In this document: one piece after another, positions 1-64,000 of the stretch
Position numbering within the stretch: the stretch's first letter is position 1
How the letters are laid out: each line of letters starts with the position of its first letter
Assembly (NCBI GenBank): GCA_013335115.1
Contig: JAAXWQ010000006.1
Span: forward strand, 1-64,000
DNA from: Chlorobiaceae bacterium
GTDB lineage: Bacteria; Bacteroidota; Chlorobiia; Chlorobiales; Chlorobiaceae
Reading direction: 5' to 3'
DNA: 64,000 nt
Notes under the pieces: generated by a model
What the model saw: only the letters and a program-made list of their open reading frames with translations
Told to the model about the DNA's origin: nothing
Database searches by the model: none
Translations under genes and position numbers: made by a program

Positions 1-117
1 CATGGCGTTACCGGGTACCAGAAGGTGCCTTAGCCGAGGCTTGAGCCGTGTGCGGTGAAAGTCGCATGCACGGTTCTTAGGGGACGGTGGCGCAGCAATG
101 CGCTGCCGTTACCCGAC
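1..117 (+). mobile_element. 3' end of a group II intron (domains V and VI)
   Basis: The stretch from 43 to about 76 has the compact domain V hairpin of group II introns: GAGCCGTGTGCGGTGAAAGT, then a loop and the complementary half ending GCACGGTTC. A second stem at about 83-109 (ACGGTGGCGCA against TGCGCTGCCGT) fits domain VI. An unpaired A near 111 lies about 7 nt before a final GAC, as expected for the branch point and the 3' splice end at about 117. The intron body and any reverse transcriptase ORF would lie to the left, outside the window. The exact 3' boundary is inferred from family rules. Confidence 0.85.
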
Positions 118-201
118 AAATCTACACTTGACCATCTTGAGCTTGTACACCGGAACCGTGACCAGATTGCTTTGTTTATGTTTCATGATAATGATGGTTA
201 G
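118..201 (+). pseudogene. possible 3' exon: C-terminal end of the gene interrupted by the intron
   Basis: Directly after the intron boundary one frame stays open for 27 codons and ends in TAG at 199-201. The peptide reads like a protein C-terminus (it contains LDHLELVHRNRDQIALFMF). It overlaps the stop codon of the convergent RadC-like gene by a few bases. If the intron splices, this is the last exon of a gene whose start lies outside the window. The family is not recognisable from so short a piece, and the stretch could be chance coding. Confidence 0.3.
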
Positions 202-695
202 GAGATGATGAGGGAGTGGTCACGGAAGCTGAAAAAGCTTCCCGTGCTACCAATGATGACGTGGTCAAGGATTTGCACATCCATGAGCTTTCCTGCATCC
301 ACCAGTGTCTGGGTGACCTGTTTATCGGCATTGCTTGGATTAACGTCACCAGAGGGATGGTTGTGGGCAATGATCAGGGAATGGGCATTGGCAAGGAGCG
401 CACCCTTGAAGACTTCACGAGGATGCACAAGGGATGCGTTCAATGTCCCTTTGCTGATCATCTCCGTACCAATGACCTGATTCTTGGTATTCATGTACAG
501 GGCATGGAACTCCTCCGTAGCCTGTTCATGGAATCCAATGCTTTGCAGGAAATCGGAGATCATCCTGGCACTGGTGATCCGTTCACCGTTGTAATGCAAT
601 CGGGATTCGGTTACCAGCTTGACATGGTAACGGGGAATTACCTGGTGATCCTCATGTGCATTGATGAACAGTGGTAAGGTAGCTGATGCTGTCAT
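198..695 (-). CDS. RadC-like JAMM-domain protein (short form)
   Basis: This 165-aa protein has the RadC/MPN(+) metal-site signature: H111-N-H113, then S121 and D124, inside IIAHNHPSGDVNPSNAD, with a glutamate near residue 61 as the likely general acid. It lacks the N-terminal helix-hairpin-helix domain of chromosomal RadC (about 220 aa), as is usual for copies carried on plasmids, ICEs and prophages. The role of RadC proteins is unresolved despite the DNA-repair name. It is the leftmost complete gene of the mobile segment, convergent with the presumed exon beside the intron. The ATG start has only a weak upstream purine tract. Confidence 0.9.
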   Translation of the reverse strand: MTASATLPLFINAHEDHQVIPRYHVKLVTESRLHYNGERITSARMISDFLQSIGFHEQATEEFHALYMNTKNQVIGTEMISKGTLNASLVHPREVFKGALLANAHSLIIAHNHPSGDVNPSNADKQVTQTLVDAGKLMDVQILDHVIIGSTGSFFSFRDHSLIIS

Positions 696-1152
696 GGTGG
701 TTCAGGATTAAGGTTCAGAAATGCAGCTCCTGAGATGAGAGGTGGACATTAGCGTGGGATCGAAAGAATAGCGGACCTGGTCATGGAGACGCCATGTTCA
801 GGCATTAAGTCTCGGCGAGAAAAAAACGAGGATGAGAGAGCAGAGCCGGGGAGTTTTCTCCCTCAGATTAGATGGGTGGCCTTTGCATGGGAGGTTCACG
901 ATGGCAGAAAAATCGGCGGCGTAAATTTTTTTGGGAAAATATTTCAGCGGAAAATGTAACGGCTTCAGTGCATGCCGGACTGTGATAATACTATCCCTGA
1001 TACCTTGATGATTGGGGTGCCGATTACCTTGTGGAATCCGTTTTCCACAGCATGACCACGATGGGGGAATGGGCTATGGTATTGTCTGTTCAGTATTGAG
1101 GGGTAAAAAAGCCCCCCATACTTGGTGAGGTATGGGGGACTGTATGAGGTAT

Positions 1153-1213
1153 GTCGGCACCTTCGGCACGTAGATCCGCATGGTTATTGATTATAGGTGT
1201 ACAAGGTGCCGAC
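1153..1213. repeat. palindrome-ended ~60-nt repeat, copy 1
   Basis: The unit begins GTCGGCACCTT and ends AAGGTGCCGAC, an 11-bp terminal inverted repeat, with CCGCATGG in the middle. A second unit lies at 1432-1491. The distal arm GGTGTACAAGGTGCCGAC of this copy is the reverse complement of the proximal arm of copy 2. The function is unknown: it could be a binding-site array, a transfer or replication origin, or a small non-autonomous element. Confidence 0.75.
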
Positions 1214-1431
1214 GTCGTTTTCGCCGCACTCGCCGATTTTAGCTGAAGTTGTGCCAGTCTATTACGATAGGGGGCGATTTTCCGGCGAACCTCGGACACG
1301 ATTTCCGGAGAATGTTGAACAAGTATTCATGATGAATTTATGGATTTGCTGCTCATGAGATTTCTGAAAACCATGCGGTACGACAGGGTTGTCACGGAAC
1401 AGCTGTTTTCGTTGCAGCCATTAGAAATGGC

Positions 1432-1491
1432 GTCGGCACCTTGTACACCTTTAGCCGCATGGATAAAGGATATACCTGCCGAAGGTGCCGA
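1432..1491. repeat. palindrome-ended ~60-nt repeat, copy 2
   Basis: This is the second unit of the pair, with ends GTCGGCACCTT and AAGGTGCCGA and the shared core CCGCATGG. It lies just downstream of the stop of the DUF3987 gene, so it could also act as a transcription-end hairpin for that gene. The arms match copy 1 both directly and in inverted orientation. Confidence 0.75.
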
Positions 1492-1506
1492 TACCGATTA
1501 CCGTTT

Positions 1507-2847
1507 TTAGAGCAGTTTCACGATTTTCATCTCCTGCCCCGATGATGATTTCTCATCATGCACGCTCAAGAGCCCAATGTCCTGACCAGCTTCCAGTAGT
1601 TTTTGAAAATATCCTGCCGGAAGTTTCCCCATACGCTTCTGAAGCTCTCTCGCATTGAGCCAGCCACGGTTTTCACGCAGGATGCGTACGGCTTTAGGCA
1701 GTTTCTGGGCGTATGGATTCATCTGGAAATTCTGCTTGATCAAATACGCGATGACTCGCAAGTAGTAGGTTGTCGCAGCAATGGCCTGCGTCATCGTCTC
1801 CCCTGTGATGAAGAGCCGGTTTTCATTCCACTCCTCTTCCTCTACCGCGATCTTTACCGTTTCGTAGATCATGGCGATCTTGAATTTTACGACGTCAAGC
1901 CTTCCTTGATAGGACGTGAGGAGACCAGCCAGATTAGGTTCACTCAGGTGCAGAGCGTCAAGAAACGCATGCTCCTGCTCGAATGATTTCTGGTATGCGA
2001 GCTTCGCCTCACTTGAGAGCTGGAAGCCCATTTCTGCATCGCTGATGACTTCTGCCACATTAATGACAGCATCGATCATGTTGATGAGGCGCTCCTCTTC
2101 TTCAACTGATGGCGGCTGAATTTCAATGAGTGACTTCGGTTCACTCGTTTTTTCTGGCACAGCGACAAACAGGAACCGTTGCAGGAACCCGCTGTGCTTG
2201 TCGTCTTCGGAAATCTTCTTGCCGAACTGCGCCATCGTGATGCCGCCAAAAATCGACAGGCAAGGGTTGTCGATGACAGAGAACTCTTTTTTTAGCTGCC
2301 GCTTGTAACGGTTTCCGTCATAGACGTCGATGACGAAGCTCTGAAAGTCCTTGTTGAACTCCTTCTTCATGTTGTCGAGGAAGGTAGCCAACTCGGAGTA
2401 ACAAGCGATTCCGGAGTTCATCACCTGTTTTGTCTCGTTTCCTTGCGGTTCTCGCATGGCTTCGATCATTCCTTCCAGACTTCCACTGTCTGGCATTATT
2501 AGGTTCAACCCTCGTCGCCGCTCAAGCTCCCTTAGACAATGCACGGTAAAGGATACCGCCGTGGACTTCCGGCTGACGGTACTGCCTGCAAGCAGTAGCA
2601 TATAAAGGTTCGGCTTGACTCGTTGACGCCCTATTTGGCAGTGGACCTTGTTGCCGATAGCCGCAACCATCGTCATCAGCACACTGCTGAAGAGGAATGC
2701 CTTCGGGGCATCGCTCATGGTCTGATAATATGAGATAACCCAGGCGAACAGCTCCAGAGGAATTGCTTCCTCTGGGATCTCTGGGTTGCTGAGAAAATCA
2801 TTGCTGGACAGCAATGCCCCTTCGTTGGGGGTTTCTGATGTACTCAT
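1507..2847 (-). CDS. DUF3987 family helicase/primase-like protein of mobile elements
   Basis: This 446-aa protein matches the DUF3987 pattern found in phages, plasmids and integrative elements. It has a nucleotide-binding-like loop at residues 87-96 (AGSTVSRKST), a middle segment with DVYDGNRYKRQLKKE, and SIFGGITMAQF followed by GFLQRFLFVAVPE. The loop departs from a classic Walker A because Arg93 stands where glycine normally precedes the lysine. The C-terminal ~80 residues resemble a winged-helix tail. Its ATG overlaps the stop of the upstream HTH gene (ATGA), so the two are translationally coupled. A role in element replication or DNA processing is inferred from the family. Confidence 0.8.
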   Translation of the reverse strand: MSTSETPNEGALLSSNDFLSNPEIPEEAIPLELFAWVISYYQTMSDAPKAFLFSSVLMTMVAAIGNKVHCQIGRQRVKPNLYMLLLAGSTVSRKSTAVSFTVHCLRELERRRGLNLIMPDSGSLEGMIEAMREPQGNETKQVMNSGIACYSELATFLDNMKKEFNKDFQSFVIDVYDGNRYKRQLKKEFSVIDNPCLSIFGGITMAQFGKKISEDDKHSGFLQRFLFVAVPEKTSEPKSLIEIQPPSVEEEERLINMIDAVINVAEVISDAEMGFQLSSEAKLAYQKSFEQEHAFLDALHLSEPNLAGLLTSYQGRLDVVKFKIAMIYETVKIAVEEEEWNENRLFITGETMTQAIAATTYYLRVIAYLIKQNFQMNPYAQKLPKAVRILRENRGWLNARELQKRMGKLPAGYFQKLLEAGQDIGLLSVHDEKSSSGQEMKIVKLL

Positions 2848-3113
2848 ATAGCACTCCTTTCCGCCGGTGTTGACGGGTTTGAGGCCATGTAGGCATCAAG
2901 GTCAAAACGCCGGAAACACAACTTGCCCCTGTTTGGCCTAGTGTAGGGGATTTTACCGGATTTGGCCAGCCGATAAAGAGTACTTCTCGATCTACCTATA
3001 TAGGCAGCGGCCTGTATGGTGTCTAGAAATGGTTGCGAGAGTACCCTGAGGGTGCTCATCTCATGTTGGAATGCGAGTATGATGCTCTCGCTGGCTATTG
3101 TATGTGAAACCAT
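2844..3113 (-). CDS. small HTH DNA-binding protein (excisionase/AlpA-like)
   Basis: This 89-aa protein has a MerR-type helix-turn-helix (HTH_17 family) at residues 31-76: DTIQAAAYIGRSRSTLYRLA, then a basic wing around KIPYTRPNRGKLCFRR and the closing FDLDAYM. Such proteins serve as excisionases, recombination directionality factors or small regulators in integrative elements. It overlaps the DUF3987 start by 4 bp. The upstream 150 bp contain repeated sites that could be its own operator. Translation may start at 3113 or at the internal Met19; the HTH is intact either way. Confidence 0.85.
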   Translation of the reverse strand: MVSHTIASESIILAFQHEMSTLRVLSQPFLDTIQAAAYIGRSRSTLYRLAKSGKIPYTRPNRGKLCFRRFDLDAYMASNPSTPAERSAI

Positions 3114-3115
3114 AT

Positions 3116-3197
3116 TGATAATGATTTATTGGTTAAAAAAGCTGACCGCCGGCACATGCCTGCGCACAACGTCAATACCAATAAACCATTATCATGA
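3116..3197. promoter_or_regulatory. spaced inverted repeat upstream of the HTH gene
   Basis: GATAATGATTTATTGGT near 3117-3133 is repeated as its reverse complement ACCAATAAACCATTATC near 3178-3194, with 16 of 17 bases matching across a spacer of about 44 bp. The repeat lies directly upstream of the HTH gene's start and is probably an operator or recombination-protein site. The binding protein is not known. Confidence 0.6.
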
Positions 3198-3221
3198 CTT
3201 CTTTTATCCCGTACTAGGACT

Positions 3222-3272
3222 TTCTCAACCAATCAACCTTTTTATCAACCGTATGGTTGATTGGATCAACCA
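3222..3272 (-). promoter_or_regulatory. cluster of GGTTGAT direct repeats
   Basis: On the minus strand GGTTGA(T) occurs four times within about 50 bp, and CCAATCAACC occurs once in inverted orientation, so part of the cluster can fold as a hairpin. It spans the stop codon of the 347-aa gene and the region upstream of the HTH gene. It could be an iteron-like binding array or a terminator between the two genes. Confidence 0.55.
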
Positions 3273-4309
3273 TTTTCCTGCCGAAGTCGGTCTACGGCTC
3301 TAGAGATGTCGGATTTTCGTGATTTGTAATGGTGCCTCCTTGCGCATTCTGGAGTCACTCCAAGAAACCGTGCGAGAATATCGAGCTTGATCTCGTAAAG
3401 CTTTTTGTCTTTGGTGCGAGTCCGTCTAAGTTCGTCTTGAGTCTGAGTGTCAAGCTTCTTGAACTCCAGATAGGCGAATTCCAACAAAGAGGTACAAGCC
3501 ATATTTTCTCCGGGACCTTCAGCTACTGGCGCTTGCTGGGTCATCGATGAGGCATTGTATTTCCGCAACCATTTTTCAAGGACGTTGATGAACAGCCAGT
3601 ACATGTAGGCCATACGGCTGGCGCCCATTGAAACAGAATGAGACACAGCATACTCGTCCTGAACTCTATCCAAAAGTTGCTCGATGTATGATCGCGCTGT
3701 TTCAGGATTTTCTTTGTCGAGCAGATTCAGGGCGTCTCTCAAAAAGACGGCGACAAGGGTGTTCGCCTGCCGTTGATTCCTCTCGTATTTCTTTTGAATC
3801 TTGTGCTTTTCCGGAGAAAATGGCGCACTCGTATCAGGATCTTTTTCATAGTAAGCTCTCATGGTTTCCAAGAGCTTAATGGCCATTTTGAGCCAATCCT
3901 TGTTTTTCTGGAACCCTTGATATGCATCCTTTGCTTCTTGCTGGAACCTTTCGACGTATTGAGCGAGATATTCATCGATGAGGGCATCTCCCGTAAGAAA
4001 ATCTTCAAGATCCAAGTCATAAGGACAATCCCCATCAGCAACGAGACTAATCTCCTCGGGAAGCACCACCTGTTGCTGTTCTTTATCGGGATTGGAATTC
4101 TGCTGGTCTTCGGGAAGGGAGCCTTGCTGAGGGTATTGGGTGTCGATCATAACAGACGAGGGTTGCTGTTGCCGATGACTAAGGAAGGTGGAGAAATTAA
4201 GCCGGTATCTGCTCGCAGGGCGAAGCCTCATCAAAAGGTACGCATTTTCAACATCCAATAGCACTTGGTGGGTATAATCTGTGCCTATAGAGCTTCCCGA
4301 TTGGCTCAA
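3266..4309 (-). CDS. hypothetical protein of the mobile element
   Basis: I do not recognise this 347-aa protein. The N-terminal ~45 residues are basic. Residues about 45-80 are a Gln/Pro-rich, probably disordered linker. The middle is helical and charged, and the C-terminal ~60 residues (DKKLYEIKLDILARFLGVTP then RRHHYKSRKSDISRAVDRL) look like a basic HTH-type segment. There is no signal peptide or membrane segment. The start is uncertain: the longest form uses a TTG codon without a clear ribosome site, and GTG or ATG codons within the first 30 codons are alternatives. It precedes the HTH/DUF3987 pair on the same strand, so it is probably an element function. Confidence 0.6.
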   Translation of the reverse strand: MSQSGSSIGTDYTHQVLLDVENAYLLMRLRPASRYRLNFSTFLSHRQQQPSSVMIDTQYPQQGSLPEDQQNSNPDKEQQQVVLPEEISLVADGDCPYDLDLEDFLTGDALIDEYLAQYVERFQQEAKDAYQGFQKNKDWLKMAIKLLETMRAYYEKDPDTSAPFSPEKHKIQKKYERNQRQANTLVAVFLRDALNLLDKENPETARSYIEQLLDRVQDEYAVSHSVSMGASRMAYMYWLFINVLEKWLRKYNASSMTQQAPVAEGPGENMACTSLLEFAYLEFKKLDTQTQDELRRTRTKDKKLYEIKLDILARFLGVTPECARRHHYKSRKSDISRAVDRLRQENG

Positions 4310-4496
4310 GAATTTCGAAAAACCTTGTTATGAAATCGTTTGAGAGCGAAGACTTCAGAGTGCCCAGGCTTCGTCATGTTCTTGCTCCTGAGGGGCTGCG
4401 AGAGGGGGGGGCTGACGTGACCGAGTGTCATTGTGAACATCCTTGTCGATATTGCGGTGATTACTATAGAGAATAGGGGTGAAATTACCTTGCAAA

Positions 4497-4532
4497 GTAT
4501 CCCTCAAATGCCATATAATGTATCCCTCAAAA
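4497..4532. repeat. GTATCCCTCAAA direct repeat near the element end
   Basis: The 12-mer GTATCCCTCAAA occurs at 4497-4508 and again at 4520-4531, 23 bp apart, in AT-rich DNA about 70-100 bp inside the tRNA fragment. Direct repeats in this position are typical arm-type sites for tyrosine integrases or excisionases. That role is inferred from location only. Confidence 0.55.
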
Positions 4533-4597
4533 TTAATGTATCGCGTTTCTATTGCTATTAAGATGTTATTAAGTAATAAGTTAATGTGTTTTGGGTG

Positions 4598-4648
4598 GTC
4601 TGACTCTTAATCAGTGGGTCCAAGGTTCGAATCCTTGCGAGTGCACCA
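4598..4648 (+). other. 3' fragment of tRNA-Lys(CTT): probable attachment site of the integrated element
   Basis: The segment carries an anticodon arm (TCTGA CTCTTAA TCAG, anticodon CTT), a variable loop, a perfect T-arm (CAAGG TTCGAAT CCTTG) and a 3' acceptor strand CGAGTGC followed by ACCA. No matching 5' acceptor strand (GCACTCG) or D-arm exists in the ~75 bases upstream, so the gene is not complete here. A 3' tRNA remnant beside phage/ICE-type genes is the classic footprint of site-specific integration. The intact tRNA-Lys should lie at the other end of the element, left of the window. Confidence 0.85.
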
Positions 4649-4654
4649 TATAAA

Positions 4655-4696
4655 ATAAGGACTTACAGGCATTGAGCTGTAGGTCCTTATTTATTT
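4655..4696 (+). terminator. rho-independent-type hairpin after the tRNA-Lys fragment
   Basis: AATAAGGACTTACAG and CTGTAGGTCCTTATT form a 15-bp stem with one G-U pair around a short loop and are followed by T-rich sequence. This is presumably the original terminator of the tRNA-Lys gene and marks the first chromosomal DNA to the right of the element. Confidence 0.8.
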
Positions 4697-4782
4697 CCAG
4701 TCGGTTTTCCTCGCCTGGTTGCATGATGCAATCAAGAGTTTCCGGAGATCGGTCTGCGTTGATGGCCGGCGATGGTCATTGG

Positions 4783-5286
4783 TTATGTGCAAGCCAGGAA
4801 TCCCTCATTGAACTCGACAAATCCTTCAGGTGCGGGCTCGGCAAATGGCAATGCAAGAAACACTTCCTGAGGAATTCCCTGATGGATCAGTTTTGGCAGA
4901 TTATGAAAGCCGAACCTGATGTAATAATTCGGGTCGCCCACAAGGGCACAACCGTTGCCGCCCATCTCTTTTATGTAATCCATCCCGGCACGCATGAGCG
5001 ATGACCCAAATCCTCTCCGTTGAAATTCGGGTGCTACTGAAAGAGGGCCAATTCCGTACCATGCGTTCGTTCCATCCGATATCGTAACCGGAGAAAACGC
5101 GATATGGCCGACAATCCGGCCGTCAAGTTCGGCGACAAGCGAAAGACTCAGTGCGCCAGAGGTTCTCAGCGCTTTTACGATGTACTGCTCTGTTTGCCGG
5201 CTGATCGGGTGATGTTCAAATGCTGATCGGGTCACCTGATCGATAGCATTGATATCACGCGGTTCTTCTTTTCTGATCCTGATCAT
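4783..5286 (-). CDS. GNAT family N-acetyltransferase
   Basis: This 167-aa protein has the GNAT fold. The acetyl-CoA-binding motif A is at about residues 80-100 (LSVAPEFQRRGFGSSLMRAG), preceded by the beta strand ELDGRIVGHIAFSPV. The pattern GDPNYYIRFGFHN near 118-130 is typical of the YhbS-like subgroup. The substrate cannot be told from sequence. It is a single gene next to the element boundary, transcribed towards it, and may owe its position to being just downstream of the tRNA target. Confidence 0.85.
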   Translation of the reverse strand: MIRIRKEEPRDINAIDQVTRSAFEHHPISRQTEQYIVKALRTSGALSLSLVAELDGRIVGHIAFSPVTISDGTNAWYGIGPLSVAPEFQRRGFGSSLMRAGMDYIKEMGGNGCALVGDPNYYIRFGFHNLPKLIHQGIPQEVFLALPFAEPAPEGFVEFNEGFLACT

Positions 5287-5691
5287 ACATAATCCTTTTT
5301 GTTGCTTTTTATTACCGATCGATGGTGTCTACCGGAGTTCCGATCCTGTTTTCGCTTTTCGGCATGGAACAGTTCGAGTTCGTAGACTTCTGGCAAATTA
5401 GTCATTCGGCCCGGAATATCCGGTATCATTGCATTACTGCCACCGAGGCTTGAGTCTGGTAATAATACCGTAAAATGTGGTCAGAAAATCGGGGTGCACT
5501 CCACGAGCACTGGTCATATTTTCTTAATCTGCCTGTCGTTCCTGGAAGCACTTGTGGATTATTTTCATCTCTTGCCGAAAGAATCGCCCGCGGAAAACGT
5601 ATACACTGATGTGGACAGGACAACGCGCGTTCTTCCTATTGCAGATGACCACTATCAGGAATAAAAGTTTTTAACGTAAAGCGAGGCACTT
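5287..5691. other. intergenic stretch without a convincing gene
   Basis: A 65-codon minus-strand frame at 5426-5623 has no recognisable features and no ribosome site. The right end must hold the promoter and leader of the secreted protein gene that starts at 5692. Nothing else is identifiable. Confidence 0.5.
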
Positions 5692-6240
5692 ATGAAAAAA
5701 CAGATTTTGTTCGCGATCGGTATTGCCGGTCTGTTCGCCGGCCAACCGTCTGGTGATGCGCAGGCGGATGTTCGTGTGGGGGTAAACGTGCCCGGTGGGC
5801 CCAGTTTCTTTTTCTCCGACCGGCCGGATTTCATCCACCTTCGTGACCGAGGCTATTCGGTATCCTATGGTTCTCCTTATGATGTAATCTACTACGGCAA
5901 CTCCTACTTCCTCTTTCAAGATGGCAGTTGGTACCGTGCACACGACTACAGGGGACCCTGGGGTCGGGTGAGGAATTTCGAGATTCCTCCCCAGATCAGG
6001 CGGCATCGCATCGAGGATATCCGCCGGTTCCGCGACATGGAATACCGCAGGCACGACCGCCGGTTCTGGGATAACCGGTTCAGGCGCGACCGTGACGAGT
6101 GGCGCGGCCGTGATACGCGTCGCGAACGTTTCGATGACCGTCGTGGCCCCGATGATCGTAGAGGTCCGGATGATCGTAGAGGTCCTGATGATCGCAGAGG
6201 GCCCGATGATCGCCGGGGTCCAGGCTTCGACAGGAGATAA
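5692..6240 (+). CDS. secreted Arg/Asp-rich protein with DDRRGP repeats
   Basis: This 182-aa protein has a signal peptide (MKKQILFAIGIAGLFAG, cleavage near residue 25). A ~75-residue segment follows with aromatic motifs (VIYYGNSYFLFQDGSWYRA and YRGPWGRV) seen in small secreted proteins of unknown function in diderm bacteria. The tail is very basic and acidic: an Arg/Asp-rich stretch, then about five tandem DDRRGP hexapeptides before the end. The 18-bp DNA units at about 6135-6230 are near-identical, so repeat number may vary between strains. A GAGG ribosome site lies 9 bases before ATG. Location is presumably periplasmic; the function is unknown. Confidence 0.85.
   Translation: MKKQILFAIGIAGLFAGQPSGDAQADVRVGVNVPGGPSFFFSDRPDFIHLRDRGYSVSYGSPYDVIYYGNSYFLFQDGSWYRAHDYRGPWGRVRNFEIPPQIRRHRIEDIRRFRDMEYRRHDRRFWDNRFRRDRDEWRGRDTRRERFDDRRGPDDRRGPDDRRGPDDRRGPDDRRGPGFDRR
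6135..6237 (+). repeat. in-gene tandem repeat encoding DDRRGP
   Basis: Tandem 18-bp units of the form GATGATCGTAGAGGTCC (with small changes) encode the DDRRGP hexapeptides at the C-terminus of the secreted protein. Five units can be counted, and the last is followed by GFDRR and the stop. Confidence 0.85.
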
Positions 6241-6352
6241 TCAGGTAATAGGGTAAGTCTGCAGGGCGTCGGTATCGGTTTCCTGCATGTCCTTGCAAAG
6301 CCCGGTCGTTGACGCCCGGGCTTTGTGCAATCAATAAAACAGGAGTGTTCGT

Positions 6353-6583
6353 ATGGTTCAGGAATGGTACCATTCATGGTTCTGGTCCTTTTCGTCCCCG
6401 GTGCTCGCGTTTGTCTTGACCGTGCTGCTCTGGGTGGTCTATTTCATCCCGTCGATCGTCGCCGTCAAGCGGAACCATCGCAGTAAGGGCGGGATCATGG
6501 CGCTGAACCTCCTGCTCGGCTGGACCTTCATCGGGTGGATCGGCGCCCTGGTATGGTCACTCTCATGGCCTGGTCGTGACTGA
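6353..6583 (+). CDS. superinfection immunity-type small membrane protein
   Basis: This 76-aa protein has two membrane helices (residues about 16-36 and 49-70) separated by a basic loop, AVKRNHRSKGGI. The second helix carries ALNLLLGWTFIGWIGALVW, the signature of the superinfection-immunity family named after phage T4 Imm. Chromosomal members are common and most have no proven role in phage exclusion. It sits alone between two secreted-protein genes; a purine-rich AGGAG lies ahead of the start. Confidence 0.85.
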   Translation: MVQEWYHSWFWSFSSPVLAFVLTVLLWVVYFIPSIVAVKRNHRSKGGIMALNLLLGWTFIGWIGALVWSLSWPGRD

Positions 6584-6707
6584 TCCTCAATGTCGGTCCT
6601 GTAGTGGTAACGGAAATATTAATTGAAAGAATGTGTTAAATGCCGTCGTAGTAATGAATGGACGGTGTGGCCATCTCGGCCCCACCGAATTCAACAAAAG
6701 GACAACG

Positions 6708-7019
6708 ATGAAAAAGAAAATGACTTACGGTGTTATCGCGGCTATGGCGATGAGTGGTGTCTTCGGTGGCGTCTCTTTTGCGGCTGATGCCGTAACTCCG
6801 AAACCGGCAGCAACGGCTCCCGCAGTTGAAAAGAAAGTGGAGCCAAAGGCCGAGATGAAAGTCGAGAAAAAGACTACGAAGAAAGTGAAGAAAGTATCGA
6901 AGACGGTTGAAAAAAAGAGTGAAGCCAAGCCCGAGGTAAAACCTGTGGCCAAACCCGAAGCCAAACCCGAAGCCAAACCCGAAGCCAAACCTGCAGTCAA
7001 GCCTATAGAGGGCAAGTAA
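6708..7019 (+). CDS. secreted Lys/Ala/Pro-rich low-complexity protein
   Basis: This 103-aa protein starts at the ATG preceded by AAAAGGAC. The frame continues 25 codons further upstream, but that part lacks a ribosome site and would displace the signal peptide. Residues 1-25 are a signal peptide (MTYGVIAAMAMSGVFGGVSF then AADA). The rest is built of Lys, Ala, Pro, Glu and Val, with tandem KPEA units near the C-terminus. Such chains are extended and may span the periplasm or coat the envelope. There is no catalytic domain. A strong terminator follows directly. Confidence 0.75.
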   Translation: MKKKMTYGVIAAMAMSGVFGGVSFAADAVTPKPAATAPAVEKKVEPKAEMKVEKKTTKKVKKVSKTVEKKSEAKPEVKPVAKPEAKPEAKPEAKPAVKPIEGK

Positions 7020-7055
7020 ATGATTACTGCGGATCGTATCTGCAGCTGTTTTCCT

Positions 7056-7090
7056 GAAAATCCCCTTCGATGCAAGGGGATTTTCTTTTT
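7056..7090 (+). terminator. rho-independent terminator
   Basis: GAAAATCCCCTT and AAGGGGATTTTC form a perfect 12-bp stem around CGATGC and are followed by TTTTT. It ends the Lys/Pro-rich protein gene. Confidence 0.92.
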
Positions 7091-7217
7091 GTGCAGGCTA
7101 TCGTCAGGCTTCCGGCTCACCATGCCCCGCAGTTGAGGACAGGATGTTGTGCAATCCCACATGCTGTCATAAATTCTAAACGATGCAAGGGGCATCATTA
7201 CATAACCGGAGGGGAAC

Positions 7218-9161
7218 ATGTATCCTGTCAACATGGAACGGCAAAAGCATATCCGGCAAAGCAGATGGATGCTGCTGCTCATCATCCTGTCGTTTTACTG
7301 CGCTGTACCGGCAATCGCCGGCGGCACCACGCTGAAGGTCCTTTTCACGCACGACCTGCACTCATATCTCTCGCCACATCATGAATCCGGTCCTGATGGC
7401 CGCGTCCTCGATGTCGGCGGTTTCGCCCGCATGGCCGGTGCGGTCGACGATGAACGCAAGGGGCTGGGTGACGGTGTCCTGCTCCTTGACGCCGGCGACT
7501 TCGCCGAAGGGACCCTTTTCCATACGGTGTTTTCAGATGAGGCGCTTGAGCTGCGGCTGATGGGGGCGCTTGGCTACGATGCCGTCACCTTCGGCAACCA
7601 CGATTTTGATTTCTACCCGTCGGGCCTGGCCGCGATGCTTCGAACGGCCCGATCGAAAGCAGCCCGTCTTCCCTCGCTGGTGCTGGCCAACCTCCGGTTC
7701 AGCGCGAACGATCCCCGCGACGCAGGGCTGAAAAATGCCTTCAGGGAGTACCCGGTCCGCGACTATGTGGTGCTTGAACGCAATGGGCTTCGTATCGGCG
7801 TTTTCGGCCTGCTTGGCAAGGATGCCGCCGAAGACAGCCCTTTTGCGGCTCCCCTCGGTTTCGTCGATCCGGTCGAGGCGGCCAAACCGGTCGTCCGGCT
7901 CCTGAAGGAGCGTGAAAAGGTGGATCTGGTCGTTTGCCTGTCGCATGGCGGAACCAGTCCGGTCCGGTCGCATTCCGAAGATGAGAAGCTTGCGGCCGCA
8001 GTGCCCGGCATCGACCTTATCATCAGCGGTCATACGCATACGATCCTTCCGAAACCCAAGGTCGTGGGCAACACCATCATCGTTTCTTCCGGCCCCTACG
8101 GCGCCCGCCTTGGCGTCCTCAGCCTTCGGGTGGATAAAGGAGGCCGCGTCGCCGTCACCGGCTACCGCCTGCGGACGATCGACGCAGGAGTCCCGGAAGA
8201 TCCCGGGATCGCCAGGCAGGTCGCCGGTTTCCAGGATATTGTCGAGCGTCGGTACCTTTCCCATTTCGGTTATCGTTTCGACCAGGTGCTCGCGAACATT
8301 CCCTTCGACGCTCCGACACTGAATCAACTGTACTTGCATCCCGGTGAAAACGGCCTTGGCAACCTGGTCACCGATGCTTACCGTTTTGCTGTCAAACGTG
8401 CCGAAGGCGAACACTATCGGCGGGTGGACGCCGCCATTGATGTGCTGGGCTGCATCCGTTCGCCGCTGCTGCGTGGCGACGTCACCACCGAGGATGCCTT
8501 CCAGACCGCTTCGCTCGGCCCCGTGCAGCAAGGATACTGCGGCAACACCCTGGTTGCTCCTTACGTGACGGGGGAGGAGCTGAAGAGCCTCCTCGAGGTC
8601 GAAACATCCCTGGCCCCCATGAAGAAGGACGGCCATCTGAGCGTTTCCGGTATCCGCTTCGGTTACAATCCCAACAGGATGTTGTTTGACCGGGTGACCT
8701 CGGTTGAACTGCAGGGTGACGATGGCAGCTTCACCACCGTGCAGGATGGCCGCCTCTATCGCGTCGTGGTCAACTCTTACCTGGCACGTCTGGTCGGCCT
8801 CATCAGCACAAAGTCCCATGGTATCATCAAGGTCGCCTTCAGGGACGCACAAGGCAACCTCGCCACGAACCTTGACCAGCTGATCGTGCAGGACGGCGAC
8901 GAAGCTCTCCGGGAGTGGGTCGCCCTGGCCCGCTACCTCTCGTCGTTTCCCGTACGCGACGGCCGGCCGGAAGTGCCCGAAAGGTATGCGCGGGCAGAAG
9001 GAAGGATCGTTGTTGCGGCTTCGTGGAATCCTGTCGACCTCGTTGCAGGAGGTAACTGGCTGACCTGGAGCGCTTTCGCCCTGGTCGTCGCTATCCTCAC
9101 CTTGTGCGCATTTGGCTTCAGCAAACTCTTTAGCCGCTTCGGAAGACGGATCAATGGCTGA
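7218..9161 (+). CDS. 5'-nucleotidase/2',3'-cyclic phosphodiesterase-like metallophosphoesterase
   Basis: This 647-aa exported enzyme has an N-terminal hydrophobic signal (residues 19-35). The calcineurin-like metallophosphatase domain carries FTHDLHSYL, LLDAGDFAEG, FGNHDFDFY, CLSHGGTS and ISGHTHTILPKP. A 5'-nucleotidase C-terminal domain (about 350-570) and a C-terminal transmembrane helix (about 615-635) with a basic tail follow. The family hydrolyses nucleoside monophosphates, UDP-sugars or cyclic nucleotides in the periplasm; the exact substrate is unknown. The start is supported by CCGGAGGGG eight bases upstream. The first metal motif is DLHS rather than the usual DxHG/DTHS. Confidence 0.9.
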   Translation: MYPVNMERQKHIRQSRWMLLLIILSFYCAVPAIAGGTTLKVLFTHDLHSYLSPHHESGPDGRVLDVGGFARMAGAVDDERKGLGDGVLLLDAGDFAEGTLFHTVFSDEALELRLMGALGYDAVTFGNHDFDFYPSGLAAMLRTARSKAARLPSLVLANLRFSANDPRDAGLKNAFREYPVRDYVVLERNGLRIGVFGLLGKDAAEDSPFAAPLGFVDPVEAAKPVVRLLKEREKVDLVVCLSHGGTSPVRSHSEDEKLAAAVPGIDLIISGHTHTILPKPKVVGNTIIVSSGPYGARLGVLSLRVDKGGRVAVTGYRLRTIDAGVPEDPGIARQVAGFQDIVERRYLSHFGYRFDQVLANIPFDAPTLNQLYLHPGENGLGNLVTDAYRFAVKRAEGEHYRRVDAAIDVLGCIRSPLLRGDVTTEDAFQTASLGPVQQGYCGNTLVAPYVTGEELKSLLEVETSLAPMKKDGHLSVSGIRFGYNPNRMLFDRVTSVELQGDDGSFTTVQDGRLYRVVVNSYLARLVGLISTKSHGIIKVAFRDAQGNLATNLDQLIVQDGDEALREWVALARYLSSFPVRDGRPEVPERYARAEGRIVVAASWNPVDLVAGGNWLTWSAFALVVAILTLCAFGFSKLFSRFGRRING

Positions 9162-9216
9162 TACCGTTCGATGACTGATTGGCAGGGAATGTTGGCGACG
9201 ATCTTTGTTGGGGGCG

Positions 9217-9249
9217 TAAGTTAACGTTTTCAGGAACGTCCCCAAAGTT
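9217..9249. repeat. GGGGACGTTCC-type interspersed repeat, copy 1
   Basis: This 33-bp segment contains CAGGAACGTCCCCAAAGTT. It recurs at 21265-21297 with a single base change. Both copies are intergenic. The GGGGACG core also opens the palindromes at 9889 and 63479. Repeats with this core often accompany REP-associated tyrosine transposases, but no such gene is visible here. Confidence 0.7.
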
Positions 9250-9402
9250 GATGCAACTTTTTGCGGCTGGGTCCTATTATGGAAATGTTGGGTAGTCATA
9301 TGTTTCTGTCTCCCCCTGTATGGTTAACACTCCGTACCGCTCTGGCAAAGGGCTGTTAACCTGTTTATTTGTAACGACACGAATGAATAAACGGGGACGA
9401 AA

Positions 9403-9870
9403 ATGAAAAAGATCCAGTTACTGATCGGCATGATCGCAGCGATGCCTCTTGTGCTGCAAACAGCATTTGCCACTCCTCCGGATGTGACCGTCATCTACAA
9501 GGCAGGCGTTGGCAACTACCTGGCCGATGCCAATGGCAGGACGCTCTACTGGAGCAAAAAAGACATGCCGAAAACAACCAAATGCACCGGGGCATGCCTT
9601 GAAAAATGGCCAGCGTTCTTTAACGAAGCGATCCTGTCGGCCGATCCTGAAATGAACTCGTCGGATTTCGGCACGATCATCCGGCCGGACGGGAAGAAGC
9701 AGACCACCTTCAGGGGTTATCCGCTCTATTACTACAAGATGGACCAGGTGCGCGGCGACACCAAGGGCCATAAGGCCAACGCTGCCTGGTTCGCTATGCT
9801 GCCCGGCAAATTCCACCTCGTCGAGAAATACTACACCGGCAACAGCACCACGGTCGGCACGACGGACTGA
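9403..9870 (+). CDS. secreted COG4315/Lipoprotein_15-type repeat protein
   Basis: This 155-aa protein has a signal peptide (residues 1-23). The single unit of the 'secreted repeat of unknown function' family shows YLADANGRTLYWSKKD, then TTKCTGACLEKWPAFF with two cysteines likely to form a disulfide, and FRGYPLYYYKMDQVRGDTKG and a closing AAWFAML. Family members are periplasmic or surface proteins of unknown activity, sometimes near redox enzymes. The start ATG follows ACGGGGACG. It is monocistronic, ended by the GGGGACGTCCCC palindrome. Confidence 0.85.
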   Translation: MKKIQLLIGMIAAMPLVLQTAFATPPDVTVIYKAGVGNYLADANGRTLYWSKKDMPKTTKCTGACLEKWPAFFNEAILSADPEMNSSDFGTIIRPDGKKQTTFRGYPLYYYKMDQVRGDTKGHKANAAWFAMLPGKFHLVEKYYTGNSTTVGTTD

Positions 9871-9888
9871 CCCGGAATCGGAATCGGA

Positions 9889-9906
9889 AAAGGGGACGTC
9901 CCCTTT
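9889..9906. repeat. 18-bp perfect palindrome AAAGGGGACGTCCCCTTT
   Basis: This perfect palindrome lies 18 bp after the COG4315 gene stop and shares its GGGGACG core with the repeats at 9217, 21265 and 63479. It could be a transcription-end hairpin or a degraded copy of the same interspersed element. Confidence 0.65.
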
Positions 9907-9997
9907 CGACGTTCCCTTTCGTCATGACAGGGAAAAATGATTTTATTAGGGGTATGCAATCCGTTTTGGCATTGTTCAACCTTATCAGTTCAAGTTC

Positions 9998-10876
9998 ATG
10001 AAGAGGGTCCTTGTCGCCGGGGCGACCGGTTATCTTGGCCGGTATGCCGTGCAGGAGTTCAAGAAGAAAGGGTACCTGGTGCGTGCGCTGGTGCGAAACC
10101 CCGAGAAGTTCAAAAAGCCGGGGGCGTTTTTTGCCCCTGCTATCGAGGACCTGGTCGATGAGGTGGTGTATGCGGATGCCACGATGCCTGAAACCCTTTC
10201 GGGCATTTGCGACGGCGTCGATGTGGTCTTTTCGTCGCTCGGCATGATCAAGCCCGATTTCGTGCATACGGTTTTCGATGTCGATTACCAGGGGAACATG
10301 AACATCCTGGATCAGGCGATCAAGGCCGGTGTGGGGAAGTTCGTCTACGTGTCGGTGTTCGATGCGCACCGGATGATGAACATCCCGAATGTGCAGGCTC
10401 ACGAGAAGTTCGTCAAGGAGTTGCAGGCTTCGAGGATCGAGAGCACGATCATCAGGCCGAACGGCTATTTCTCGGAGATCGGGCAGTTCGTGGCACGGGC
10501 GAAGAGGGGATTCATGTTCTGGATCGGCGACGGCTTCGTCCGTTCAAACCCGATCCACGGGGCGGACCTCGCGGAGGTGTGCGTGCAGGCGGTCGACGGC
10601 CGGGAGCGGGAGGTCGAGGTTGGCGGGCCGGAGGTGTTCACCTATTACGAGATGGTCGACCTGGCTTGCGAGATCGCCGGCGAAAAACCGCTGATGCTCC
10701 CGCTGCCGTTCTGGCTGGCCGATGGACTGGTGGCCGCCGTCGGGCTGTTCAACAAGGAGGTACATGACGTTGCGTTGTTCGCGACCACCCTGAGCAAGAT
10801 TGACGTCGTGTCACCGAAGTACGGCACCCGCCGGTTGCGCGACTTCTTTACGCAGTGCAGGTTGCTTGCCGGTTGA
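9998..10876 (+). CDS. NAD(P)-binding NmrA/SDR-like oxidoreductase
   Basis: This 292-aa protein has an N-terminal Rossmann glycine motif, VAGATGYLGRYA (residues 6-17), followed by VRALVRNPEKF as the NADP-type ribose/phosphate contact. The atypical SDR pattern continues with VDVVFSSLG and FVYVSVFDAH, and with IRPNGYFSEI near residues 148-157. The classical YxxxK pair is missing, as in many NmrA-like and complex I 39-kDa-like proteins, so it may act on an unusual substrate or as a redox sensor. It stands alone on the plus strand, followed by a hairpin at 10892-10931. Confidence 0.85.
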   Translation: MKRVLVAGATGYLGRYAVQEFKKKGYLVRALVRNPEKFKKPGAFFAPAIEDLVDEVVYADATMPETLSGICDGVDVVFSSLGMIKPDFVHTVFDVDYQGNMNILDQAIKAGVGKFVYVSVFDAHRMMNIPNVQAHEKFVKELQASRIESTIIRPNGYFSEIGQFVARAKRGFMFWIGDGFVRSNPIHGADLAEVCVQAVDGREREVEVGGPEVFTYYEMVDLACEIAGEKPLMLPLPFWLADGLVAAVGLFNKEVHDVALFATTLSKIDVVSPKYGTRRLRDFFTQCRLLAG

Positions 10877-10891
10877 GGTCGTGCCCGATAT

Positions 10892-10931
10892 GGCAAGCCC
10901 TGAACCCATGAGGGTGTTTGCCAGGGCTTAC
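10892..10931. terminator. hairpin between convergent genes
   Basis: CAAGCCCTG and CAGGGCTT pair around an inner CCC/GGG stem. The hairpin lies between the convergent NmrA-like gene and the minus-strand hypothetical gene, so it can serve both. There is no strong T run. Confidence 0.55.
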
Positions 10932-10941
10932 GCGACGGGCC

Positions 10942-11307
10942 TCAGACCTCTTCGTCGTTGATGAGCAGGATGACCAGGCGGTCGTCGCCCAGTGCATCCT
11001 TCACCTCTTGCGTCCATTCGATCGATGCCTCTTCGAGCTCGAAAATCACAAAATCCTCAAAATCCTCAAGGACCGATTCGTCTGCGTCGACGTAGAGGTC
11101 GTCGGGCGTGGTGACCTTGATCAGGATGCTCGGTTCTGCATCAATGCCTTCCCCGTACATGTCGAATTCGATGGCGACGCTGCTGGCCACGGTTCCGGTG
11201 AGTTCGACGAGCTTGCCGTTTTCGAGAAGCTTGGTTTCGATGCTGTCGAGGTCGGCGAGTACTCCTGCGAATTTCGGGTCGTCATGGAGGTTGATGGTCT
11301 GGCTCAT
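10942..11307 (-). CDS. conserved hypothetical acidic protein
   Basis: This 121-aa, strongly acidic cytoplasmic protein begins MSQTINLHDDPKF. I prefer this ATG to an upstream one at 11358, whose 17 extra residues look non-conserved and basic. It has no signal peptide, membrane segment or known motif. The sequence alternates beta-like strands (VASSVAIEFDMYG, SILIKVTTPDDLYV, VILLIN), suggesting a small alpha/beta fold. Its function is unknown. Confidence 0.65.
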   Translation of the reverse strand: MSQTINLHDDPKFAGVLADLDSIETKLLENGKLVELTGTVASSVAIEFDMYGEGIDAEPSILIKVTTPDDLYVDADESVLEDFEDFVIFELEEASIEWTQEVKDALGDDRLVILLINDEEV

Positions 11308-11418
11308 GGATGTTCGGTTTGTGGTTGGTTTCGGGATCATTTCCGGCAAAATAGTCATAAACGCCTAACAGGCCGAACAAAAATGGTGTTTAGTAAAAGG
11401 TCATCACGGGCAGCTTGA

Positions 11419-12309
11419 TCAGGAGCTCGCCCATGCTGCCGCGAAATCCGGGGCGAACGTTTCCAGCCTTCGCCATCCCGCAAGCACCGGGCGGTGGCTG
11501 AAATAGTGGGCCATCATCTCGCCGCTGCGGATGGCGGACCCCATTTCGGTATAGTTTTTCGCCAGTTCGTCGGGCAGGCCGAGCCGGAGCATCTCCGCAC
11601 AGCTCTCTTCGTCGGTACGGTCGATCCATTGAAGTCCGGGCCTGGAGATCGCCTTGCCGAGGATTGTGGCGATGTCGTCCGTCGTTCGTTCATCACTTGC
11701 GATGTAGCGGAACCCCCTGCCGAGGAACGACGGGTTCTGCAACTCCCTGGCTGCTTCGTCGGCAATGTCGAGCGGGTGGACGAGTGCCAGCTTGGTTTTT
11801 TTTCCGAAATTGCCGCTGAGGGCGTCCGTTTGCCTTATGCCGGGAATGCTGTTGATGAAATTGGTGTAGAAGTAGGCGGCGCGGAGATGGCGGACGTTCA
11901 CCCCGTCAAGCGCGTTGAGGGCGAATTCGACAAGATGCAGGCCGTTGACGGGGCCGCATCCGGTATGCAGGTGCGCACCGATGCTGCTGAGGTTCACGAC
12001 ATGGCGCACACCCGAGGCGACGACGGCATCGGCATAGTTCCGGCCGATCTGCGCGATGTGCCCTTTCCAGTCGCCTCCCGTATAGTTCGGCGGTACCAAG
12101 GTGAAGACCCCGTCGGCGCCCTTGAATGTTTTGGTGAGGAAGGCGATATCTTCGACCGAACCGAGTGCCGGTGTCGCCCCCATGGCTTCGATTTTTGCTT
12201 TCTTTTCGGGGTCATTGCTGACGATGGTGACCGAGTGTCCGGCGTCGAGGAGCAGGGAGGCGAGCGGTTTGCCGACGTGGCCCAGTGAGCCGGTGACGAT
12301 GTAGTTCAT
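11419..12309 (-). CDS. NmrA-like NAD(P)-binding protein
   Basis: This 296-aa protein has the N-terminal Rossmann motif VTGSLGHVGKPLA (residues 5-17) and a basic segment, SNDPEKKAK, after strand 2, typical of the QOR2/NmrA branch of atypical SDRs. HVVNLSSIGAH marks strand 5, and LRAAYFYTNFINSIP is the substrate-side segment. The GxxGxxG glycines are partly replaced (GSLGHVG). It is probably an NADPH-dependent quinone or dye reductase or a redox-sensing regulator; the substrate is not known. It is monocistronic, downstream of the N-ATPase operon on the same strand. Confidence 0.85.
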   Translation of the reverse strand: MNYIVTGSLGHVGKPLASLLLDAGHSVTIVSNDPEKKAKIEAMGATPALGSVEDIAFLTKTFKGADGVFTLVPPNYTGGDWKGHIAQIGRNYADAVVASGVRHVVNLSSIGAHLHTGCGPVNGLHLVEFALNALDGVNVRHLRAAYFYTNFINSIPGIRQTDALSGNFGKKTKLALVHPLDIADEAARELQNPSFLGRGFRYIASDERTTDDIATILGKAISRPGLQWIDRTDEESCAEMLRLGLPDELAKNYTEMGSAIRSGEMMAHYFSHRPVLAGWRRLETFAPDFAAAWASS

Positions 12310-12494
12310 GGCGGTCCGGTTTAGCTTGCCGACGCCGGGAACTCAGGCTGTCCCGGCATCGTGGATATGACACGTATCAGTTGTGGTCACTTCGGTAATG
12401 ATGCCGGGGGCTTCGGGGTGGGGGGTGATTACATGAAACCGATCCGATGTTCCATTCCGTTCCAGCCATCCTGGCCTCCGGTCGTCATGGCTCG

Positions 12495-13403
12495 TTACCA
12501 CTCGTCCGCTCCTTGCGTGCTGCCGAGCGCCTGGAAACCCGAGACGATATCGAACAGCTCCTCGTCGATGCCGGCCTGCCTGAGCTCGTTGTAGCGCAGG
12601 GTGAATTTGCCGGTCAGCTCGTCAATATTTTTTTCTGCACGCTGCATTGCTGAGAGTCGGCTCGCGTTTTCCGAGGCGAGCGATTCGGCGCAGGCCCGGA
12701 AAATCGATACGAAAATGTACTCCCGGAGCAGCGCCCACCTGCTCGTCCCGAGGCCGTTTGGTAGTTCAGGCAGAGCCCTGGTCGGCCAGGGGCCGGCGGC
12801 TCGCAGGATCTCCGCTTCCCATGCCCGATCCAGCGGCAGCAGGCGTTTCGAGATGGGCTTGCAGATTTCGCCGCTGACCGGGGTGTTGTAGGTGAGGTGC
12901 AGTTCGAAGACCTGGTCGTGCCCTCGCAGCCGTTCGACTGCCGAGAGGAGGTCTCCGACGAGCAGGGTGATGGCGCTGACGGAGTTGGGTACGGTGAAGA
13001 GTCCCGCTGTTTCGATGCCATCCTCCTTGAGGCGCAGTTGCATGCGCTCGCCGATCGCCAGGACGGCACGCCTGGCGCCCGTTTGCCCGAGTGCGGCCGC
13101 TGCCGTTGCGGCAATCCGGTCGTTGAACTGGCCGACGAGTCCCTGGTCGGAGCCGAAGACCACGACGATCACCCGGAGGGCATCATCTTCGCCGTGGTGG
13201 CCACGGTCTGTGGTTCCTGCGGGATGACGGAGGCAGGCTGAAAGACCCAGTTCGATGGTGCGGGCGTAGTCTTCGAGCGAGTTGACGGCTTCTTCGTATT
13301 GCCTGATGCTGATGGCGGCAAGGGTTTTCATGGTCCGGACCACTGAGCCGAGCGTCCGGGCCTGCCCGATCTTCCTTCGCAAGCTTTCGACGGTGTCGCT
13401 CAT
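12495..13403 (-). CDS. atpG: N-type ATPase gamma subunit
   Basis: This 302-aa F1 gamma subunit has an N-terminal helix, [20 protein letters not shown], a Rossmann-like middle with [19 protein letters not shown], and a C-terminal helix containing [20 protein letters not shown]. The two terminal helices form the rotor coiled coil. It is the last gene of the nine-gene N-ATPase operon. Its start overlaps the alpha stop (ATGA), which fits translational coupling. It diverges from housekeeping F1 gamma in length and sequence, as N-ATPase subunits do. Confidence 0.93.
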
Positions 13404-14941
13404 GCCGTTTTCATCAAGGGTTCAAGCGCATGGTCCACGGCCAGGAGCAGCTGCGCCTGTTCATCGGGACTCAATTCACTGTTCGACAGGATCTTCGAAG
13501 TGATAGCCTCCGGCACTCCGGCCGCCGCTTTCCTTACCGCCTCCATCGCGTCACGGACCTTCTCGGGCCTGACCGGTCCGAAGCGCCCTTTGGTAAGTGC
13601 GAGGAGCATGATGAGCTGTTCCGCCATGGAGAGCACGTCGTACTCATCCTGCTTGAACCACTCCCTGATCCGGACGCCATGCTCGAGGATCATGCGGCTC
13701 GCATCGTCGAGCCTGGTGCCGAAACGGGCGAAGTTTTCCAGCTCCTCGAACTGTGCGTATGCCAGCTTGAGGCTCCCGGTGGCCGCGCGGTATGCCGTGA
13801 GCTGTGCCTTGCCGCCGACGCGCGAGACCGATCTGCCGATGTCGACTGCCGGGAGGATGCCGAGCTCGAACAGCGCCGGGGAGAGGTAGATCTGGCCGTC
13901 GGTGATGGAGATCAGGTTGGTCGGGATGTAGGCTGACAGGTTCTGGGCTTCGGTTTCGACGATTGGCAGCGCCGTGAGGGAGCCTCCTCCCAGCGACCGG
14001 TCGAGGTGGGTCGCCCGTTCGAGCAGCCTCGAGTGGATGTAGAAGATGTCGCCGGGAAAGGCCTCCCTGCCTGGAGGGCGTTTCAGGAGGAGCGACAGTT
14101 CGCGGTAAGCCCTTGCGTGGTTGGTCAAATCGTCATAGATGATGAGTACGTCTCGACCGGCGGCCATGAAGTGTTCCGCGATGCTGGTGGCAGCGTAGGG
14201 CGCGATGTACTGGAGCCCGGAGGGGTCGTTGCCTTCGGTGACGACCACGATCGTGTACTCCATGGCGCCCCGCTTCCTGAGTTCGGCGAGAACCCTGGCC
14301 ACGGAGGCCGCTTTCTGGCCGATAGCGCAGTAGATGCAGGTCACCTCTTTGCCTCGCTGGTTGAGGATCGTGGATACGGCGATGGAGGTTTTTCCGGTCT
14401 GCCGGTCGCCGAGGATCAGCTCCCGCTGCCCGCGTCCGATAGGGACGATGGCGTCGATCACCTTGATGCCGCTCTGCAGGGGGGCGCTTACCGGGGCGCG
14501 GTCCATGATGGCCGGGGCCGGGCGCTCGATCGGCCAACGCCCGTCGCTCCGGATTGCCCCCTTTTCGTCGAGCGGGTTGCCCAGTGGATCGATGACCCTC
14601 CCGGTCAGGGCGCTGCCGACCGGCACGTCCGTAACGCGCCCGGTCCGCCAGGCCCGGTCACCGGTATTCAGCCTCGAATAGTCACCGAGCAGCACGACGC
14701 CTACCTCCTCAGGGTCGATGTTGAATGCGATGCCGTAGAGGTCGTCATGGAACCTGACCAGCTCTTCGAATCCGACGCCAGGCAGGCCGCCAACCTTGGC
14801 GATGCCGTTCAGGACGCTCATGACGGTTCCCTGCTCGATCGGGTCGAGGCTCGCCGACCAGGCTTCGCGTCCTTTACGGATGGACGTGAGGGTCAGCTCG
14901 ACGAGGGTTTCCCCTCTGATGTCATTGCTGAAGGTTTCCAC
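13400..14941 (-). CDS. atpA: N-type ATPase alpha subunit
   Basis: This is a 513-aa F1 alpha subunit. Its P-loop GDRQTGKTS and the downstream [33 protein letters not shown] and [12 protein letters not shown] segments are typical. I chose the GTG at 14941 ([10 protein letters not shown]) because the longer open frame would run deep into the preceding b-subunit gene in another reading frame. With this start the overlap is 20 bp. It forms the noncatalytic nucleotide-binding half of the F1 hexamer with the beta subunit encoded at 17701. The C-terminal helical domain is complete. Confidence 0.93.
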
Positions 14942-15680
14942 CGGCAATGGATGCGTTGAGGGATTCGAGGGCTGTTTGCAGGTTCCACGACAGGCAGTGC
15001 GCGTCAATGCACAATTCGATCCCGGCACCGATTTTTTCATCGGTTTCGAACAGGATCGGCCAATCGCCAGCCAGGAGCTGCCTGAGGGTTTCCATGATCT
15101 GCCGACGCTGCTCCGGCGGTAACTCGAAGGCGCTCCTGACGACCGGTTGCGCACGTTGTTCCCCTATGGCCCCGGCCATTTCGCCGAGCACCTCTTGCCC
15201 GGTCGAGAGCAGGCGTCGGCAGAATACCGAGACCATCCGCGCTTCAAGTGTCGAATCGGCAAGCTCGCTGAGCACCTTGCCGGCAAGCGCGAATACCTCT
15301 TTCCGGATTTTCCGGTTGGCCTCCTGCCCCCGCTCCGACTCCTCCCTGTCGAGGCGTTGCCTGAGCCGGGCCTGAAGTGCTTCGTGCTCCTTTCGTGCTT
15401 CGCCAAGGAGCGAGGCCTTTGTCGATTCGGCTTCCAGGGCCGCGTTGCGCAGCAATCCGGTGCGCTGCTGCTCGAATTCCGCGTTTTTTCGTTGCCACGT
15501 TTCACGCTGCATTCCTGCCTCCTTTTCGACGGCTGCCGCATGGCCGAGTTCTGCGGCAATTTTCTTTTCCCGTTCGTCCAGCGCTTTCAGTACCGGGCGG
15601 TAGAGGACTCGCCGCAGGAGCCAGACGAGGGCCAGGAAATTGAGCAGCTGGGCCAGGACGGTGAACCAGTCGATCAGCAT
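14922..15680 (-). CDS. atpF: N-type ATPase b subunit (long form)
   Basis: This 252-aa protein starts [15 protein letters not shown], after AGGAGG 9 bases upstream. Residues 5-25 are the single membrane helix. A long charged coiled coil (about 35-150) and a C-terminal domain of ~100 residues follow. N-type operons have no separate delta subunit, and the C-terminal extension of b is thought to replace it. No delta gene is present in this operon either. The protein makes up the peripheral stalk between subunit a and the alpha/beta head. Confidence 0.9.
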
Positions 15681-15681
15681 C

Positions 15682-15966
15682 TCAGCGTCCTCCTGCGGCC
15701 TGTGAGAGCGCATGGTTCCAGAACGGATTGGCGAAGATGAGGATGATGGAGATGACGAAGCAGTAGATGGCGATCGACTCGATCATGGCGAGGCCGACGA
15801 ACAGCGTGCGGGTGATGGTGGGCGCGGCATCGGGCTGTTGGGCGATCGAACCCAGCGCGCTTGAGACGGCTTTGCCTTCCCCGAGTGCAGGCGCGATGGT
15901 TCCGATGCCCGTCGTGAGTCCGGCCATGATGATCGAGGTGACCGCGATGATATTCAAGGTGTCCAT
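15682..15966 (-). CDS. atpE: N-type ATPase c subunit (rotor ring)
   Basis: This 94-aa hairpin protein has two membrane helices joined by a polar loop, AQQPDAAP. Helix 2 carries the ion-binding pair Glu63-Ser64 (AMIESIAIYCF). Helix 1 carries Glu30 at the position of Gln32 in the Na+-binding Ilyobacter/Propionigenium c subunit (APALGEGKA). The site can be read either as a Na+-type set (Glu/Gln, Glu, Ser) or as a double-carboxylate H+ site. The start overlaps the a-subunit stop. The pattern ANPFWNH near the end is conserved in the family. Confidence 0.93.
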   Translation of the reverse strand: MDTLNIIAVTSIIMAGLTTGIGTIAPALGEGKAVSSALGSIAQQPDAAPTITRTLFVGLAMIESIAIYCFVISIILIFANPFWNHALSQAAGGR

Positions 15967-16667
15967 GGTTGCTTCTCCTGGTCTTGTTGGTGTTGCCTGT
16001 CTGCCGGTTTGCCGGCTGCCGCCGCGATGTAGACTGTGGCGAGGATGCTGAAGATGTAGGCCTGGACCATGCCGGTCAACAGGCCGATGAGGTTCATCAG
16101 GACCGGGAAGAACAGCGGGGATATGGTCAGCAGGATCGCCAGGATCATGACGCCGCTCATCATGTTGCCGAACAGGCGGACGGCCAGGGCCATGGTTCGC
16201 GTGAGCTCACTGATGATGTTGAAGGGGATCATGATCGGGGTAGGTTCAGCATAGCTCCTGAGGTATCCGGTCAGCCCCCGGTCGGCGATGCCGAAGACCG
16301 GGACGGCAATGAACACCGAGAGGGCGAGGGCCGTGGTGGTGGAGAGCGAGCCGGTCGGCGGCTGGTACCAGGGGATGATGGTGCAAAGGTTCGCCGTGGC
16401 GATGAAGATGAACAGGGTCGCCACGTACGGCAGGTACTTTTCCGGGTTGTCGAGCCCGATTTCGCCAATCTGGCGGTTTGCCATGCCGACGACGATCTCC
16501 AGGAGGCTCTGCCATCGTGAAATGGCGACGGCGGCCTGGAGGCGACGGGTGATGAGTGCCGATCCTCCCGTGAGCAGGGCCATCAAACCCCAGGTCGTCA
16601 CGATGGTCTGGTTCAGCTTCAGGAATCCGGAACGCCAGAAGATGATTTCGTCGCTGCTCAGATGCAT
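15954..16667 (-). CDS. atpB: N-type ATPase a subunit
   Basis: This 237-aa Fo subunit a starts MHLSSDEIIFW behind GGAGGGCCC. The open frame extends 63 codons further upstream but overlaps atpR almost entirely, so it is rejected. Five to six membrane helices are present. The essential stator arginine lies in helix 4 (SELTRTMALAVRLFGNMMSG), and TATLCTIIPWYQP-like and YIFSILATVYI segments mark the family. It provides the two ion half-channels against the c ring. It overlaps atpR by 10 bp. Confidence 0.92.
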   Translation of the reverse strand: MHLSSDEIIFWRSGFLKLNQTIVTTWGLMALLTGGSALITRRLQAAVAISRWQSLLEIVVGMANRQIGEIGLDNPEKYLPYVATLFIFIATANLCTIIPWYQPPTGSLSTTTALALSVFIAVPVFGIADRGLTGYLRSYAEPTPIMIPFNIISELTRTMALAVRLFGNMMSGVMILAILLTISPLFFPVLMNLIGLLTGMVQAYIFSILATVYIAAAAGKPADRQHQQDQEKQPWTP

Positions 16668-16969
16668 GGGCCCTCCCTGTTTGGCCGGTTGTTGCCGTTG
16701 GAGCGGGAGCCGTGCCCGGCAATGCCGACCAGGAGCATTTTCGCCGCGACGAAGCCCGTTGTGCAGCAGAGGAGCCGGGTCGAGCTTCCGCCGGCGATCA
16801 CGACGAACCCTGCGAGTGTCGTGGCGGTCCGGAGTGCCATGCTCGCCATGAACCACAGCCCTGGCCGTGACGCCGGCAGGATTATCCTGACGGTCAGCCA
16901 GAGGCCGCCGAAAAAGAAGATGCCGAGCAGGCTTCCGCCGGTCAGGGCAGGCAGGTCGATCCAGGCCAT
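16658..16969 (-). CDS. atpR: AtpR, N-ATPase-specific membrane protein
   Basis: This 103-aa protein has three hydrophobic helices (about 8-30, 38-62, 68-85). It includes an intramembrane arginine (MALRTATTLAGFVV) like that characteristic of AtpR, a subunit found only in N-type operons and thought to contact the c ring or help its assembly. Its position between atpQ and atpB matches the canonical order atpDCQRBEFAG. Sequence conservation of AtpR is low, so the call rests on context as well as topology. Confidence 0.85.
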   Translation of the reverse strand: MAWIDLPALTGGSLLGIFFFGGLWLTVRIILPASRPGLWFMASMALRTATTLAGFVVIAGGSSTRLLCCTTGFVAAKMLLVGIAGHGSRSNGNNRPNREGPCI

Positions 16970-16973
16970 AGGT

Positions 16974-17300
16974 TCAGTCCTCCTTGTGCATGTTCCGGTA
17001 CTCCTTCGTTATCAGGTTCCACGCGCTCACGCAGCCGACGAACAGCCCGGCAAGGAGCAGCGTGAGCGTCCAGGAGCGCCGTGGCGAGGGAAAGCGGCTG
17101 TCGAGCCAGAGCCCGGCCATCACCCCGATAAGGGTCGGGACCACCACGGTCCAGCCGATGATGCCGAACATGGCAAACCCGGCCCAGATGCTCCTGATGG
17201 CACGTTTCCTGGCGATGATCCTGCGCTGTTCCCTGGTGCCGATCTCCTCGGAGAGGGGGCGCCCGTCGTCCGAGAATCGCTTGTCGTCCTTTTCAGCCAT
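16974..17300 (-). CDS. atpQ: AtpQ (AtpI-like) N-ATPase membrane protein
   Basis: This 108-aa protein starts MAEKDDKRFSDDGRP. A charged ~38-residue N-terminus is followed by two membrane helices (about 40-65 and 72-95) with GIIGWTVVVPTLIGVMAGLW, the AtpI-type Mg2+/c-ring assembly family. In N-type operons this gene is called atpQ. A longer frame upstream overlaps atpC in another reading frame and was rejected. It overlaps the atpC stop by 8 bp. Confidence 0.85.
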   Translation of the reverse strand: MAEKDDKRFSDDGRPLSEEIGTREQRRIIARKRAIRSIWAGFAMFGIIGWTVVVPTLIGVMAGLWLDSRFPSPRRSWTLTLLLAGLFVGCVSAWNLITKEYRNMHKED

Positions 17301-17697
17301 GATGCAGCTCCATGTATCGGCGGATGAAATCGCTTTCAAGTTTCGCCATGGCTCCCCGGACGTTGCTTTCGCGTTCGTCGATGGTGCTGAACTCCTGCTC
17401 GACGGCATGTTCGAGTCTGCCCAAATCTACTCCGCCGATGGCACGGCGAACCGATACGCCGATCTCCCGGCCGGTTTTCACGAGGATGCCCTGATCGATG
17501 GCCACGTATCGCTCCTGTTGTTCTGCGGATCTGTACGACAGGATGCCGGGGACGAGCGGGAGTACGCAGTCGAGCCGGTTCGGCAGGAAGCCGTACGATC
17601 CCGCCACGCTCTCCACGACGAGCTCCTGGAGCTGATCCTCGTCGGCAAACACCCGGTAGGGCAGGAGGATGCGCAGATGCATGGACGAGGCCGGCAT
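17293..17697 (-). CDS. atpC: N-type ATPase epsilon subunit
   Basis: This 134-aa protein has the N-terminal beta-sandwich of F1 epsilon (MHLRILLPYRVFADEDQLQE through AIDQGILVKTGREIGVSV). A short C-terminal helical region (RLEHAVEQEFSTIDERESN) is longer than a pure beta-domain form but atypical compared with housekeeping epsilon. It couples gamma to the c ring and may regulate ATP hydrolysis. The gene lies 3 bp after atpD. Start could also be Met6. Confidence 0.88.
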   Translation of the reverse strand: MPASSMHLRILLPYRVFADEDQLQELVVESVAGSYGFLPNRLDCVLPLVPGILSYRSAEQQERYVAIDQGILVKTGREIGVSVRRAIGGVDLGRLEHAVEQEFSTIDERESNVRGAMAKLESDFIRRYMELHHG

Positions 17698-17700
17698 GGG

Positions 17701-19463
<1,763 letters not shown>

Positions 19464-20792
19464 ATGAGAATTTTCGATCGATACATCCTCAAGGCACATG
19501 CGGGGCCGCTGTTCTTCGGGTTTTTCACCATCATGTTCGTCTTCATCATCTCGTTCCTCACCCGTTTTATCGACCACCTGGTGGGCCGGGGCCTCGATTT
19601 CTGGGTGATGGTGGAGATGGTCCTGCTCGAGTCCTCCTGGATGGTCAGCCTTGCCCTTCCCATGTCGGTGCTGATATCGACGGTCATGGCTTTCGGGAAC
19701 CTGACCAACAGTTCGGAGCTGACCGTCATGCGTTCCGGCGGCGTTTCGATCTACCGCCTGGCTCTGCCGGTGCTGATCGCGAGCCTCCTCCTTGCCGCTG
19801 GCGACGAGCGCTTCAACAACGTCCTGCAGCCGGAAGCCAATATCCGCGCCAAGGCCCTCATGTCCGACATTACCCGCCTGAAGCCGGGGTTTGCCGTCAA
19901 CCAGGGCGCTTTTTCAGATATCATCAAGGGCTATTCGCTCATGGCCCGCAAGGTCGACAGCTCGACCGGAAAGCTTGAGGGGGTGCTCATGTACGACCGA
20001 GGCCGCCCGAATGTCAGGACGGTCGTCACCGCCGGCAGCGGCCGCATCGCCTTCACCCCCGATTACCGTTACCTGGTCATGACCCTCGAGGACGGCCAGA
20101 TCCACGAACTGGTCCTGCCCGGCATGGACAGGTACCGGCGCATCTCCTTCAAGAATCATCGGTATGTGTTCGAGGCCACCGGGTACGGGTTCGAACGCTC
20201 GGATAGCAACAAGGGGGCAAAGGGCGGCGGGGAGCTTTCCGCAGCCGAACTCCTGGTGACGGGCAATGAGCTGCGGGCGAGGGCGGATGCCGCCCAGCTC
20301 AAGATAGCCGGTGATGTGGAAGAGCTTGGCCGCCAGGTTCGCGAAATCCGGAAGCATCAACAGCCTGCCCCTTCAGCGGTGGCGTCACCACCGGCGAAGC
20401 TGCCGACCGCCCGTGCGATCCTGGCCACCGAGGGGAAGATCAACCGGCTTGCCTCGGCGATGGACGCGGTCGAGAACTTGAGGCAAGAGTATTACGGCAT
20501 CATGATCGAGTACCACAAGAAGTTCTCCCTTGCCGTCGCCTGCGCGACGTTCGCACTCGTGGGCATCCCGCTGGGCGTGATGGCCCGACGGGGCGGGTTC
20601 GGCGTCGGCGCCGGCCTGTCTCTCCTCTTTTTCGTCCTCTACTGGGCCCTGATGATCGGTGGGGAGAAGATCGCGAAGACAGGGCTGCTCACGCCCGGGG
20701 TCTGGGTCTGGATTCCAGATATCCTGCTTTCTGCCATCGGCATCACCATGCTCTACCGCCTGAACCGCTCGATCACCGGATCGGGAAGGTAG
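19464..20792 (+). CDS. LptF/LptG family lipopolysaccharide export permease
   Basis: This 442-aa protein starts MRIFDRYILKAHAGP, the standard YjgP/YjgQ N-terminus. Three membrane helices lie in residues ~10-110, a large periplasmic beta-jellyroll at ~115-340, and three helices at ~350-435. The sentence-like motif LTNSSELTVMRSGGVSIYRL is the conserved coupling helix region. LptF and LptG form the membrane part of the LptB2FG transporter that moves lipopolysaccharide to the outer membrane. Whether this copy is F or G cannot be settled here. The frame is open upstream, but the family start decides for this ATG. Confidence 0.9.
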   Translation: MRIFDRYILKAHAGPLFFGFFTIMFVFIISFLTRFIDHLVGRGLDFWVMVEMVLLESSWMVSLALPMSVLISTVMAFGNLTNSSELTVMRSGGVSIYRLALPVLIASLLLAAGDERFNNVLQPEANIRAKALMSDITRLKPGFAVNQGAFSDIIKGYSLMARKVDSSTGKLEGVLMYDRGRPNVRTVVTAGSGRIAFTPDYRYLVMTLEDGQIHELVLPGMDRYRRISFKNHRYVFEATGYGFERSDSNKGAKGGGELSAAELLVTGNELRARADAAQLKIAGDVEELGRQVREIRKHQQPAPSAVASPPAKLPTARAILATEGKINRLASAMDAVENLRQEYYGIMIEYHKKFSLAVACATFALVGIPLGVMARRGGFGVGAGLSLLFFVLYWALMIGGEKIAKTGLLTPGVWVWIPDILLSAIGITMLYRLNRSITGSGR

Positions 20793-20808
20793 GGGTCCCA
20801 TTTCCTGT

Positions 20809-21177
20809 TCAGCTCCCCTTAGCCTCGCAGATCGCTTTTTTCCGTCCCTGGTCGTCGACGCTCACGAAGGTGATGCTCGTCGTGAAAACCAGCTCTTTCT
20901 GACCGCTGGTGATTTCGCCACGGGTGACGTTGACGATGTATTCGACCGACGTGTTGCCAATACGGCCCTGCTTCGATTCGAAGCAGAGGATCGTGCCCTC
21001 GCGGATGCTCTTCCTGAACTCGATCCTGTCCATGCCGACCGTGACGAAATTGCAGCCGGGGTAGTCGAGCGTCACGGCGATGTAGGCGATTTCGTCGGTC
21101 CACCTGAGCAGGTTGCCGCCGAACAGGAACCCAAAGTGGTTCAGGTGCCCGGGCATGACGAGTTTGTTTGTTTCCAT
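20809..21177 (-). CDS. acyl-CoA thioesterase (hotdog fold)
   Basis: This 122-aa protein has a single hotdog domain of the YciA/BFIT type. It contains [20 protein letters not shown] with the catalytic aspartate in TDEIAYIA, and [14 protein letters not shown]. It hydrolyses acyl-CoA thioesters, probably of medium or long chains; specificity is unknown. I start at [10 protein letters not shown] because that is the usual family N-terminus. The frame continues 24 codons upstream without homology. It converges with lptF/G. Confidence 0.88.
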
Positions 21178-21264
21178 CTGAAAAGTAGTGAGGGGTGACA
21201 AGGGACGGTGATGAGTGAAGTGTTCCCAAAGCCGGAACCTCAAACTCATCGGTCTTGCGAATGC

Positions 21265-21297
21265 TAAGTTAATGTTTTCAGGAACGTCCCCAAAGTT
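21265..21297. repeat. GGGGACGTTCC-type interspersed repeat, copy 2
   Basis: This 33-bp sequence is identical to 9217-9249 except for one base, and lies between the thioesterase gene and the 3' end of rqcH. It is followed by a short AAAGTTTAC/AAAGTTTAG duplication. This is an intergenic repeat of unknown origin, probably a REP-like element. Confidence 0.7.
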
Positions 21298-21305
21298 TAC
21301 AAAGT

Positions 21306-22922
21306 TTAGTCTTTTCTTGGGGTTACCATGATTACCTTTTCGCGTTCGACGTGGACGCTGCCGGGGGCGCCTTTCGCTTTTCGGACATATTTCTTCAGGA
21401 CGTACATGACGGGCACCAGGCGGGAGTGCTTCGCGGCGGAGTACCAGGCGGCGATCTCGGCGGCGCGACGGATTTCGCTCATGTTGTGCATGCCGGCTCC
21501 TTTGAGTACGCAGTGCGATCCTGATGATCCCTGGGCGTGGAGCCAGATGTCGTCCGGCCGGGTGTGGCCGAAGGTCAGGAGTTCGTTGTTGCGGGCGTCT
21601 TTGCCGATATAGAGGGTGATGGCGTCGGCGAGCGGCACGGTCCTGAACTTCGCTGTCCGCACCTCCTTGTTGACGCCATGGCTGGGGATTTTCCCTTTTC
21701 CGACGAGGTCGCGTAATTCGTCGCCCGATTCCGCCACCTCCAGCCGGTCGAGCTTCATGCGGAGCGAACGGAGGAGGGAGTCGAGTTGCGAGCGCCGTGC
21801 TTCGGCGGCATGCACCTTTTCCCGGCTTTTCGCGGCCCTGGAGAAGTACCAGGCGGCGTTTTCCTGGATGCTCAGGCCGGGCTTTACGGTGATCCTGACC
21901 GGGGGGGCGCCCGGCGCAAAGAGGTCAGGTACTTCGACTTCGCCGGATACAGGATCTGCCGAGCCGATGGCCCCGGTCAGGAGGTGCCCGAAGGTTTCGT
22001 AACGGTTTGCGGCTTCGAGGAGGTCGGCCGATTCGATTTCGGCCAACTCCTTGACGGCACGGGAAATCTGTTGCTGGAGTTCCCGGCGGAGGTCGCCGGC
22101 GCCGGATTGGAGGTGCAGGAACCGGTGCATCCTTCGGGTATAGTGGCCCAGCGCTTCGAGCACGCTGTCGAACGGTGCATCCCCGCTTCCTTCCGGAGGC
22201 TCGACGATTGAAAAGTCGGGTGGGTGCCCGGCGCTGTCGACGATGCCCGGAGCGGGTGAGGCGAGTTCGTAGAAGATGGCTTGAAGCGATGCGGCAAGGG
22301 CTTCGGGCGTGTGTCCTCCGCCGGAGCGGGCGATCAGGCGCCGTGCAAGGTCACGGTCGAACCCGGGCAGGACGGAGGCGAGCCGGCGCTCGGTCGGGAT
22401 GGCAGGGTCGGTGGCTGCGAGCAGTTCGAGGAAGCGATCCCGGTCGGCGGCAAGGCGTTCGAGCGTCCGGAAGGCCGGTTCGTCGTCGGCACCGCCGTCG
22501 TAAGCCCGCCCTGCGAGCTCCTTCGAATCCTTGAAGGCATGCACGACGACTCCTTCGTGTACGAGCAGGACGTTGGTTTCGGCACTGAAGAACCTGAGCA
22601 CGATCAGCCATCGGCCTTCCAGGGCGATGCGTATCTCACGGTCGAGCGGTGCCATGTCGACGCTTTCGACCTTCAGTTCGTACACCTCTTGCATGATGGA
22701 TGCCGAGTTGCGGCGCTTCCTGTTCAGCCCCTCCCTGGTCCAGATCGAAAACTCGCGGGCCCGGACCGTGACGATGAGCTGCAGGTGCCTGCCGTCGTGC
22801 GTGACGAAGCTGAGGGTGAGTTCGTTCTTCTCCTGCGAGTGGATTTCGAACAGGTACCCTCCGGCAAGCTCCTCGTGCAGTTCCCTGGCGGCATGGTAGA
22901 GCGTGAAGTAATTTCGGATCAT
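21306..22922 (-). CDS. rqcH: RqcH/NFACT ribosome quality-control protein
   Basis: This 538-aa protein has an NFACT-N domain at the start ([20 protein letters not shown]) and HhH and long coiled-coil segments in the middle (about 250-400). The NFACT-R domain near the C-terminus carries [18 protein letters not shown] and [13 protein letters not shown]. RqcH homologues bind 60S/50S subunits holding stalled nascent chains and add alanine tails that mark them for degradation. Older annotations call it fibronectin-binding protein A. The start ATG at 22922 gives the expected N-terminus. No rqcP-like partner is adjacent. Confidence 0.9.
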
Positions 22923-23011
22923 GGGATGGTGAGGAGTTGCGGGGAGGCGATCTTTGCTCTATTTTATATCAAACAAGGAACTTGTCTCCCCAATGTATAA
23001 AAATCATCGCC

Positions 23012-23536
23012 ATGCATGAAGAGGACAACAGTAGCTGCTGCTGCGGCGGGCACGCCGAGGGAGCCGGATCGGGCCCGGAGAAGCGGCTCGGCTGGCACGA
23101 GTACTTCATGAGCGTCGCGCACCTGATCTCCCGCAGGGCGACCTGTACGAGGGGCCATATCGGCGCCGTCATCGTCAGGGACCATAACATCCTGTCGACC
23201 GGATACAACGGTGCACCGTCCGGCATGCCGCACTGCAACGACACGAACTGCCGCATCTACCGGAGCACCCATCCCGACGGGACGGTCGAGGAGAATTGCG
23301 TGAACACCATCCACGCGGAGATCAACGCCATCGCCCAGGCGGCAAAGCACGGGGTGTCGATCAAGGATGCCGACATCTACATCACGGCGAGCCCTTGCAT
23401 CCACTGCCTGAAAGTGCTGATCAATGTCGGCATCAGGACCATCTATTACGACAAGCCCTACAAGATCGAGCATATCGCCGAGCTGTTGCGGCTGTCGGGT
23501 GTCAGGCTGGTGAACGTTCCGTCGGAACAACCCTGA
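23012..23536 (+). CDS. dCMP deaminase family protein
   Basis: This 174-aa zinc deaminase of the ComEB/dCMP type has the zinc ligands in [13 protein letters not shown] (His, with catalytic Glu) and SPCIHCLK (two Cys). [20 protein letters not shown] and [10 protein letters not shown] form the nucleotide site. It converts dCMP to dUMP for thymidylate synthesis. The N-terminus has an unusual [11 protein letters not shown] stretch before the domain. Start taken at MHEEDNSS; the frame is open 25 codons further upstream. It is followed after 14 bp by ribD. Confidence 0.92.
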
Positions 23537-23550
23537 ACCGCTGCCGCCGC

Positions 23551-24657
23551 ATGGATACCGGGGTGACACCGTTCGACGAGGCCTGCATGCGCCGATGCCT
23601 CGAACTCGCCGAAAAGGGGGCGGGCAGCGTGAGCCCGAACCCGATGGTGGGTTCGGTGGTCGTGCATGACGGGCGCGTTATCGGCGAGGGGTGGCACGAG
23701 CGCTACGGTGGCCCGCACGCCGAGGTGAACGCCATCGCTTCAGTCCGCGAACCGGAATTGCTGGCGTCGTCGACGCTGTATGTCAATCTGGAGCCCTGTT
23801 CCCATTTCGGCAATACCCCGCCATGTTGTGACCTGATCGTCGGGAAGCGGATCCCGAGGGTGGTCGTCGGATGCGTCGACCCGAATGAAAAGGTGGCCGG
23901 CAGCGGTATCGCCCGTCTTCGCCAGGCAGGTGCCAAGGTGACGGTCGGGGTGCTCGGCGAGGAGTCCGAACGCCTCAACGAGGCTTTCATGACCAGCCAC
24001 CGGAAGGGGAGGCCGTTGGTGATGCTGAAGATCGCCCAGACGCTCGACGGGCGCATCGCCACCTCGCTCGGGGCATCGAAGTGGATCACCGGCGAGGAGT
24101 CGAGGAAGGAGGTCCACCGCCTGCGCGGCAGGTACGACGCGGTGCTGACCAGCTCTTCGACCGTCGTGGCAGACGATGCCGAGCTGACGGTGCGCCATTG
24201 CCAGGGACGCCAGCCGCTCAGGGTGCTGCTGGACCGTCAGCTCCGGGTCCCGGTGGAGTCGAAAATCTTCGGTCCCGGGGCCAGGACCCTCGTGTTCGCA
24301 TCGGCAGCGGCGGCGGAACCGGAGCGCCTCGCCATGCTTGAGGCAAGGGGCGTCGAGGTGCATCTGCTGGACGCGCCGCATGGGCGTATGGACCTTGGCG
24401 AGGTGCTCGCCGAACTCCATCGCCGCAGGGTGCTTTCGGTGATGGTCGAGGCCGGCAGCGCACTGGCAGCGGCCTTCGTCCGGGAGCGGCTGGCCGACAA
24501 GCTCTGCCTGTTCGTTGCACCACGCCTGTTCGGCGGCGACGGCCTGCCGTCGTTCGGGCCGCTGGACGTGCTACTTCCCGGCCAGTCCGTGGACCTCCGG
24601 ATCTCGTCGAGCAGGATGGTCGGCAACGACCTTATGCTCGAGGCCTATTTCGCCTGA
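23551..24657 (+). CDS. ribD: bifunctional riboflavin deaminase/reductase RibD
   Basis: This 368-aa protein has an N-terminal zinc deaminase domain ([10 protein letters not shown] and [17 protein letters not shown]) and a C-terminal reductase domain starting at [16 protein letters not shown]. It catalyses deamination and side-chain reduction of the pyrimidine intermediate in riboflavin synthesis. Start at [13 protein letters not shown], directly behind the dCMP deaminase gene. The riboflavin synthase gene ribE is 2 kb downstream on the same strand, separated by unrelated genes. Confidence 0.95.
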
Positions 24658-24750
24658 ACAGCTTCAACCATCATCAAGGATTTGCCCATGGCGGCCTTTT
24701 TCAAGAAAACTCACAAGGGAAGGACGAACAGTTCAAAAGGGGGAGGATAC

Positions 24751-25152
24751 ATGCGGGACGACGATTTCGGTAAACTGCTGCTCAGGCTGTGCGTGGGGGG
24801 CCTGATGCTGTTCCATGGAATCGGCAAGCTGATCCACGGCCACGGGTTCATCGTTTCGAAGCTCAAGGCGGCAGGACTTCCGGAGCTGCTGGTGGCCGGC
24901 GTGCCTATCGGTGAGGTGGTCGCCCCGATGCTCATCCTGCTTGGGCTGTTCACCCGCCCGGCCGCACTCATCGAGGCTGTCCTGATGGCCATGGCCGTCT
25001 GGCTCGTGCACATGGGGCAGCTCACGGCCATATCGCAGACCGGTGGTTATGCGCTGGAACTGCAGGCGTTCTACTTTTTCGGGTCGCTGGCGGTCTTTTT
25101 CCTTGGCGCCGGGAAGTACAGTTTTTCGAGGGGATCCGGCAAGTGGAACTGA
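24751..25152 (+). CDS. DoxX family membrane protein
   Basis: This 133-aa protein has four membrane helices and the DoxX signature ([19 protein letters not shown], then [20 protein letters not shown]). The start ATG is preceded by GGGGGAGGATAC; an in-frame upstream start at 24682 would add 23 residues without homology. DoxX proteins are often linked to redox-active sulfur or quinone metabolism, but the function of most is unknown. It overlaps the following ABC ATPase gene by 10 bp. Confidence 0.88.
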
Positions 25153-25979
25153 ATCCTCCACCGTTCCCTCCTTCGGGCAATCCGGCTGCTGAAGATCGCA
25201 GCTGCGTGCTCGAGTGCGTCAATGTCCGGGCCTTCCGGGGCGGCACGCTCGTGTTCGATGGGCTCGACCTCTGCATCGAACAGGGGAGGAACACCGCCAT
25301 TATCGGCCCGAACGGCTCCGGGAAGTCGACCCTGCTGAAGCTCCTTTCTCGAGAAATCTATCCAGTCCACGAACCTGAAAGCCGCCTGCTCGTCTACGGT
25401 CGCGACCGATGGAACGTCGAAGGACTCCGTTCAAGGCTCGGCATCGTTTCCAATGATCTGCAGCAGGAGTACGGGCGGCATGCCAGGGGGCGGGACGTCA
25501 TCCTCTCCGGCTTTTACTCGAGCATCGACACCTGGCCGCACCAGCAGTTCAGCCCGGAGGAGCTGTCTCGTGCAGAAGGGCTGATGCAGAGCCTCGGTAT
25601 CGCCGAGCTTGGCGATCGCCCGTTCGGCAGGATGTCCACGGGGCAGCAGCGCAGGTTCCTCCTTGGCCGAGCGCTGGTGCACGAGCCGGAAGCCCTGCTG
25701 CTCGACGAACCGACCAGCGGGCTCGACCTCGGGGCGACCTTCCGGTACATCGAAACCGTCCGGACCCTGATGCGCTCGGGTACCCAGCTCATCCTGGTCA
25801 CGCACCACCTGCACGAGATCCCCCCTGAGGTCACCCGGGTGGTGTTCCTGCGGGCAGGCCATGTGGTTGCCGATGGCGACAAGCGGGAGCTGATGACCTC
25901 CGCCCGGGTTTCGGAACTGTTCGGCTGCCCGGTCGAGCTGGTCGAGGCCAACGGATTCTACCAGGCCGTGCCTGCTTAG
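25143..25979 (+). CDS. ABC transporter ATP-binding protein (ModF/YtrB-like, single domain)
   Basis: This 278-aa ATPase has Walker [10 protein letters not shown] (about residue 55), the ABC signature MSTGQQRRF, Walker [13 protein letters not shown] and the H-loop THHLHEIP. The signature is STGQQ rather than LSGGQ. The GTG start overlaps doxX. No permease gene follows, so it may belong to the YbbL/ModF-type orphan group or work with a permease elsewhere. The C-terminus contains an extra ~25-residue extension with a conserved [10 protein letters not shown]. Confidence 0.88.
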
Positions 25980-26127
25980 AGGGGCACGGCGAACCGTGCC
26001 CGGTCCGTCCAATCCGCCCGATTGCCAATGATTTTCAGGAGTTGCGGGAACTTTGGGAGTGGGACGCGTGTTCTGCCTCGCATGGTATCGATCTTCAATT
26101 CCGTCAACCCAAAAATCAGTCTCCATC

Positions 26128-26628
26128 ATGGCAACGATCACCCTTAAGGGCAATGCGATCAACACCGTCGGCCAGCTGCCTGCAGTAGGCAGCGCCCTGC
26201 CGTCGTTCAGGCTCGTCAAGAGCGACCTTTCCGAGGCGGGACCATCCGATTTTGCCGGCAAGAAGCTGGTGCTGAACATCTTCCCGAGCCTCGATACCCC
26301 GGTATGCGCCGCTTCGGTGAGGAGGTTCAACCAGGATGCAGCTTCGCTCGGCGATACCGTAGTGCTCTGTATCTCTGCCGACCTTCCGTTCGCCCACAGC
26401 CGCTTTTGTGTGGCCGAGGGCATCGAGAATGTCGTATCGCTGTCGACTTTCCGTTCGCCGGAGTTCGCTGCGGCATATGGTGTCGGCATCGTCGACGGCC
26501 CGCTGACGGGGCTGCTTTCGAGGGCTGTGGTCGTGGCCGATGCCTCGGGCAAGGTGCTCTATGCCGAGCAGGTGCCCGAGATCGTGCAGGAACCCGATTA
26601 CGCGAAAGCGCTCGCCGCGCTGGCCTGA
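26128..26628 (+). CDS. tpx: thiol peroxidase Tpx
   Basis: This 166-aa atypical 2-Cys peroxiredoxin has the peroxidatic cysteine in SLDTPVCAASVRRF (Cys60) and the resolving cysteine in PFAHSRFCVAEGI (Cys94). It reduces H2O2 and alkyl peroxides with thioredoxin. Start at MATITLKGNAIN, the usual family N-terminus. It is monocistronic and followed by a terminator at 26654. Confidence 0.95.
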   Translation: MATITLKGNAINTVGQLPAVGSALPSFRLVKSDLSEAGPSDFAGKKLVLNIFPSLDTPVCAASVRRFNQDAASLGDTVVLCISADLPFAHSRFCVAEGIENVVSLSTFRSPEFAAAYGVGIVDGPLTGLLSRAVVVADASGKVLYAEQVPEIVQEPDYAKALAALA

Positions 26629-26653
26629 GACCTGCCTCGTCGGAACGCATCAT

Positions 26654-26695
26654 TCCGGTCCTGGAGCCTCTGGTGCCCGGGGCCGGATTTTTTTT
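26654..26695 (+). terminator. rho-independent terminator after tpx
   Basis: TCCGGTCC and GGGCCGGA can pair (one G-U) around a GC-rich loop, and the stem is followed by eight T residues. It lies between tpx and ribE. Confidence 0.65.
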
Positions 26696-26741
26696 AGTAC
26701 TTTCAATCGTTTGAGCTTTCCAGAAGAAAACCGTTCGGACC

Positions 26742-27398
26742 ATGTTTACAGGAATCGTCAAGGATGTCGGCACGGTTTCGGTGGTGACGCCGCGAGGCAC
26801 AGGCCTGAGGCTGCGGGTCGACTACGCTTCGGCGGCCGCATTCGGCGACCTTTCGATAGACGAGAGCGTGAGCGTGAACGGTGCCTGCCAGACCGTCGTG
26901 GCCTGCGGTGCGGGATGGTTCGAGGTGGACAGTGTCCCGGAGACCCTGAAGAAGACCACGTTGGGCTCGTTTCGCCCTGGCACCAGGGTCAACCTCGAAC
27001 GGGCCGTCCGCCCGATGGACCGGCTTGGCGGCCATTTCGTGCTTGGCCATGTGGACTGCGTCGGACGGATATCGAAGGTCACGGAAACCGGGGAGGGGCG
27101 AATGGTTTCGATCTCCTATCCGCCTGGGTTCGACGCGTGGATCGTGCCGGTCGGTTCGATTGCCATCGATGGCGTGAGCCTTACGGTGGCTAACGTCGTG
27201 CCGTCGCTCCTCACGGTGGCCCTGATCCCTTATACGCTCGGCAACACCACCATCGCCGCATTGCGGGAGGGGAGCGAGGTGAACCTCGAGTTCGACATCC
27301 TCGGCAAGTATGTGGCTCGACAGCAGCAGACTGCCGGTGCCGCCGGAAAAAACAGCCGCATCAGCGAATCGTGGCTGACGGAGCAGGGTTTCTCATGA
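26742..27398 (+). CDS. ribE: riboflavin synthase alpha chain
   Basis: This 218-aa protein has the two lumazine-binding repeats: [12 protein letters not shown] with SVNGACQTV, and [12 protein letters not shown] with [12 protein letters not shown]. It dismutates two 6,7-dimethyl-8-ribityllumazine molecules to riboflavin. The stop overlaps the start of rarA (ATGA), so the two are translated together. RibE, RibD and dCMP deaminase are within 4 kb. Confidence 0.95.
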
Positions 27399-28741
27399 CG
27401 GCAGCGGACCTTTCCCAGCAGGACCTCTTTGGCGCCGGCGGCGGTGAATCCTCGTCGCGCCGGTTCCAGCCGCTCGCCGAACGGGTGCGGCCGATGCACA
27501 TCGACGAGCTGTTCGGCCAGGAGCACCTTGTCGGGCCCGATGGCCCGGTAAGGCGCTATATCGAACAGGGGAAGATCCCCTCCATGATTTTTTGGGGCCC
27601 TCCCGGATCGGGGAAGACCACCTTGGCCGAAGTGTGCGCCCGTTCGCTGAACTACCGCTTCGAGCAGCTCTCGGCCACTGATGCCGGGGTGAAGGATGTC
27701 CGCCGGGTGCTCGATACCGCCGAGAAGACCCGCAGGATCGAAGGCCGCCAGACGCTCCTCTTCATCGACGAGATCCACCGCTTCAACAAGGCGCAGCAGG
27801 ACACGCTGTTGCATGCCATCGAGCAGGGGCTGATCGTGCTTATCGGCGCGACGACGGAAAACCCTTCGTTCGAGGTCAACCGTGCGCTCCTTTCCCGTAT
27901 GCAGGTCTACATCCTGCAGCCGCTCGGCGACGAGGATGTCCGCCGGGTCGTGGAGCGGGCAATCGCCGGCGACGAAGCGCTTTCGGGCTCTGGTGTCGAG
28001 GTGTCGGATATGGGGTTCCTGTTGCAGTATGCCGGAGGCGATGCCCGCAAGGCGCTGAACGCACTCGAGGCCGCCCGTTCGCTCCTGCCGGCCGACACGG
28101 TCCATGCCGTGCTCGATCGAAGGCTTTTCGAGCAGGCGCTGCAGCATCGCGCACCGGCCTACGACAAGGGGGGGGAGGCGCATTATGACACGGTTTCGGC
28201 CTTCATCAAATCCCTTCGTGGGTCGGACCCTGATGCGGCGCTGGTCTGGATGGCGAAAATGATCGAGGGCGGGGAGGACCCCAAGTTCATCGCCCGGCGC
28301 ATGGTGATCTTTGCCAGCGAGGATGTCGGTAATGCCGACCCCTACGCCATCACGCTCGCCCTGTCGGTATTCCATGCCGTGGAGGTGATCGGCATGCCTG
28401 AGGCGCGCATCAACCTTGCCCAGGGGGCGACCTACCTGGCGGGCTGCCCGAAGTCGAATGCGAGCTACGCCGCCCTCAATGAGGCCGTGGCCGCGGTGAA
28501 GGGGGCCGGTCCGCTGACCATCCCCCTGCATCTGCGCAACGCCCCAACGAAGTTCATGAAGGAGATCGGCTACGGCGAAGGTTACCGTTACCCGCACAGC
28601 TACCCCGGTCACTTCGTGGCCGAGCGCTATTTCCCGGAAGAGATCGACACGAAGGCTTTCTACCGGCCGGATGGCGAAGGGCGGGAAAAGTACCTCAAGG
28701 AGCGGCTCGATGCGCTCTGGAAGGGGCGGTACGGCGGCTGA
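27395..28741 (+). CDS. rarA: replication-associated recombination protein A (AAA+ ATPase)
   Basis: This 448-aa MgsA/RarA protein has Walker [12 protein letters not shown], Walker [12 protein letters not shown], sensor 1 [11 protein letters not shown] and the C-terminal tetramerisation domain ending in [14 protein letters not shown]. It acts at stalled replication forks. The extreme N-terminus holds SQQDLFG, which resembles the clamp-binding QxxDLF pentapeptide. Start is the ATG overlapping the ribE stop. Confidence 0.93.
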
Positions 28742-28772
28742 TTGGCGTAATCGGCTTCCCTGACTATATTGG
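28742..28772 (+). promoter_or_regulatory. candidate promoter of the TolC-like gene
   Basis: TTG at 28742-28744 and TATATTGG at 28765-28772 are 20 bp apart and lie about 30 bp before the start codon. The layout matches the TTTG-N19/21-TAnnTTTG pattern described for Bacteroidota-type primary sigma factors and recurs elsewhere in this window. Confidence 0.4.
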
Positions 28773-28800
28773 TACCTACTTCAACATCGACCCCTGAGTC

Positions 28801-30183
28801 ATGAGATTGCTTCGAATACTTGCCCTGCTTGCCACCTGTTTCGTCACGGCCGGTCTTTCCGGAAAGGCAGCCGCCGCGGTATCCGAAGAACCGAAAAAGC
28901 TGGTGGTAGGACTTGAGGATGCCGTGCGGATCGGGATGCAGCGGAACAGGGTGCTGGAGATCGCCAGGCTCGACCGGCAGATGGCCGGGCAGAAGGTGCG
29001 GGAGTCATGGGCAGAGGTGCTGCCGCATGTGACCTCGGGGCTGACCTACACCCGCTCCATCAAGCCAACGGTGCTCTTCCTTCCGGGCAGCGTGTTCGGG
29101 ACAGGGCAGGGGATCCAGGCTATTCCGATCAGCAGCGACAACTCTTCGGTGGCATCGGTCAGCATCAACCAGAACATCTTCAAGCTTTCCGCCATCGCCG
29201 GCATCCGTGCATCTGCCCTGGTCCGCAAGATCAGCGACGAGTCGTACCGCCAGTCCAATGCCGAGGTGGTCACTTCGATCCGTCGCGCCTACTATGACGC
29301 CCTCATCTCCTCGGAGAAGCTCAAGCTGGTGGAGCAGAGCATCTCCCGGTGGGAGGCGTCCCGCAAGGATACCGGAGCGCTGTTCCGGCAGGGGGTGGCC
29401 GCGGACATTGATACGCTGAAGGCGTTCCTCTCCGTCGAAAACCTCAAGCCGGAGTTCGTCCGTGCCCGTAGCGGCGTCTCCATTGCGTCGACTAGGCTGA
29501 AATCGGTCATGGGGATCGATCAGGACACGGTCGTCGCCCTCTCTGATTCGCTGGTTTTCAGGGATATGAAATATCCGGCGGAGATTTCTGCAGCCTATGC
29601 CGAGGCACTCGAAAAGCGTCCCGACGTGCGCAGCCTGACGTTTCAGCTCGAAGCCGAAGGGGAGCGGGTAACCGCGGCGCGTTCGGAGGGGTTGCCGACC
29701 TTGTCCGCCTTTGGCCAGTTCCAGGCCCAGACGCAGTTCAACGACGGGACCGCCCTCGACAAGAGCCGCTGGCCCGTATCCTCGACGGTCGGGTTGCAGT
29801 TCAGCGTCCCCATCTTTTCGGGTTTCGGCACCAGTGCCAGGATCGAGCAGGCCAAGATCACGAAACTGCAGACCAGGACAAGGCTTGAAGATTTGAAGGA
29901 GCAGGTCCGGGCAGATGTCGAGATCAGGCTCTGGAACCTGCTTGAGGCGCGCAAGCGTATCGAGGTCCAGTCCAGGACCATCGGCGTGGCCGAACGAAGC
30001 TACAGCATCACCAGGTTGCGCCTGCGTGAAGGGGTGGGGTCCCGGCTCGAACTGACGGACTCGGAGCTTCAGCTCAACACCGCGAAGACCAACTACCTGC
30101 AGGCGGTGTACGACTATCTCATGGCTTCGGCGGAGCTTGAAAAGTCGCTGGGCCGCATTCCCCTGCCAGAGGCCGGCAGCTGA
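28801..30183 (+). CDS. TolC family outer-membrane efflux protein
   Basis: This 460-aa protein has a signal peptide (residues 1-25) and the duplicated outer-membrane efflux architecture: two long helical hairpins, with LEDAVRIGMQRNRVLE at the first and YAEALEKRPDVRSLTFQLEAE at the second. It forms the outer-membrane channel of a tripartite pump or type I secretion system. No membrane-fusion or inner-membrane pump gene is adjacent, so its partner is elsewhere. Its last 65 bp overlap the convergent methyltransferase gene. Confidence 0.9.
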   Translation: MRLLRILALLATCFVTAGLSGKAAAAVSEEPKKLVVGLEDAVRIGMQRNRVLEIARLDRQMAGQKVRESWAEVLPHVTSGLTYTRSIKPTVLFLPGSVFGTGQGIQAIPISSDNSSVASVSINQNIFKLSAIAGIRASALVRKISDESYRQSNAEVVTSIRRAYYDALISSEKLKLVEQSISRWEASRKDTGALFRQGVAADIDTLKAFLSVENLKPEFVRARSGVSIASTRLKSVMGIDQDTVVALSDSLVFRDMKYPAEISAAYAEALEKRPDVRSLTFQLEAEGERVTAARSEGLPTLSAFGQFQAQTQFNDGTALDKSRWPVSSTVGLQFSVPIFSGFGTSARIEQAKITKLQTRTRLEDLKEQVRADVEIRLWNLLEARKRIEVQSRTIGVAERSYSITRLRLREGVGSRLELTDSELQLNTAKTNYLQAVYDYLMASAELEKSLGRIPLPEAGS

Positions 30184-31117
30184 CCGCTGCCGCCCCGGCA
30201 TGGCAGACAAATCCCGATGAACGGTCGGTATTGAAACCCGCAAGAGCGGACTTCCCGGCCGTCGCGGCGGCACGCAGGGCATTCCCCAGCCCGAATCTCC
30301 GACCGGCACGTCCACACCTGAGCTTTTCGCTATACCAGGCATTGTACCAGGTGTCGGGCAGGTAGGGTTTGACCTGTACGACCGAAAAACCGTGATGTGC
30401 GAGCAGGTCGCGCAGGGTGCCGGGAGTGAAGTGGTAGAGGTGGCGGGGGGCGTCGAGGGCAACCCAGTCCGGCCCGTAGACGGCCGCGTCGTGGCTGTCG
30501 ATGTTCGGAAGGGCGATGACGAGCATGCCGTCCGGCTCAAGGAGTCGCCGGGCCGCTTCGAGGGTTTCGGTGATCCGGTGGATGTGTTCGAGCGAGTGCC
30601 AGAAGACGATGCGATCGAATCGGGTGCCGGCCGGTATCGCATCCGTGCCGGCGTCGTACATGTGCGTGAGGCCGGCAGCCTGCGCGGCAGCATGGGCGCC
30701 GGTGTCAGGTTCCAGGCCGTAGAGGTTCTCCAGCGGTATTTCCCGGTGCCGGTGCAGGTGAAGGAGCAGGCGCCCGCTTGAGCAGCCGACCTCAAGGATG
30801 CGGACGGCCTTGGCCGGCTTCCGGAGACCTTCCATTATCGTGGCGGCTTTCAGGCGCAGCAGGACGGAACTGGTGGCGAGGTACGCCCGGTCCCTTGCAG
30901 AACGCGGGTTCCCTTCATGGATGAACGGGTCGTAGGATTCGGCAGGGTAGTGGCTCGCCGCTTCCGGTTCCTCCGGCCGGGGATTGAGCATGAAGAGGCC
31001 TGAGGAGTTCGACCGGACGATGCTCCATAAGGGGCCGTGCGGGTTGAGCCTGTCGGGGGCCTCGATCCAGGAGGTGAAATCCCGGCCGCCGGCGATGGGG
31101 CAGGGGACCAGTTCCAT
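30119..31117 (-). CDS. class I SAM-dependent methyltransferase
   Basis: This 332-aa protein has a methyltransferase core with motif I RILEVGCSSGRLLLHL and the downstream FDRIVFWHSLEHI and LEPDGMLVIALPN segments. DAPRHLYHFTPGTLRDLL follows, as in the Methyltransf_23 group. The N-terminal ~70 residues, with MELVPCPIAGGRDF, resemble the short cysteine-bearing lead of sugar or small-molecule methyltransferases. The substrate is unknown. The C-terminal ~55 residues overlap tolC convergently and may be longer than in relatives. A HIT gene lies upstream on the same strand, 6 bp away. Confidence 0.85.
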   Translation of the reverse strand: MELVPCPIAGGRDFTSWIEAPDRLNPHGPLWSIVRSNSSGLFMLNPRPEEPEAASHYPAESYDPFIHEGNPRSARDRAYLATSSVLLRLKAATIMEGLRKPAKAVRILEVGCSSGRLLLHLHRHREIPLENLYGLEPDTGAHAAAQAAGLTHMYDAGTDAIPAGTRFDRIVFWHSLEHIHRITETLEAARRLLEPDGMLVIALPNIDSHDAAVYGPDWVALDAPRHLYHFTPGTLRDLLAHHGFSVVQVKPYLPDTWYNAWYSEKLRCGRAGRRFGLGNALRAAATAGKSALAGFNTDRSSGFVCHAGAAAVSCRPLAGECGPATFQAPPKP

Positions 31118-31123
31118 GCGGGG

Positions 31124-31642
31124 TTATTGGTCTTTTCCGGCCTGCAACGTGGCGATCGCCTCGCGGAGCTGGAGGTAGGTTTTGCGGAGGTCGTTGCTCA
31201 GGACCTTGGTGTCGCCGAGCACCGGCATGAAGTTCGTATCACCTTCCCATCTCGGGACGATGTGGAAGTGGATGTGCGTGTCGACGCTGCCGCCGGCAAC
31301 TTTGCCGAGGTTCGCGCCGAGGTTGAATCCCTGCGGCTTCAGGGTCATCTTGAGCGCCCGCATGCAGAGGTCGGACAGTTGCATGACCTCGAGTTTGGTC
31401 TGGTCGTCGAGGTCGCTGAACTCCGGGGTCTGGACGTAGGGGATGACCATCAGGTGCCCGGCGTTGTAAGGGTAGAGGTTCAGGATCGCGAAACAGCGCT
31501 CGCCCCTGCAGAGCACATAGCGCTCCTCATCCTCTTCGGGCGGGATGTCGGCAAAGACCGACTTCCCCTCAGCGGATGCGGGCTTCTCATCCTTGAAGGA
31601 CTGCATGTATACCTCCCTCCAGGGCGAGTACATCCGTTCCAT
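31124..31642 (-). CDS. HIT family hydrolase/phosphorylase
   Basis: This 172-aa histidine-triad protein has the triad HIHFHIVPRW near residue 121-130 and LNLYPYNAGHLMVIPY. The N-terminus MERMYSPWREVYM matches the AP4A-phosphorylase-like branch, which supports the upstream ATG even though an internal ATG (31606) has the better AGGAGG. HIT proteins act on dinucleoside polyphosphates or nucleoside phosphoramidates. It precedes the methyltransferase in a likely two-gene operon. Confidence 0.9.
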   Translation of the reverse strand: MERMYSPWREVYMQSFKDEKPASAEGKSVFADIPPEEDEERYVLCRGERCFAILNLYPYNAGHLMVIPYVQTPEFSDLDDQTKLEVMQLSDLCMRALKMTLKPQGFNLGANLGKVAGGSVDTHIHFHIVPRWEGDTNFMPVLGDTKVLSNDLRKTYLQLREAIATLQAGKDQ

Positions 31643-31687
31643 GGCTCAGCTGATGCCGGGTGAGTGTAAGAAGAGAAAATAACAGAG

Positions 31688-31771
31688 TACCAAAGGTGGG
31701 ACTCGAACCCACACGAGTTTGCACCCACTGGATTTTGAGTCCAGCGCGTCTACCAGTTCCGCCACTTTGGC
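31688..31771 (-). tRNA. tRNA-Leu (anticodon CAA)
   Basis: The 84-nt cloverleaf has acceptor GCCAAAG against CTTTGGT (G-U at the end), anticodon stem CTGGA/TCCAG around CTCAAAA (anticodon CAA), a long type II variable arm and T-loop TTCGAGT. The 3' CCA is not encoded. Confidence 0.97.
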
Positions 31772-31781
31772 ATTTGACATG

Positions 31782-31863
31782 TGCGAGAGAAGGGACTCGA
31801 ACCCTTACGCCTCACGGCACCAGTTCCTAAGACTGGCGTGTATACCAATTTCACCACTCTCGC
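31782..31863 (-). tRNA. tRNA-Leu (anticodon TAG)
   Basis: The 82-nt cloverleaf has acceptor GCGAGAG/CTCTCGC, anticodon stem CCAGT/ACTGG around CTTAGGA (anticodon TAG), a type II variable arm and T-loop TTCGAGT. CCA is not encoded. It lies 10 bp upstream of the other tRNA-Leu gene and probably shares its promoter. Confidence 0.97.
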
Positions 31864-31983
31864 GTCATGAGATGCTAATATAAGCGGATTTTTTTCATAA
31901 TAAAACTATCTTCAAATTGGCTTCAAGGGTACCGCGAACGACACCGTGGGTCCCACATTTTCCGATCATCCTCTTGCTGTTCA

Positions 31984-32577
31984 ATGCACGCTGATTCACG
32001 CCGGTTCGCGTCTCTCGTCTCCTGGGTCATCAGTCCTGTCGTCGTTGCGCCGGCAACCTACCTGCTCCTGGTGCAGTTCGGGTATGCCGCCCATCCCCGG
32101 CATGTCCCCTGGTTCCTCGTGCTTTTCGTGTCGGCCACCGTCGCCCCGATGATGTTGATCTACGGCCTGAAGAAGATCGGCAGGATTTCGGATTACAACA
32201 TCACGTTCCGGGAACAGCGGTTCCTCCCCCTGCTGGTGCTGGTTGGCGTGAACGTCCTCGGTTACGAGCTGATGAAGCAGCTCGACGCCCCGAGGTTCCT
32301 TTCGGGTATCCTTTTCTTCAATGCCGTCAATACGGTGTTCATCCTGCTGGTCACCCTGCAGTGGAAGATCAGCATCCACCTGTTCAGCTACACCTCATCG
32401 GTTGCCCTGGTCTACCTGCAGTCGGGTCCGGCCGCCCTCTGGCTGCTGGGCTTCGTCCCGCTGCTGATGTGGTCGAGGATCCACCTGAAGGCCCATAACT
32501 TCATGCAGACGCTGGTGGGCGGCTCGATCGGCTTCGGGCTGATGTTCTCGGAATTCAAATGGTGGCTTTCGCTGTGA
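31984..32577 (+). CDS. PAP2-like membrane protein
   Basis: This 197-aa protein has five to six membrane helices. The segment SRIHLKAHNFMQTLVGG resembles motif C3 of PAP2 phosphatases (SR-x5-H-x3-D), but the aspartate is replaced and the other two motifs are not clear. It may therefore be an inactive or divergent phosphatase or a different membrane enzyme. It overlaps the next gene by up to 19 bp. Relatives are common in Bacteroidota and Chlorobiota. Confidence 0.7.
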   Translation: MHADSRRFASLVSWVISPVVVAPATYLLLVQFGYAAHPRHVPWFLVLFVSATVAPMMLIYGLKKIGRISDYNITFREQRFLPLLVLVGVNVLGYELMKQLDAPRFLSGILFFNAVNTVFILLVTLQWKISIHLFSYTSSVALVYLQSGPAALWLLGFVPLLMWSRIHLKAHNFMQTLVGGSIGFGLMFSEFKWWLSL

Positions 32578-33644
32578 AACGGAAGCGCTACGGCGTCGTC
32601 CTGGTGACTTACGGTGAGGTCGAAAGGCTTGCCGTCCGGACCCTCATTCCGAGCTCCCGGAAGATCGTGCACGTCGTCACCCGCCAGATCGTGAAGCTGC
32701 CGGGCTGGTTCATCCGTGCCCTTGGGGACTACCGCGCCGTCAAGCACTACGTCGACTGGAAGGTCAACCGCTACCGGTCGCGCCTGGTGGCGATCAACCG
32801 CACCCAGAAGGAGGGGGTGGCCTCCGAGCTCGCCCGGAGCGGGAAGCTTGCGGAGGCCGGGATCTCGGTCGATATCGATGAGGCGTACTATTTCGTGCCG
32901 CCTTACCTTGAGTCGGTGCTCGAAAAATACCGCTCCTCGACGGACGGCGTGGTCGTGGTGCCCATGATTCCGGTTGAATCCGCCTTTTCATGCGGCGTGG
33001 CTTGCCAGATGTCCGTCGATGCTTATGGCGAGGCCCTGTTCGGCAAAGTACATGTCATGCACGGACTCTGGAAGCACGAGGAGCTCTACCGCATCTACCT
33101 CGACCACCTGTTCGGTTCGCTGATGCCGGACATGATTCCGGTCAATGGACAGAAGCCTGCGCTCGTCCTCGTCATCCACGGTACCATCGTGCGCGACCGC
33201 AAAGGTAATCCGCCGGCGGTCTTCACGGGCCTGGAAGAGACCTACGCCTTCTTCCGTATCATGCGCGAGCGCATCCTTTCGGACCCGCGCAATGTGTTCG
33301 GCGAGGTGCGGCTCGGGTGCCTCAACCATTCTGCAGGAGGGGAGTGGACCCCTGATACGGTCGAAAAGGCGCTGGCTGAGCTTCGTGACCAGGGGGTTGG
33401 TTCCGTGGCCATGTTCCCCTTCGGCTACTTTGCCGACAACAGCGAGACCGACTTCGAGGCAAAGCAGCTGCTTGAAGCTTCGGGAATCGCCAGGAGGCAG
33501 TATATTCATTGCATCAACGAGTCGCCCGATTTCTCCAGGTGGATGGCGCGGCTGATCGAGAGGGAGGTCGTGAAGCTCGACCGGCAGCGTGCTTTTGCCG
33601 TCGGAGAATCCCACGAAGAACACCGCAACCGGAGCGTATCATGA
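32559..33644 (+). CDS. ferrochelatase-like protein
   Basis: This 361-aa class II chelatase fold protein has VVLVTYGEV at the N-terminus, LVLVIHGTIVRDRKGNPP with the catalytic histidine, and SVAMFPFGYFADNSETDFE with a conserved glutamate matching the GFxSDxxET motif of ferrochelatases. The central part differs from HemH, so it may chelate another metal or tetrapyrrole. A GTG at 32574 overlapping the previous stop (GTGA) is an alternative start. The stop overlaps the TPR gene start. Green sulfur bacteria make bacteriochlorophyll, haem and cobalamin, so the product cannot be fixed without comparison. Confidence 0.75.
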   Translation: MVAFAVKRKRYGVVLVTYGEVERLAVRTLIPSSRKIVHVVTRQIVKLPGWFIRALGDYRAVKHYVDWKVNRYRSRLVAINRTQKEGVASELARSGKLAEAGISVDIDEAYYFVPPYLESVLEKYRSSTDGVVVVPMIPVESAFSCGVACQMSVDAYGEALFGKVHVMHGLWKHEELYRIYLDHLFGSLMPDMIPVNGQKPALVLVIHGTIVRDRKGNPPAVFTGLEETYAFFRIMRERILSDPRNVFGEVRLGCLNHSAGGEWTPDTVEKALAELRDQGVGSVAMFPFGYFADNSETDFEAKQLLEASGIARRQYIHCINESPDFSRWMARLIEREVVKLDRQRAFAVGESHEEHRNRSVS

Positions 33645-34213
33645 ACGACACCCCATCACCTGAAACCGGAGCACCCGGGTCCGACTACCGGCAGGCCCTC
33701 GTTTTCATCGGTGAAGGCCGGATGGCCCAGGCTATCGAGATCCTGGACGCACTGGCGGGCCCGGCATCGAGGGATGCCCGCATCCGCTATGCACGGGCCG
33801 TCGCCCTGCTTTCGAACGGCGAGTACCAGAAGGCCGGCACGGATCTTGTGTTCGCCGTCGCTCTGGACCCCGCCTTCATGCCGGCTTACCGCCATCTCGG
33901 ATTCGTGCTCCTGACGATGGGCAAGGAGCTTGCCGCCATCAAGGTACTCAAGGCCGCCATCGCTATCGACCGGGGCTTCGTCGACGCCTGGTGCGTGCTC
34001 GGGGACGTCTACCTCGACCTCGGGGAGGCCGAAAAGGCGCTCGACGCCTTCGAGACGGCCCTCAGCCTGGAGCCGGGCAATCCGGAGCCGCACTGCAAGC
34101 TGGCCATGTACCATCTCTCGAAAGGCGACATGCACGGCCTGCGGCGTGAATACGAGGTGCTACGGGAACTCGACCCCTGCATGGCCGGCCAGATCGCCGA
34201 GCTGCTTCCCTGA
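33641..34213 (+). CDS. tetratricopeptide-repeat protein
   Basis: This 190-aa protein is almost entirely TPR units: about five helical pairs between residues 15 and 180, including YRHLGFVLLTMGKELAAIKV, AWCVLGDVYLDLGEAEKALD and LKLAMYHLSKGD-like pairs. It is soluble with no signal peptide. The ATG overlaps the ferrochelatase-like stop, so it is translationally coupled and may help that enzyme's complex. Its own function is unknown. Confidence 0.85.
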   Translation: MNDTPSPETGAPGSDYRQALVFIGEGRMAQAIEILDALAGPASRDARIRYARAVALLSNGEYQKAGTDLVFAVALDPAFMPAYRHLGFVLLTMGKELAAIKVLKAAIAIDRGFVDAWCVLGDVYLDLGEAEKALDAFETALSLEPGNPEPHCKLAMYHLSKGDMHGLRREYEVLRELDPCMAGQIAELLP

Positions 34214-34261
34214 GCATTACGGTGAGGGGAATGATCATTTTACCAACAGGACAAGACGAAG

Positions 34262-34519
34262 ATGGGACTGTTTCCAGATAAGGACAAGATGAAGGTAGTC
34301 ATGAAGAACGGGTTGCCGCTGATTTTCGCGGTCGCCTGGACCCCGGTGCTCTGGATGGTGCTGGCGGTCGTCTTCGGCTCGGCGATGGAGCACCTGCTCG
34401 GATCGTGGCAGGCCGCCATAGGCCTCCTGGGTGTTTCGGCACTGCTGCTCATGGCGGCGCTGAGCCTGCTTTTCAGGCGCTACGGGCTCGGGATATTCGA
34501 TGCGACGCGTGACGCATGA
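34262..34519 (+). CDS. small two-helix membrane protein
   Basis: This 85-aa protein has a polar N-terminus (MGLFPDKDKMKVVMKNG) and two hydrophobic helices (about 18-40 and 48-68), followed by RRYGLGIFDATRDA. I do not recognise the family. It lies 48 bp after the TPR gene and 225 bp before the nuo operon, so it is more likely the end of the preceding cluster. Confidence 0.65.
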   Translation: MGLFPDKDKMKVVMKNGLPLIFAVAWTPVLWMVLAVVFGSAMEHLLGSWQAAIGLLGVSALLLMAALSLLFRRYGLGIFDATRDA

Positions 34520-34647
34520 CTCGCCACCGGTCACTCGCCAACACCTCCCGATCCACACGTTGCCGGGCGGGTTTAACCTCTTGACGGCATCCATGCCGAA
34601 ACCCTGAAAAAATCAGCTTTTTCTCTGCGGTAAAAAGGAATTTTTTG

Positions 34648-34655
34648 TATATTTG
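34648..34655 (+). promoter_or_regulatory. candidate -7 box TATATTTG ahead of the nuo operon
   Basis: TATATTTG lies 88 bp before the nuoA start in AT-rich DNA and fits the TAnnTTTG element of Bacteroidota-type promoters. A -33 TTTG is not obvious, so the call is tentative. Confidence 0.35.
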
Positions 34656-34743
34656 CCGCACTTGATTTCAAGGCATTTAAGGCATTTTTCGGAGTGCAGG
34701 TGGATTCTGACGAATCCACGGCCATAACGCCAAACAACAGCAC

Positions 34744-35175
34744 ATGGATCAGACGCTGACCGGTTTCGGTACCGTTTTCGTGTTCCTCCTCCTCGGCATC
34801 TTCTTTGTCGTCGCGGGATTCATCACCGCAAGGCTGCTTCGCCCCAGCCGCCCCAACCCCGAAAAGAACTCGACTTACGAGTGTGGCGAGCCGGCCGTCG
34901 GCAGCGCCTGGGTCAAGTTCAACATCCGCTTCTACGTTATCGCACTTATCTTCATCATCTTCGATGTTGAAGTCGTGTTCCTCTTCCCCTGGGCAACCGT
35001 CTTCAAGCCCCTCGGCGTCTTCGCCCTGGTGGAAGTCCTGATCTTCGCCTTCATCCTGATCCTCGGCCTCGCGTATGCATGGGTCAAGGGTGACCTCGAC
35101 TGGGTGAGGCCGACGCCGAACATCCCGAAAATGCCTGAACTGCCGAATCGCGATTCCGGCCGGGTCAACGGATAA
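34744..35175 (+). CDS. nuoA: NADH-quinone oxidoreductase-like subunit A
   Basis: This 143-aa membrane subunit has three helices and the family signature [20 protein letters not shown]. It is followed by [25 protein letters not shown] with the intramembrane acidic residues typical of NuoA. First of eleven nuo genes in one strand and order. The C-terminal ~25 residues ([17 protein letters not shown]) extend beyond common lengths. Confidence 0.95.
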
Positions 35176-35201
35176 CATTCAATCATCATCGATTACACGC
35201 T

Positions 35202-35768
35202 ATGGGTTTGCTTGACGCCAATATATCGAACCGCAACGTCCTGGTGACTTCGGTCGACAACGTGATGAACTGGGCCCGCCTCTCTTCGCTCTGGCCCATG
35301 GGATTCGGCCTCGCCTGCTGTGCTATCGAGATGATGGCCACCAACGCCTCCAACTACGACCTCGAACGCTTCGGTATCTTCCCGCGTTCATCACCCCGCC
35401 AGTCCGACCTCATGATCGTGGCCGGAACGGTGACCATGAAGATGGCCGAGAAGGTCGTCACGCTCTACGAACAGATGCCCGAGCCGCGCTACGTGCTCTC
35501 CATGGGTAGCTGCTCCAACTGCGGCGGCCCCTACTGGAACCATGGCTACCACGTGCTCAAGGGTGTCGACCGCGTCATTCCTGTTGACGTTTACGTCCCG
35601 GGTTGCCCGCCTCGCCCTGAGGCGCTCATCGGCGGACTCATGAAGATCCAGGAACTGGTCCGCATGGAAGGACTCGGCATCTCCCGACAGGATGCGCTGA
35701 AGAAACTCGCCGAGAAGAGCGTCGATGCCCAGCAGGTAATCGACCAGGTTCGAAGGGCAACGGCTTAA
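35202..35768 (+). CDS. nuoB: NADH-quinone oxidoreductase-like subunit B
   Basis: This 188-aa protein has the cysteines of terminal cluster N2: two in [10 protein letters not shown] and the others in [15 protein letters not shown] and [12 protein letters not shown]. NuoB passes electrons to quinone at the interface with NuoD and NuoH. Starts 26 bp after nuoA. Confidence 0.97.
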
Positions 35769-35781
35769 CCAAACATCATCA

Positions 35782-36315
35782 ATGGACAACGGGATGGAAG
35801 AAGCAGGAAACATCATGCCGGCAGCGGTTCTTGAGAGCAAGGCGGCCTATGATATCATCAGGGGGCGGTTCGGTGATGCGGTGTCGGAGTTCGACGCCAA
35901 CCCGACCATGCCGTTCTTCGAGGTGGCCGATGCGTCGAAATGGGTGGATATCGCCCTGTTCATGCGCGACGATGCCCGCCTGAAGTTCAACTACATGGCC
36001 TGCCTCTCCGGGGTCGACTACATGGAGCAGGAGCAGCTCGGCATCGTCTGCAACCTCGAGTCCATCGGACATTATCCGCACAGGATCGCCGTCAAGGTGA
36101 AGTGCCGGAGGGAAGGCGGATCGATTCCGTCGGTTGCCTGCGTGTGGCATACGGCCAATTGGCACGAAAGGGAGGCCTACGACATGTACGGCATGACCTT
36201 CGAAGGCCACCCGGACCTCCGCAGGATCCTCTGTCCGGAAGACTGGACCGGGTTCCCGCTTCGCAAGGACTATCAGGTGCAGGAGACCTATCACGGCATC
36301 AAGGTCCCGTACTGA
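35782..36315 (+). CDS. nuoC: NADH-quinone oxidoreductase-like subunit C
   Basis: This 177-aa protein has the 30-kDa subunit pattern WHTANWHEREAYDMYGMTFEGHPDLRRILCPEDWTGFPLRKDY. It is separate from NuoD, unlike the fused NuoCD of enterobacteria. The N-terminal MDNGMEEAGNIMPAAV may be longer than needed; starts at Met5 or Met12 are possible. Confidence 0.95.
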   Translation: MDNGMEEAGNIMPAAVLESKAAYDIIRGRFGDAVSEFDANPTMPFFEVADASKWVDIALFMRDDARLKFNYMACLSGVDYMEQEQLGIVCNLESIGHYPHRIAVKVKCRREGGSIPSVACVWHTANWHEREAYDMYGMTFEGHPDLRRILCPEDWTGFPLRKDYQVQETYHGIKVPY

Positions 36316-36345
36316 CGAATTAACACGTAAACAAGCATTCCGAGC

Positions 36346-37548
36346 ATGCAGGAATTAGGTAAAGCTGAACTGAACTCCACCCGGATCATCCGCCAGGACG
36401 ATAACCGGGTAGTCATCGAAAAGGATCTCGATACCGAATACATGGTCCTCAGCATGGGACCGCAGCACCCGTCCACGCACGGCGTGCTCCGCCTCGAGTG
36501 CATTACCGACGGTGAAGTCGTCGTCGAAGCCGAGCCATACCTCGGCTATCTGCACCGCTGTTTCGAGAAGTACTGCGAAAAGGTGGACTACCCGGGCATC
36601 GTCCCCTATACCGACCGGATGGACTACCTGGCCGGCATGAACACCGAGATGGCCTACTGCATGGCCGTCGAAAAGATGCTCGACATCGAGATTCCCCGCA
36701 GGGTCGAGTTCATCAGGGTCATCGTTTCCGAACTCAACAGGATCGCATCGCACCTGGTGGCCATCGGCACCTACGGCATCGACCTCGGCGCCTTTACCCC
36801 ATTCCTGTTCTGCTTCCGCGACCGTGAGCATATCCTTAACCTGCTCGAGTGGATCTCCGGCGCCCGCATGCTGTATAACTATATCTGGATCGGCGGCCTC
36901 TCCTACGATGTGCCGGCCGACTTCAAGAAGCGCCTCTCCGAGTTCGTCACGTACTTCAAGCCCAAGACCGTCGAGCTGCAGAAACTGCTCACCGAAAACG
37001 AGATCTTCGTCAAGCGCACCAAGGGGATCGGCATCATGCCGGCCGACGTGGCCATCAACTATGGCTGGTCGGGTCCGATGCTCCGCGGTTCCGGTGTCGA
37101 TTGGGACTTGCGCCGCAACGATCCCTACTCGGTCTATCCCGAGCTTGATTTCAAGGTTGCCCTGCCGGATCCGAAGTTCTGCGACATCGGCGACTGCCTT
37201 GCACGGCACGTCGTGCGCGCCATCGAGATGGAAGAGAGCCTGAAGATCATCGAGCAGTGCCTCGACATGATGCCGGGGGTCGACGGTTTCAACTCCCGTG
37301 TCGCCATTCCGAAGAAGGTCCGCCCGAAAGCCGGCGAAGTCTACAGCCGCGCCGAAAACCCGAGGGGTGAGGTCGGATTCTACATCGTGAGCGACGGCAA
37401 GTCTACCAAGCCGCTGCGCTGCAAGGCCCGTTCGTCCTGCTTCGTGAACCTTTCGGCCATGAAGGATCTTTCCAGGGGCCAGCTGATTCCGGATCTCGTG
37501 GCCATCATCGGCAGCATCGACATCGTGCTGGGTGAAGTCGACCGGTAA
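36346..37548 (+). CDS. nuoD: NADH-quinone oxidoreductase-like subunit D
   Basis: This 400-aa protein is related to [NiFe]-hydrogenase large subunits. It has [19 protein letters not shown], the quinone-site histidine and [20 protein letters not shown]. It builds the quinone cavity with NuoB. Ends in [21 protein letters not shown] and IVLGEVDR, complete. Confidence 0.97.
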
Positions 37549-37596
37549 AGGATTTTACAAGACAACCATTATCCATAGACAGGTTAGCCGTTTTCT

Positions 37597-38676
37597 ATGA
37601 GTCAGTCAATTTCTCTCAATACCTGGTCTGATGCCCTTTCAGGGTTCAACCTCGGCTGGTTCCCGCTCGGACTTGTGATCGTCGCGGCCGTGCCGCTCGT
37701 GTTCATCGCCCTCTACGCGCTGACTTACGGCGTGTACGGCGAACGCAAGATCTCGGCATTCATGCAGGACCGCCTCGGCCCGATGGAAGTCGGCCCCTGG
37801 GGCCTGCTCCAGACACTGGCCGACATCCTGAAGCTCCTCCAGAAGGAGGATATCGTGCCGACCGCCGCCGACAAGTTCCTGTTCGTCATCGGCCCGCTCA
37901 TCATGTTCGTCGGTTCGTTCCTTGCCTTCGTCGTCCTTCCGTTCGGCCCCGCCTTCATCGGCGCCGACCTGAATGTCGGGCTCTTCTACGCGGTCGGCAT
38001 CGTCGCCCTCGAGGTCGTCGGCATCCTCGCTTCCGGCTGGGGCTCGAACAACAAGTGGGCGCTGTACGGTGCGGTCAGGAGCGTCGCCCAGATCGTCAGC
38101 TACGAAATCCCCGCTTCCATCGCTCTGCTCTGCGGTGCGATGATGGCCGGCACCCTGAGCATGCAGCAGTTCTGCGTCGCGCAGAGCGGGCCGTACGGGT
38201 TCATGCACTACTACCTTTTCAGCAATCCGATCGCCTGGCTGCCTTTCCTTATCTATTTCATCGCATCCCTGGCCGAGACCAACCGTGCACCTTTCGATAT
38301 CCCTGAAGCGGAATCCGAGCTGGTCGCCGGTTTCTTCACCGAGTACAGCGGCATGAAGTTCGCCATGTTCTTCCTTGCCGAGTACGGCAGCATGTTCATG
38401 GTTTCCGGCATCATCTCGATCGTCTTCCTCGGCGGATGGGCCTCCCCGCTGCCGAACATAGGCTCCTTCGCCCTGAACACCATGACCAGCGGCCCGGCAT
38501 GGGGCGCATTCTGGATCATCATGAAAGGATTCTTCTTCATCTTCGTGCAGATGTGGCTGCGCTGGACCCTTCCCCGACTCAGGGTCGACCAGCTCATGTA
38601 CCTCTGCTGGAAGGTGCTGACCCCGTTCGCCTTCGTCGCATTCGTGCTGACGGCCGTCTGGGAGATTTACAAGTAA
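37597..38676 (+). CDS. nuoH: NADH-quinone oxidoreductase-like subunit H
   Basis: This 359-aa protein has eight membrane helices with [20 protein letters not shown] in the first loop and [20 protein letters not shown] plus [19 protein letters not shown] in the conserved charged loop. NuoH closes the quinone chamber and connects it to the proton channels. Confidence 0.97.
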
Positions 38677-38725
38677 CCGGCGGGATAGTATCGAGATTAC
38701 AGGCAAGCAAGACGAAACACCAACT

Positions 38726-39388
38726 ATGAGTGAGTACTTCAGCAATATAAAGATCGGTGCCACGACCATCGCCACCGGCATGGCCATCACCTTCCGCCAC
38801 TTCCTTAACGCGGTGAAGCGGAAAGGCGACGCCGGCATCGACGACGCCGATTACTTCAAGCAGGTCGACGGCCTGTGCACCCTCCAGTATCCGAGGGAGG
38901 TCGTACCTACCCCGACGATCGGCCGTTACCGCTTGTACAACGACATCGAGGACTGCATCGGCTGCTGCCAGTGCGAACGCGCCTGCCCTGTCGAGTGCAT
39001 CACCATCGAGACCATCAAGACTACGGCCGACGACCTCGCCGCCTGCGGCAAGACTTCCGGCGGGCAGCAGAAGCGATTCTGGGTGCCGGTGTTCGACATC
39101 GATGTCGCCAAGTGCATGACCTGCGGCATCTGCGTGAGCGTCTGCCCGACCGATTGCCTCGTGCACTCGCCGGTCGCCGACTTCTCGGAGTTCGACGTCA
39201 AGAACATGATGTATCATTACGGCAACCTCTCGAAGATCGAAGCCGAAGCCAAGAAGCGGAAGCTCGATGAGGAGAAGGCAGCCAAGGAGAAGGCAGCAGC
39301 CGAAGCCATCGCCAGGGGCGAGGCCCCGGCCGCGAAGCCGAAGCCGGCACCGGGCCCGATGCCCGAGGGCGGCCAGGCAGGGGAGTAA
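38726..39388 (+). CDS. nuoI: NADH-quinone oxidoreductase-like subunit I (2x[4Fe-4S])
   Basis: This 220-aa ferredoxin-like protein has two CxxCxxCxxxCP sets: CIGCCQCERACP and CMTCGICVSVCP. A Lys/Ala/Glu/Pro-rich tail of ~45 residues (KKRKLDEEKAAKEKAAAEA and AKPKPAPGPMPE) extends past the usual end. With NuoEFG absent, this subunit is the most likely entry point for electrons from ferredoxin. Confidence 0.96.
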   Translation: MSEYFSNIKIGATTIATGMAITFRHFLNAVKRKGDAGIDDADYFKQVDGLCTLQYPREVVPTPTIGRYRLYNDIEDCIGCCQCERACPVECITIETIKTTADDLAACGKTSGGQQKRFWVPVFDIDVAKCMTCGICVSVCPTDCLVHSPVADFSEFDVKNMMYHYGNLSKIEAEAKKRKLDEEKAAKEKAAAEAIARGEAPAAKPKPAPGPMPEGGQAGE

Positions 39389-39421
39389 CAGGGGACCGAT
39401 TACCAACAAGCGAAGACAATC

Positions 39422-39943
39422 ATGAATCAATTGACCTTATCCATCATCTTCTACGTGTTCGCGGCCGTGACCGTCCTGTCGGCAGCGTTCGTCGTGTTCT
39501 CGAAGAACGTCATCTACTCGGCCTTCGCGCTCCTGTTCACCTTCTTCGGCGTCGCGGCCCTCTATGTCTTCCTGAGCTCCGACTTCATCGCGGTGACCCA
39601 GGTGGTCGTCTATGTCGGCGGCATCCTGGTGCTGCTGCTCTTCGGCGTCATGTTCACGAACACCATCATGCAGACCGACCTGAAGACCGACGTGCTGCAC
39701 GTCGTGCCTGGCACGATCCTGTTGCTGCTCATGATCGCCGGCATGCTCTATACCTTCTATACCACGGGCGACTGGATGCCTGGCGATGTCCAGCTCCAGG
39801 GCAGCGTCGTGCAGCGAGTCGGTTTTGAAACCATGTCGCGCTACATGCTGCCTTTCGAAATGGCTTCGATCGTCCTGCTCGTCGCCCTGCTCGGAGCAGC
39901 GTTCCTTGCACGCTACGACAATGCTCACAAAAACGAACACTAA
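39422..39943 (+). CDS. nuoJ: NADH-quinone oxidoreductase-like subunit J
   Basis: This 173-aa protein has five helices. The pattern TQVVVYVGGILVLLLFGVMF includes the pi-bulge segment conserved in NuoJ. It starts 33 bp after nuoI and is followed by nuoK 13 bp later. Confidence 0.95.
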   Translation: MNQLTLSIIFYVFAAVTVLSAAFVVFSKNVIYSAFALLFTFFGVAALYVFLSSDFIAVTQVVVYVGGILVLLLFGVMFTNTIMQTDLKTDVLHVVPGTILLLLMIAGMLYTFYTTGDWMPGDVQLQGSVVQRVGFETMSRYMLPFEMASIVLLVALLGAAFLARYDNAHKNEH

Positions 39944-39956
39944 GGGGTAACGTTAC

Positions 39957-40274
39957 ATGGAAATGTTCACATCGATCGGGCTGAACCACTTTCTGACCAT
40001 CTCAGCCATCCTTTTTTCGCTCGGCATGTTCGCCGTCATGACCAGGAAGAACGCCATCGTCATCCTGATGGGCGTCGAACTGATCCTGAACGCAGCCAAC
40101 ATCAACTTCCTGACCTTCTCCAAGTACAACGGGGGGATGATCGGGGTGATGTTCAGCCTGTTCGTGATCGTGCTGGCCGCGGCCGAGGCCGCCGTCGCGC
40201 TCGCTATCGTGATCAATATCTTCAAGACCTTCAAGACGGTCGACGTCTCCAGTGTCGATACGATGAAGGAGTGA
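39957..40274 (+). CDS. nuoK: NADH-quinone oxidoreductase-like subunit K
   Basis: This 105-aa protein has three helices and the conserved intramembrane glutamates in IVILMGVELILNAANINFL and AAAEAAVALAIVINIF. It is a standard NuoK in length. Confidence 0.96.
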   Translation: MEMFTSIGLNHFLTISAILFSLGMFAVMTRKNAIVILMGVELILNAANINFLTFSKYNGGMIGVMFSLFVIVLAAAEAAVALAIVINIFKTFKTVDVSSVDTMKE

Positions 40275-40320
40275 TCCTGACCGAAACCCTTTCAGCTGCA
40301 AATACTCTGTAAAACGAAAC

Positions 40321-42600
40321 ATGATGCACAGTTTAATCCAGTTATCGATCGTAGTCCTGCTCTTGCCGCTGCTGTCGTTTGTGGTGCTGATATTCTTCAA
40401 CCGCAGGCTTCCGCGCATGGGTGATTTCGTCGGCGTCGGCCTGCTCGGCACGGCGTTCTCCATCGCGCTTTACATATTCTGGACCGTGGTCGTCCAGCAT
40501 TACGATCCGGCGTATCGCATCGCCTGGGACTTCACCTGGCTGGACCTTGGCAACGTGCCCGGCGTCGGCCCGCTCGTGGTGAAGATGGGCATCGTGATCG
40601 ATAACCTGACGGCCATCATGCTCGCCATGGTGACCCTGATCAGCCTCCTGGTGCACCTCTACTCGACCGGCTACATGCACGGCGACAAGAACTACGGCCG
40701 CTTTTTCGCGTTCCTGGGCATCTTCACCTTCTCGATGCTCGGCATCGTGCTTTCCGACAACCTCTTCTCGATCTACATGTTCTGGGAGCTGGTCGGCCTC
40801 TCCTCATACCTGCTGATCGGATTCTATTTTGAGAAGGATAGCGCCGCAGACGCCCAGAAGAAAGCGTTCCTTACCAACAGGGTCGGCGATATCGGCATGT
40901 GGCTTGGCATCCTGATCCTCTATTCGCAGTTCCACACCTTCGGCTACCGCGAGATCTTCGAGAATATCGCCGCAGGCAAGTTCACCCTTTCCAACGGCTG
41001 GCTGACGGCCGCGGGTATCCTGCTCTTCTTCGGTTGCGTCGGCAAGTCCGCACAGTTCCCGCTGCACGTCTGGCTTCCTGACGCCATGGAGGGCCCGACC
41101 CCGGTTTCGGCGCTCATCCACGCGGCAACGATGGTCGCCGCCGGTGTCTACTTCGTCGGCCGCATCTTCGTGATCCTCACCCCGGACGCGCTGCATTACA
41201 TCGCCTTCATCGGCGCCGTGACCGCCTTCATGTCGGCCACCATCGCCATTACCCAGCACGACATCAAGAGGGTGCTGGCCTACTCGACCGTTTCGCAGCT
41301 TGGCTACATGGTCATGGGCCTCGGCGTCGGCGCCTATTCCGCCGCGCTGTTCCACCTGCTGACGCACGCATTCTTCAAAGCATGCCTTTTCCTCGGTTCC
41401 GGCGCCATAATCCACGCCATGCACCACGAGCAGGACATGCGCTGGATGGGCGGCCTCCGCAAGAACATGCCCTGGACCTTCGCCACGTTCAGCATTGCGA
41501 CCCTCGCGCTGGCCGGACTGCCGCTGACCAGCGGATTCATGTCGAAGGATGCAATCCTGGCCGGTGCGCTCGGCTTCGCGAGCGTCGAGGGCGGCGGCAT
41601 ATATTATATAATCCCGGTGCTCGGTTTTGCTTCTGCCATGATGACCGCCTTCTACATGGGACGACAGGTCTGGCTGGTCTTCTTCGGCGAGAGCCGCACC
41701 CACCTGAAGCCTGCCGAAGAGCATCACGGCGACCATGGGCACGATGCCCACGGACATGATGATCACGGCCACGACGACCACGGTTCGCACCATGGCGTCC
41801 ACGAGGTGGGCTGGATCATGCGGGCGCCGCTGGTCGTCCTGGCGACACTTTCCGTCTTCTTCGTCTTCTCGCCCGATCCGCTTGATGGCGCAAAGGGCTG
41901 GTTCATGCACCTGGTGCCGACCCCGCAGACGGTGGTCAAGACCGCAGGGACCCACAATGAGGCTTCGCTGGGAGTGACCGGTGGCCGCCTGCTCGCCGAA
42001 GCCCCGACCGATGCGGTGAAGCCTGATGCAGGTGCGCATACCGAGGTCGCGGAAGGCCACGGCGCAGCAGCTAAAGTGCATGGCCCGGCCTTCACCGACC
42101 CTCGCCAGGCCGAACTTGCCCATGCGATGCACGCCAACCACTTCATGGCGATCTACCTCTCTTCCGGCATGCTGGCGCTCGGCGTCGGTCTGGCCATGGT
42201 GGTCTACGCGTTCCGCGCGATCGATCCCGAAAAGACTGCCCAGGCGATCCGCCCGCTCTACCTCTACTCGTTCAATAAGTGGTACTGGGACGAGATCTAC
42301 GACGCGACGGTCATCAAAGGCTCGATGATGATCGCGAAAATACTTGCATGGTTTGATGCGAACATCGTCGACGGCATCGTCAACGGCGTTGCCACCATCT
42401 TCAGGAAAGTCGCCTTTGCCAACGCCGGCATCGACACCTATGTGGTCGATGGCGCGGTGAACTTCACGGCTTACTTTGTCCAGACGACTGGTGCCGTCAT
42501 GAGGAAGATCCAGACCGGCAAGGTGCAGACCTACCTGGTCATGGTGATGGTGGCGGTACTCGGGTACTTCGCCTTCTACCTTGTCCAACTCATGAAATAA
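40321..42600 (+). CDS. nuoL: NADH-quinone oxidoreductase-like subunit L with His-rich loop
   Basis: This 759-aa antiporter-like subunit has the conserved DNLFSIYMFWELVGLSSYLL and HVWLPDAMEGPTPVSALIHA (helix 7-8 region). A long C-terminal amphipathic helix runs to the end. It is longer than the ~610-aa E. coli protein because of insertions after residue ~465. The insertion is rich in histidine and aspartate (HHGDHGHDAHGHDDHGHDDH), with a further His/Ala/Glu-rich stretch (residues ~565-590). The insertion could bind metal or be a low-complexity loop. It pumps ions with NuoM and NuoN. Confidence 0.96.
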   Translation: MMHSLIQLSIVVLLLPLLSFVVLIFFNRRLPRMGDFVGVGLLGTAFSIALYIFWTVVVQHYDPAYRIAWDFTWLDLGNVPGVGPLVVKMGIVIDNLTAIMLAMVTLISLLVHLYSTGYMHGDKNYGRFFAFLGIFTFSMLGIVLSDNLFSIYMFWELVGLSSYLLIGFYFEKDSAADAQKKAFLTNRVGDIGMWLGILILYSQFHTFGYREIFENIAAGKFTLSNGWLTAAGILLFFGCVGKSAQFPLHVWLPDAMEGPTPVSALIHAATMVAAGVYFVGRIFVILTPDALHYIAFIGAVTAFMSATIAITQHDIKRVLAYSTVSQLGYMVMGLGVGAYSAALFHLLTHAFFKACLFLGSGAIIHAMHHEQDMRWMGGLRKNMPWTFATFSIATLALAGLPLTSGFMSKDAILAGALGFASVEGGGIYYIIPVLGFASAMMTAFYMGRQVWLVFFGESRTHLKPAEEHHGDHGHDAHGHDDHGHDDHGSHHGVHEVGWIMRAPLVVLATLSVFFVFSPDPLDGAKGWFMHLVPTPQTVVKTAGTHNEASLGVTGGRLLAEAPTDAVKPDAGAHTEVAEGHGAAAKVHGPAFTDPRQAELAHAMHANHFMAIYLSSGMLALGVGLAMVVYAFRAIDPEKTAQAIRPLYLYSFNKWYWDEIYDATVIKGSMMIAKILAWFDANIVDGIVNGVATIFRKVAFANAGIDTYVVDGAVNFTAYFVQTTGAVMRKIQTGKVQTYLVMVMVAVLGYFAFYLVQLMK

Positions 42601-42644
42601 CGAACGATTTTAATTTTTATCTCCGAACATAACAGGTACTGAAC

Positions 42645-44282
42645 ATGCTGAGCTTAATTGTATTTCTGCCGATCATTGCCGGACTTGTCATTTTGGCTGT
42701 GCCTGCGTCGCAGAAGCAGGTCATCAGGATCGTCTCCTTGCTCGCAGCCGTGGCCCAGGGCGTGATCGCCGTGCTTATCTGGCGTCAATACGACCCGACC
42801 ATGGCCGGCATCATCGCGGCCCCGGGCGGTTCGCCGGTGGGCTCGTTCCAGATGATCGAGCGCATTCCCTGGATCTCGCTCAACCTCGGCTCGTTCGGTC
42901 CCCTGACCATCGAGTACTTCCTGGGCGTCGATGGCCTGTCGATCACGATGGTGATCCTCACCGCCCTGATTTCGATCATTGGCGTGCTGTCGAGCTGGAC
43001 GATCCAGAAGCAGGTCAAGGGATACTTCATCTTGTACAACCTCCTGGCAACGGCCATGATGGGATGCTTCGTCGCGCTCGACTTCTTCCTCTTTTATGTC
43101 TTCTGGGAGATCATGCTGCTTCCGATGTACTTCCTCATCGGTATCTGGGGCGGACCGAACAGGGAATATGCTGCCATCAAGTTCTTCCTGTACACTCTCT
43201 TCGGTTCGGTGTTCATGCTTCTCGTCATGATCGGCCTCTTTTTCAGCGTTGTCGACCCGGTCACCCAGCACCACACCTTCAGCCTCGTCGCGATGGCCAG
43301 CCAGGAGAATTATGTCGCCGGCTCCATCCTCGGCCCCGGCAGCGTGATGTGGCGTTATGTGGCCTTCATCGTCCTCTTCGTCGGTTTCGCCATCAAGGTC
43401 CCGATGTTCCCGTTCCATACCTGGCTGCCTGACGCACACGTCGAGGCACCGACCCCGATCTCCGTCATCCTGGCCGGCGTGCTCCTGAAGCTTGGCACCT
43501 ACGGCATGATGAGGATCAACTTCCCGCTCTTCCCTGAAGTCTACCAGGCAGGCCTGTACGTGATCGGCGTGTTCGGCGCCATCAACATCATCTACGGCGC
43601 ATTCTGCGCACTTGCCCAGCAGGACCTCAAGAAGATGGTTGCCTACTCTTCGATCAGCCACATGGGCTACGTGCTGCTCGGCCTTGCCGCCGGCAACAGC
43701 GAAGGCATGCTCGGCGCACTTTACCAGATGTTCAACCACGGCACCATCACGGCCATGCTCTTCCTTCTGGTGGGCGTCATCTATGACCGTGCCCACTCCC
43801 GTGCGATCGACAAGTTCGGCGGCCTGGCCTCCTACATGCCGGTCTACGCCGGTATCGTCGCCGTCGCCTGGTTCGCATCGCTCGGCCTTCCCGGCCTTTC
43901 AGGCTTCATCTCCGAAGCGTTCGTGTTCGTTGGTGCCTTCACCTCGCCGACTACCAGGCCTATCGCCATGGTCTCCGTGCTCGGTATCGTCTTCGGCGCA
44001 GCTTACCTGCTCTGGTCGCTGCAGAGGATGTTCCTCGGCAAGCGCAAGCCGGATGCCCTGTATGAACTCGAGACCGACGCCCATGGCCACGAGCACATCC
44101 ACTTCCACGACTGGAACGGAAAAATCGACCTCGACGCCAGGGAGCTCACCATGCTTGTCCCGCTGGTCGTCATCACCATCGCCCTCGGTATCTACCCGAT
44201 GCCGGTCATGGGCATGCTGACGGCAAGCATCAACAAACTCGTCACCGTGCTGGCACCTGTTGCGGCGGCGGCCATACAGTGA
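42645..44282 (+). CDS. nuoM: NADH-quinone oxidoreductase-like subunit M
   Basis: This 545-aa antiporter-like subunit has LFYVFWEIMLLPMYFLIGIW and PFHTWLPDAHVEAPTPISVI. Near the C-terminus a short His-rich loop (DAHGHEHIHFHDWNG) echoes the His-rich loop of NuoL. Fourteen helices are visible by hydrophobicity. Confidence 0.97.
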   Translation: MLSLIVFLPIIAGLVILAVPASQKQVIRIVSLLAAVAQGVIAVLIWRQYDPTMAGIIAAPGGSPVGSFQMIERIPWISLNLGSFGPLTIEYFLGVDGLSITMVILTALISIIGVLSSWTIQKQVKGYFILYNLLATAMMGCFVALDFFLFYVFWEIMLLPMYFLIGIWGGPNREYAAIKFFLYTLFGSVFMLLVMIGLFFSVVDPVTQHHTFSLVAMASQENYVAGSILGPGSVMWRYVAFIVLFVGFAIKVPMFPFHTWLPDAHVEAPTPISVILAGVLLKLGTYGMMRINFPLFPEVYQAGLYVIGVFGAINIIYGAFCALAQQDLKKMVAYSSISHMGYVLLGLAAGNSEGMLGALYQMFNHGTITAMLFLLVGVIYDRAHSRAIDKFGGLASYMPVYAGIVAVAWFASLGLPGLSGFISEAFVFVGAFTSPTTRPIAMVSVLGIVFGAAYLLWSLQRMFLGKRKPDALYELETDAHGHEHIHFHDWNGKIDLDARELTMLVPLVVITIALGIYPMPVMGMLTASINKLVTVLAPVAAAAIQ

Positions 44283-44320
44283 CCGGTATTTCTGTGTAAA
44301 AGAATAAACGTTGGAGAAAT

Positions 44321-45856
44321 ATGTTCGAAATGCCATCAGGCGCTGAAATACAGAGCATCATCTCGACCCTCAGGGCAGGTGCCGGGTATTTTATCCCTGA
44401 AATCTACCTTTCAGCGCTTTTCATGGTGCTGATCATCCTGGACCTCGTACTTCGCGGCAGGAAAAACAGGATACTCGCCTCGGCGACGATCATCGGCCTC
44501 CTCGGCAGCCTGTACTTCATCTTCCAGCAGCATGGGCTGCCGGATACGGAGATCTTCTTCGGCATGTACGCGCTTGACCGGTTCGGCATCTTCTTCAAGT
44601 ACTTCTTCGTGCTGACCGGCGTGCTCGCCGTGGTCATCTCGATCGAGGACGAGCAACTGAACGGCCAGGACGCCGGGGTAGGCGAGTACTACGCCCTGGT
44701 CGTGGCGATGGTCATCGGCATGATGATGATGGCGTCGTCGACCGACCTGTTGATGATGTTCCTTGCCATGGAGCTCGTCGGCCTGTCCGCCTATGTGCTG
44801 ACCGGTTACCTCAAGAACGACAAACGCTCGTCGGAAGCCGCCCTGAAGTACCTCGTCTACGGCGCGGTCTCTTCCGGCATGCTCCTTTACGGCTTTTCGC
44901 TTATTTACGGCCTCACCGCGCAGACCAACATCACCAAAATCAGCATGGAGCTGATCCAGCACGGTTACGACCCGCTGGTCATGATCCTTGCGACCCTGTT
45001 GGTGATGGCCGGCCTCGGCTACAAGATGGGCGCCGTCCCGTTCCACTTCTGGAGCCCCGACGTCTACGAAGGCGCACCGACCCCGATCACGGCCTACCTT
45101 TCAACCGGTTCGAAGGCCGCCGGTTTTGCTTTGCTCATGCGCATCTTCTTCGTCGCCGTCCCGCACGTTTCGGAAGGTGTCGAGGACATGCTCAGCATCG
45201 ACTGGCTCACCATCATGATGATCATCGCCGCAGCATCAATGATTTACGGCAACGTGGTCGCCATCTGGCAGAAGAACGTCAAGCGCCTGCTTGCCTACTC
45301 ATCCATCGCCCATGCCGGCTACCTGCTGCTCGGCATCATCACCATGGACAAGATCGGTACCCAGGCCGTCCTGGTCTATCTCTCGGGTTACCTCCTGATG
45401 AACATCGGCGCATTCTACGTCATCGTGACGATCTCCAACAAGACCGGCAGCGAGAACCTCGACGACTACAAGGGCCTCGGAAAGAAGATGCCGCTCGCCG
45501 GCGCAGCCCTGACCGTTTTCCTCATTTCGCTCGTCGGCCTGCCTCCTACCTTCGGTTTTGTCGGCAAGCTGATGATCTTCTCTGCGTTGATCGCTAAGGG
45601 CGACCTCTTCATGTGGCTGGCGCTCATCGGTATCCTGACCAGTGTCATCTCACTTTACTACTACATGTTCATCCCGCTGAACATGTTCCTTCGCGAGGCG
45701 GACAAGGACAACCAGGCAGAGGTCAGGACCGGCATGATTCCCAATATCGTCACGGCCGTCCTGATGATCCTGACCCTCTATTTCGGCCTCTTCTTCCAGC
45801 CGATCGCCGATTTCGCCGGTTACTCGGCATCGATGCTCGGAGCGGTGCTGAACTGA
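44321..45856 (+). CDS. nuoN: NADH-quinone oxidoreductase-like subunit N
   Basis: This 511-aa antiporter-like subunit has MMFLAMELVGLSAYVLTGYL and PFHFWSPDVYEGAPTPITAY. Last gene of the nuo operon; a terminator follows at 45889. There are no nuoE, nuoF or nuoG genes before nuoA or after nuoN. Confidence 0.97.
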   Translation: MFEMPSGAEIQSIISTLRAGAGYFIPEIYLSALFMVLIILDLVLRGRKNRILASATIIGLLGSLYFIFQQHGLPDTEIFFGMYALDRFGIFFKYFFVLTGVLAVVISIEDEQLNGQDAGVGEYYALVVAMVIGMMMMASSTDLLMMFLAMELVGLSAYVLTGYLKNDKRSSEAALKYLVYGAVSSGMLLYGFSLIYGLTAQTNITKISMELIQHGYDPLVMILATLLVMAGLGYKMGAVPFHFWSPDVYEGAPTPITAYLSTGSKAAGFALLMRIFFVAVPHVSEGVEDMLSIDWLTIMMIIAAASMIYGNVVAIWQKNVKRLLAYSSIAHAGYLLLGIITMDKIGTQAVLVYLSGYLLMNIGAFYVIVTISNKTGSENLDDYKGLGKKMPLAGAALTVFLISLVGLPPTFGFVGKLMIFSALIAKGDLFMWLALIGILTSVISLYYYMFIPLNMFLREADKDNQAEVRTGMIPNIVTAVLMILTLYFGLFFQPIADFAGYSASMLGAVLN

Positions 45857-45888
45857 GTCGCAGACCGACCGGTCAGTAAAACCTGAAG

Positions 45889-45923
45889 CCCGGCCATCCG
45901 CAAAAGATGAGCCGGGTTTTTTT
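45889..45923 (+). terminator. rho-independent terminator after nuoN
   Basis: CCCGGC and GCCGGG pair around a ~16-nt loop and are followed by seven T residues, 33 bp after the nuoN stop. Confidence 0.88.
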
Positions 45924-45965
45924 ATGCGGAAGACAGCACCGGAATGCGATTAATGGCATCTCTTA

Positions 45966-45994
45966 TTGTTTATAACAGTCGTTAAGCGTTATAT
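45966..45994 (+). promoter_or_regulatory. candidate sigma70-type promoter of the hydrogenase operon
   Basis: TTGTTT at 45966-45971 and TTATAT at 45989-45994 are separated by exactly 17 bp and lie about 110 bp before the hydrogenase small-subunit start, in AT-rich DNA after the nuoN terminator. Confidence 0.5.
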
Positions 45995-46103
45995 TTAAGA
46001 TATGCTCCTTTTATCGTGTCCGTTCAGGCAATCAGGGAACGGGGGAGCCGATTTCACCGGACAGCGCTCTCAAGACACTGTATCCTAACCTTCGGAGGTG
46101 TTT

Positions 46104-47183
46104 ATGCCCACCAAGCAAACGTTCGCAGAAGTATTCGAGTCCCGTGGCGTCTCCCGACGGGATTTCCTCAAGTTTTGCAGCCTGACCTCAGTAGCCCTCG
46201 GCCTTTCTCCCGAACTCCTTCCCAAAGTCGTCCACGCCATGGAAACCAAGCCACGCACGCCGGTCATCTGGCTGCATGGCCTGGAGTGCACCTGCTGCAC
46301 CGAGTCCTTCATCCGCTCGTCCCATCCGATTATGGCCGACATCGTGTTCAACATGATCTCCCTTGACTACGATGAGACGTTGAGTGCGGCAGCCGGAGAC
46401 CAGCTCGAGGAGGTGAGGAAGAAGATCATGAAAGAGTACAACGGCAAGTACATCCTCGCCATCGAAGGCAACATTCCCATGAAGGACGACGGTGTCTACT
46501 GCACGGTCAATGGCGACTCCTTCCTCAATATCGTCAGGGAGACGGCCGCCGGTGCTGCCGCGGTGATCGCGTGGGGATCTTGCGCATCGTTCGGCTGCGT
46601 ACAGAACGCCCACCCGAACCCGACCGGCGCGGTTCCCGTCAGCGACGTCATCAAGGACAAGCCGATCGTCAAGGTTCCCGGTTGCCCCCCGATCTCCGAA
46701 GTCATGACCGGCGTTATCGCCCACGTCCACACCTTCGGCACCCTGCCGGAGCTGGATCGAATGGGTCGCCCGAAAGCCTTCTACGGCACCAGGATCCATG
46801 ACAAATGCTATCGCCGTGCATTCTACGACGCCGGCATGTTCGTTCGCGGCTTCGACGAGGAGTCGACCCGCAAGGGCTGGTGCCTCTACAAGATGGGCTG
46901 CAAAGGGCCGACCACGTACAACTCATGTTCCAAGATCCAGTGGAACGCCGGGACCAGCTTCCCGATCGGCTCGGGCCATCCCTGCATCGGATGCTCTGAA
47001 CCCGGTTTCTGGGACAAGGGGCCGTTCTACTCCAGGCTGGCCGAAGTATCGTTCCTCGGGACGGACACGACGGCCGATCAGATCGGCATGGTGGCCGTCG
47101 GCGCGGCTGCGGCCGGAGCTGTAGCACATGCAGCCGTGACCGCCGTGAAGAAAAAGCAGCATGACAACGAGTCTGAAAAGTAA
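46104..47183 (+). CDS. hupS: [NiFe]-hydrogenase small subunit, O2-tolerant-type cysteines
   Basis: This 359-aa precursor has a Tat signal (SRRDFLKF at 17-24) cleaved near residue 46. The proximal cluster region reads [10 protein letters not shown] (Cys62, 64, 65), WGSCASFGC (Cys160, 165) and PGCPP (Cys194). Cys64 and Cys165 correspond to the two additional cysteines (19 and 120) of E. coli Hyd-1, which make the [4Fe-3S] cluster of oxygen-tolerant enzymes. Distal and medial cluster motifs [23 protein letters not shown] and [13 protein letters not shown] follow. A hydrophobic C-terminal helix anchors it to the membrane. GGAGG precedes the chosen ATG by 5 bases. Confidence 0.95.
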
Positions 47184-47201
47184 ACCAAGGGAGCTCAAGG
47201 C

Positions 47202-48920
47202 ATGTCCAAAAAAATAGTTGTCGATCCGATCCCGCGTATCGAGGGACATCTCAGGATTGAGGCAAAGGTCAGCGATGCCAACGTCATCGAGGAGGCCTAT
47301 AGCACCGGCACCATGTGGCGCGGTATCGAAGTCATCCTCCAGGGGCGCGATCCCCGTGACGCATGGGCTTTCGCCGAGCGCATCTGCGGAGTATGCACCA
47401 CCGTGCACGCACTCGCATCGGTCCGCTGCGTCGAAGATGCCCTCGGCATCGAAGTGCCCACCAATGCACAGATCATCCGTAACCTGATGGAGGCGACCCA
47501 GCATACGCAGGACCACCTCGTTCACTTCTACCATCTGCACGCCCTCGACTGGGTGGATGTGGTCAGTGCCCTCAAGGCCGACCCGAAGCAGGCTTCCGAT
47601 ATCGCCCAGAGCCTCTCATCCTGGCCGAAATCATCCGTCGGTTATTTCAAGGACCTCCAGAAGCGCCTCGTCTCCTTTGTCGAGAGCGGGCAGCTTGGCA
47701 TCTTCTCGAACGGCTACTGGGGCCACCCGGCTTACAAACTGCCGCCAGAAGTGAACCTGATCGCCGTGGCCCACTACCTCGAAGCCCTCGATTTCCAGAA
47801 AGAGATCGTGAAGATCCAGACCATCTTCGGTGGAAAGAATCCGCATCCGAACTACCTCGTCGGCGGCATGGCCTGCGCCATCGACCCGAACAGCGACACG
47901 GCCATCAATATCGAGCGGCTCGCCATGGTCAAGAAGATCATCGACGACACGCAGGCGTTCATCGACCAGGTCTACATCCCCGACCTGATCGCCATCGCCG
48001 GCTACTACAAGGGCTGGCTGCACGGCGGCGGGCTCGGCAACTTCATGAGCTATGGTGATTTCCCGCAAAAGGGGATCAACGACGTCAAGTCGCTGCTCTG
48101 GCCACGAGGCGTCATCCTGAACAAGGATCTCTCCAACGTCATGGACGTCGATCCCAGGGATACCGCCCAGATCAAAGAGGAGATCGGCCACAGCTGGTAT
48201 ACCTACACGAAGGGCGGCGACAAGGGCCTCCATCCGTGGGAAGGGGAGACCAAGCCGAACTACACCGGCCCGAAGCCCCCGTACAAGCACCTCGACACCG
48301 ACAAGCAGTACAGCTGGCTCAAGACTCCCCGCTGGAAGGATAACGCCGTCGAAGTCGGACCGCTCGCCCGCGTGCTGATCGGCTACGCCAAGGGCGACCC
48401 GATGCTCAAGGAGACGGTTGGCGCCGTGCTTGCCAAACTCGGCGTAGGTCCGGAAGCCCTCTTCTCGACGCTCGGCAGGACAGCCGCACGCGGCATCGAG
48501 TGCAAACAGACCGCAGGCTTCATGGGCAAGTTCTACGACCAACTCATTGCCAACATCAAGACCGGCGACTACAAGACCTTCAACAGCGAGCGCTGGGAGC
48601 CTTCGACCTGGCCCGCAGAGTGCAAGGGTTTCGGTTACACCGAAGCGCCTCGCGGCGCCCTGGGACACTGGATCCGCATCAAGGACAAGAAGATCGACGA
48701 GTACCAGATCGTGGTGCCCTCCACCTGGAATGCATCGCCGAAGGACAACCGTGGAAACTCCGGAGCTTACGAAGCCGCGCTCAAGGGAACGCCGATGGCC
48801 GATCCATCGAAACCCCTGGAACTCCTGAGGACCATCCACTCGTTCGATCCCTGCCTTGCGTGTGCCTCGCATGTCTATGACATGAACGGCAATGAGATCA
48901 CCAAGGTAACCATCGTTTAA
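47202..48920 (+). CDS. hupL: [NiFe]-hydrogenase large subunit
   Basis: This 572-aa protein has the N-terminal Ni ligands in RICGVCTTVHA and the C-terminal pair in DPCLACASH. The 15 residues after the histidine (VYDMNGNEITKVTIV) are the tail removed by the maturation protease encoded downstream. It follows hupS after 18 bp. It oxidises H2 at the Ni-Fe site and feeds electrons through hupS and the cytochrome b to quinone. Confidence 0.97.
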   Translation: MSKKIVVDPIPRIEGHLRIEAKVSDANVIEEAYSTGTMWRGIEVILQGRDPRDAWAFAERICGVCTTVHALASVRCVEDALGIEVPTNAQIIRNLMEATQHTQDHLVHFYHLHALDWVDVVSALKADPKQASDIAQSLSSWPKSSVGYFKDLQKRLVSFVESGQLGIFSNGYWGHPAYKLPPEVNLIAVAHYLEALDFQKEIVKIQTIFGGKNPHPNYLVGGMACAIDPNSDTAINIERLAMVKKIIDDTQAFIDQVYIPDLIAIAGYYKGWLHGGGLGNFMSYGDFPQKGINDVKSLLWPRGVILNKDLSNVMDVDPRDTAQIKEEIGHSWYTYTKGGDKGLHPWEGETKPNYTGPKPPYKHLDTDKQYSWLKTPRWKDNAVEVGPLARVLIGYAKGDPMLKETVGAVLAKLGVGPEALFSTLGRTAARGIECKQTAGFMGKFYDQLIANIKTGDYKTFNSERWEPSTWPAECKGFGYTEAPRGALGHWIRIKDKKIDEYQIVVPSTWNASPKDNRGNSGAYEAALKGTPMADPSKPLELLRTIHSFDPCLACASHVYDMNGNEITKVTIV

Positions 48921-48932
48921 ACGGAGCATACC

Positions 48933-49619
48933 ATGGGTAGGTTAATCGAGGAAATCTATGTCTGGCGCGTGCCGGTCAGGGTCTATCACTGGATCAACGC
49001 CCTCTGCATCGTCACGCTGGCCACGACCGGTATGTACATCGCCTCGCCGGTGATCAATCCGCCTCTCGGTGAAGCGGTCTGGCAGCATAACTTCGTGATG
49101 TGGCGTTATATCCATTACTGCGTGGCATTCCTGTTCGTCGGCAACTTTCTGTACCGGATGTACTATGCGTTGCTTTCCGACGACCAGTACGCCAAGTTCG
49201 GCGGATTCCGGCCATGGTCGCCGGCTTGGTGGGGCACCCCGTTCAAGGAGCAGGTCGCTTCGTACCTCTTCCTGAGGGATGACGAACCGAACTATGTCGG
49301 GCACAACCCGGTCGCCGCGCTCGCGCACTTCATTTTCATCTTCTGCGGCTCAGCGTTCATGATCCTGACCGGACTTGCCATGTACGGGGAAAACCGTCCG
49401 GGCAGCCTCATCGAGGGAGTCTTCGGATGGATCCTTCCGGTGTTCGGAAGCAGCTACAACCTGCATTACGCGCACCACCTGATGTCGTGGATCTTCCCGT
49501 TCTATGTGATCGTGCACCTGTATGCCGTGTTCCGCCACGACGTCGTCGACCGCACCAGCGTGACCTCGTCCATCATCACCGGCTACAAGCACAAGGTCGA
49601 GGATGAGCGCGACCTCTGA
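48933..49619 (+). CDS. hupC: hydrogenase cytochrome b subunit
   Basis: This 228-aa protein of the HyaC type has four to five helices with haem-ligand histidines in VRVYHWINALCIV, FVMWRYIHYCVAFLF and YAHHLMSWIFPFYVIVHLY. It anchors the hydrogenase to the periplasmic face and passes electrons to quinone. It starts 12 bp after hupL. A terminator at 49648 ends this transcript, so the protease gene may have its own promoter. Confidence 0.94.
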   Translation: MGRLIEEIYVWRVPVRVYHWINALCIVTLATTGMYIASPVINPPLGEAVWQHNFVMWRYIHYCVAFLFVGNFLYRMYYALLSDDQYAKFGGFRPWSPAWWGTPFKEQVASYLFLRDDEPNYVGHNPVAALAHFIFIFCGSAFMILTGLAMYGENRPGSLIEGVFGWILPVFGSSYNLHYAHHLMSWIFPFYVIVHLYAVFRHDVVDRTSVTSSIITGYKHKVEDERDL

Positions 49620-49647
49620 GAAGTTTCCCTGTTAGTGCTTTGAGTGG

Positions 49648-49682
49648 AAAGCCCGTCATCATTGGAGCAAGTGACGGGCTTT
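49648..49682 (+). terminator. terminator after the hydrogenase structural genes
   Basis: AAAGCCCGTCA and TGACGGGCTTT form an 11-bp perfect stem with a 13-nt loop and are followed by CTTATTG. Confidence 0.85.
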
Positions 49683-49716
49683 CTTATTGTGCCGTGCCCG
49701 AACCAATGGGCGGTAA

Positions 49717-49764
49717 ATGGACGCAATGGACGAAGAAATCATGGACGGGATGGAGTGCATGGAC
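49717..49764 (+). repeat. cluster of ATGGAC hexamers
   Basis: ATGGAC occurs four times and ATGGAG once, at 49717, 49726, 49741, 49750 (ATGGAG) and 49759. All intervals are multiples of three (9, 15, 9, 9). One frame would encode a 27-codon peptide with Met-Asp units, but no ribosome site supports it. It is probably an interspersed low-complexity repeat. Confidence 0.55.
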
Positions 49765-49821
49765 AAAGTGAAAGGGGAAACCCGTACGATTCATTTTTAA
49801 ACCTATATCGAATCTCATTAC

Positions 49822-50289
49822 GTGAAAAAAATCAACGTGGTCGGCCTTGGCAACCTGCTGTTCGGCGACGAAGGGTTCGGGGTAGAGGTGATCAGGGCGC
49901 TGGAGGCATCGGGAGGTTTCCCGGAATCGGTTAATTTCGTGGACGGCGGTACGCAGGGGATCTACCTGCTCGACTACTTCGAGTCGTGCGACTGCCTGCT
50001 GGTGTTCGATTCCATCATTCCGATAGAGTTTGAACCAAAGGTCTACCTTTACCGGAACGAGGAACTGCCGGCGTTCATCCATCGCAAAATGTCGGCCCAC
50101 CAGATGGGGCTCAGCGAACTGCTCGGCATCGCGAAGCTGCACGGCAGGTTCCCGGCCGAAGTCGTCATGATCGGCGCCCCGCCGCACAACCTCGACCTCG
50201 GCAGCGGCCTGAGCGACATCATGAAGGGGCATCTCGATACTGCCGTCCGCATGGGCCGTGAAGTCATCGACGCCTGGCTGAAGTCATAA
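49822..50289 (+). CDS. hupD: hydrogenase maturation protease (HyaD/HupD type)
   Basis: This 155-aa endopeptidase has GLGNLLFGDEGFGVEVIRAL with the Ni-sensing Glu17-type acidic residue, DGGTQGIYLLDYF, and the histidine in SAHQMGLSELL. It cleaves the large-subunit tail once nickel is inserted. Start codon is GTG. It lies 200 bp after hupC, beyond a terminator, and has a possible TATATCGA box at 49804. Confidence 0.93.
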   Translation: MKKINVVGLGNLLFGDEGFGVEVIRALEASGGFPESVNFVDGGTQGIYLLDYFESCDCLLVFDSIIPIEFEPKVYLYRNEELPAFIHRKMSAHQMGLSELLGIAKLHGRFPAEVVMIGAPPHNLDLGSGLSDIMKGHLDTAVRMGREVIDAWLKS

Positions 50290-50343
50290 TCGCAACAATT
50301 GTCCCCTTGTCCCCCGGCTTGTGCCTTACACAGACATATAACC

Positions 50344-51033
50344 TCATTTGGCACTGATCAGGCGCAGGAACTCGCTTCTGGTCGACTGGTTGTTCATGAA
50401 TACACCGGACATGGCTGACGTGGTGGTGATGGAGTTCTGCTTCTGCACGCCGCGCATCACCATGCACATGTGGGTCGCCTCGATGACGACGGCTACGCCG
50501 CGTGGGTTGAGCACGTTCTGGATAGCGTCGCGGATCTGCTGCGTCAGCCGTTCCTGCACCTGCAGGCGGCGGGCGAAGACTTCGACCACCCTCGGGATCT
50601 TCGAGAGCCCGACGATCTTGCCGTCCGGTATGTAGGCGACGTGCGCCTTGCCGAAGAAGGGGAGCATGTGGTGTTCGCACATCGAGTAGATGTCGATGTC
50701 CTTGACCAGCACCATCTCGTCGTACGACTCGGTGAAGACCGCCTTCATCAGCACCTGTTCCGGATCCTGCCGGTAACCGCTGGTCAGGAAGCGAAGCGCC
50801 TTGGCGACCCTTTCCGGGGTTTTCCTCAGCCCTTCCCGACCCGGATCCTCCCCGATTCCCTCAAGGAGGTTCATTACCGCGTTTTCCATAGGGGCGAGCA
50901 ATTCCCCGTCGTGCACGTGCGATTCGTCGCAGCACTCGTCCAGGTCGCTACCGGGCCTGTTTCGCAAATCGATCCGGTTACTCTCCAAGGTATCTGACAC
51001 TGTTTTTGCCTGTTTCATGGATTTTGACTTCAT
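50344..51033 (-). CDS. folE: GTP cyclohydrolase I FolE
   Basis: This 229-aa protein has the zinc ligands in [20 protein letters not shown] and the other cysteine in [12 protein letters not shown]. The conserved [20 protein letters not shown] and [14 protein letters not shown] follow. It makes dihydroneopterin triphosphate from GTP for folate and other pteridines. I chose the ATG at 51033 because GGAGGTCTCCCTCC precedes it; this overlaps the upstream pterin synthase gene by 56 bp in another frame. Confidence 0.95.
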
Positions 51034-51427
51034 GGAGGGAGACCTCCTTGTTGCTGATGGCGCCGAGGCGTGATTCGAGGATATCCCAGATGGTGACGGC
51101 GAGGATTTCCGTCGTCGGGACGCTGTTTTCAAGTTCAGGGACCTCGATATTCAGGTGGCGGTGGTCGAAACGTGCCACGATCTCTTCTTCGAGCAGGTTC
51201 TTCAGCTCCTTCAGGTCGAAGAGGTAGCCGGTTTTCCTGTCTATCGTGCCTGCGAGTGTGATTTCGATAACGTAATTGTGCCCGTGCCCGTGCACGCCGC
51301 TGCATTTTCCGTAGATCCGAAGGTTCTCATCCTCCGATAGTTCCGGATTGAACAGCCGATGCGCGGCATTGATCTCGACCTTGCGGGTAACGTAGACTTT
51401 CCTTGGTTTTTCGAGTCGGTCGTTCAT
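50978..51427 (-). CDS. 6-pyruvoyltetrahydropterin synthase family protein
   Basis: This protein of about 149 aa has zinc-binding and catalytic residues in [20 protein letters not shown] and [41 protein letters not shown] and a C-terminal [12 protein letters not shown] follow. The spacing and wording are closer to animal PTPS (GKC-x4-GHGHNY) than to most QueD proteins. With folE next to it, it may make tetrahydropterins; green sulfur bacteria contain biopterin glycosides, but a queuosine role is not excluded. Start at 51427 (MNDRLEKP) or 51460 is unclear. Confidence 0.85.
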
Positions 51428-51523
51428 ATCGACATTACTTTTGTGGGCTCCTGCATGCAAGGGCAGTGTTGCAAAGAATTGCTTGCAACGTCCAGGATCA
51501 ACCGTGAAGCCATGTTATAAGTT

Positions 51524-52225
51524 TCATTCTTCACGGCGGTTGAGGATGGTGACGTAGTAGAGGAGTTGCATGATCGCCTGTGCCGCTGCGGCAACGTAGG
51601 TCAGTGCGGCGGCATCGAGCACGGCGTTCACACCCTCCATCTCATGCGGGGAGATGATTCCCTGGGAAACCAGCAACTCCTTGGCCCGGCGGCTTGCGTC
51701 GAACTCGACCGGCAGGGTGACGACGGCGAACAATGCGGTTCCGGCGAACAGGATGATGCCTGCCCAGGCGAGCGAGCTTCCCAGTATTCCGTGCATGAAC
51801 AGGCCGATCATGAAAAGGATCGGGCCGAGGTTGCTGCCTATAGAGACGGTCGGCACCATCGCCGAGCGGAGCCGCAGCGGCGAGTACCCGGTCTTGTCCT
51901 GCAGTGCATGGCCTGCCTCGTGTGCCGCGACGCCGACTGATGCGATGCTCGGGACGCTGTAGACATCCTGGCTCAGGCGAAGCGTCTTGCTCCCTGGGTC
52001 GTAATGGTCCGACAGCATCCCCTCGGTCATCTCAACGGCAACATTGCCGAGCCCCCCCTGGCCAAGGATGCGCATGGCGACCTGTGCGCCCGTCATGCCG
52101 CTTTGTGTCGGAACCCGGGAGTACCTTTTGAAAGCGGATTTTACCTTGAACTGGGCCCATAAGCCCAACAGTAGCGGGGGACCTGCGAACAGGAGGTATG
52201 AAGGATCGAAGAAAAACATGCTCAT
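51524..52225 (-). CDS. zinc metallopeptidase (YugP/PF04298 type)
   Basis: This 233-aa membrane protein has an N-terminal helix (MSMFFFDPSYLLFAGPPLLL) and the zinc motif VGVAAHEAGHALQ near residue 115-127. Two further helices (about 145-190) carry a downstream glutamate in PVEFDASRRAKELL. Family proteases act at the cytoplasmic membrane; substrates are not known. I start at MSMFFFDP rather than an upstream codon that adds non-conserved residues. Confidence 0.88.
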   Translation of the reverse strand: MSMFFFDPSYLLFAGPPLLLGLWAQFKVKSAFKRYSRVPTQSGMTGAQVAMRILGQGGLGNVAVEMTEGMLSDHYDPGSKTLRLSQDVYSVPSIASVGVAAHEAGHALQDKTGYSPLRLRSAMVPTVSIGSNLGPILFMIGLFMHGILGSSLAWAGIILFAGTALFAVVTLPVEFDASRRAKELLVSQGIISPHEMEGVNAVLDAAALTYVAAAAQAIMQLLYYVTILNRREE

Positions 52226-52383
52226 TTCGGTAAGTCTTTGAAAATCCGGGTGGACGGCGCAACCGCTACCCAGAACATGCAAGGGATCTCATAAGTTTCG
52301 CCATGAAAGATAGCGTGCCTTTCGTCAGATGTCAACTCTCATGGTAATCCGCCAACGCGGCGAAAGGGGAGCGGGGAAAAAAA

Positions 52384-52416
52384 AGAAAGCCGTCGCGACA
52401 TATCGGGACGGCTTTG
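52384..52416 (-). terminator. rho-independent terminator of tRNA-fMet
   Basis: AAAGCCGTC and GACGGCTTT form a 9-bp stem. Read on the minus strand it follows the tRNA directly and runs into TTTCTTTTTTTT. Confidence 0.88.
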
Positions 52417-52417
52417 C

Positions 52418-52493
<76 letters not shown>

Positions 52494-52608
52494 ATGTTAT
52501 AGGCTCAAATCTAACCCGATTTTCGGGCTTTCCTAACCTTTGGGGTAAAAAGATAAAAAAAAGGATGAGGCTCGCCCCGAGGTCCGCCTCATCCTCTGCA
52601 TGCCTTGC

Positions 52609-52998
52609 TCAAGGCATGGCATGCAGGCCAATGCGATTGCCTTCCGTGTCTTCGAACCATGCGTAGAAGCCGTACTTTCCGATGTCGGTCTTGCCGGTGA
52701 TCACATTCCCGCCGTTATCCCTTACCCGATCAAGCGCTCCGTCAATGTCTGACTCGGAAAAATAGATCACCATGCCGCCCAGTGTCGGTACGTAGCCTTT
52801 TGCCTTGACGAGCGCCCCGGAAATCCCGTATGCCGATTCACTCATCGGGAACCAACCCATGATCGTGCCGTTTTCCGTCGGCTCAACCCTGATCGGGAAC
52901 TTGAACACCGCCTCGTAAAATGCCGCCGCCCGAGCCATGTCGGTAACGGGGACCTCGAACCATGCAACCGGGTTACACTCTTTCATGTCCGCGTTCAT
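52609..52998 (-). CDS. VOC family (glyoxalase/bleomycin-resistance-like) protein
   Basis: This 129-aa protein starts MNADMKECNPVAWFEVPVTD behind AAGGAGGATGAG. Two beta-alpha-beta-beta-beta units of the vicinal-oxygen-chelate fold are visible, with GGMVIYFSESDIDGALDRV and YAWFEDTEGNRIGLH as the second half. Metal-binding residues are not all present, so enzyme versus binding protein is open. It is isolated. Confidence 0.88.
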   Translation of the reverse strand: MNADMKECNPVAWFEVPVTDMARAAAFYEAVFKFPIRVEPTENGTIMGWFPMSESAYGISGALVKAKGYVPTLGGMVIYFSESDIDGALDRVRDNGGNVITGKTDIGKYGFYAWFEDTEGNRIGLHAMP

Positions 52999-53230
52999 CT
53001 CATCCTCCTTCGTTTTATCATGACATCCCGCTTCATCAGCCATCACCCCCTTCAGGCATTAACCATACCCTTGTTCGAATAATTCAGCCTTCAGGTGAAG
53101 CATGGGTTTCCTTGCGGATGGAAAGAAGAGATCGGTATATATTATTGATATATATATGACACCGGAGAAGACCGATGCCACGGGATTATTCAAATCTACC
53201 CGAAGGAAAGGGCCTATGATGGATTGGCGT

Positions 53231-53248
53231 TGACGATAATTATTGTCA
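53231..53248. promoter_or_regulatory. 18-bp palindromic operator-like site
   Basis: TGACGATAATTATTGTCA equals its own reverse complement except at one symmetric pair. Such ATAAT-centred palindromes resemble Fur/Zur-family or MarR-type operators. It lies ~233 bp upstream of the VOC gene, so the regulated gene is uncertain. Confidence 0.45.
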
Positions 53249-53311
53249 GGTGTTCGGTAACATGCATCAGTATAATGGTATGCAAGCTTCATTCGGTGCT
53301 GGGGAATGAAA

Positions 53312-53338
53312 AAGGGCGCCGGTTTTGATGGCGCCCTT
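53312..53338 (-). terminator. terminator downstream of copA
   Basis: AAGGGCGCC and GGCGCCCTT form a 9-bp stem; on the minus strand the second half is followed by TTTTTC. It lies 150 bp after the copA stop and probably ends the copper operon transcript. Confidence 0.75.
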
Positions 53339-53485
53339 GTATGGTGATATCCGGCCGTATCGGGGAGGGTTGGGGGAACAACCCGGAAAATCACCAAAGG
53401 AAAGGTATATATAAATATGATAAACCGCAAGCCATTTATGATGATCGCTGACTCGGTGTGCGGCTGACCGGTTTGGCGTTGCCGG

Positions 53486-55762
53486 TCAGAGCTTTTTTGC
53501 CTTGAGCCGCAACGAGTTGGTGACGACCGAGACGCTGCTGCCGGCCATGGCGATGCCGGAGAAGACGGGGTTGAGGAATATCCCGAAGAACGGGTAGAGT
53601 GCCCCGGCGGCCAGGGGGATGCCGATGATATTGTAGATGAACGCCCAGAAGAGGTTCTGGCGGATGACGCGCATGGTGGCGCGGGCCAGGGTGATCGACT
53701 GCGCGACCTTGCGGATGTCGCCCTTGAGGATGGTGACGCCTGCCGATTCGATGGCGATGTCGGTTCCTGTGGCCATGGCGATACCGACGTCAGCCAGGGC
53801 GAGGGCGGGAGCATCGTTGATGCCGTCGCCGGCCATGGCGACCTTGCGGCCCTGCCGTTGCAGTTCCCGGATCCGGTCTGCCTTTTCATGAGGCAGCACC
53901 TCGGCTATCACATCATCGATGCCTGCCTGTTTTGCCATGAAGTCGGCGGCAAGGCGGTTGTCGCCGGTGAGCATGACGACCTTGATCCCTTTTTTGTGGA
54001 GCGCCCGCACGGCTTCGGCGGACTCTTCCTTGATGGTGTCCGACAGGGCGATGAGGCCGAGCACAACGCCCTCCGCTTCGAGCAAGGCCACGGTCTTTCC
54101 TTGTTGCTGAAGGGTGGATATCCGGTCGCGACCGGTATCATTGCCGTCCGGCTTCCTGATCCTGAACGTGCTTTCGCCGATCGTGCCTTTAACCCCGACA
54201 CCTTCGAGCGCTTCGAACCCGGTGACCTCCTGGAACACCATGCCTCGGTTTTTTGCGGCTTCGGCGATGGCTTGCGCAAGGGGGTGTTCGGATCGGCTTT
54301 CAATGCTGGCGGCCAGCAGCAGGAGACTGTCGGGTGAAGATTGACCGTCGAGTGGCATGATATCGGTAACCGAAGGCTTGCCGGCGGTGATGGTGCCGGT
54401 TTTGTCGAACACGACGGTGTCCACGGTGCTCAAGGTTTCAAGGCTCTGGGCGTTGCGGATGAGGATGCCGTATTCGGCGCCCTTGCCGATGCCGACGATG
54501 ATGGCGGTCGGCGTGGCGAGCCCGAGGGCGCAGGGACAGGCGATGACGAGGATGCCCACCATGCCCATGATGCCGAAGGAGAGGGCGGTCGGGAAGTTCA
54601 TGAAGGCCGTGCCGATGGCGAGCCAGGCGACGAAGGTGACGGCGGCCAGCACAAGCACGGTCGGCACGAAGATGGCGGAGATGCGGTCGGCGATGTCCTG
54701 TATTGGCGCTTTCGAGCCCTGGGCCTCTTCGACCATGGCGATGATGCGGGCAAGCACGGTATCCTGCCCGACCCTTGATGCGGTAAAGGTGAAGGCGCCC
54801 TGTTTGTTGATGGTGCCGCCGATGACCGGGTCGCCTGGCTTTTTGTCCACCGGCACCGGTTCGCCGGTGACCATCGATTCGTCGATAGACGAGCCGCCTT
54901 CGGCGATGGTGCCGTCAACCGGGATCTTCGCCCCGGGCCGGACGACGATCAGGTCCCCCGTCCTGACCTGCTCGAGCGGAATTTCGACTTCGGTGGCGCC
55001 GCGCTTGACGATGGCAGACTTTGCCTGCAGGCCGATGAGTTTTTCGATGGCCTCGCCGGTCTTCATCTTTGAGCGGGCTTCGAGGTATTTGCCGAGCAGC
55101 ACGAAGCCGATGACGACGATCGTAACGTCGAAGTAGGTGTCGCCGGGCACGCGCAGAAGCTCGCGAACCGCTGGCAAGAGGGTGATGACGGTGCTGTAGA
55201 GCCATGCGGTAAGGGTGCCGATGCCGATGAGGGTATCCATGCTGGCTGCGCCGCTGCGGACGAACATGACGATGCCGTGCAGGAACGGCGCGCCGATGCG
55301 GAACACGAAGTAGGTGCCCAGGGCCATGGAGATGATGTTGAAGAGCTCCATGGGGATCGGCAGGTTGGGTACCGACGGGATGGATCTCGACGCGATGTCC
55401 CACATCATGAGCACAAACACCATGAAGGCAATCGGCAGGGCGAACTGCACCCTCGACTTCTGTTCGAGCAGCGCCGCTTCTTTTTCCTGTTTCATTTTTT
55501 CCGCAGCGGCGTTTCTGTCGATAGTCGGCACGGCAGCGGCTTCAGGTACCTGTTCGGCAACAAGGCCGTAGCCGTATTTGCCGAGCAACTCGTTGAGGGA
55601 GTCGTCGCTGACCTCTTCGCCCTTGAATTCGAGCCTGGCCTTTTCGGTGGCGAGGTTGACGTCGGCTTTTTCGATTCCTTCGACAGCCGAGAGCTTTTTG
55701 GTGATGATGGCCGCACAGCTGGCGCAGTGCATGCCTTTGACCGTGTAGGTTTTCGTCGTCAT
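53486..55762 (-). CDS. copA: copper-translocating P-type ATPase CopA
   Basis: This 758-aa P1B-1 ATPase has one N-terminal HMA domain ([11 protein letters not shown]) and the A-domain [18 protein letters not shown]. The metal-channel CPC is in [13 protein letters not shown], followed by the phosphorylation loop FDKTGTIT, the SEHPLAQA signature, and MVGDGIND-type [18 protein letters not shown]. It exports Cu(I) from the cytoplasm. The ATG overlaps the stop of the DUF305 gene (ATGA). The open frame continues upstream into that gene but is not used. Confidence 0.96.
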
Positions 55763-56340
55763 TGGGCAGGCTGGGGGTCTGTGACGTTGTACCATTTCAT
55801 CCTCCAGTCGCGCAGCATGGCCACCCCTCCCGAGAGGAACTGTTCGACCTTGTCGGCGTTGTCGAGCACCTCCGGGCGGCTCGATTTCAGCCGGATCTCC
55901 CTGGTCATCAGGATGCCGTTGCGGTGGTGGGCGATGAGGGCGTTCAGGAACCGGAGGTCAAAGGTTTTATCGTAGGCGCCGAGGCGGGGCACGAGCGGAT
56001 CTCGCACGATGCGGGCGTCACCGTACCAGGCTTTTTTCCAGCGATAGAGCTCGTTGATGTTCGGCGGTTCGTCTTTCAGGATTGATGCGGCAAGGCCTTC
56101 GATTTCAGGATTCTTGCTCTTTTGTGCCTGTTCAGCAAGCAGCATGGCGCCGCGGTGGTGGGCGATCATGGCGTCGATGTAGCGGAGATCGATCCATTTG
56201 TCCGGCTGGCCGAGGTCCATGACGTTCTTGTCGTACATGGAGAGCGAGTATTGCGGGGTGAGCCAGTAACCGACGCCCATGCCGGCGACCGCCGAAACGA
56301 TCATGAGCGACAGGGCAAGGGAGAGGGATATTTTCTTCAT
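55759..56340 (-). CDS. DUF305 periplasmic protein
   Basis: This 193-aa protein has a signal anchor (residues 1-26), then two copies of the DUF305 helical unit, each with a histidine pair: [20 protein letters not shown] and [23 protein letters not shown]305 proteins are often linked to copper or silver handling, and its position between the fusion gene and copA supports that. It is translationally coupled to copA. Confidence 0.9.
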
Positions 56341-56355
56341 GGCAGACTGGCTTGG

Positions 56356-57690
56356 TTATTTGACGGTGATGACGCCGCGAGGTACGCCCATGGCGCAGGT
56401 AATGGTGTAGTTCCCCGGTTTTGAGGGCGTGAACTCCATGACGATTGCCCTGCCTTTGACCAGGTCCTCGGCGCGGTTCCAGAGGCCGGGTACCATGATC
56501 GTGCTCATGCATCCCGAACCGGTCTCTTTCGGCTCGACGATGAATCGGACCTTTTCGCCGCGCCTGACCTCGAAGTTGGCCGGTGCTATGTCCCCAGCAG
56601 CGGTGTACATGCTCCGGATGACTTTGCCTCCGGCGGAAGGAGCCGGAATTTTGGCGGTGGCGCCGGGAAGCGGCTGGCCGGCGATCTTTGCGGCGATGCC
56701 GAACTGGCTGTCAAGGTTGTACATGGTGAAGAAGATCACCAGCAAGCCGGCGGCCTTCATGAAGATACCCGATGTGCCCGGGCGGTTGGAGAGTCCTGTG
56801 CCGGCAAGCCCGATGAAGAGGAGCGAGGGCATGGTGCCGAGCACGAAGCAGGCCATGATCGCCATGCCGTGCCAGGGATTGCCGGAGAGCATGGCCACGC
56901 CTTCGGCTGCCATGGTGAAGCCGCAGGGGAGCAGTACGGTCATGAACCCGGAAAGGAAGGGGCGAAGCAGCCCCTTTTTTTCGACGCCTCCACCGGCGGC
57001 GTGCACGAACTTTTTCGGCAGGGCGATGCGGAGGGTGCTGAACGGGCTGAATCCGAGCATCTGCAGGGCGAGTACGATCATGAGCGCGGAGAGTGCGACC
57101 ACCATGATCGACGTGACGCTCGGAGAGAGGCGCACCGATTGGCCGAGCAGGCCGAGCAAGGCCCCGGTGAGGCTGTAGGCCGCGATCCTGCCGCTGTTGA
57201 ACAGGAGTTGCGGACGGAGTTTTTCAGGTATGGTCGCGCCCTTGTCGAGGCGGGCTCCCCACCGGGCCGAAAGCGCGAGCACCAGGCCGCCGACGAGGGC
57301 GGCGCAGGTCGACATCCCGGCGATCAGGCCGAAGAGGAAGAAGGCTCCGAACGAGCTCGAGCTGTCGATAGCAAGCGAAGGCAGGAGGCCGGATGCGGAG
57401 AGGCCGAAGAAGAGCACGACGACGGCGGCGGCATAGCCAAGGACACGGATAGCCTCCAGCCGCCCGTGTCCCGCGGTCGATGATTCCGGGAACGTGTAGT
57501 GTCCGTCAGGGAAGAGGGCGCCCAAGGCCCCGGGAGATGGCGGATCGCCGAGAAAGTGGATCGTTACCGTGCCGCTCCTCATCGATGCATCGACCTTGTC
57601 GACGCCAGGCAGTTTGAGCAGCCTCTTCTCCATGATCGCCTCACACGAGGCGCAGTGCATGCCGGTGACGGCATAGGTTCGTTGGTTCAT
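56356..57690 (-). CDS. HMA - TauE/SafE-like membrane - cupredoxin fusion protein
   Basis: This 444-aa protein combines three parts. An N-terminal heavy-metal domain (VTGMHCASCEAIMEKRLL, residues 8-25) is followed by six or seven membrane helices of the DsbD/TauE-SafE type (about 80-330, with FGLIAGMSTCAALVGGLVLA). The C-terminal cupredoxin-like beta domain (about 360-444) has GSGCMSTIMVPGLWN and a closing NYTITCAMGVPRG that could bind copper. The likely job is to carry Cu(I) from the cytoplasm or membrane to a periplasmic acceptor. It begins the copper operon; the DUF305 gene follows 15 bp later. Confidence 0.85.
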   Translation of the reverse strand: MNQRTYAVTGMHCASCEAIMEKRLLKLPGVDKVDASMRSGTVTIHFLGDPPSPGALGALFPDGHYTFPESSTAGHGRLEAIRVLGYAAAVVVLFFGLSASGLLPSLAIDSSSSFGAFFLFGLIAGMSTCAALVGGLVLALSARWGARLDKGATIPEKLRPQLLFNSGRIAAYSLTGALLGLLGQSVRLSPSVTSIMVVALSALMIVLALQMLGFSPFSTLRIALPKKFVHAAGGGVEKKGLLRPFLSGFMTVLLPCGFTMAAEGVAMLSGNPWHGMAIMACFVLGTMPSLLFIGLAGTGLSNRPGTSGIFMKAAGLLVIFFTMYNLDSQFGIAAKIAGQPLPGATAKIPAPSAGGKVIRSMYTAAGDIAPANFEVRRGEKVRFIVEPKETGSGCMSTIMVPGLWNRAEDLVKGRAIVMEFTPSKPGNYTITCAMGVPRGVITVK

Positions 57691-57702
57691 CGCTGGAACA
57701 GG

Positions 57703-57734
57703 GGTATGATATCGACATGATAATCACTCATACC
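57703..57734. promoter_or_regulatory. inverted repeat GGTATGA-N18-TCATACC upstream of the copper operon
   Basis: Two exact 7-bp half-sites in inverted orientation lie immediately upstream of the fusion gene start. They could be the operator of a copper-responsive regulator; none is encoded nearby. Confidence 0.45.
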
Positions 57735-57777
57735 ATCTTACCTCAGGAAACGTTCCTCAGGCGTGCATCGCCGGAGC

Positions 57778-59373
57778 TCAGCCCTTGTTTTCGGTCTTGA
57801 ACTCGGAGGTGGCGTGGAACTCGATTGCCGGGAAGTCCTCGCGGGCAATCTTGAGCATCCACTCGGTTTCGGCGAAGAATACCGGATGATCCTCCTTGTC
57901 GAGGGCGATCACCGTTGATTTGCGGCGCAGGAACTCTTCAAGCTGTGCCTTGTCGTCACAGGTGACCCAGAATGCCTTGTGGTAACGCAACGGCATGAAC
58001 GAGCACTGGGCGCCGTATTCATGTTCGAGGCGGAACTGGATGACGTCGAACTGGAGTTCGCCGACCGTACCGACGATCTTGCGGGTGCCGTACTGGATGA
58101 AGAGCTGCGCGACACCCTCGTCGGTGAGCTGGCGGATGCCTTTTTCGAGCTGCTTGGTCTTGAGCGGGTCGCGGTTCTCGAGCACCTTGAAGATTTCGGG
58201 GGAGAAGCTCGGGATGCCCCTGAAGTGGAGGCTCTCGCCTTCAGTGAGGGTATCGCCGATCTTGAGCGAGCCGTTGTCGTACAAGCCGATCACGTCGCCA
58301 GGCCAGGCTTCGTCGATGACGCTCTTCTCCTGGGCCATGAACTGCGTCGGGTTGGAGAATCGCACTTTCTTGTCAAGGCGGGTATGCTGATAGAACTTGT
58401 TGCGCTCGAATCGGCCGGAGCAGATCTTGAAGAAGGCCGTACGGTCACGGTGGTTCGGGTCGAGGTTGGCGTGGATCTTGAAGACGAAGCCGGTCAGGGC
58501 TTCTTCGGAGGCCGTCACCATGCGTTCGGCGGCTTCACGCTCGTGCGGGCAGGGGGCGATATCGATGAAGGTGTCGAGCAGCTCCCTGATCCCGAAGTTG
58601 TTCACGGCGCTGCCGAAGAAGACCGGGGCGAGCAGGCCGTCGAGGTAGAGGCCGGAGTCGAAAGGCTCGTAGACGCCTTCAATGAGCGAAACGTCCTCGC
58701 GGAGCTTGTCGGCATAGGAAGACCCTACCCAATGTTCGAGCGAGGGATCGTCGATGCCGCTGATGTCGGTCAGCTTCTCGCCGATCTTCGAGGCGGTGGC
58801 TTCGAACAGGTTCAGGCTGCCGTCAAAAAGGTTGTAGACCCCCTTGAACGTCTGGCCCTGGCTGATGGGCCAGGTCATCGGCCGTGTATTGATATCGAGC
58901 TTCTGCTCGAGTTCGTCGAGCAGTTCGAACGGGTTGCGCCCTTCGCGGTCCATCTTGTTGATGAAGATGATGACCGGAGTCTGGCGCATGCGGCACACCT
59001 CCATCAGGCGTTCGGTCTGCGCCTCGACGCCCTTCATGCTGTCGACGACCAGGATGACGCTGTCCACGGCGGTCAGGGTGCGGTAGGTATCTTCGGCGAA
59101 GTCCTTGTGGCCCGGGGTGTCGAGGATGTTGATCCTCCGGCCCTTGTACTCGAAGCCCATGACCGAGGTGGCGACCGAGATGCCGCGCTGCTTCTCGATC
59201 TCCATGAAGTCGCTGGTTGCGGTCTTGCGGATCTTGTTGCTCTTGACCGCGCCGGCCGTATGGATGGCGCCACCGAAGAGCAGCAGCTTTTCCGTCAGGG
59301 TCGTTTTGCCCGCGTCAGGGTGGCTGATGATGGCAAATGTCCTCCGTTTCGCAATCTCTTTCTGTAACTCCAT
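57778..59373 (-). CDS. prfC: peptide chain release factor 3
   Basis: This 531-aa translational GTPase has G1 [14 protein letters not shown]2 [11 protein letters not shown]3 [12 protein letters not shown]4 INKMDRE and the RF3-specific C-terminal domain with [20 protein letters not shown]-like wording. It recycles RF1 and RF2 after termination. I start at [18 protein letters not shown] because it matches RF3 N-termini; an upstream in-frame ATG at 59412 would add 13 residues. Confidence 0.96.
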
Positions 59374-59471
59374 GGGTGCCTGGTGGTAGGGTAGACGAAA
59401 AATATCTCTCATGTGGCCGTGTCGCCGATCATCCCGAACGGGTCGAGACGCGCAAAATAACGGTAAAACCT

Positions 59472-59479
59472 TATCTTTG
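59472..59479 (+). promoter_or_regulatory. candidate -7 box TATCTTTG ahead of the AGCS gene
   Basis: TATCTTTG lies 38 bp before the GTG start and fits TAnnTTTG. No matching TTG is visible 19-21 bp upstream, so the promoter is only suggested. Confidence 0.3.
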
Positions 59480-59517
59480 AAAATGTTTCGTCAACCCCAC
59501 CATCAAAAGGAGTTTCC

Positions 59518-60840
59518 GTGTCCGGACTCGAACAAATGCTTTCACAGCTCAGCGACCTGGTCTGGGGCGTCCCGCTCCTCGCGGCGCTTTTCGGCACCCA
59601 TCTTTTCCTGACCTTCAGGCTCGGCATCATCCAGAAGCACCTTCCGCACGCCATCCGCATCTCATTCACCCGATCGCATGAAGGGACGGGGGAGATCAGC
59701 CACTTCGGTGCGCTGGTAACCGCGCTGGCCGCCACCATCGGCACGGGCAACATCGTCGGCGTAGCCACGGCCGTCGCGGCGGGCGGGCCGGGCGCCGTGC
59801 TCTGGATGTGGCTGACCGGCGTTTTCGGCATTGCCACCAAATATGGCGAAGCGCTACTGTCGGTCAAGTACCGCAAAGTCGCTGAGGATGGATCGGTTTC
59901 CGGCGGCCCGATGTACGTGATCGAACATGCGCTGGGACAGAAATGGCTGGCTGTGCTCTTTGCGGTCTTCACCTCCGTTGCTGCATTTGGCATCGGCAAT
60001 ATGGTGCAGGCCAACTCGATCGCCACCTTGCTGCAGTCCAATGCGGGCGTTTCGCCATGGGTCAGCGGTGCGGTGATGACGGTATTCACGGCGGTGGTGA
60101 TCATCGGGGGAATCAAGTCGATCGCCAAAGTCTGCGAGTACCTGGTCCCGTTCATGGCCGGGTTCTACCTCATCGGCTGTGCGGTGCTGCTGGTGATCGG
60201 GCGTGAGACCCTGGGCGAAACGCTGCAGCTGATCGTCACCTCGGCATTCACCGGCCAGGCGGCCCTCGGTGGCTTCGCCGGCGCCGGCATGAAGGAGGCG
60301 GTGCGTTTCGGTATCGCCCGTGGCCTGTTCTCCAACGAGTCGGGCCTTGGCAGTGCCCCGATCGTGGCCGCGGCCGCGCAGACCAACGAACCGGTCCGCC
60401 AGGCACTCATCTCCTCGACAGGCACCTTCTGGGATACGGTGGTGGTCTGCGCCGCCACAGGAATCGTCGTAGTGAACTCCGGCGCATGGCAAACGGGCCT
60501 GAAGGGAGCCGAACTGACCAGCGCGGCCTTCTCAATGGTGCCGGTGATCGGGCCGACGGTGCTGACCTTCGGGCTCCTCACCTTCGTCTTCTCGACCATC
60601 CTCGGCTGGTCCTACTACGGCGAGAAAGCGATGGAGTACCTTTTCGGCAAACGTTCGATCATGCCCTACCGCTGGGCATGGGTGGCGGCGGTCATGGTCG
60701 GTTCGGTGATGTCGCTGCATGTCGTCTGGACTTTCGCCGACATCGCCAACGCGCTGATGGCCCTGCCGAACCTCGTGGCGTTGCTGCTACTGAGTCCGGT
60801 GATTGCCTCCGAGACGAAGCGGTATTTTTCCGCTGAATAG
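59518..60840 (+). CDS. sodium:alanine/glycine symporter (AGCS family)
   Basis: This 440-aa protein has ten or more membrane helices and the AGCS signatures ALAATIGTGNIVGVATAVAAGGPGA-type segment near residues 70-94 and GLFSNESGLGSAPIVAAAAQ. It imports small neutral amino acids with Na+ (or H+). The GTG start has AAAAGGAGTTTCC in front. Divergent from prfC. Confidence 0.93.
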   Translation: MSGLEQMLSQLSDLVWGVPLLAALFGTHLFLTFRLGIIQKHLPHAIRISFTRSHEGTGEISHFGALVTALAATIGTGNIVGVATAVAAGGPGAVLWMWLTGVFGIATKYGEALLSVKYRKVAEDGSVSGGPMYVIEHALGQKWLAVLFAVFTSVAAFGIGNMVQANSIATLLQSNAGVSPWVSGAVMTVFTAVVIIGGIKSIAKVCEYLVPFMAGFYLIGCAVLLVIGRETLGETLQLIVTSAFTGQAALGGFAGAGMKEAVRFGIARGLFSNESGLGSAPIVAAAAQTNEPVRQALISSTGTFWDTVVVCAATGIVVVNSGAWQTGLKGAELTSAAFSMVPVIGPTVLTFGLLTFVFSTILGWSYYGEKAMEYLFGKRSIMPYRWAWVAAVMVGSVMSLHVVWTFADIANALMALPNLVALLLLSPVIASETKRYFSAE

Positions 60841-60863
60841 TGGGTTTTGCCCCTGAACGTGCC

Positions 60864-60893
60864 TTGTGATGTATAAAAATAATGCTATCTTCA
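60864..60893 (+). promoter_or_regulatory. candidate promoter of ppa
   Basis: TTG at 60864-60866 and TATCTTCA at 60886-60893 are 19 bp apart, 38 bp before the ppa start, fitting TTG-N19-TAnnTT. Confidence 0.4.
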
Positions 60894-60930
60894 CACACCC
60901 TTTTTCAACCATATTACAAGGCGCGCAACT

Positions 60931-61464
60931 ATGAATTTCAACCCGTGGCACCACGTCGAGATCGGGGATGACTGCCCGAATGTCGTGAATGCGATCATCG
61001 AGATTTCGAAGGACAGCAAGACCAAGTACGAACTGGACAAGAAGACCGGCATGCTCAAGCTGGACAGGGTGCTCTTCTCATCCCTGCTCTACCCCGAGAA
61101 CTACGGATTCATCCCGAAGACCCTCGGTGAAGACCATGACCCGCTCGATATCGTCGTCATCTCCCAGTGCCAGATCGTGCCGATGTGCGTCGTGCAGGCC
61201 AGGGTGATCGGCGTCATGCGCATGATCGACCACGGAGAGGGCGATGACAAGATCATCGCGGTGGCCGAGGACGACATGAGCGTCAGCGGCATCAACGACA
61301 TTCACGACCTCGGCAAGCACTTCAAGATGGAGCTGCAGCACTTCTTCGAGGAGTACAAGGCCCTCGAGCAGAAGACCGTGCTCGTTGAAGACTTCATGGA
61401 CGCCAAGACCGCCAAGGAGATCGTCCTCGAGTCGATCACCCGCTACAACGAGACCTACGGCTGA
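60931..61464 (+). CDS. ppa: inorganic pyrophosphatase (family I)
   Basis: This 177-aa protein has the family I motifs [39 protein letters not shown] with the metal-binding aspartates, and the C-terminal [20 protein letters not shown]. It hydrolyses pyrophosphate to drive biosynthesis. Followed by a strong terminator. Confidence 0.97.
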
Positions 61465-61494
61465 GGCTCATACGGCTTCGACCGCGCAATACCC

Positions 61495-61531
61495 GGCGGC
61501 CCGGCTCAACCAGCCCGGCCGCCTTTTTTTT
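61495..61531 (+). terminator. rho-independent terminator after ppa
   Basis: GGCGGCCCGGCT and AGCCCGGCCGCC form a 12-bp stem with one mismatch around CAACC and are followed by eight T residues. Confidence 0.93.
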
Positions 61532-61960
61532 GCTTCCGGCCAATAAGGCCATCCCCAACGTATCATCTGCCGATACCCACGAAAAGTCCTTGCGTTACTA
61601 TAGCCTGCGGTTGGCGGGGCAATGTGGACATTCGTCGTCCGTATCGCGAATTCACGCGCCGCCTGCGTCCCGGGGCGTTTACCCCGTTATTGCCGCAATA
61701 TTTCAGGATTCCTTCTAAGTGCTTTAGAAATGGAAGTATAGGCACACCTGCGCTCGTAACGGCCTTATTGCTGAAATTGATATATATGAAGTCCGTGGTT
61801 CCTGAGCGGCAGTGTGGATGGAATGTTGACAACTTGTCGATCCTCCGGCACCGGCGTCTCGTTGCCGGTAACGCAAATAGGGGTGAATAGGAGAAAAAAT
61901 CATATATTGGCCGGGTACGACAGCCTTTGCCTTTTCATCGAACAGAATCAGTACGGCAGC
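61532..61960. other. intergenic stretch without a convincing gene
   Basis: About 430 bp between the ppa terminator and the phosphatase gene. Two 88-89-codon frames on opposite strands overlap each other and have no recognisable features. A CGGGGCGTTTACCCCG hairpin near 61672-61687 and a TATATTGG box at 61903-61910, a possible promoter element for the next gene, are the only signals seen. Confidence 0.5.
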
Positions 61961-62479
61961 ATGATCTCCCTCTCCCCTGAAGAACTGAAATCCAGAGCGT
62001 CGCGAATCAGGCTTGTCCTTTCCGACAACGACGGGGTGTTCACTGACAACGGCGTCTACTACTCGGAACGGGGCGAAGAGTTCAAGCGGTTTTCGATTCG
62101 AGACGGCATGGGGGTCGAACGGCTCCGCGCCCACGGCATCGAAACCGGCATCATCACCGGGGAAGTCTCCCCGAGCCTCGTCAAACGGGCCCAGAAACTG
62201 CATATCCAACACCTCTACCTCGGCGTAGGCGACAAGCTTTCCCGACTCGAGGAGGTGCTTCGCGACACCGGCTTCCGGACCGAAGAGATCGCCTATATCG
62301 GCGACGACGTCAACGACCTCGGCATCATGGCGGCGATATCTTCCGACGGCCTTGCGGCTACTCCCGCAGACGGTCTGCATTTCGTCGAACCGTACATCCA
62401 TTATCGCAGCACCGCCGACGGCGGACGCGGCGGGTTCAGGGACTTTGCCGAATGGCTGATTTCGCTGCGGGCTTCCTGA
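61961..62479 (+). CDS. KdsC-like HAD phosphatase
   Basis: This 172-aa C0-type HAD phosphatase has the nucleophile motif LVLSDNDGVFTDNGVYYSE (DxD written DND), IRDGMGVERLRAHGIETGII, and the final motif IAYIGDDVNDLGIM. The family removes phosphate from Kdo-8-P, or from 9-phosphorylated nonulosonic acids. The adjacent NeuB-like synthase suggests a role in acidic sugar synthesis. No kdsB, kdsA or neuA is in the window, so Kdo versus nonulosonate is open. Confidence 0.88.
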   Translation: MISLSPEELKSRASRIRLVLSDNDGVFTDNGVYYSERGEEFKRFSIRDGMGVERLRAHGIETGIITGEVSPSLVKRAQKLHIQHLYLGVGDKLSRLEEVLRDTGFRTEEIAYIGDDVNDLGIMAAISSDGLAATPADGLHFVEPYIHYRSTADGGRGGFRDFAEWLISLRAS

Positions 62480-62494
62480 TACCGGAGAAAAATT

Positions 62495-62502
62495 TATATT
62501 TA
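62495..62502 (+). promoter_or_regulatory. candidate -7 box TATATTTA ahead of the NeuB-family gene
   Basis: TATATTTA lies 68 bp before the start and resembles other boxes in this window (TATATTTG, TAAATTTA). Tentative. Confidence 0.3.
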
Positions 62503-62570
62503 TCCAGCATTTCCAACCTGAACCTGCAGCAGCATACGGCACGCGGCCGGTTCCTTATTACACCTACCTT

Positions 62571-63440
62571 ATGCCAGAAGTAAAACTTGGGTCTTCGATA
62601 GCAGGCGACGGCCATCCCGTTTACGTCATCGCCGAGATCGGCATCAACCATAACGGCTCGCTCGACGTGGCCAAAAAGCTGATCGAGGGCGCCGCCCAGG
62701 CAGGATGCGACGCCGTCAAGTTCCAGAAGCGCACTCCCGAGCTCTGCGTGCCGATGGAGCAGCGCAACATCGAGCGCGACACCCCCTGGGGCAGGATGAC
62801 TTACATGGACTACCGCTACAAGGTGGAGTTCGGGTTCGACGACTACACCGAGATCGACCGGTATTGCCGCGAGAAGGGCATCGCCTGGTTCGCGTCATGC
62901 TGGGACGAAGAAGCGGTCGACTTCATGGAGCAGTTCAACCCGCCCTGCTACAAGGCGGCCTCCGCTTCGTTGACCGACCTGACGCTCTTGAAGAAAACCA
63001 AGGATACCGGCCGGCCGCTGGTCATTTCGACCGGCATGTCGACGATGGAGGAGGTCGATGCAGCCGTCAACGCCCTCGGTAGGCATAACCTGCTCATCGC
63101 CCACACCAACTCGACCTACCCCTGCCCGGTGGAAGAGCTGAACCTGAAAATGATCGGGACGCTCAAGAACCTCTACCCAGAGGTGCCGATCGGCTACTCC
63201 GGCCACGAGGTCGGACTGGCCACCACCTGGGCGGCCGTCGCCCTCGGCGCGTCGTTCGTCGAGCGCCACGTGACCCTCGATCGTGCGATGTGGGGTTCAG
63301 ACCAGGCAGCCTCGGTCGAAATCTCCGGCATGTCGCGACTGGTCTCCAACATCCGCGATATCGAAAAAGCCCTCGGTGACGGTGTCAAGCGCGTCTACGA
63401 CGGCGAAGCCGCAGCCCGCAAGAAACTCCGCAGGATCTGA
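62571..63440 (+). CDS. NeuB-family nonulosonate synthase lacking the SAF domain
   Basis: This 289-aa TIM-barrel protein has VIAEIGINHNGSLDVAKKLI, AVKFQKRTPELC, SCWDEEAVDFM, KAASASLTDLTLL, VISTGMSTMEEVDA and SYPCPVEELNLK-like HTNSTYPCPVEELN, all of the NeuB/SpsE family. The family condenses phosphoenolpyruvate with an amino-hexose to make a sialic acid-like nine-carbon sugar. It ends ~55-60 residues before the usual end, without the C-terminal SAF (antifreeze-like) domain that lines the substrate site in dimers. It may therefore use a different substrate or recruit a separate SAF protein. Confidence 0.88.
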   Translation: MPEVKLGSSIAGDGHPVYVIAEIGINHNGSLDVAKKLIEGAAQAGCDAVKFQKRTPELCVPMEQRNIERDTPWGRMTYMDYRYKVEFGFDDYTEIDRYCREKGIAWFASCWDEEAVDFMEQFNPPCYKAASASLTDLTLLKKTKDTGRPLVISTGMSTMEEVDAAVNALGRHNLLIAHTNSTYPCPVEELNLKMIGTLKNLYPEVPIGYSGHEVGLATTWAAVALGASFVERHVTLDRAMWGSDQAASVEISGMSRLVSNIRDIEKALGDGVKRVYDGEAAARKKLRRI

Positions 63441-63446
63441 TTCCAT

Positions 63447-63469
63447 CCCCGGCAATAACTTCGCCGGGG
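63447..63469 (+). terminator. hairpin after the NeuB-family gene
   Basis: CCCCGGC and GCCGGGG form a 7-bp GC stem around AATAACTTC, directly after the stop codon. There is no T run, so efficiency is uncertain. Confidence 0.55.
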
Positions 63470-63478
63470 CCCAGACAT

Positions 63479-63550
63479 GGGGACGCTGTCAACTGTCTAC
63501 ACAAAGTCGCCTTTCGGCGGGCGTTTGTGTAGACAGTTGACAGCGTCCCC
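63479..63550. repeat. 72-nt near-perfect inverted repeat with GGGGACG ends
   Basis: The left arm begins GGGGACGCTGTCAACTGTC and continues to ACACAAA. The right arm is its exact reverse complement over 27 bp and ends GACAGCGTCCCC. The centre (GTCGCC TTTC GGCG) also pairs, so one long hairpin forms. It is followed by TTTT and could terminate transcription, but its length and the GGGGACG ends suggest a REP-like mobile repeat. Confidence 0.85.
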
Positions 63551-63560
63551 TTTTACGTCC

Positions 63561-63591
63561 TTGGGATATTTGCTTTCCTCGCTTAAATTTA
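63561..63591 (+). promoter_or_regulatory. candidate promoter of htpG
   Basis: TTG at 63561-63563 and TAAATTTA at 63584-63591 are 20 bp apart, 53 bp before the htpG start, again fitting TTG-N19/20-TAnnTT. No CIRCE element was seen. Confidence 0.4.
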
Positions 63592-63644
63592 CCACCGAAA
63601 TATCCGTTGCACTGCAACCAAACCCGAAAACGAGACGACCTCAA

Positions 63645-64000
63645 TGAGCGACAAAACCTCTCCGGCGGTGAAGGAGTTCGAGTACAAGGCTGAAATGAAG
63701 CAGCTCCTCGACCTGATTGTCCATTCCCTTTACACCCATCCCGAAATATTCCTGCGCGAGCTTATCTCCAACGCTTCCGACGCCCTCGCCAAGGTGCGCT
63801 TCCGCATGCTCTCCTCCGATGAGGAGATCGATCGCGAAGGCGAGCTGAAGATATCCATCACCGTCAACCCCGAGGACCGGAGTGTCGTCATCGAGGATGC
63901 CGGTATCGGCATGACCGAGGAGGAGCTCATTTCCAACCTCGGCACGGTCGCCCGCTCGGGCACCCTCGGCTTCATGGAGGCCATGAAGGCCCGGCAAAAG
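63645..64000 (+). CDS. htpG: chaperone HtpG (Hsp90), 5' part
   Basis: The first 118 residues of an Hsp90 protein are present: [36 protein letters not shown] with the ATP-site Glu and Asn, [20 protein letters not shown] with the DxGxG nucleotide motif, and [10 protein letters not shown]. The gene runs off the window end. It is an ATP-dependent cytosolic chaperone. The ATG lies behind CGAGACGACCTCA, with no strong ribosome site. Confidence 0.96.

Follow-up and report, generated by a model that had tools for sequence, protein, structure and literature searches.

The window analysed here is the 64,000-nucleotide stretch formed by bases 1-64000 of contig C6 (84,579 bp), in the 29-contig, 2.10-Mb genome of a Chlorobiaceae bacterium (G000). 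At 4600-4648, on the forward strand, it contains a 49-bp 3' fragment of a tRNA-Lys(CTT) gene, covering tRNA positions 28-76 from the anticodon stem to the CCA end and identical at 49/49 positions (100%) to G000:C24:2688-2736. The initial annotation had described this feature as a tRNA 3' half deprived of its 5' half, and the sequence agrees: ARAGORN makes no call at this position and the Rfam score stays below the gathering cut-off. Downstream of the fragment, a hairpin with 16-bp arms (94%) occupies 4653-4692 on the forward strand, with a folding energy of -22.7 kcal/mol and a z-score of -6.9. Upstream, also on the forward strand, the 12-bp direct repeat GTATCCCTCAAA is found in two exact copies (4497-4508 and 4520-4531; together 4497-4531) whose starts are 23 bp apart, as had been annotated. 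A promoter-like match at 4490 is no better than chance. Base composition changes at the fragment, with a GC content of 0.484 in 1-4599 vs 0.596 in 4649-64000.

Taken alone, the GTATCCCTCAAA pair proves little, since three further pairs of identical 12-mers lying within 48 bp of each other occur elsewhere in the window. A close 12-mer pair is in itself unremarkable; its weight comes from the recurrence of the motif at a second locus of the genome, where it is present at G000:C24:2552 and 2564. This second locus, on contig C24, harbors the sole intact tRNA-Lys(CTT) found in the genome (G000:C24:2688-2763, minus strand). Reading from the 3' end of this tRNA, one encounters a terminator, several GTATCCCTC-type sites, a tyrosine integrase of 402 aa, a Gp49/HTH toxin-antitoxin-like pair, the remnant of another integrase and the end of the contig. 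With -34.2 kcal/mol and z -9.3, this terminator is unlike the hairpin of the window, and the GTATCCCTC-type sites comprise two tandem copies at 12-bp spacing and one copy in the reverse direction. The integrase is complete: it combines Arm-DNA-bind_3 and Phage_integrase matches, with arm-binding, core-binding and catalytic domains, and the R, HxxR, H and Y motifs appear conserved in our reading of an alignment with two relatives. Its gene reads inward, starting on the 3' side of the intact tRNA at a distance of 0.2 kb. The remnant (G000:C24:196-414) stems from a second, related but truncated integrase, 81% identical over 73 aa (aa 324-396), and lies inward of the toxin-antitoxin-like pair. The annotation had placed outside the window both an intact tRNA-Lys(CTT), expected to have some 50 bp in common with the fragment, and an adjacent integrase; both are indeed present on C24.

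The two loci are further connected by the 11-mer GTATCCCTCAA, which occurs only seven times in the 2.1-Mb genome: four of these copies are located at the two tRNA-Lys loci, two at each, while the reversed control pattern is absent from the whole genome. This distribution makes GTATCCCTCAA a good candidate for the integrase arm site and, the motif being rare and common to both places, provides a connection between the two contig ends that does not depend on the tRNA match. The GTATCCCTCAAA repeats are situated approximately 70-100 bp from the 49-bp core, on the same side as the low-GC genes, and the motif recurs between core and integrase on C24, an arrangement that fits their annotation as putative arm-type sites.

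Between the two tRNA-Lys ends, at least 7.3 kb of low-GC DNA can be read, 2.7 kb on C24 (the integrase, the toxin-antitoxin-like pair and the integrase remnant) and 4.6 kb on C6, with GC contents of 0.48-0.51 vs 0.58-0.60 in the flanks. The interior is absent from the readable assembly, and a search for overlaps found no readable contig end matching C24:1 or C6:1; five small contigs read as N. The first base of the window, which is also that of contig C6, falls within or next to a group II intron, the 3' end of which (domains V-VI) is recognized at 41-117 on the forward strand (Rfam RF00029, 61.3 bits, E 2.4e-10); this intron end has no second copy in the readable genome, and no link was made between it and the single reverse-transcriptase match, on contig C19. 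The reading frame beyond the intron end closes near base 200; it could represent the 3' exon of a gene lacking its start.

The four protein-coding genes that follow are all on the reverse strand. A RadC-family JAB protein of 165 aa (198-695; PF04002, E 1e-42) is followed by a pair of 60-bp repeats containing nested inverted repeats (1153-1212 and 1432-1491, spanning 1153-1491), which are 72% alike, lie directly downstream of the next gene and constitute a possible replication origin. That gene (1507-2847) encodes a primase/helicase-like DUF3987 protein of 446 aa (PF13148, E 7.9e-20), which also matches PHROG primase/helicase families with E-values of 6e-13 and weaker. Next comes an 89-aa AlpA/excisionase-like HTH protein (2844-3113; PF12728, E 2e-12) that scores over the cut-off of TIGR01764 'excise' and matches phrog_66, an excisionase/regulator family. 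The gene closest to the tRNA fragment (3266-4309) encodes an orphan protein of 347 aa with no Pfam, PHROG, NCBIfam or PADLOC match, no counterpart among 295 further genomes from the same phylum and no match in plasmids; its single-sequence fold model is uninformative (pLDDT 41). Scans of genome contigs and viral contigs for the integrase and for DUF3987 returned no relative, and no close relative of the whole element was found.

The chromosomal nature of the DNA on the other side of the fragment was established by comparison with 17 congeners, in which the region behind tRNA-Lys was examined over at most 19 kb. In two of them, G019 and G017, homologues of the window genes at 5692, 6654, 9403, 9998 and 10942 directly follow tRNA-Lys in matching orientation, with 68-90% identity, and in G017 tRNA-Lys is additionally trailed by homologues of the genes at 7218 and 11419. 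The region 5692-12309 thus corresponds to genes that adjoin the intact tRNA in these relatives, although the genes nearest to the fragment on its right have in part changed their order. Further away, the window genes between 19278 and 31642 follow tRNA-Lys in most congeners, including single-contig genomes. None of the genes found on the low-GC side occurs at the tRNA-Lys of the 17 congeners. In G019, moreover, the terminator behind tRNA-Lys is nearly identical to the hairpin at 4653-4692. Gene order in G019 and G017 and the G019 terminator together indicate that DNA right of the fragment formerly followed the intact tRNA, and that the hairpin is the old tRNA terminator, as annotated. The succession of low-GC mobile genes and chromosomal genes that the annotation had proposed is borne out likewise, by GC content and by these homologues. 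Judged by gene order, the tRNA-Lys loci of G019 and G017 are the empty site, which supplies the strains lacking the insertion that the annotation had called for as a check. One gene departs from this picture: a GNAT acetyltransferase gene (4783-5286, reverse strand; PF00583), the first on the chromosomal side, stands between the fragment and the conserved neighbours. It has homologues in 13 of the 20 other genomes of the genus, and in the four single-contig relatives possessing one, this homologue is far from tRNA-Lys.

Observed, then, are two att ends, an integrase, repeats common to both ends and an empty site in relatives. We consider it highly probable (about 0.93) that a tyrosine integrase inserted a mobile element into the 3' part of tRNA-Lys(CTT), and that 4600-4692 represents attR with the adjoining chromosome; the claim that this is the right end of an integrated element, made initially from the window, finds its counterpart in the core and integrase on C24. 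The element's attP would have carried a 49-bp copy of the tRNA 3' part together with a terminator of its own. Recombination would have taken place within the core, probably at the anticodon loop; a core that begins in the anticodon stem fits the class of anticodon-loop crossovers. On the left side (C24, attL), the tRNA gene would thereby have remained whole and acquired the element's new terminator, while the original 3' part and the old terminator were pushed to the right (C6, attR). The 402-aa integrase would bind the GTATCCCTCAA sites that flank the core on both sides, and the excisionase-like protein (2844-3113) could help it excise the element, should the latter still be mobile. As the ends are on different contigs, that one single element spans them is inferred.

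This last point opens the way to another scenario, in which two successive insertions at tRNA-Lys produced a tandem or composite array whose missing middle would hold a further att site: the fragment and the right-hand genes would belong to an older element and the intact integrase to a newer one. Such a history would account for the integrase remnant (81% identity over aa 324-396) that lies beyond the toxin-antitoxin-like pair toward the interior, and for the convergence of the right-hand genes and the integrase, which do not form one unit; possible footprints of other elements are also found at tRNA-Lys in congeners. Against it, the same repeat motif is present at both outer ends, though the remnant integrase could have used the same sites, and the readable genome contains no third tRNA-Lys(CTT) fragment of such length. 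We regard an array as unlikely. Doubtful too, if somewhat less so, is the view that the element is genuine but dead, having integrated and since become incapable of excision: its second integrase is truncated and a group II intron end is lodged inside it, but the 402-aa integrase is intact, as are the 49-bp cores at the two ends. Far more improbable than either is a tRNA pseudogene arising from local duplication or recombination with no element involved. Duplication of tRNA-Lys in the absence of an integrase does occur in G006, where a histidine-kinase-like gene lies between two copies separated by 2.4 kb; yet here an integrase adjoins the intact copy, repeats are common to both ends, lower-GC foreign genes lie on exactly one side, and the genes of the other side follow intact tRNA in relatives.

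Integration of an element at tRNA-Lys(CTT) remains the preferred reading, and it is supported by a second genus of the family, in which G095 repeats the arrangement of intact tRNA-Lys, displaced fragment, integrase and doubled repeat. The G095 integrase, 47% identical to ours, lies beside a tRNA-Lys(CTT) fragment of positions 29-76, the intact tRNA-Lys being found on a separate contig. Both ends carry the same terminator and, on their element side, doubled GGGTGCTTT repeats. Target gene, core span (29-76) and doubled repeats at both ends are thus shared, whereas the repeat motif is GGGTGCTTT instead of GTATCCCTC, and the G095 integrase is located at the end of the displaced fragment, not at that of the intact tRNA. 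A related integrase in G101 adjoins what we read as an apparent tRNA-Arg(ACG) fragment.

Related observations were made at other loci. The doubled repeat of the G095 and G101 integrase att sites, GGGTGCTTT, is found 59-61 bp after tRNA-Lys in four congeners that have no integrase close by (G007, G019, G008 and G013); this suggests past visits by G095-type elements, since lost, although a single event inherited by common descent may also lie behind it. In G006 (G006:C4:15755-18281), the gene flanked by the two tRNA-Lys(CTT) copies is PAS/histidine-kinase-like, and no integrase is present. In the genome under study, contig C20 (45.5 kb) has ends that overlap by 127 bp, closing it into a circle. 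Its tyrosine integrase extends as far as a tRNA 3' fragment that, with its terminator, is uninterrupted (5323-6430 of the region examined), and we also read RtcB- and RusA-like genes on it; C20 looks like a circular phage with an intact attP.

A mobile element of a green sulfur bacterium is here described with its att core resolved to the base, with an intact integrase and with candidate arm sites for that integrase. tRNA-Lys(CTT) has been used by different integrases in Chlorobiaceae, and its att site could serve for integrative vectors in green sulfur bacteria.

In its arrangement, the element is a biologically familiar member of a very common class. The Islander definition of a tDNA island (PMC4383910) combines an intact tDNA, a displaced 3' fragment and an integrase between them, in the correct configuration. 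Here, similarly, an intact tDNA and its cognate fragment occur in one genome, with an integrase inside and a core span of the anticodon type; synteny with G019 and G017 places the fragment downstream of the tDNA in the same orientation, the two being on two contigs. Set beside the Islander length range of 2-200 kb, the element measures at least 7.3 kb readable, its middle missing. The empty site in relatives is supporting evidence outside the formal definition.

The readable 7.3 kb contain neither a relaxase nor type IV secretion genes, the hallmarks of integrative conjugative elements. In gene content, as judged from sequence, the element resembles a phage satellite. Descriptions of PICIs (PMC10111431) list an integrase with AlpA-like and primase-like genes, the latter followed by an origin-like repeat, as well as an arm motif doubled in tandem. 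Like Gram-negative PICI and P4-like satellites, our element has an integrase, AlpA/excisionase-like and primase-like proteins, possible origin repeats and a tandemly repeated arm-like motif close to the core, and no virion structural genes in the readable 7.3 kb. Unlike theirs, its key genes are not unidirectional, the integrase reading inward from attL and alpA/DUF3987 inward from attR, and its primase-like gene is a DUF3987 gene with a predicted primase role, as against the tested primase of PICIs. Since its genes are not unidirectional and it has no known helper, we do not file it as a PICI and call it only possibly PICI-like in its working. Two elements of other Chlorobiaceae with an int-alpA-DUF3987 content, at tRNA-Ser(GCT) in G077 and at tmRNA in G064, likewise carry a distant tyrosine integrase (24-25%), an AlpA-like gene and DUF3987 (44-45%) on one short stretch; they differ by their target genes and by the co-directional transcription of the three genes, and no displaced fragment was found within the stretch examined. 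Tentatively, and with little confidence, we may therefore envisage a phage satellite of green sulfur bacteria, built of an integrase, an AlpA-like switch, a DUF3987 replication protein and an origin in a convergent layout, with a resident phage, for instance C20, as its possible helper.
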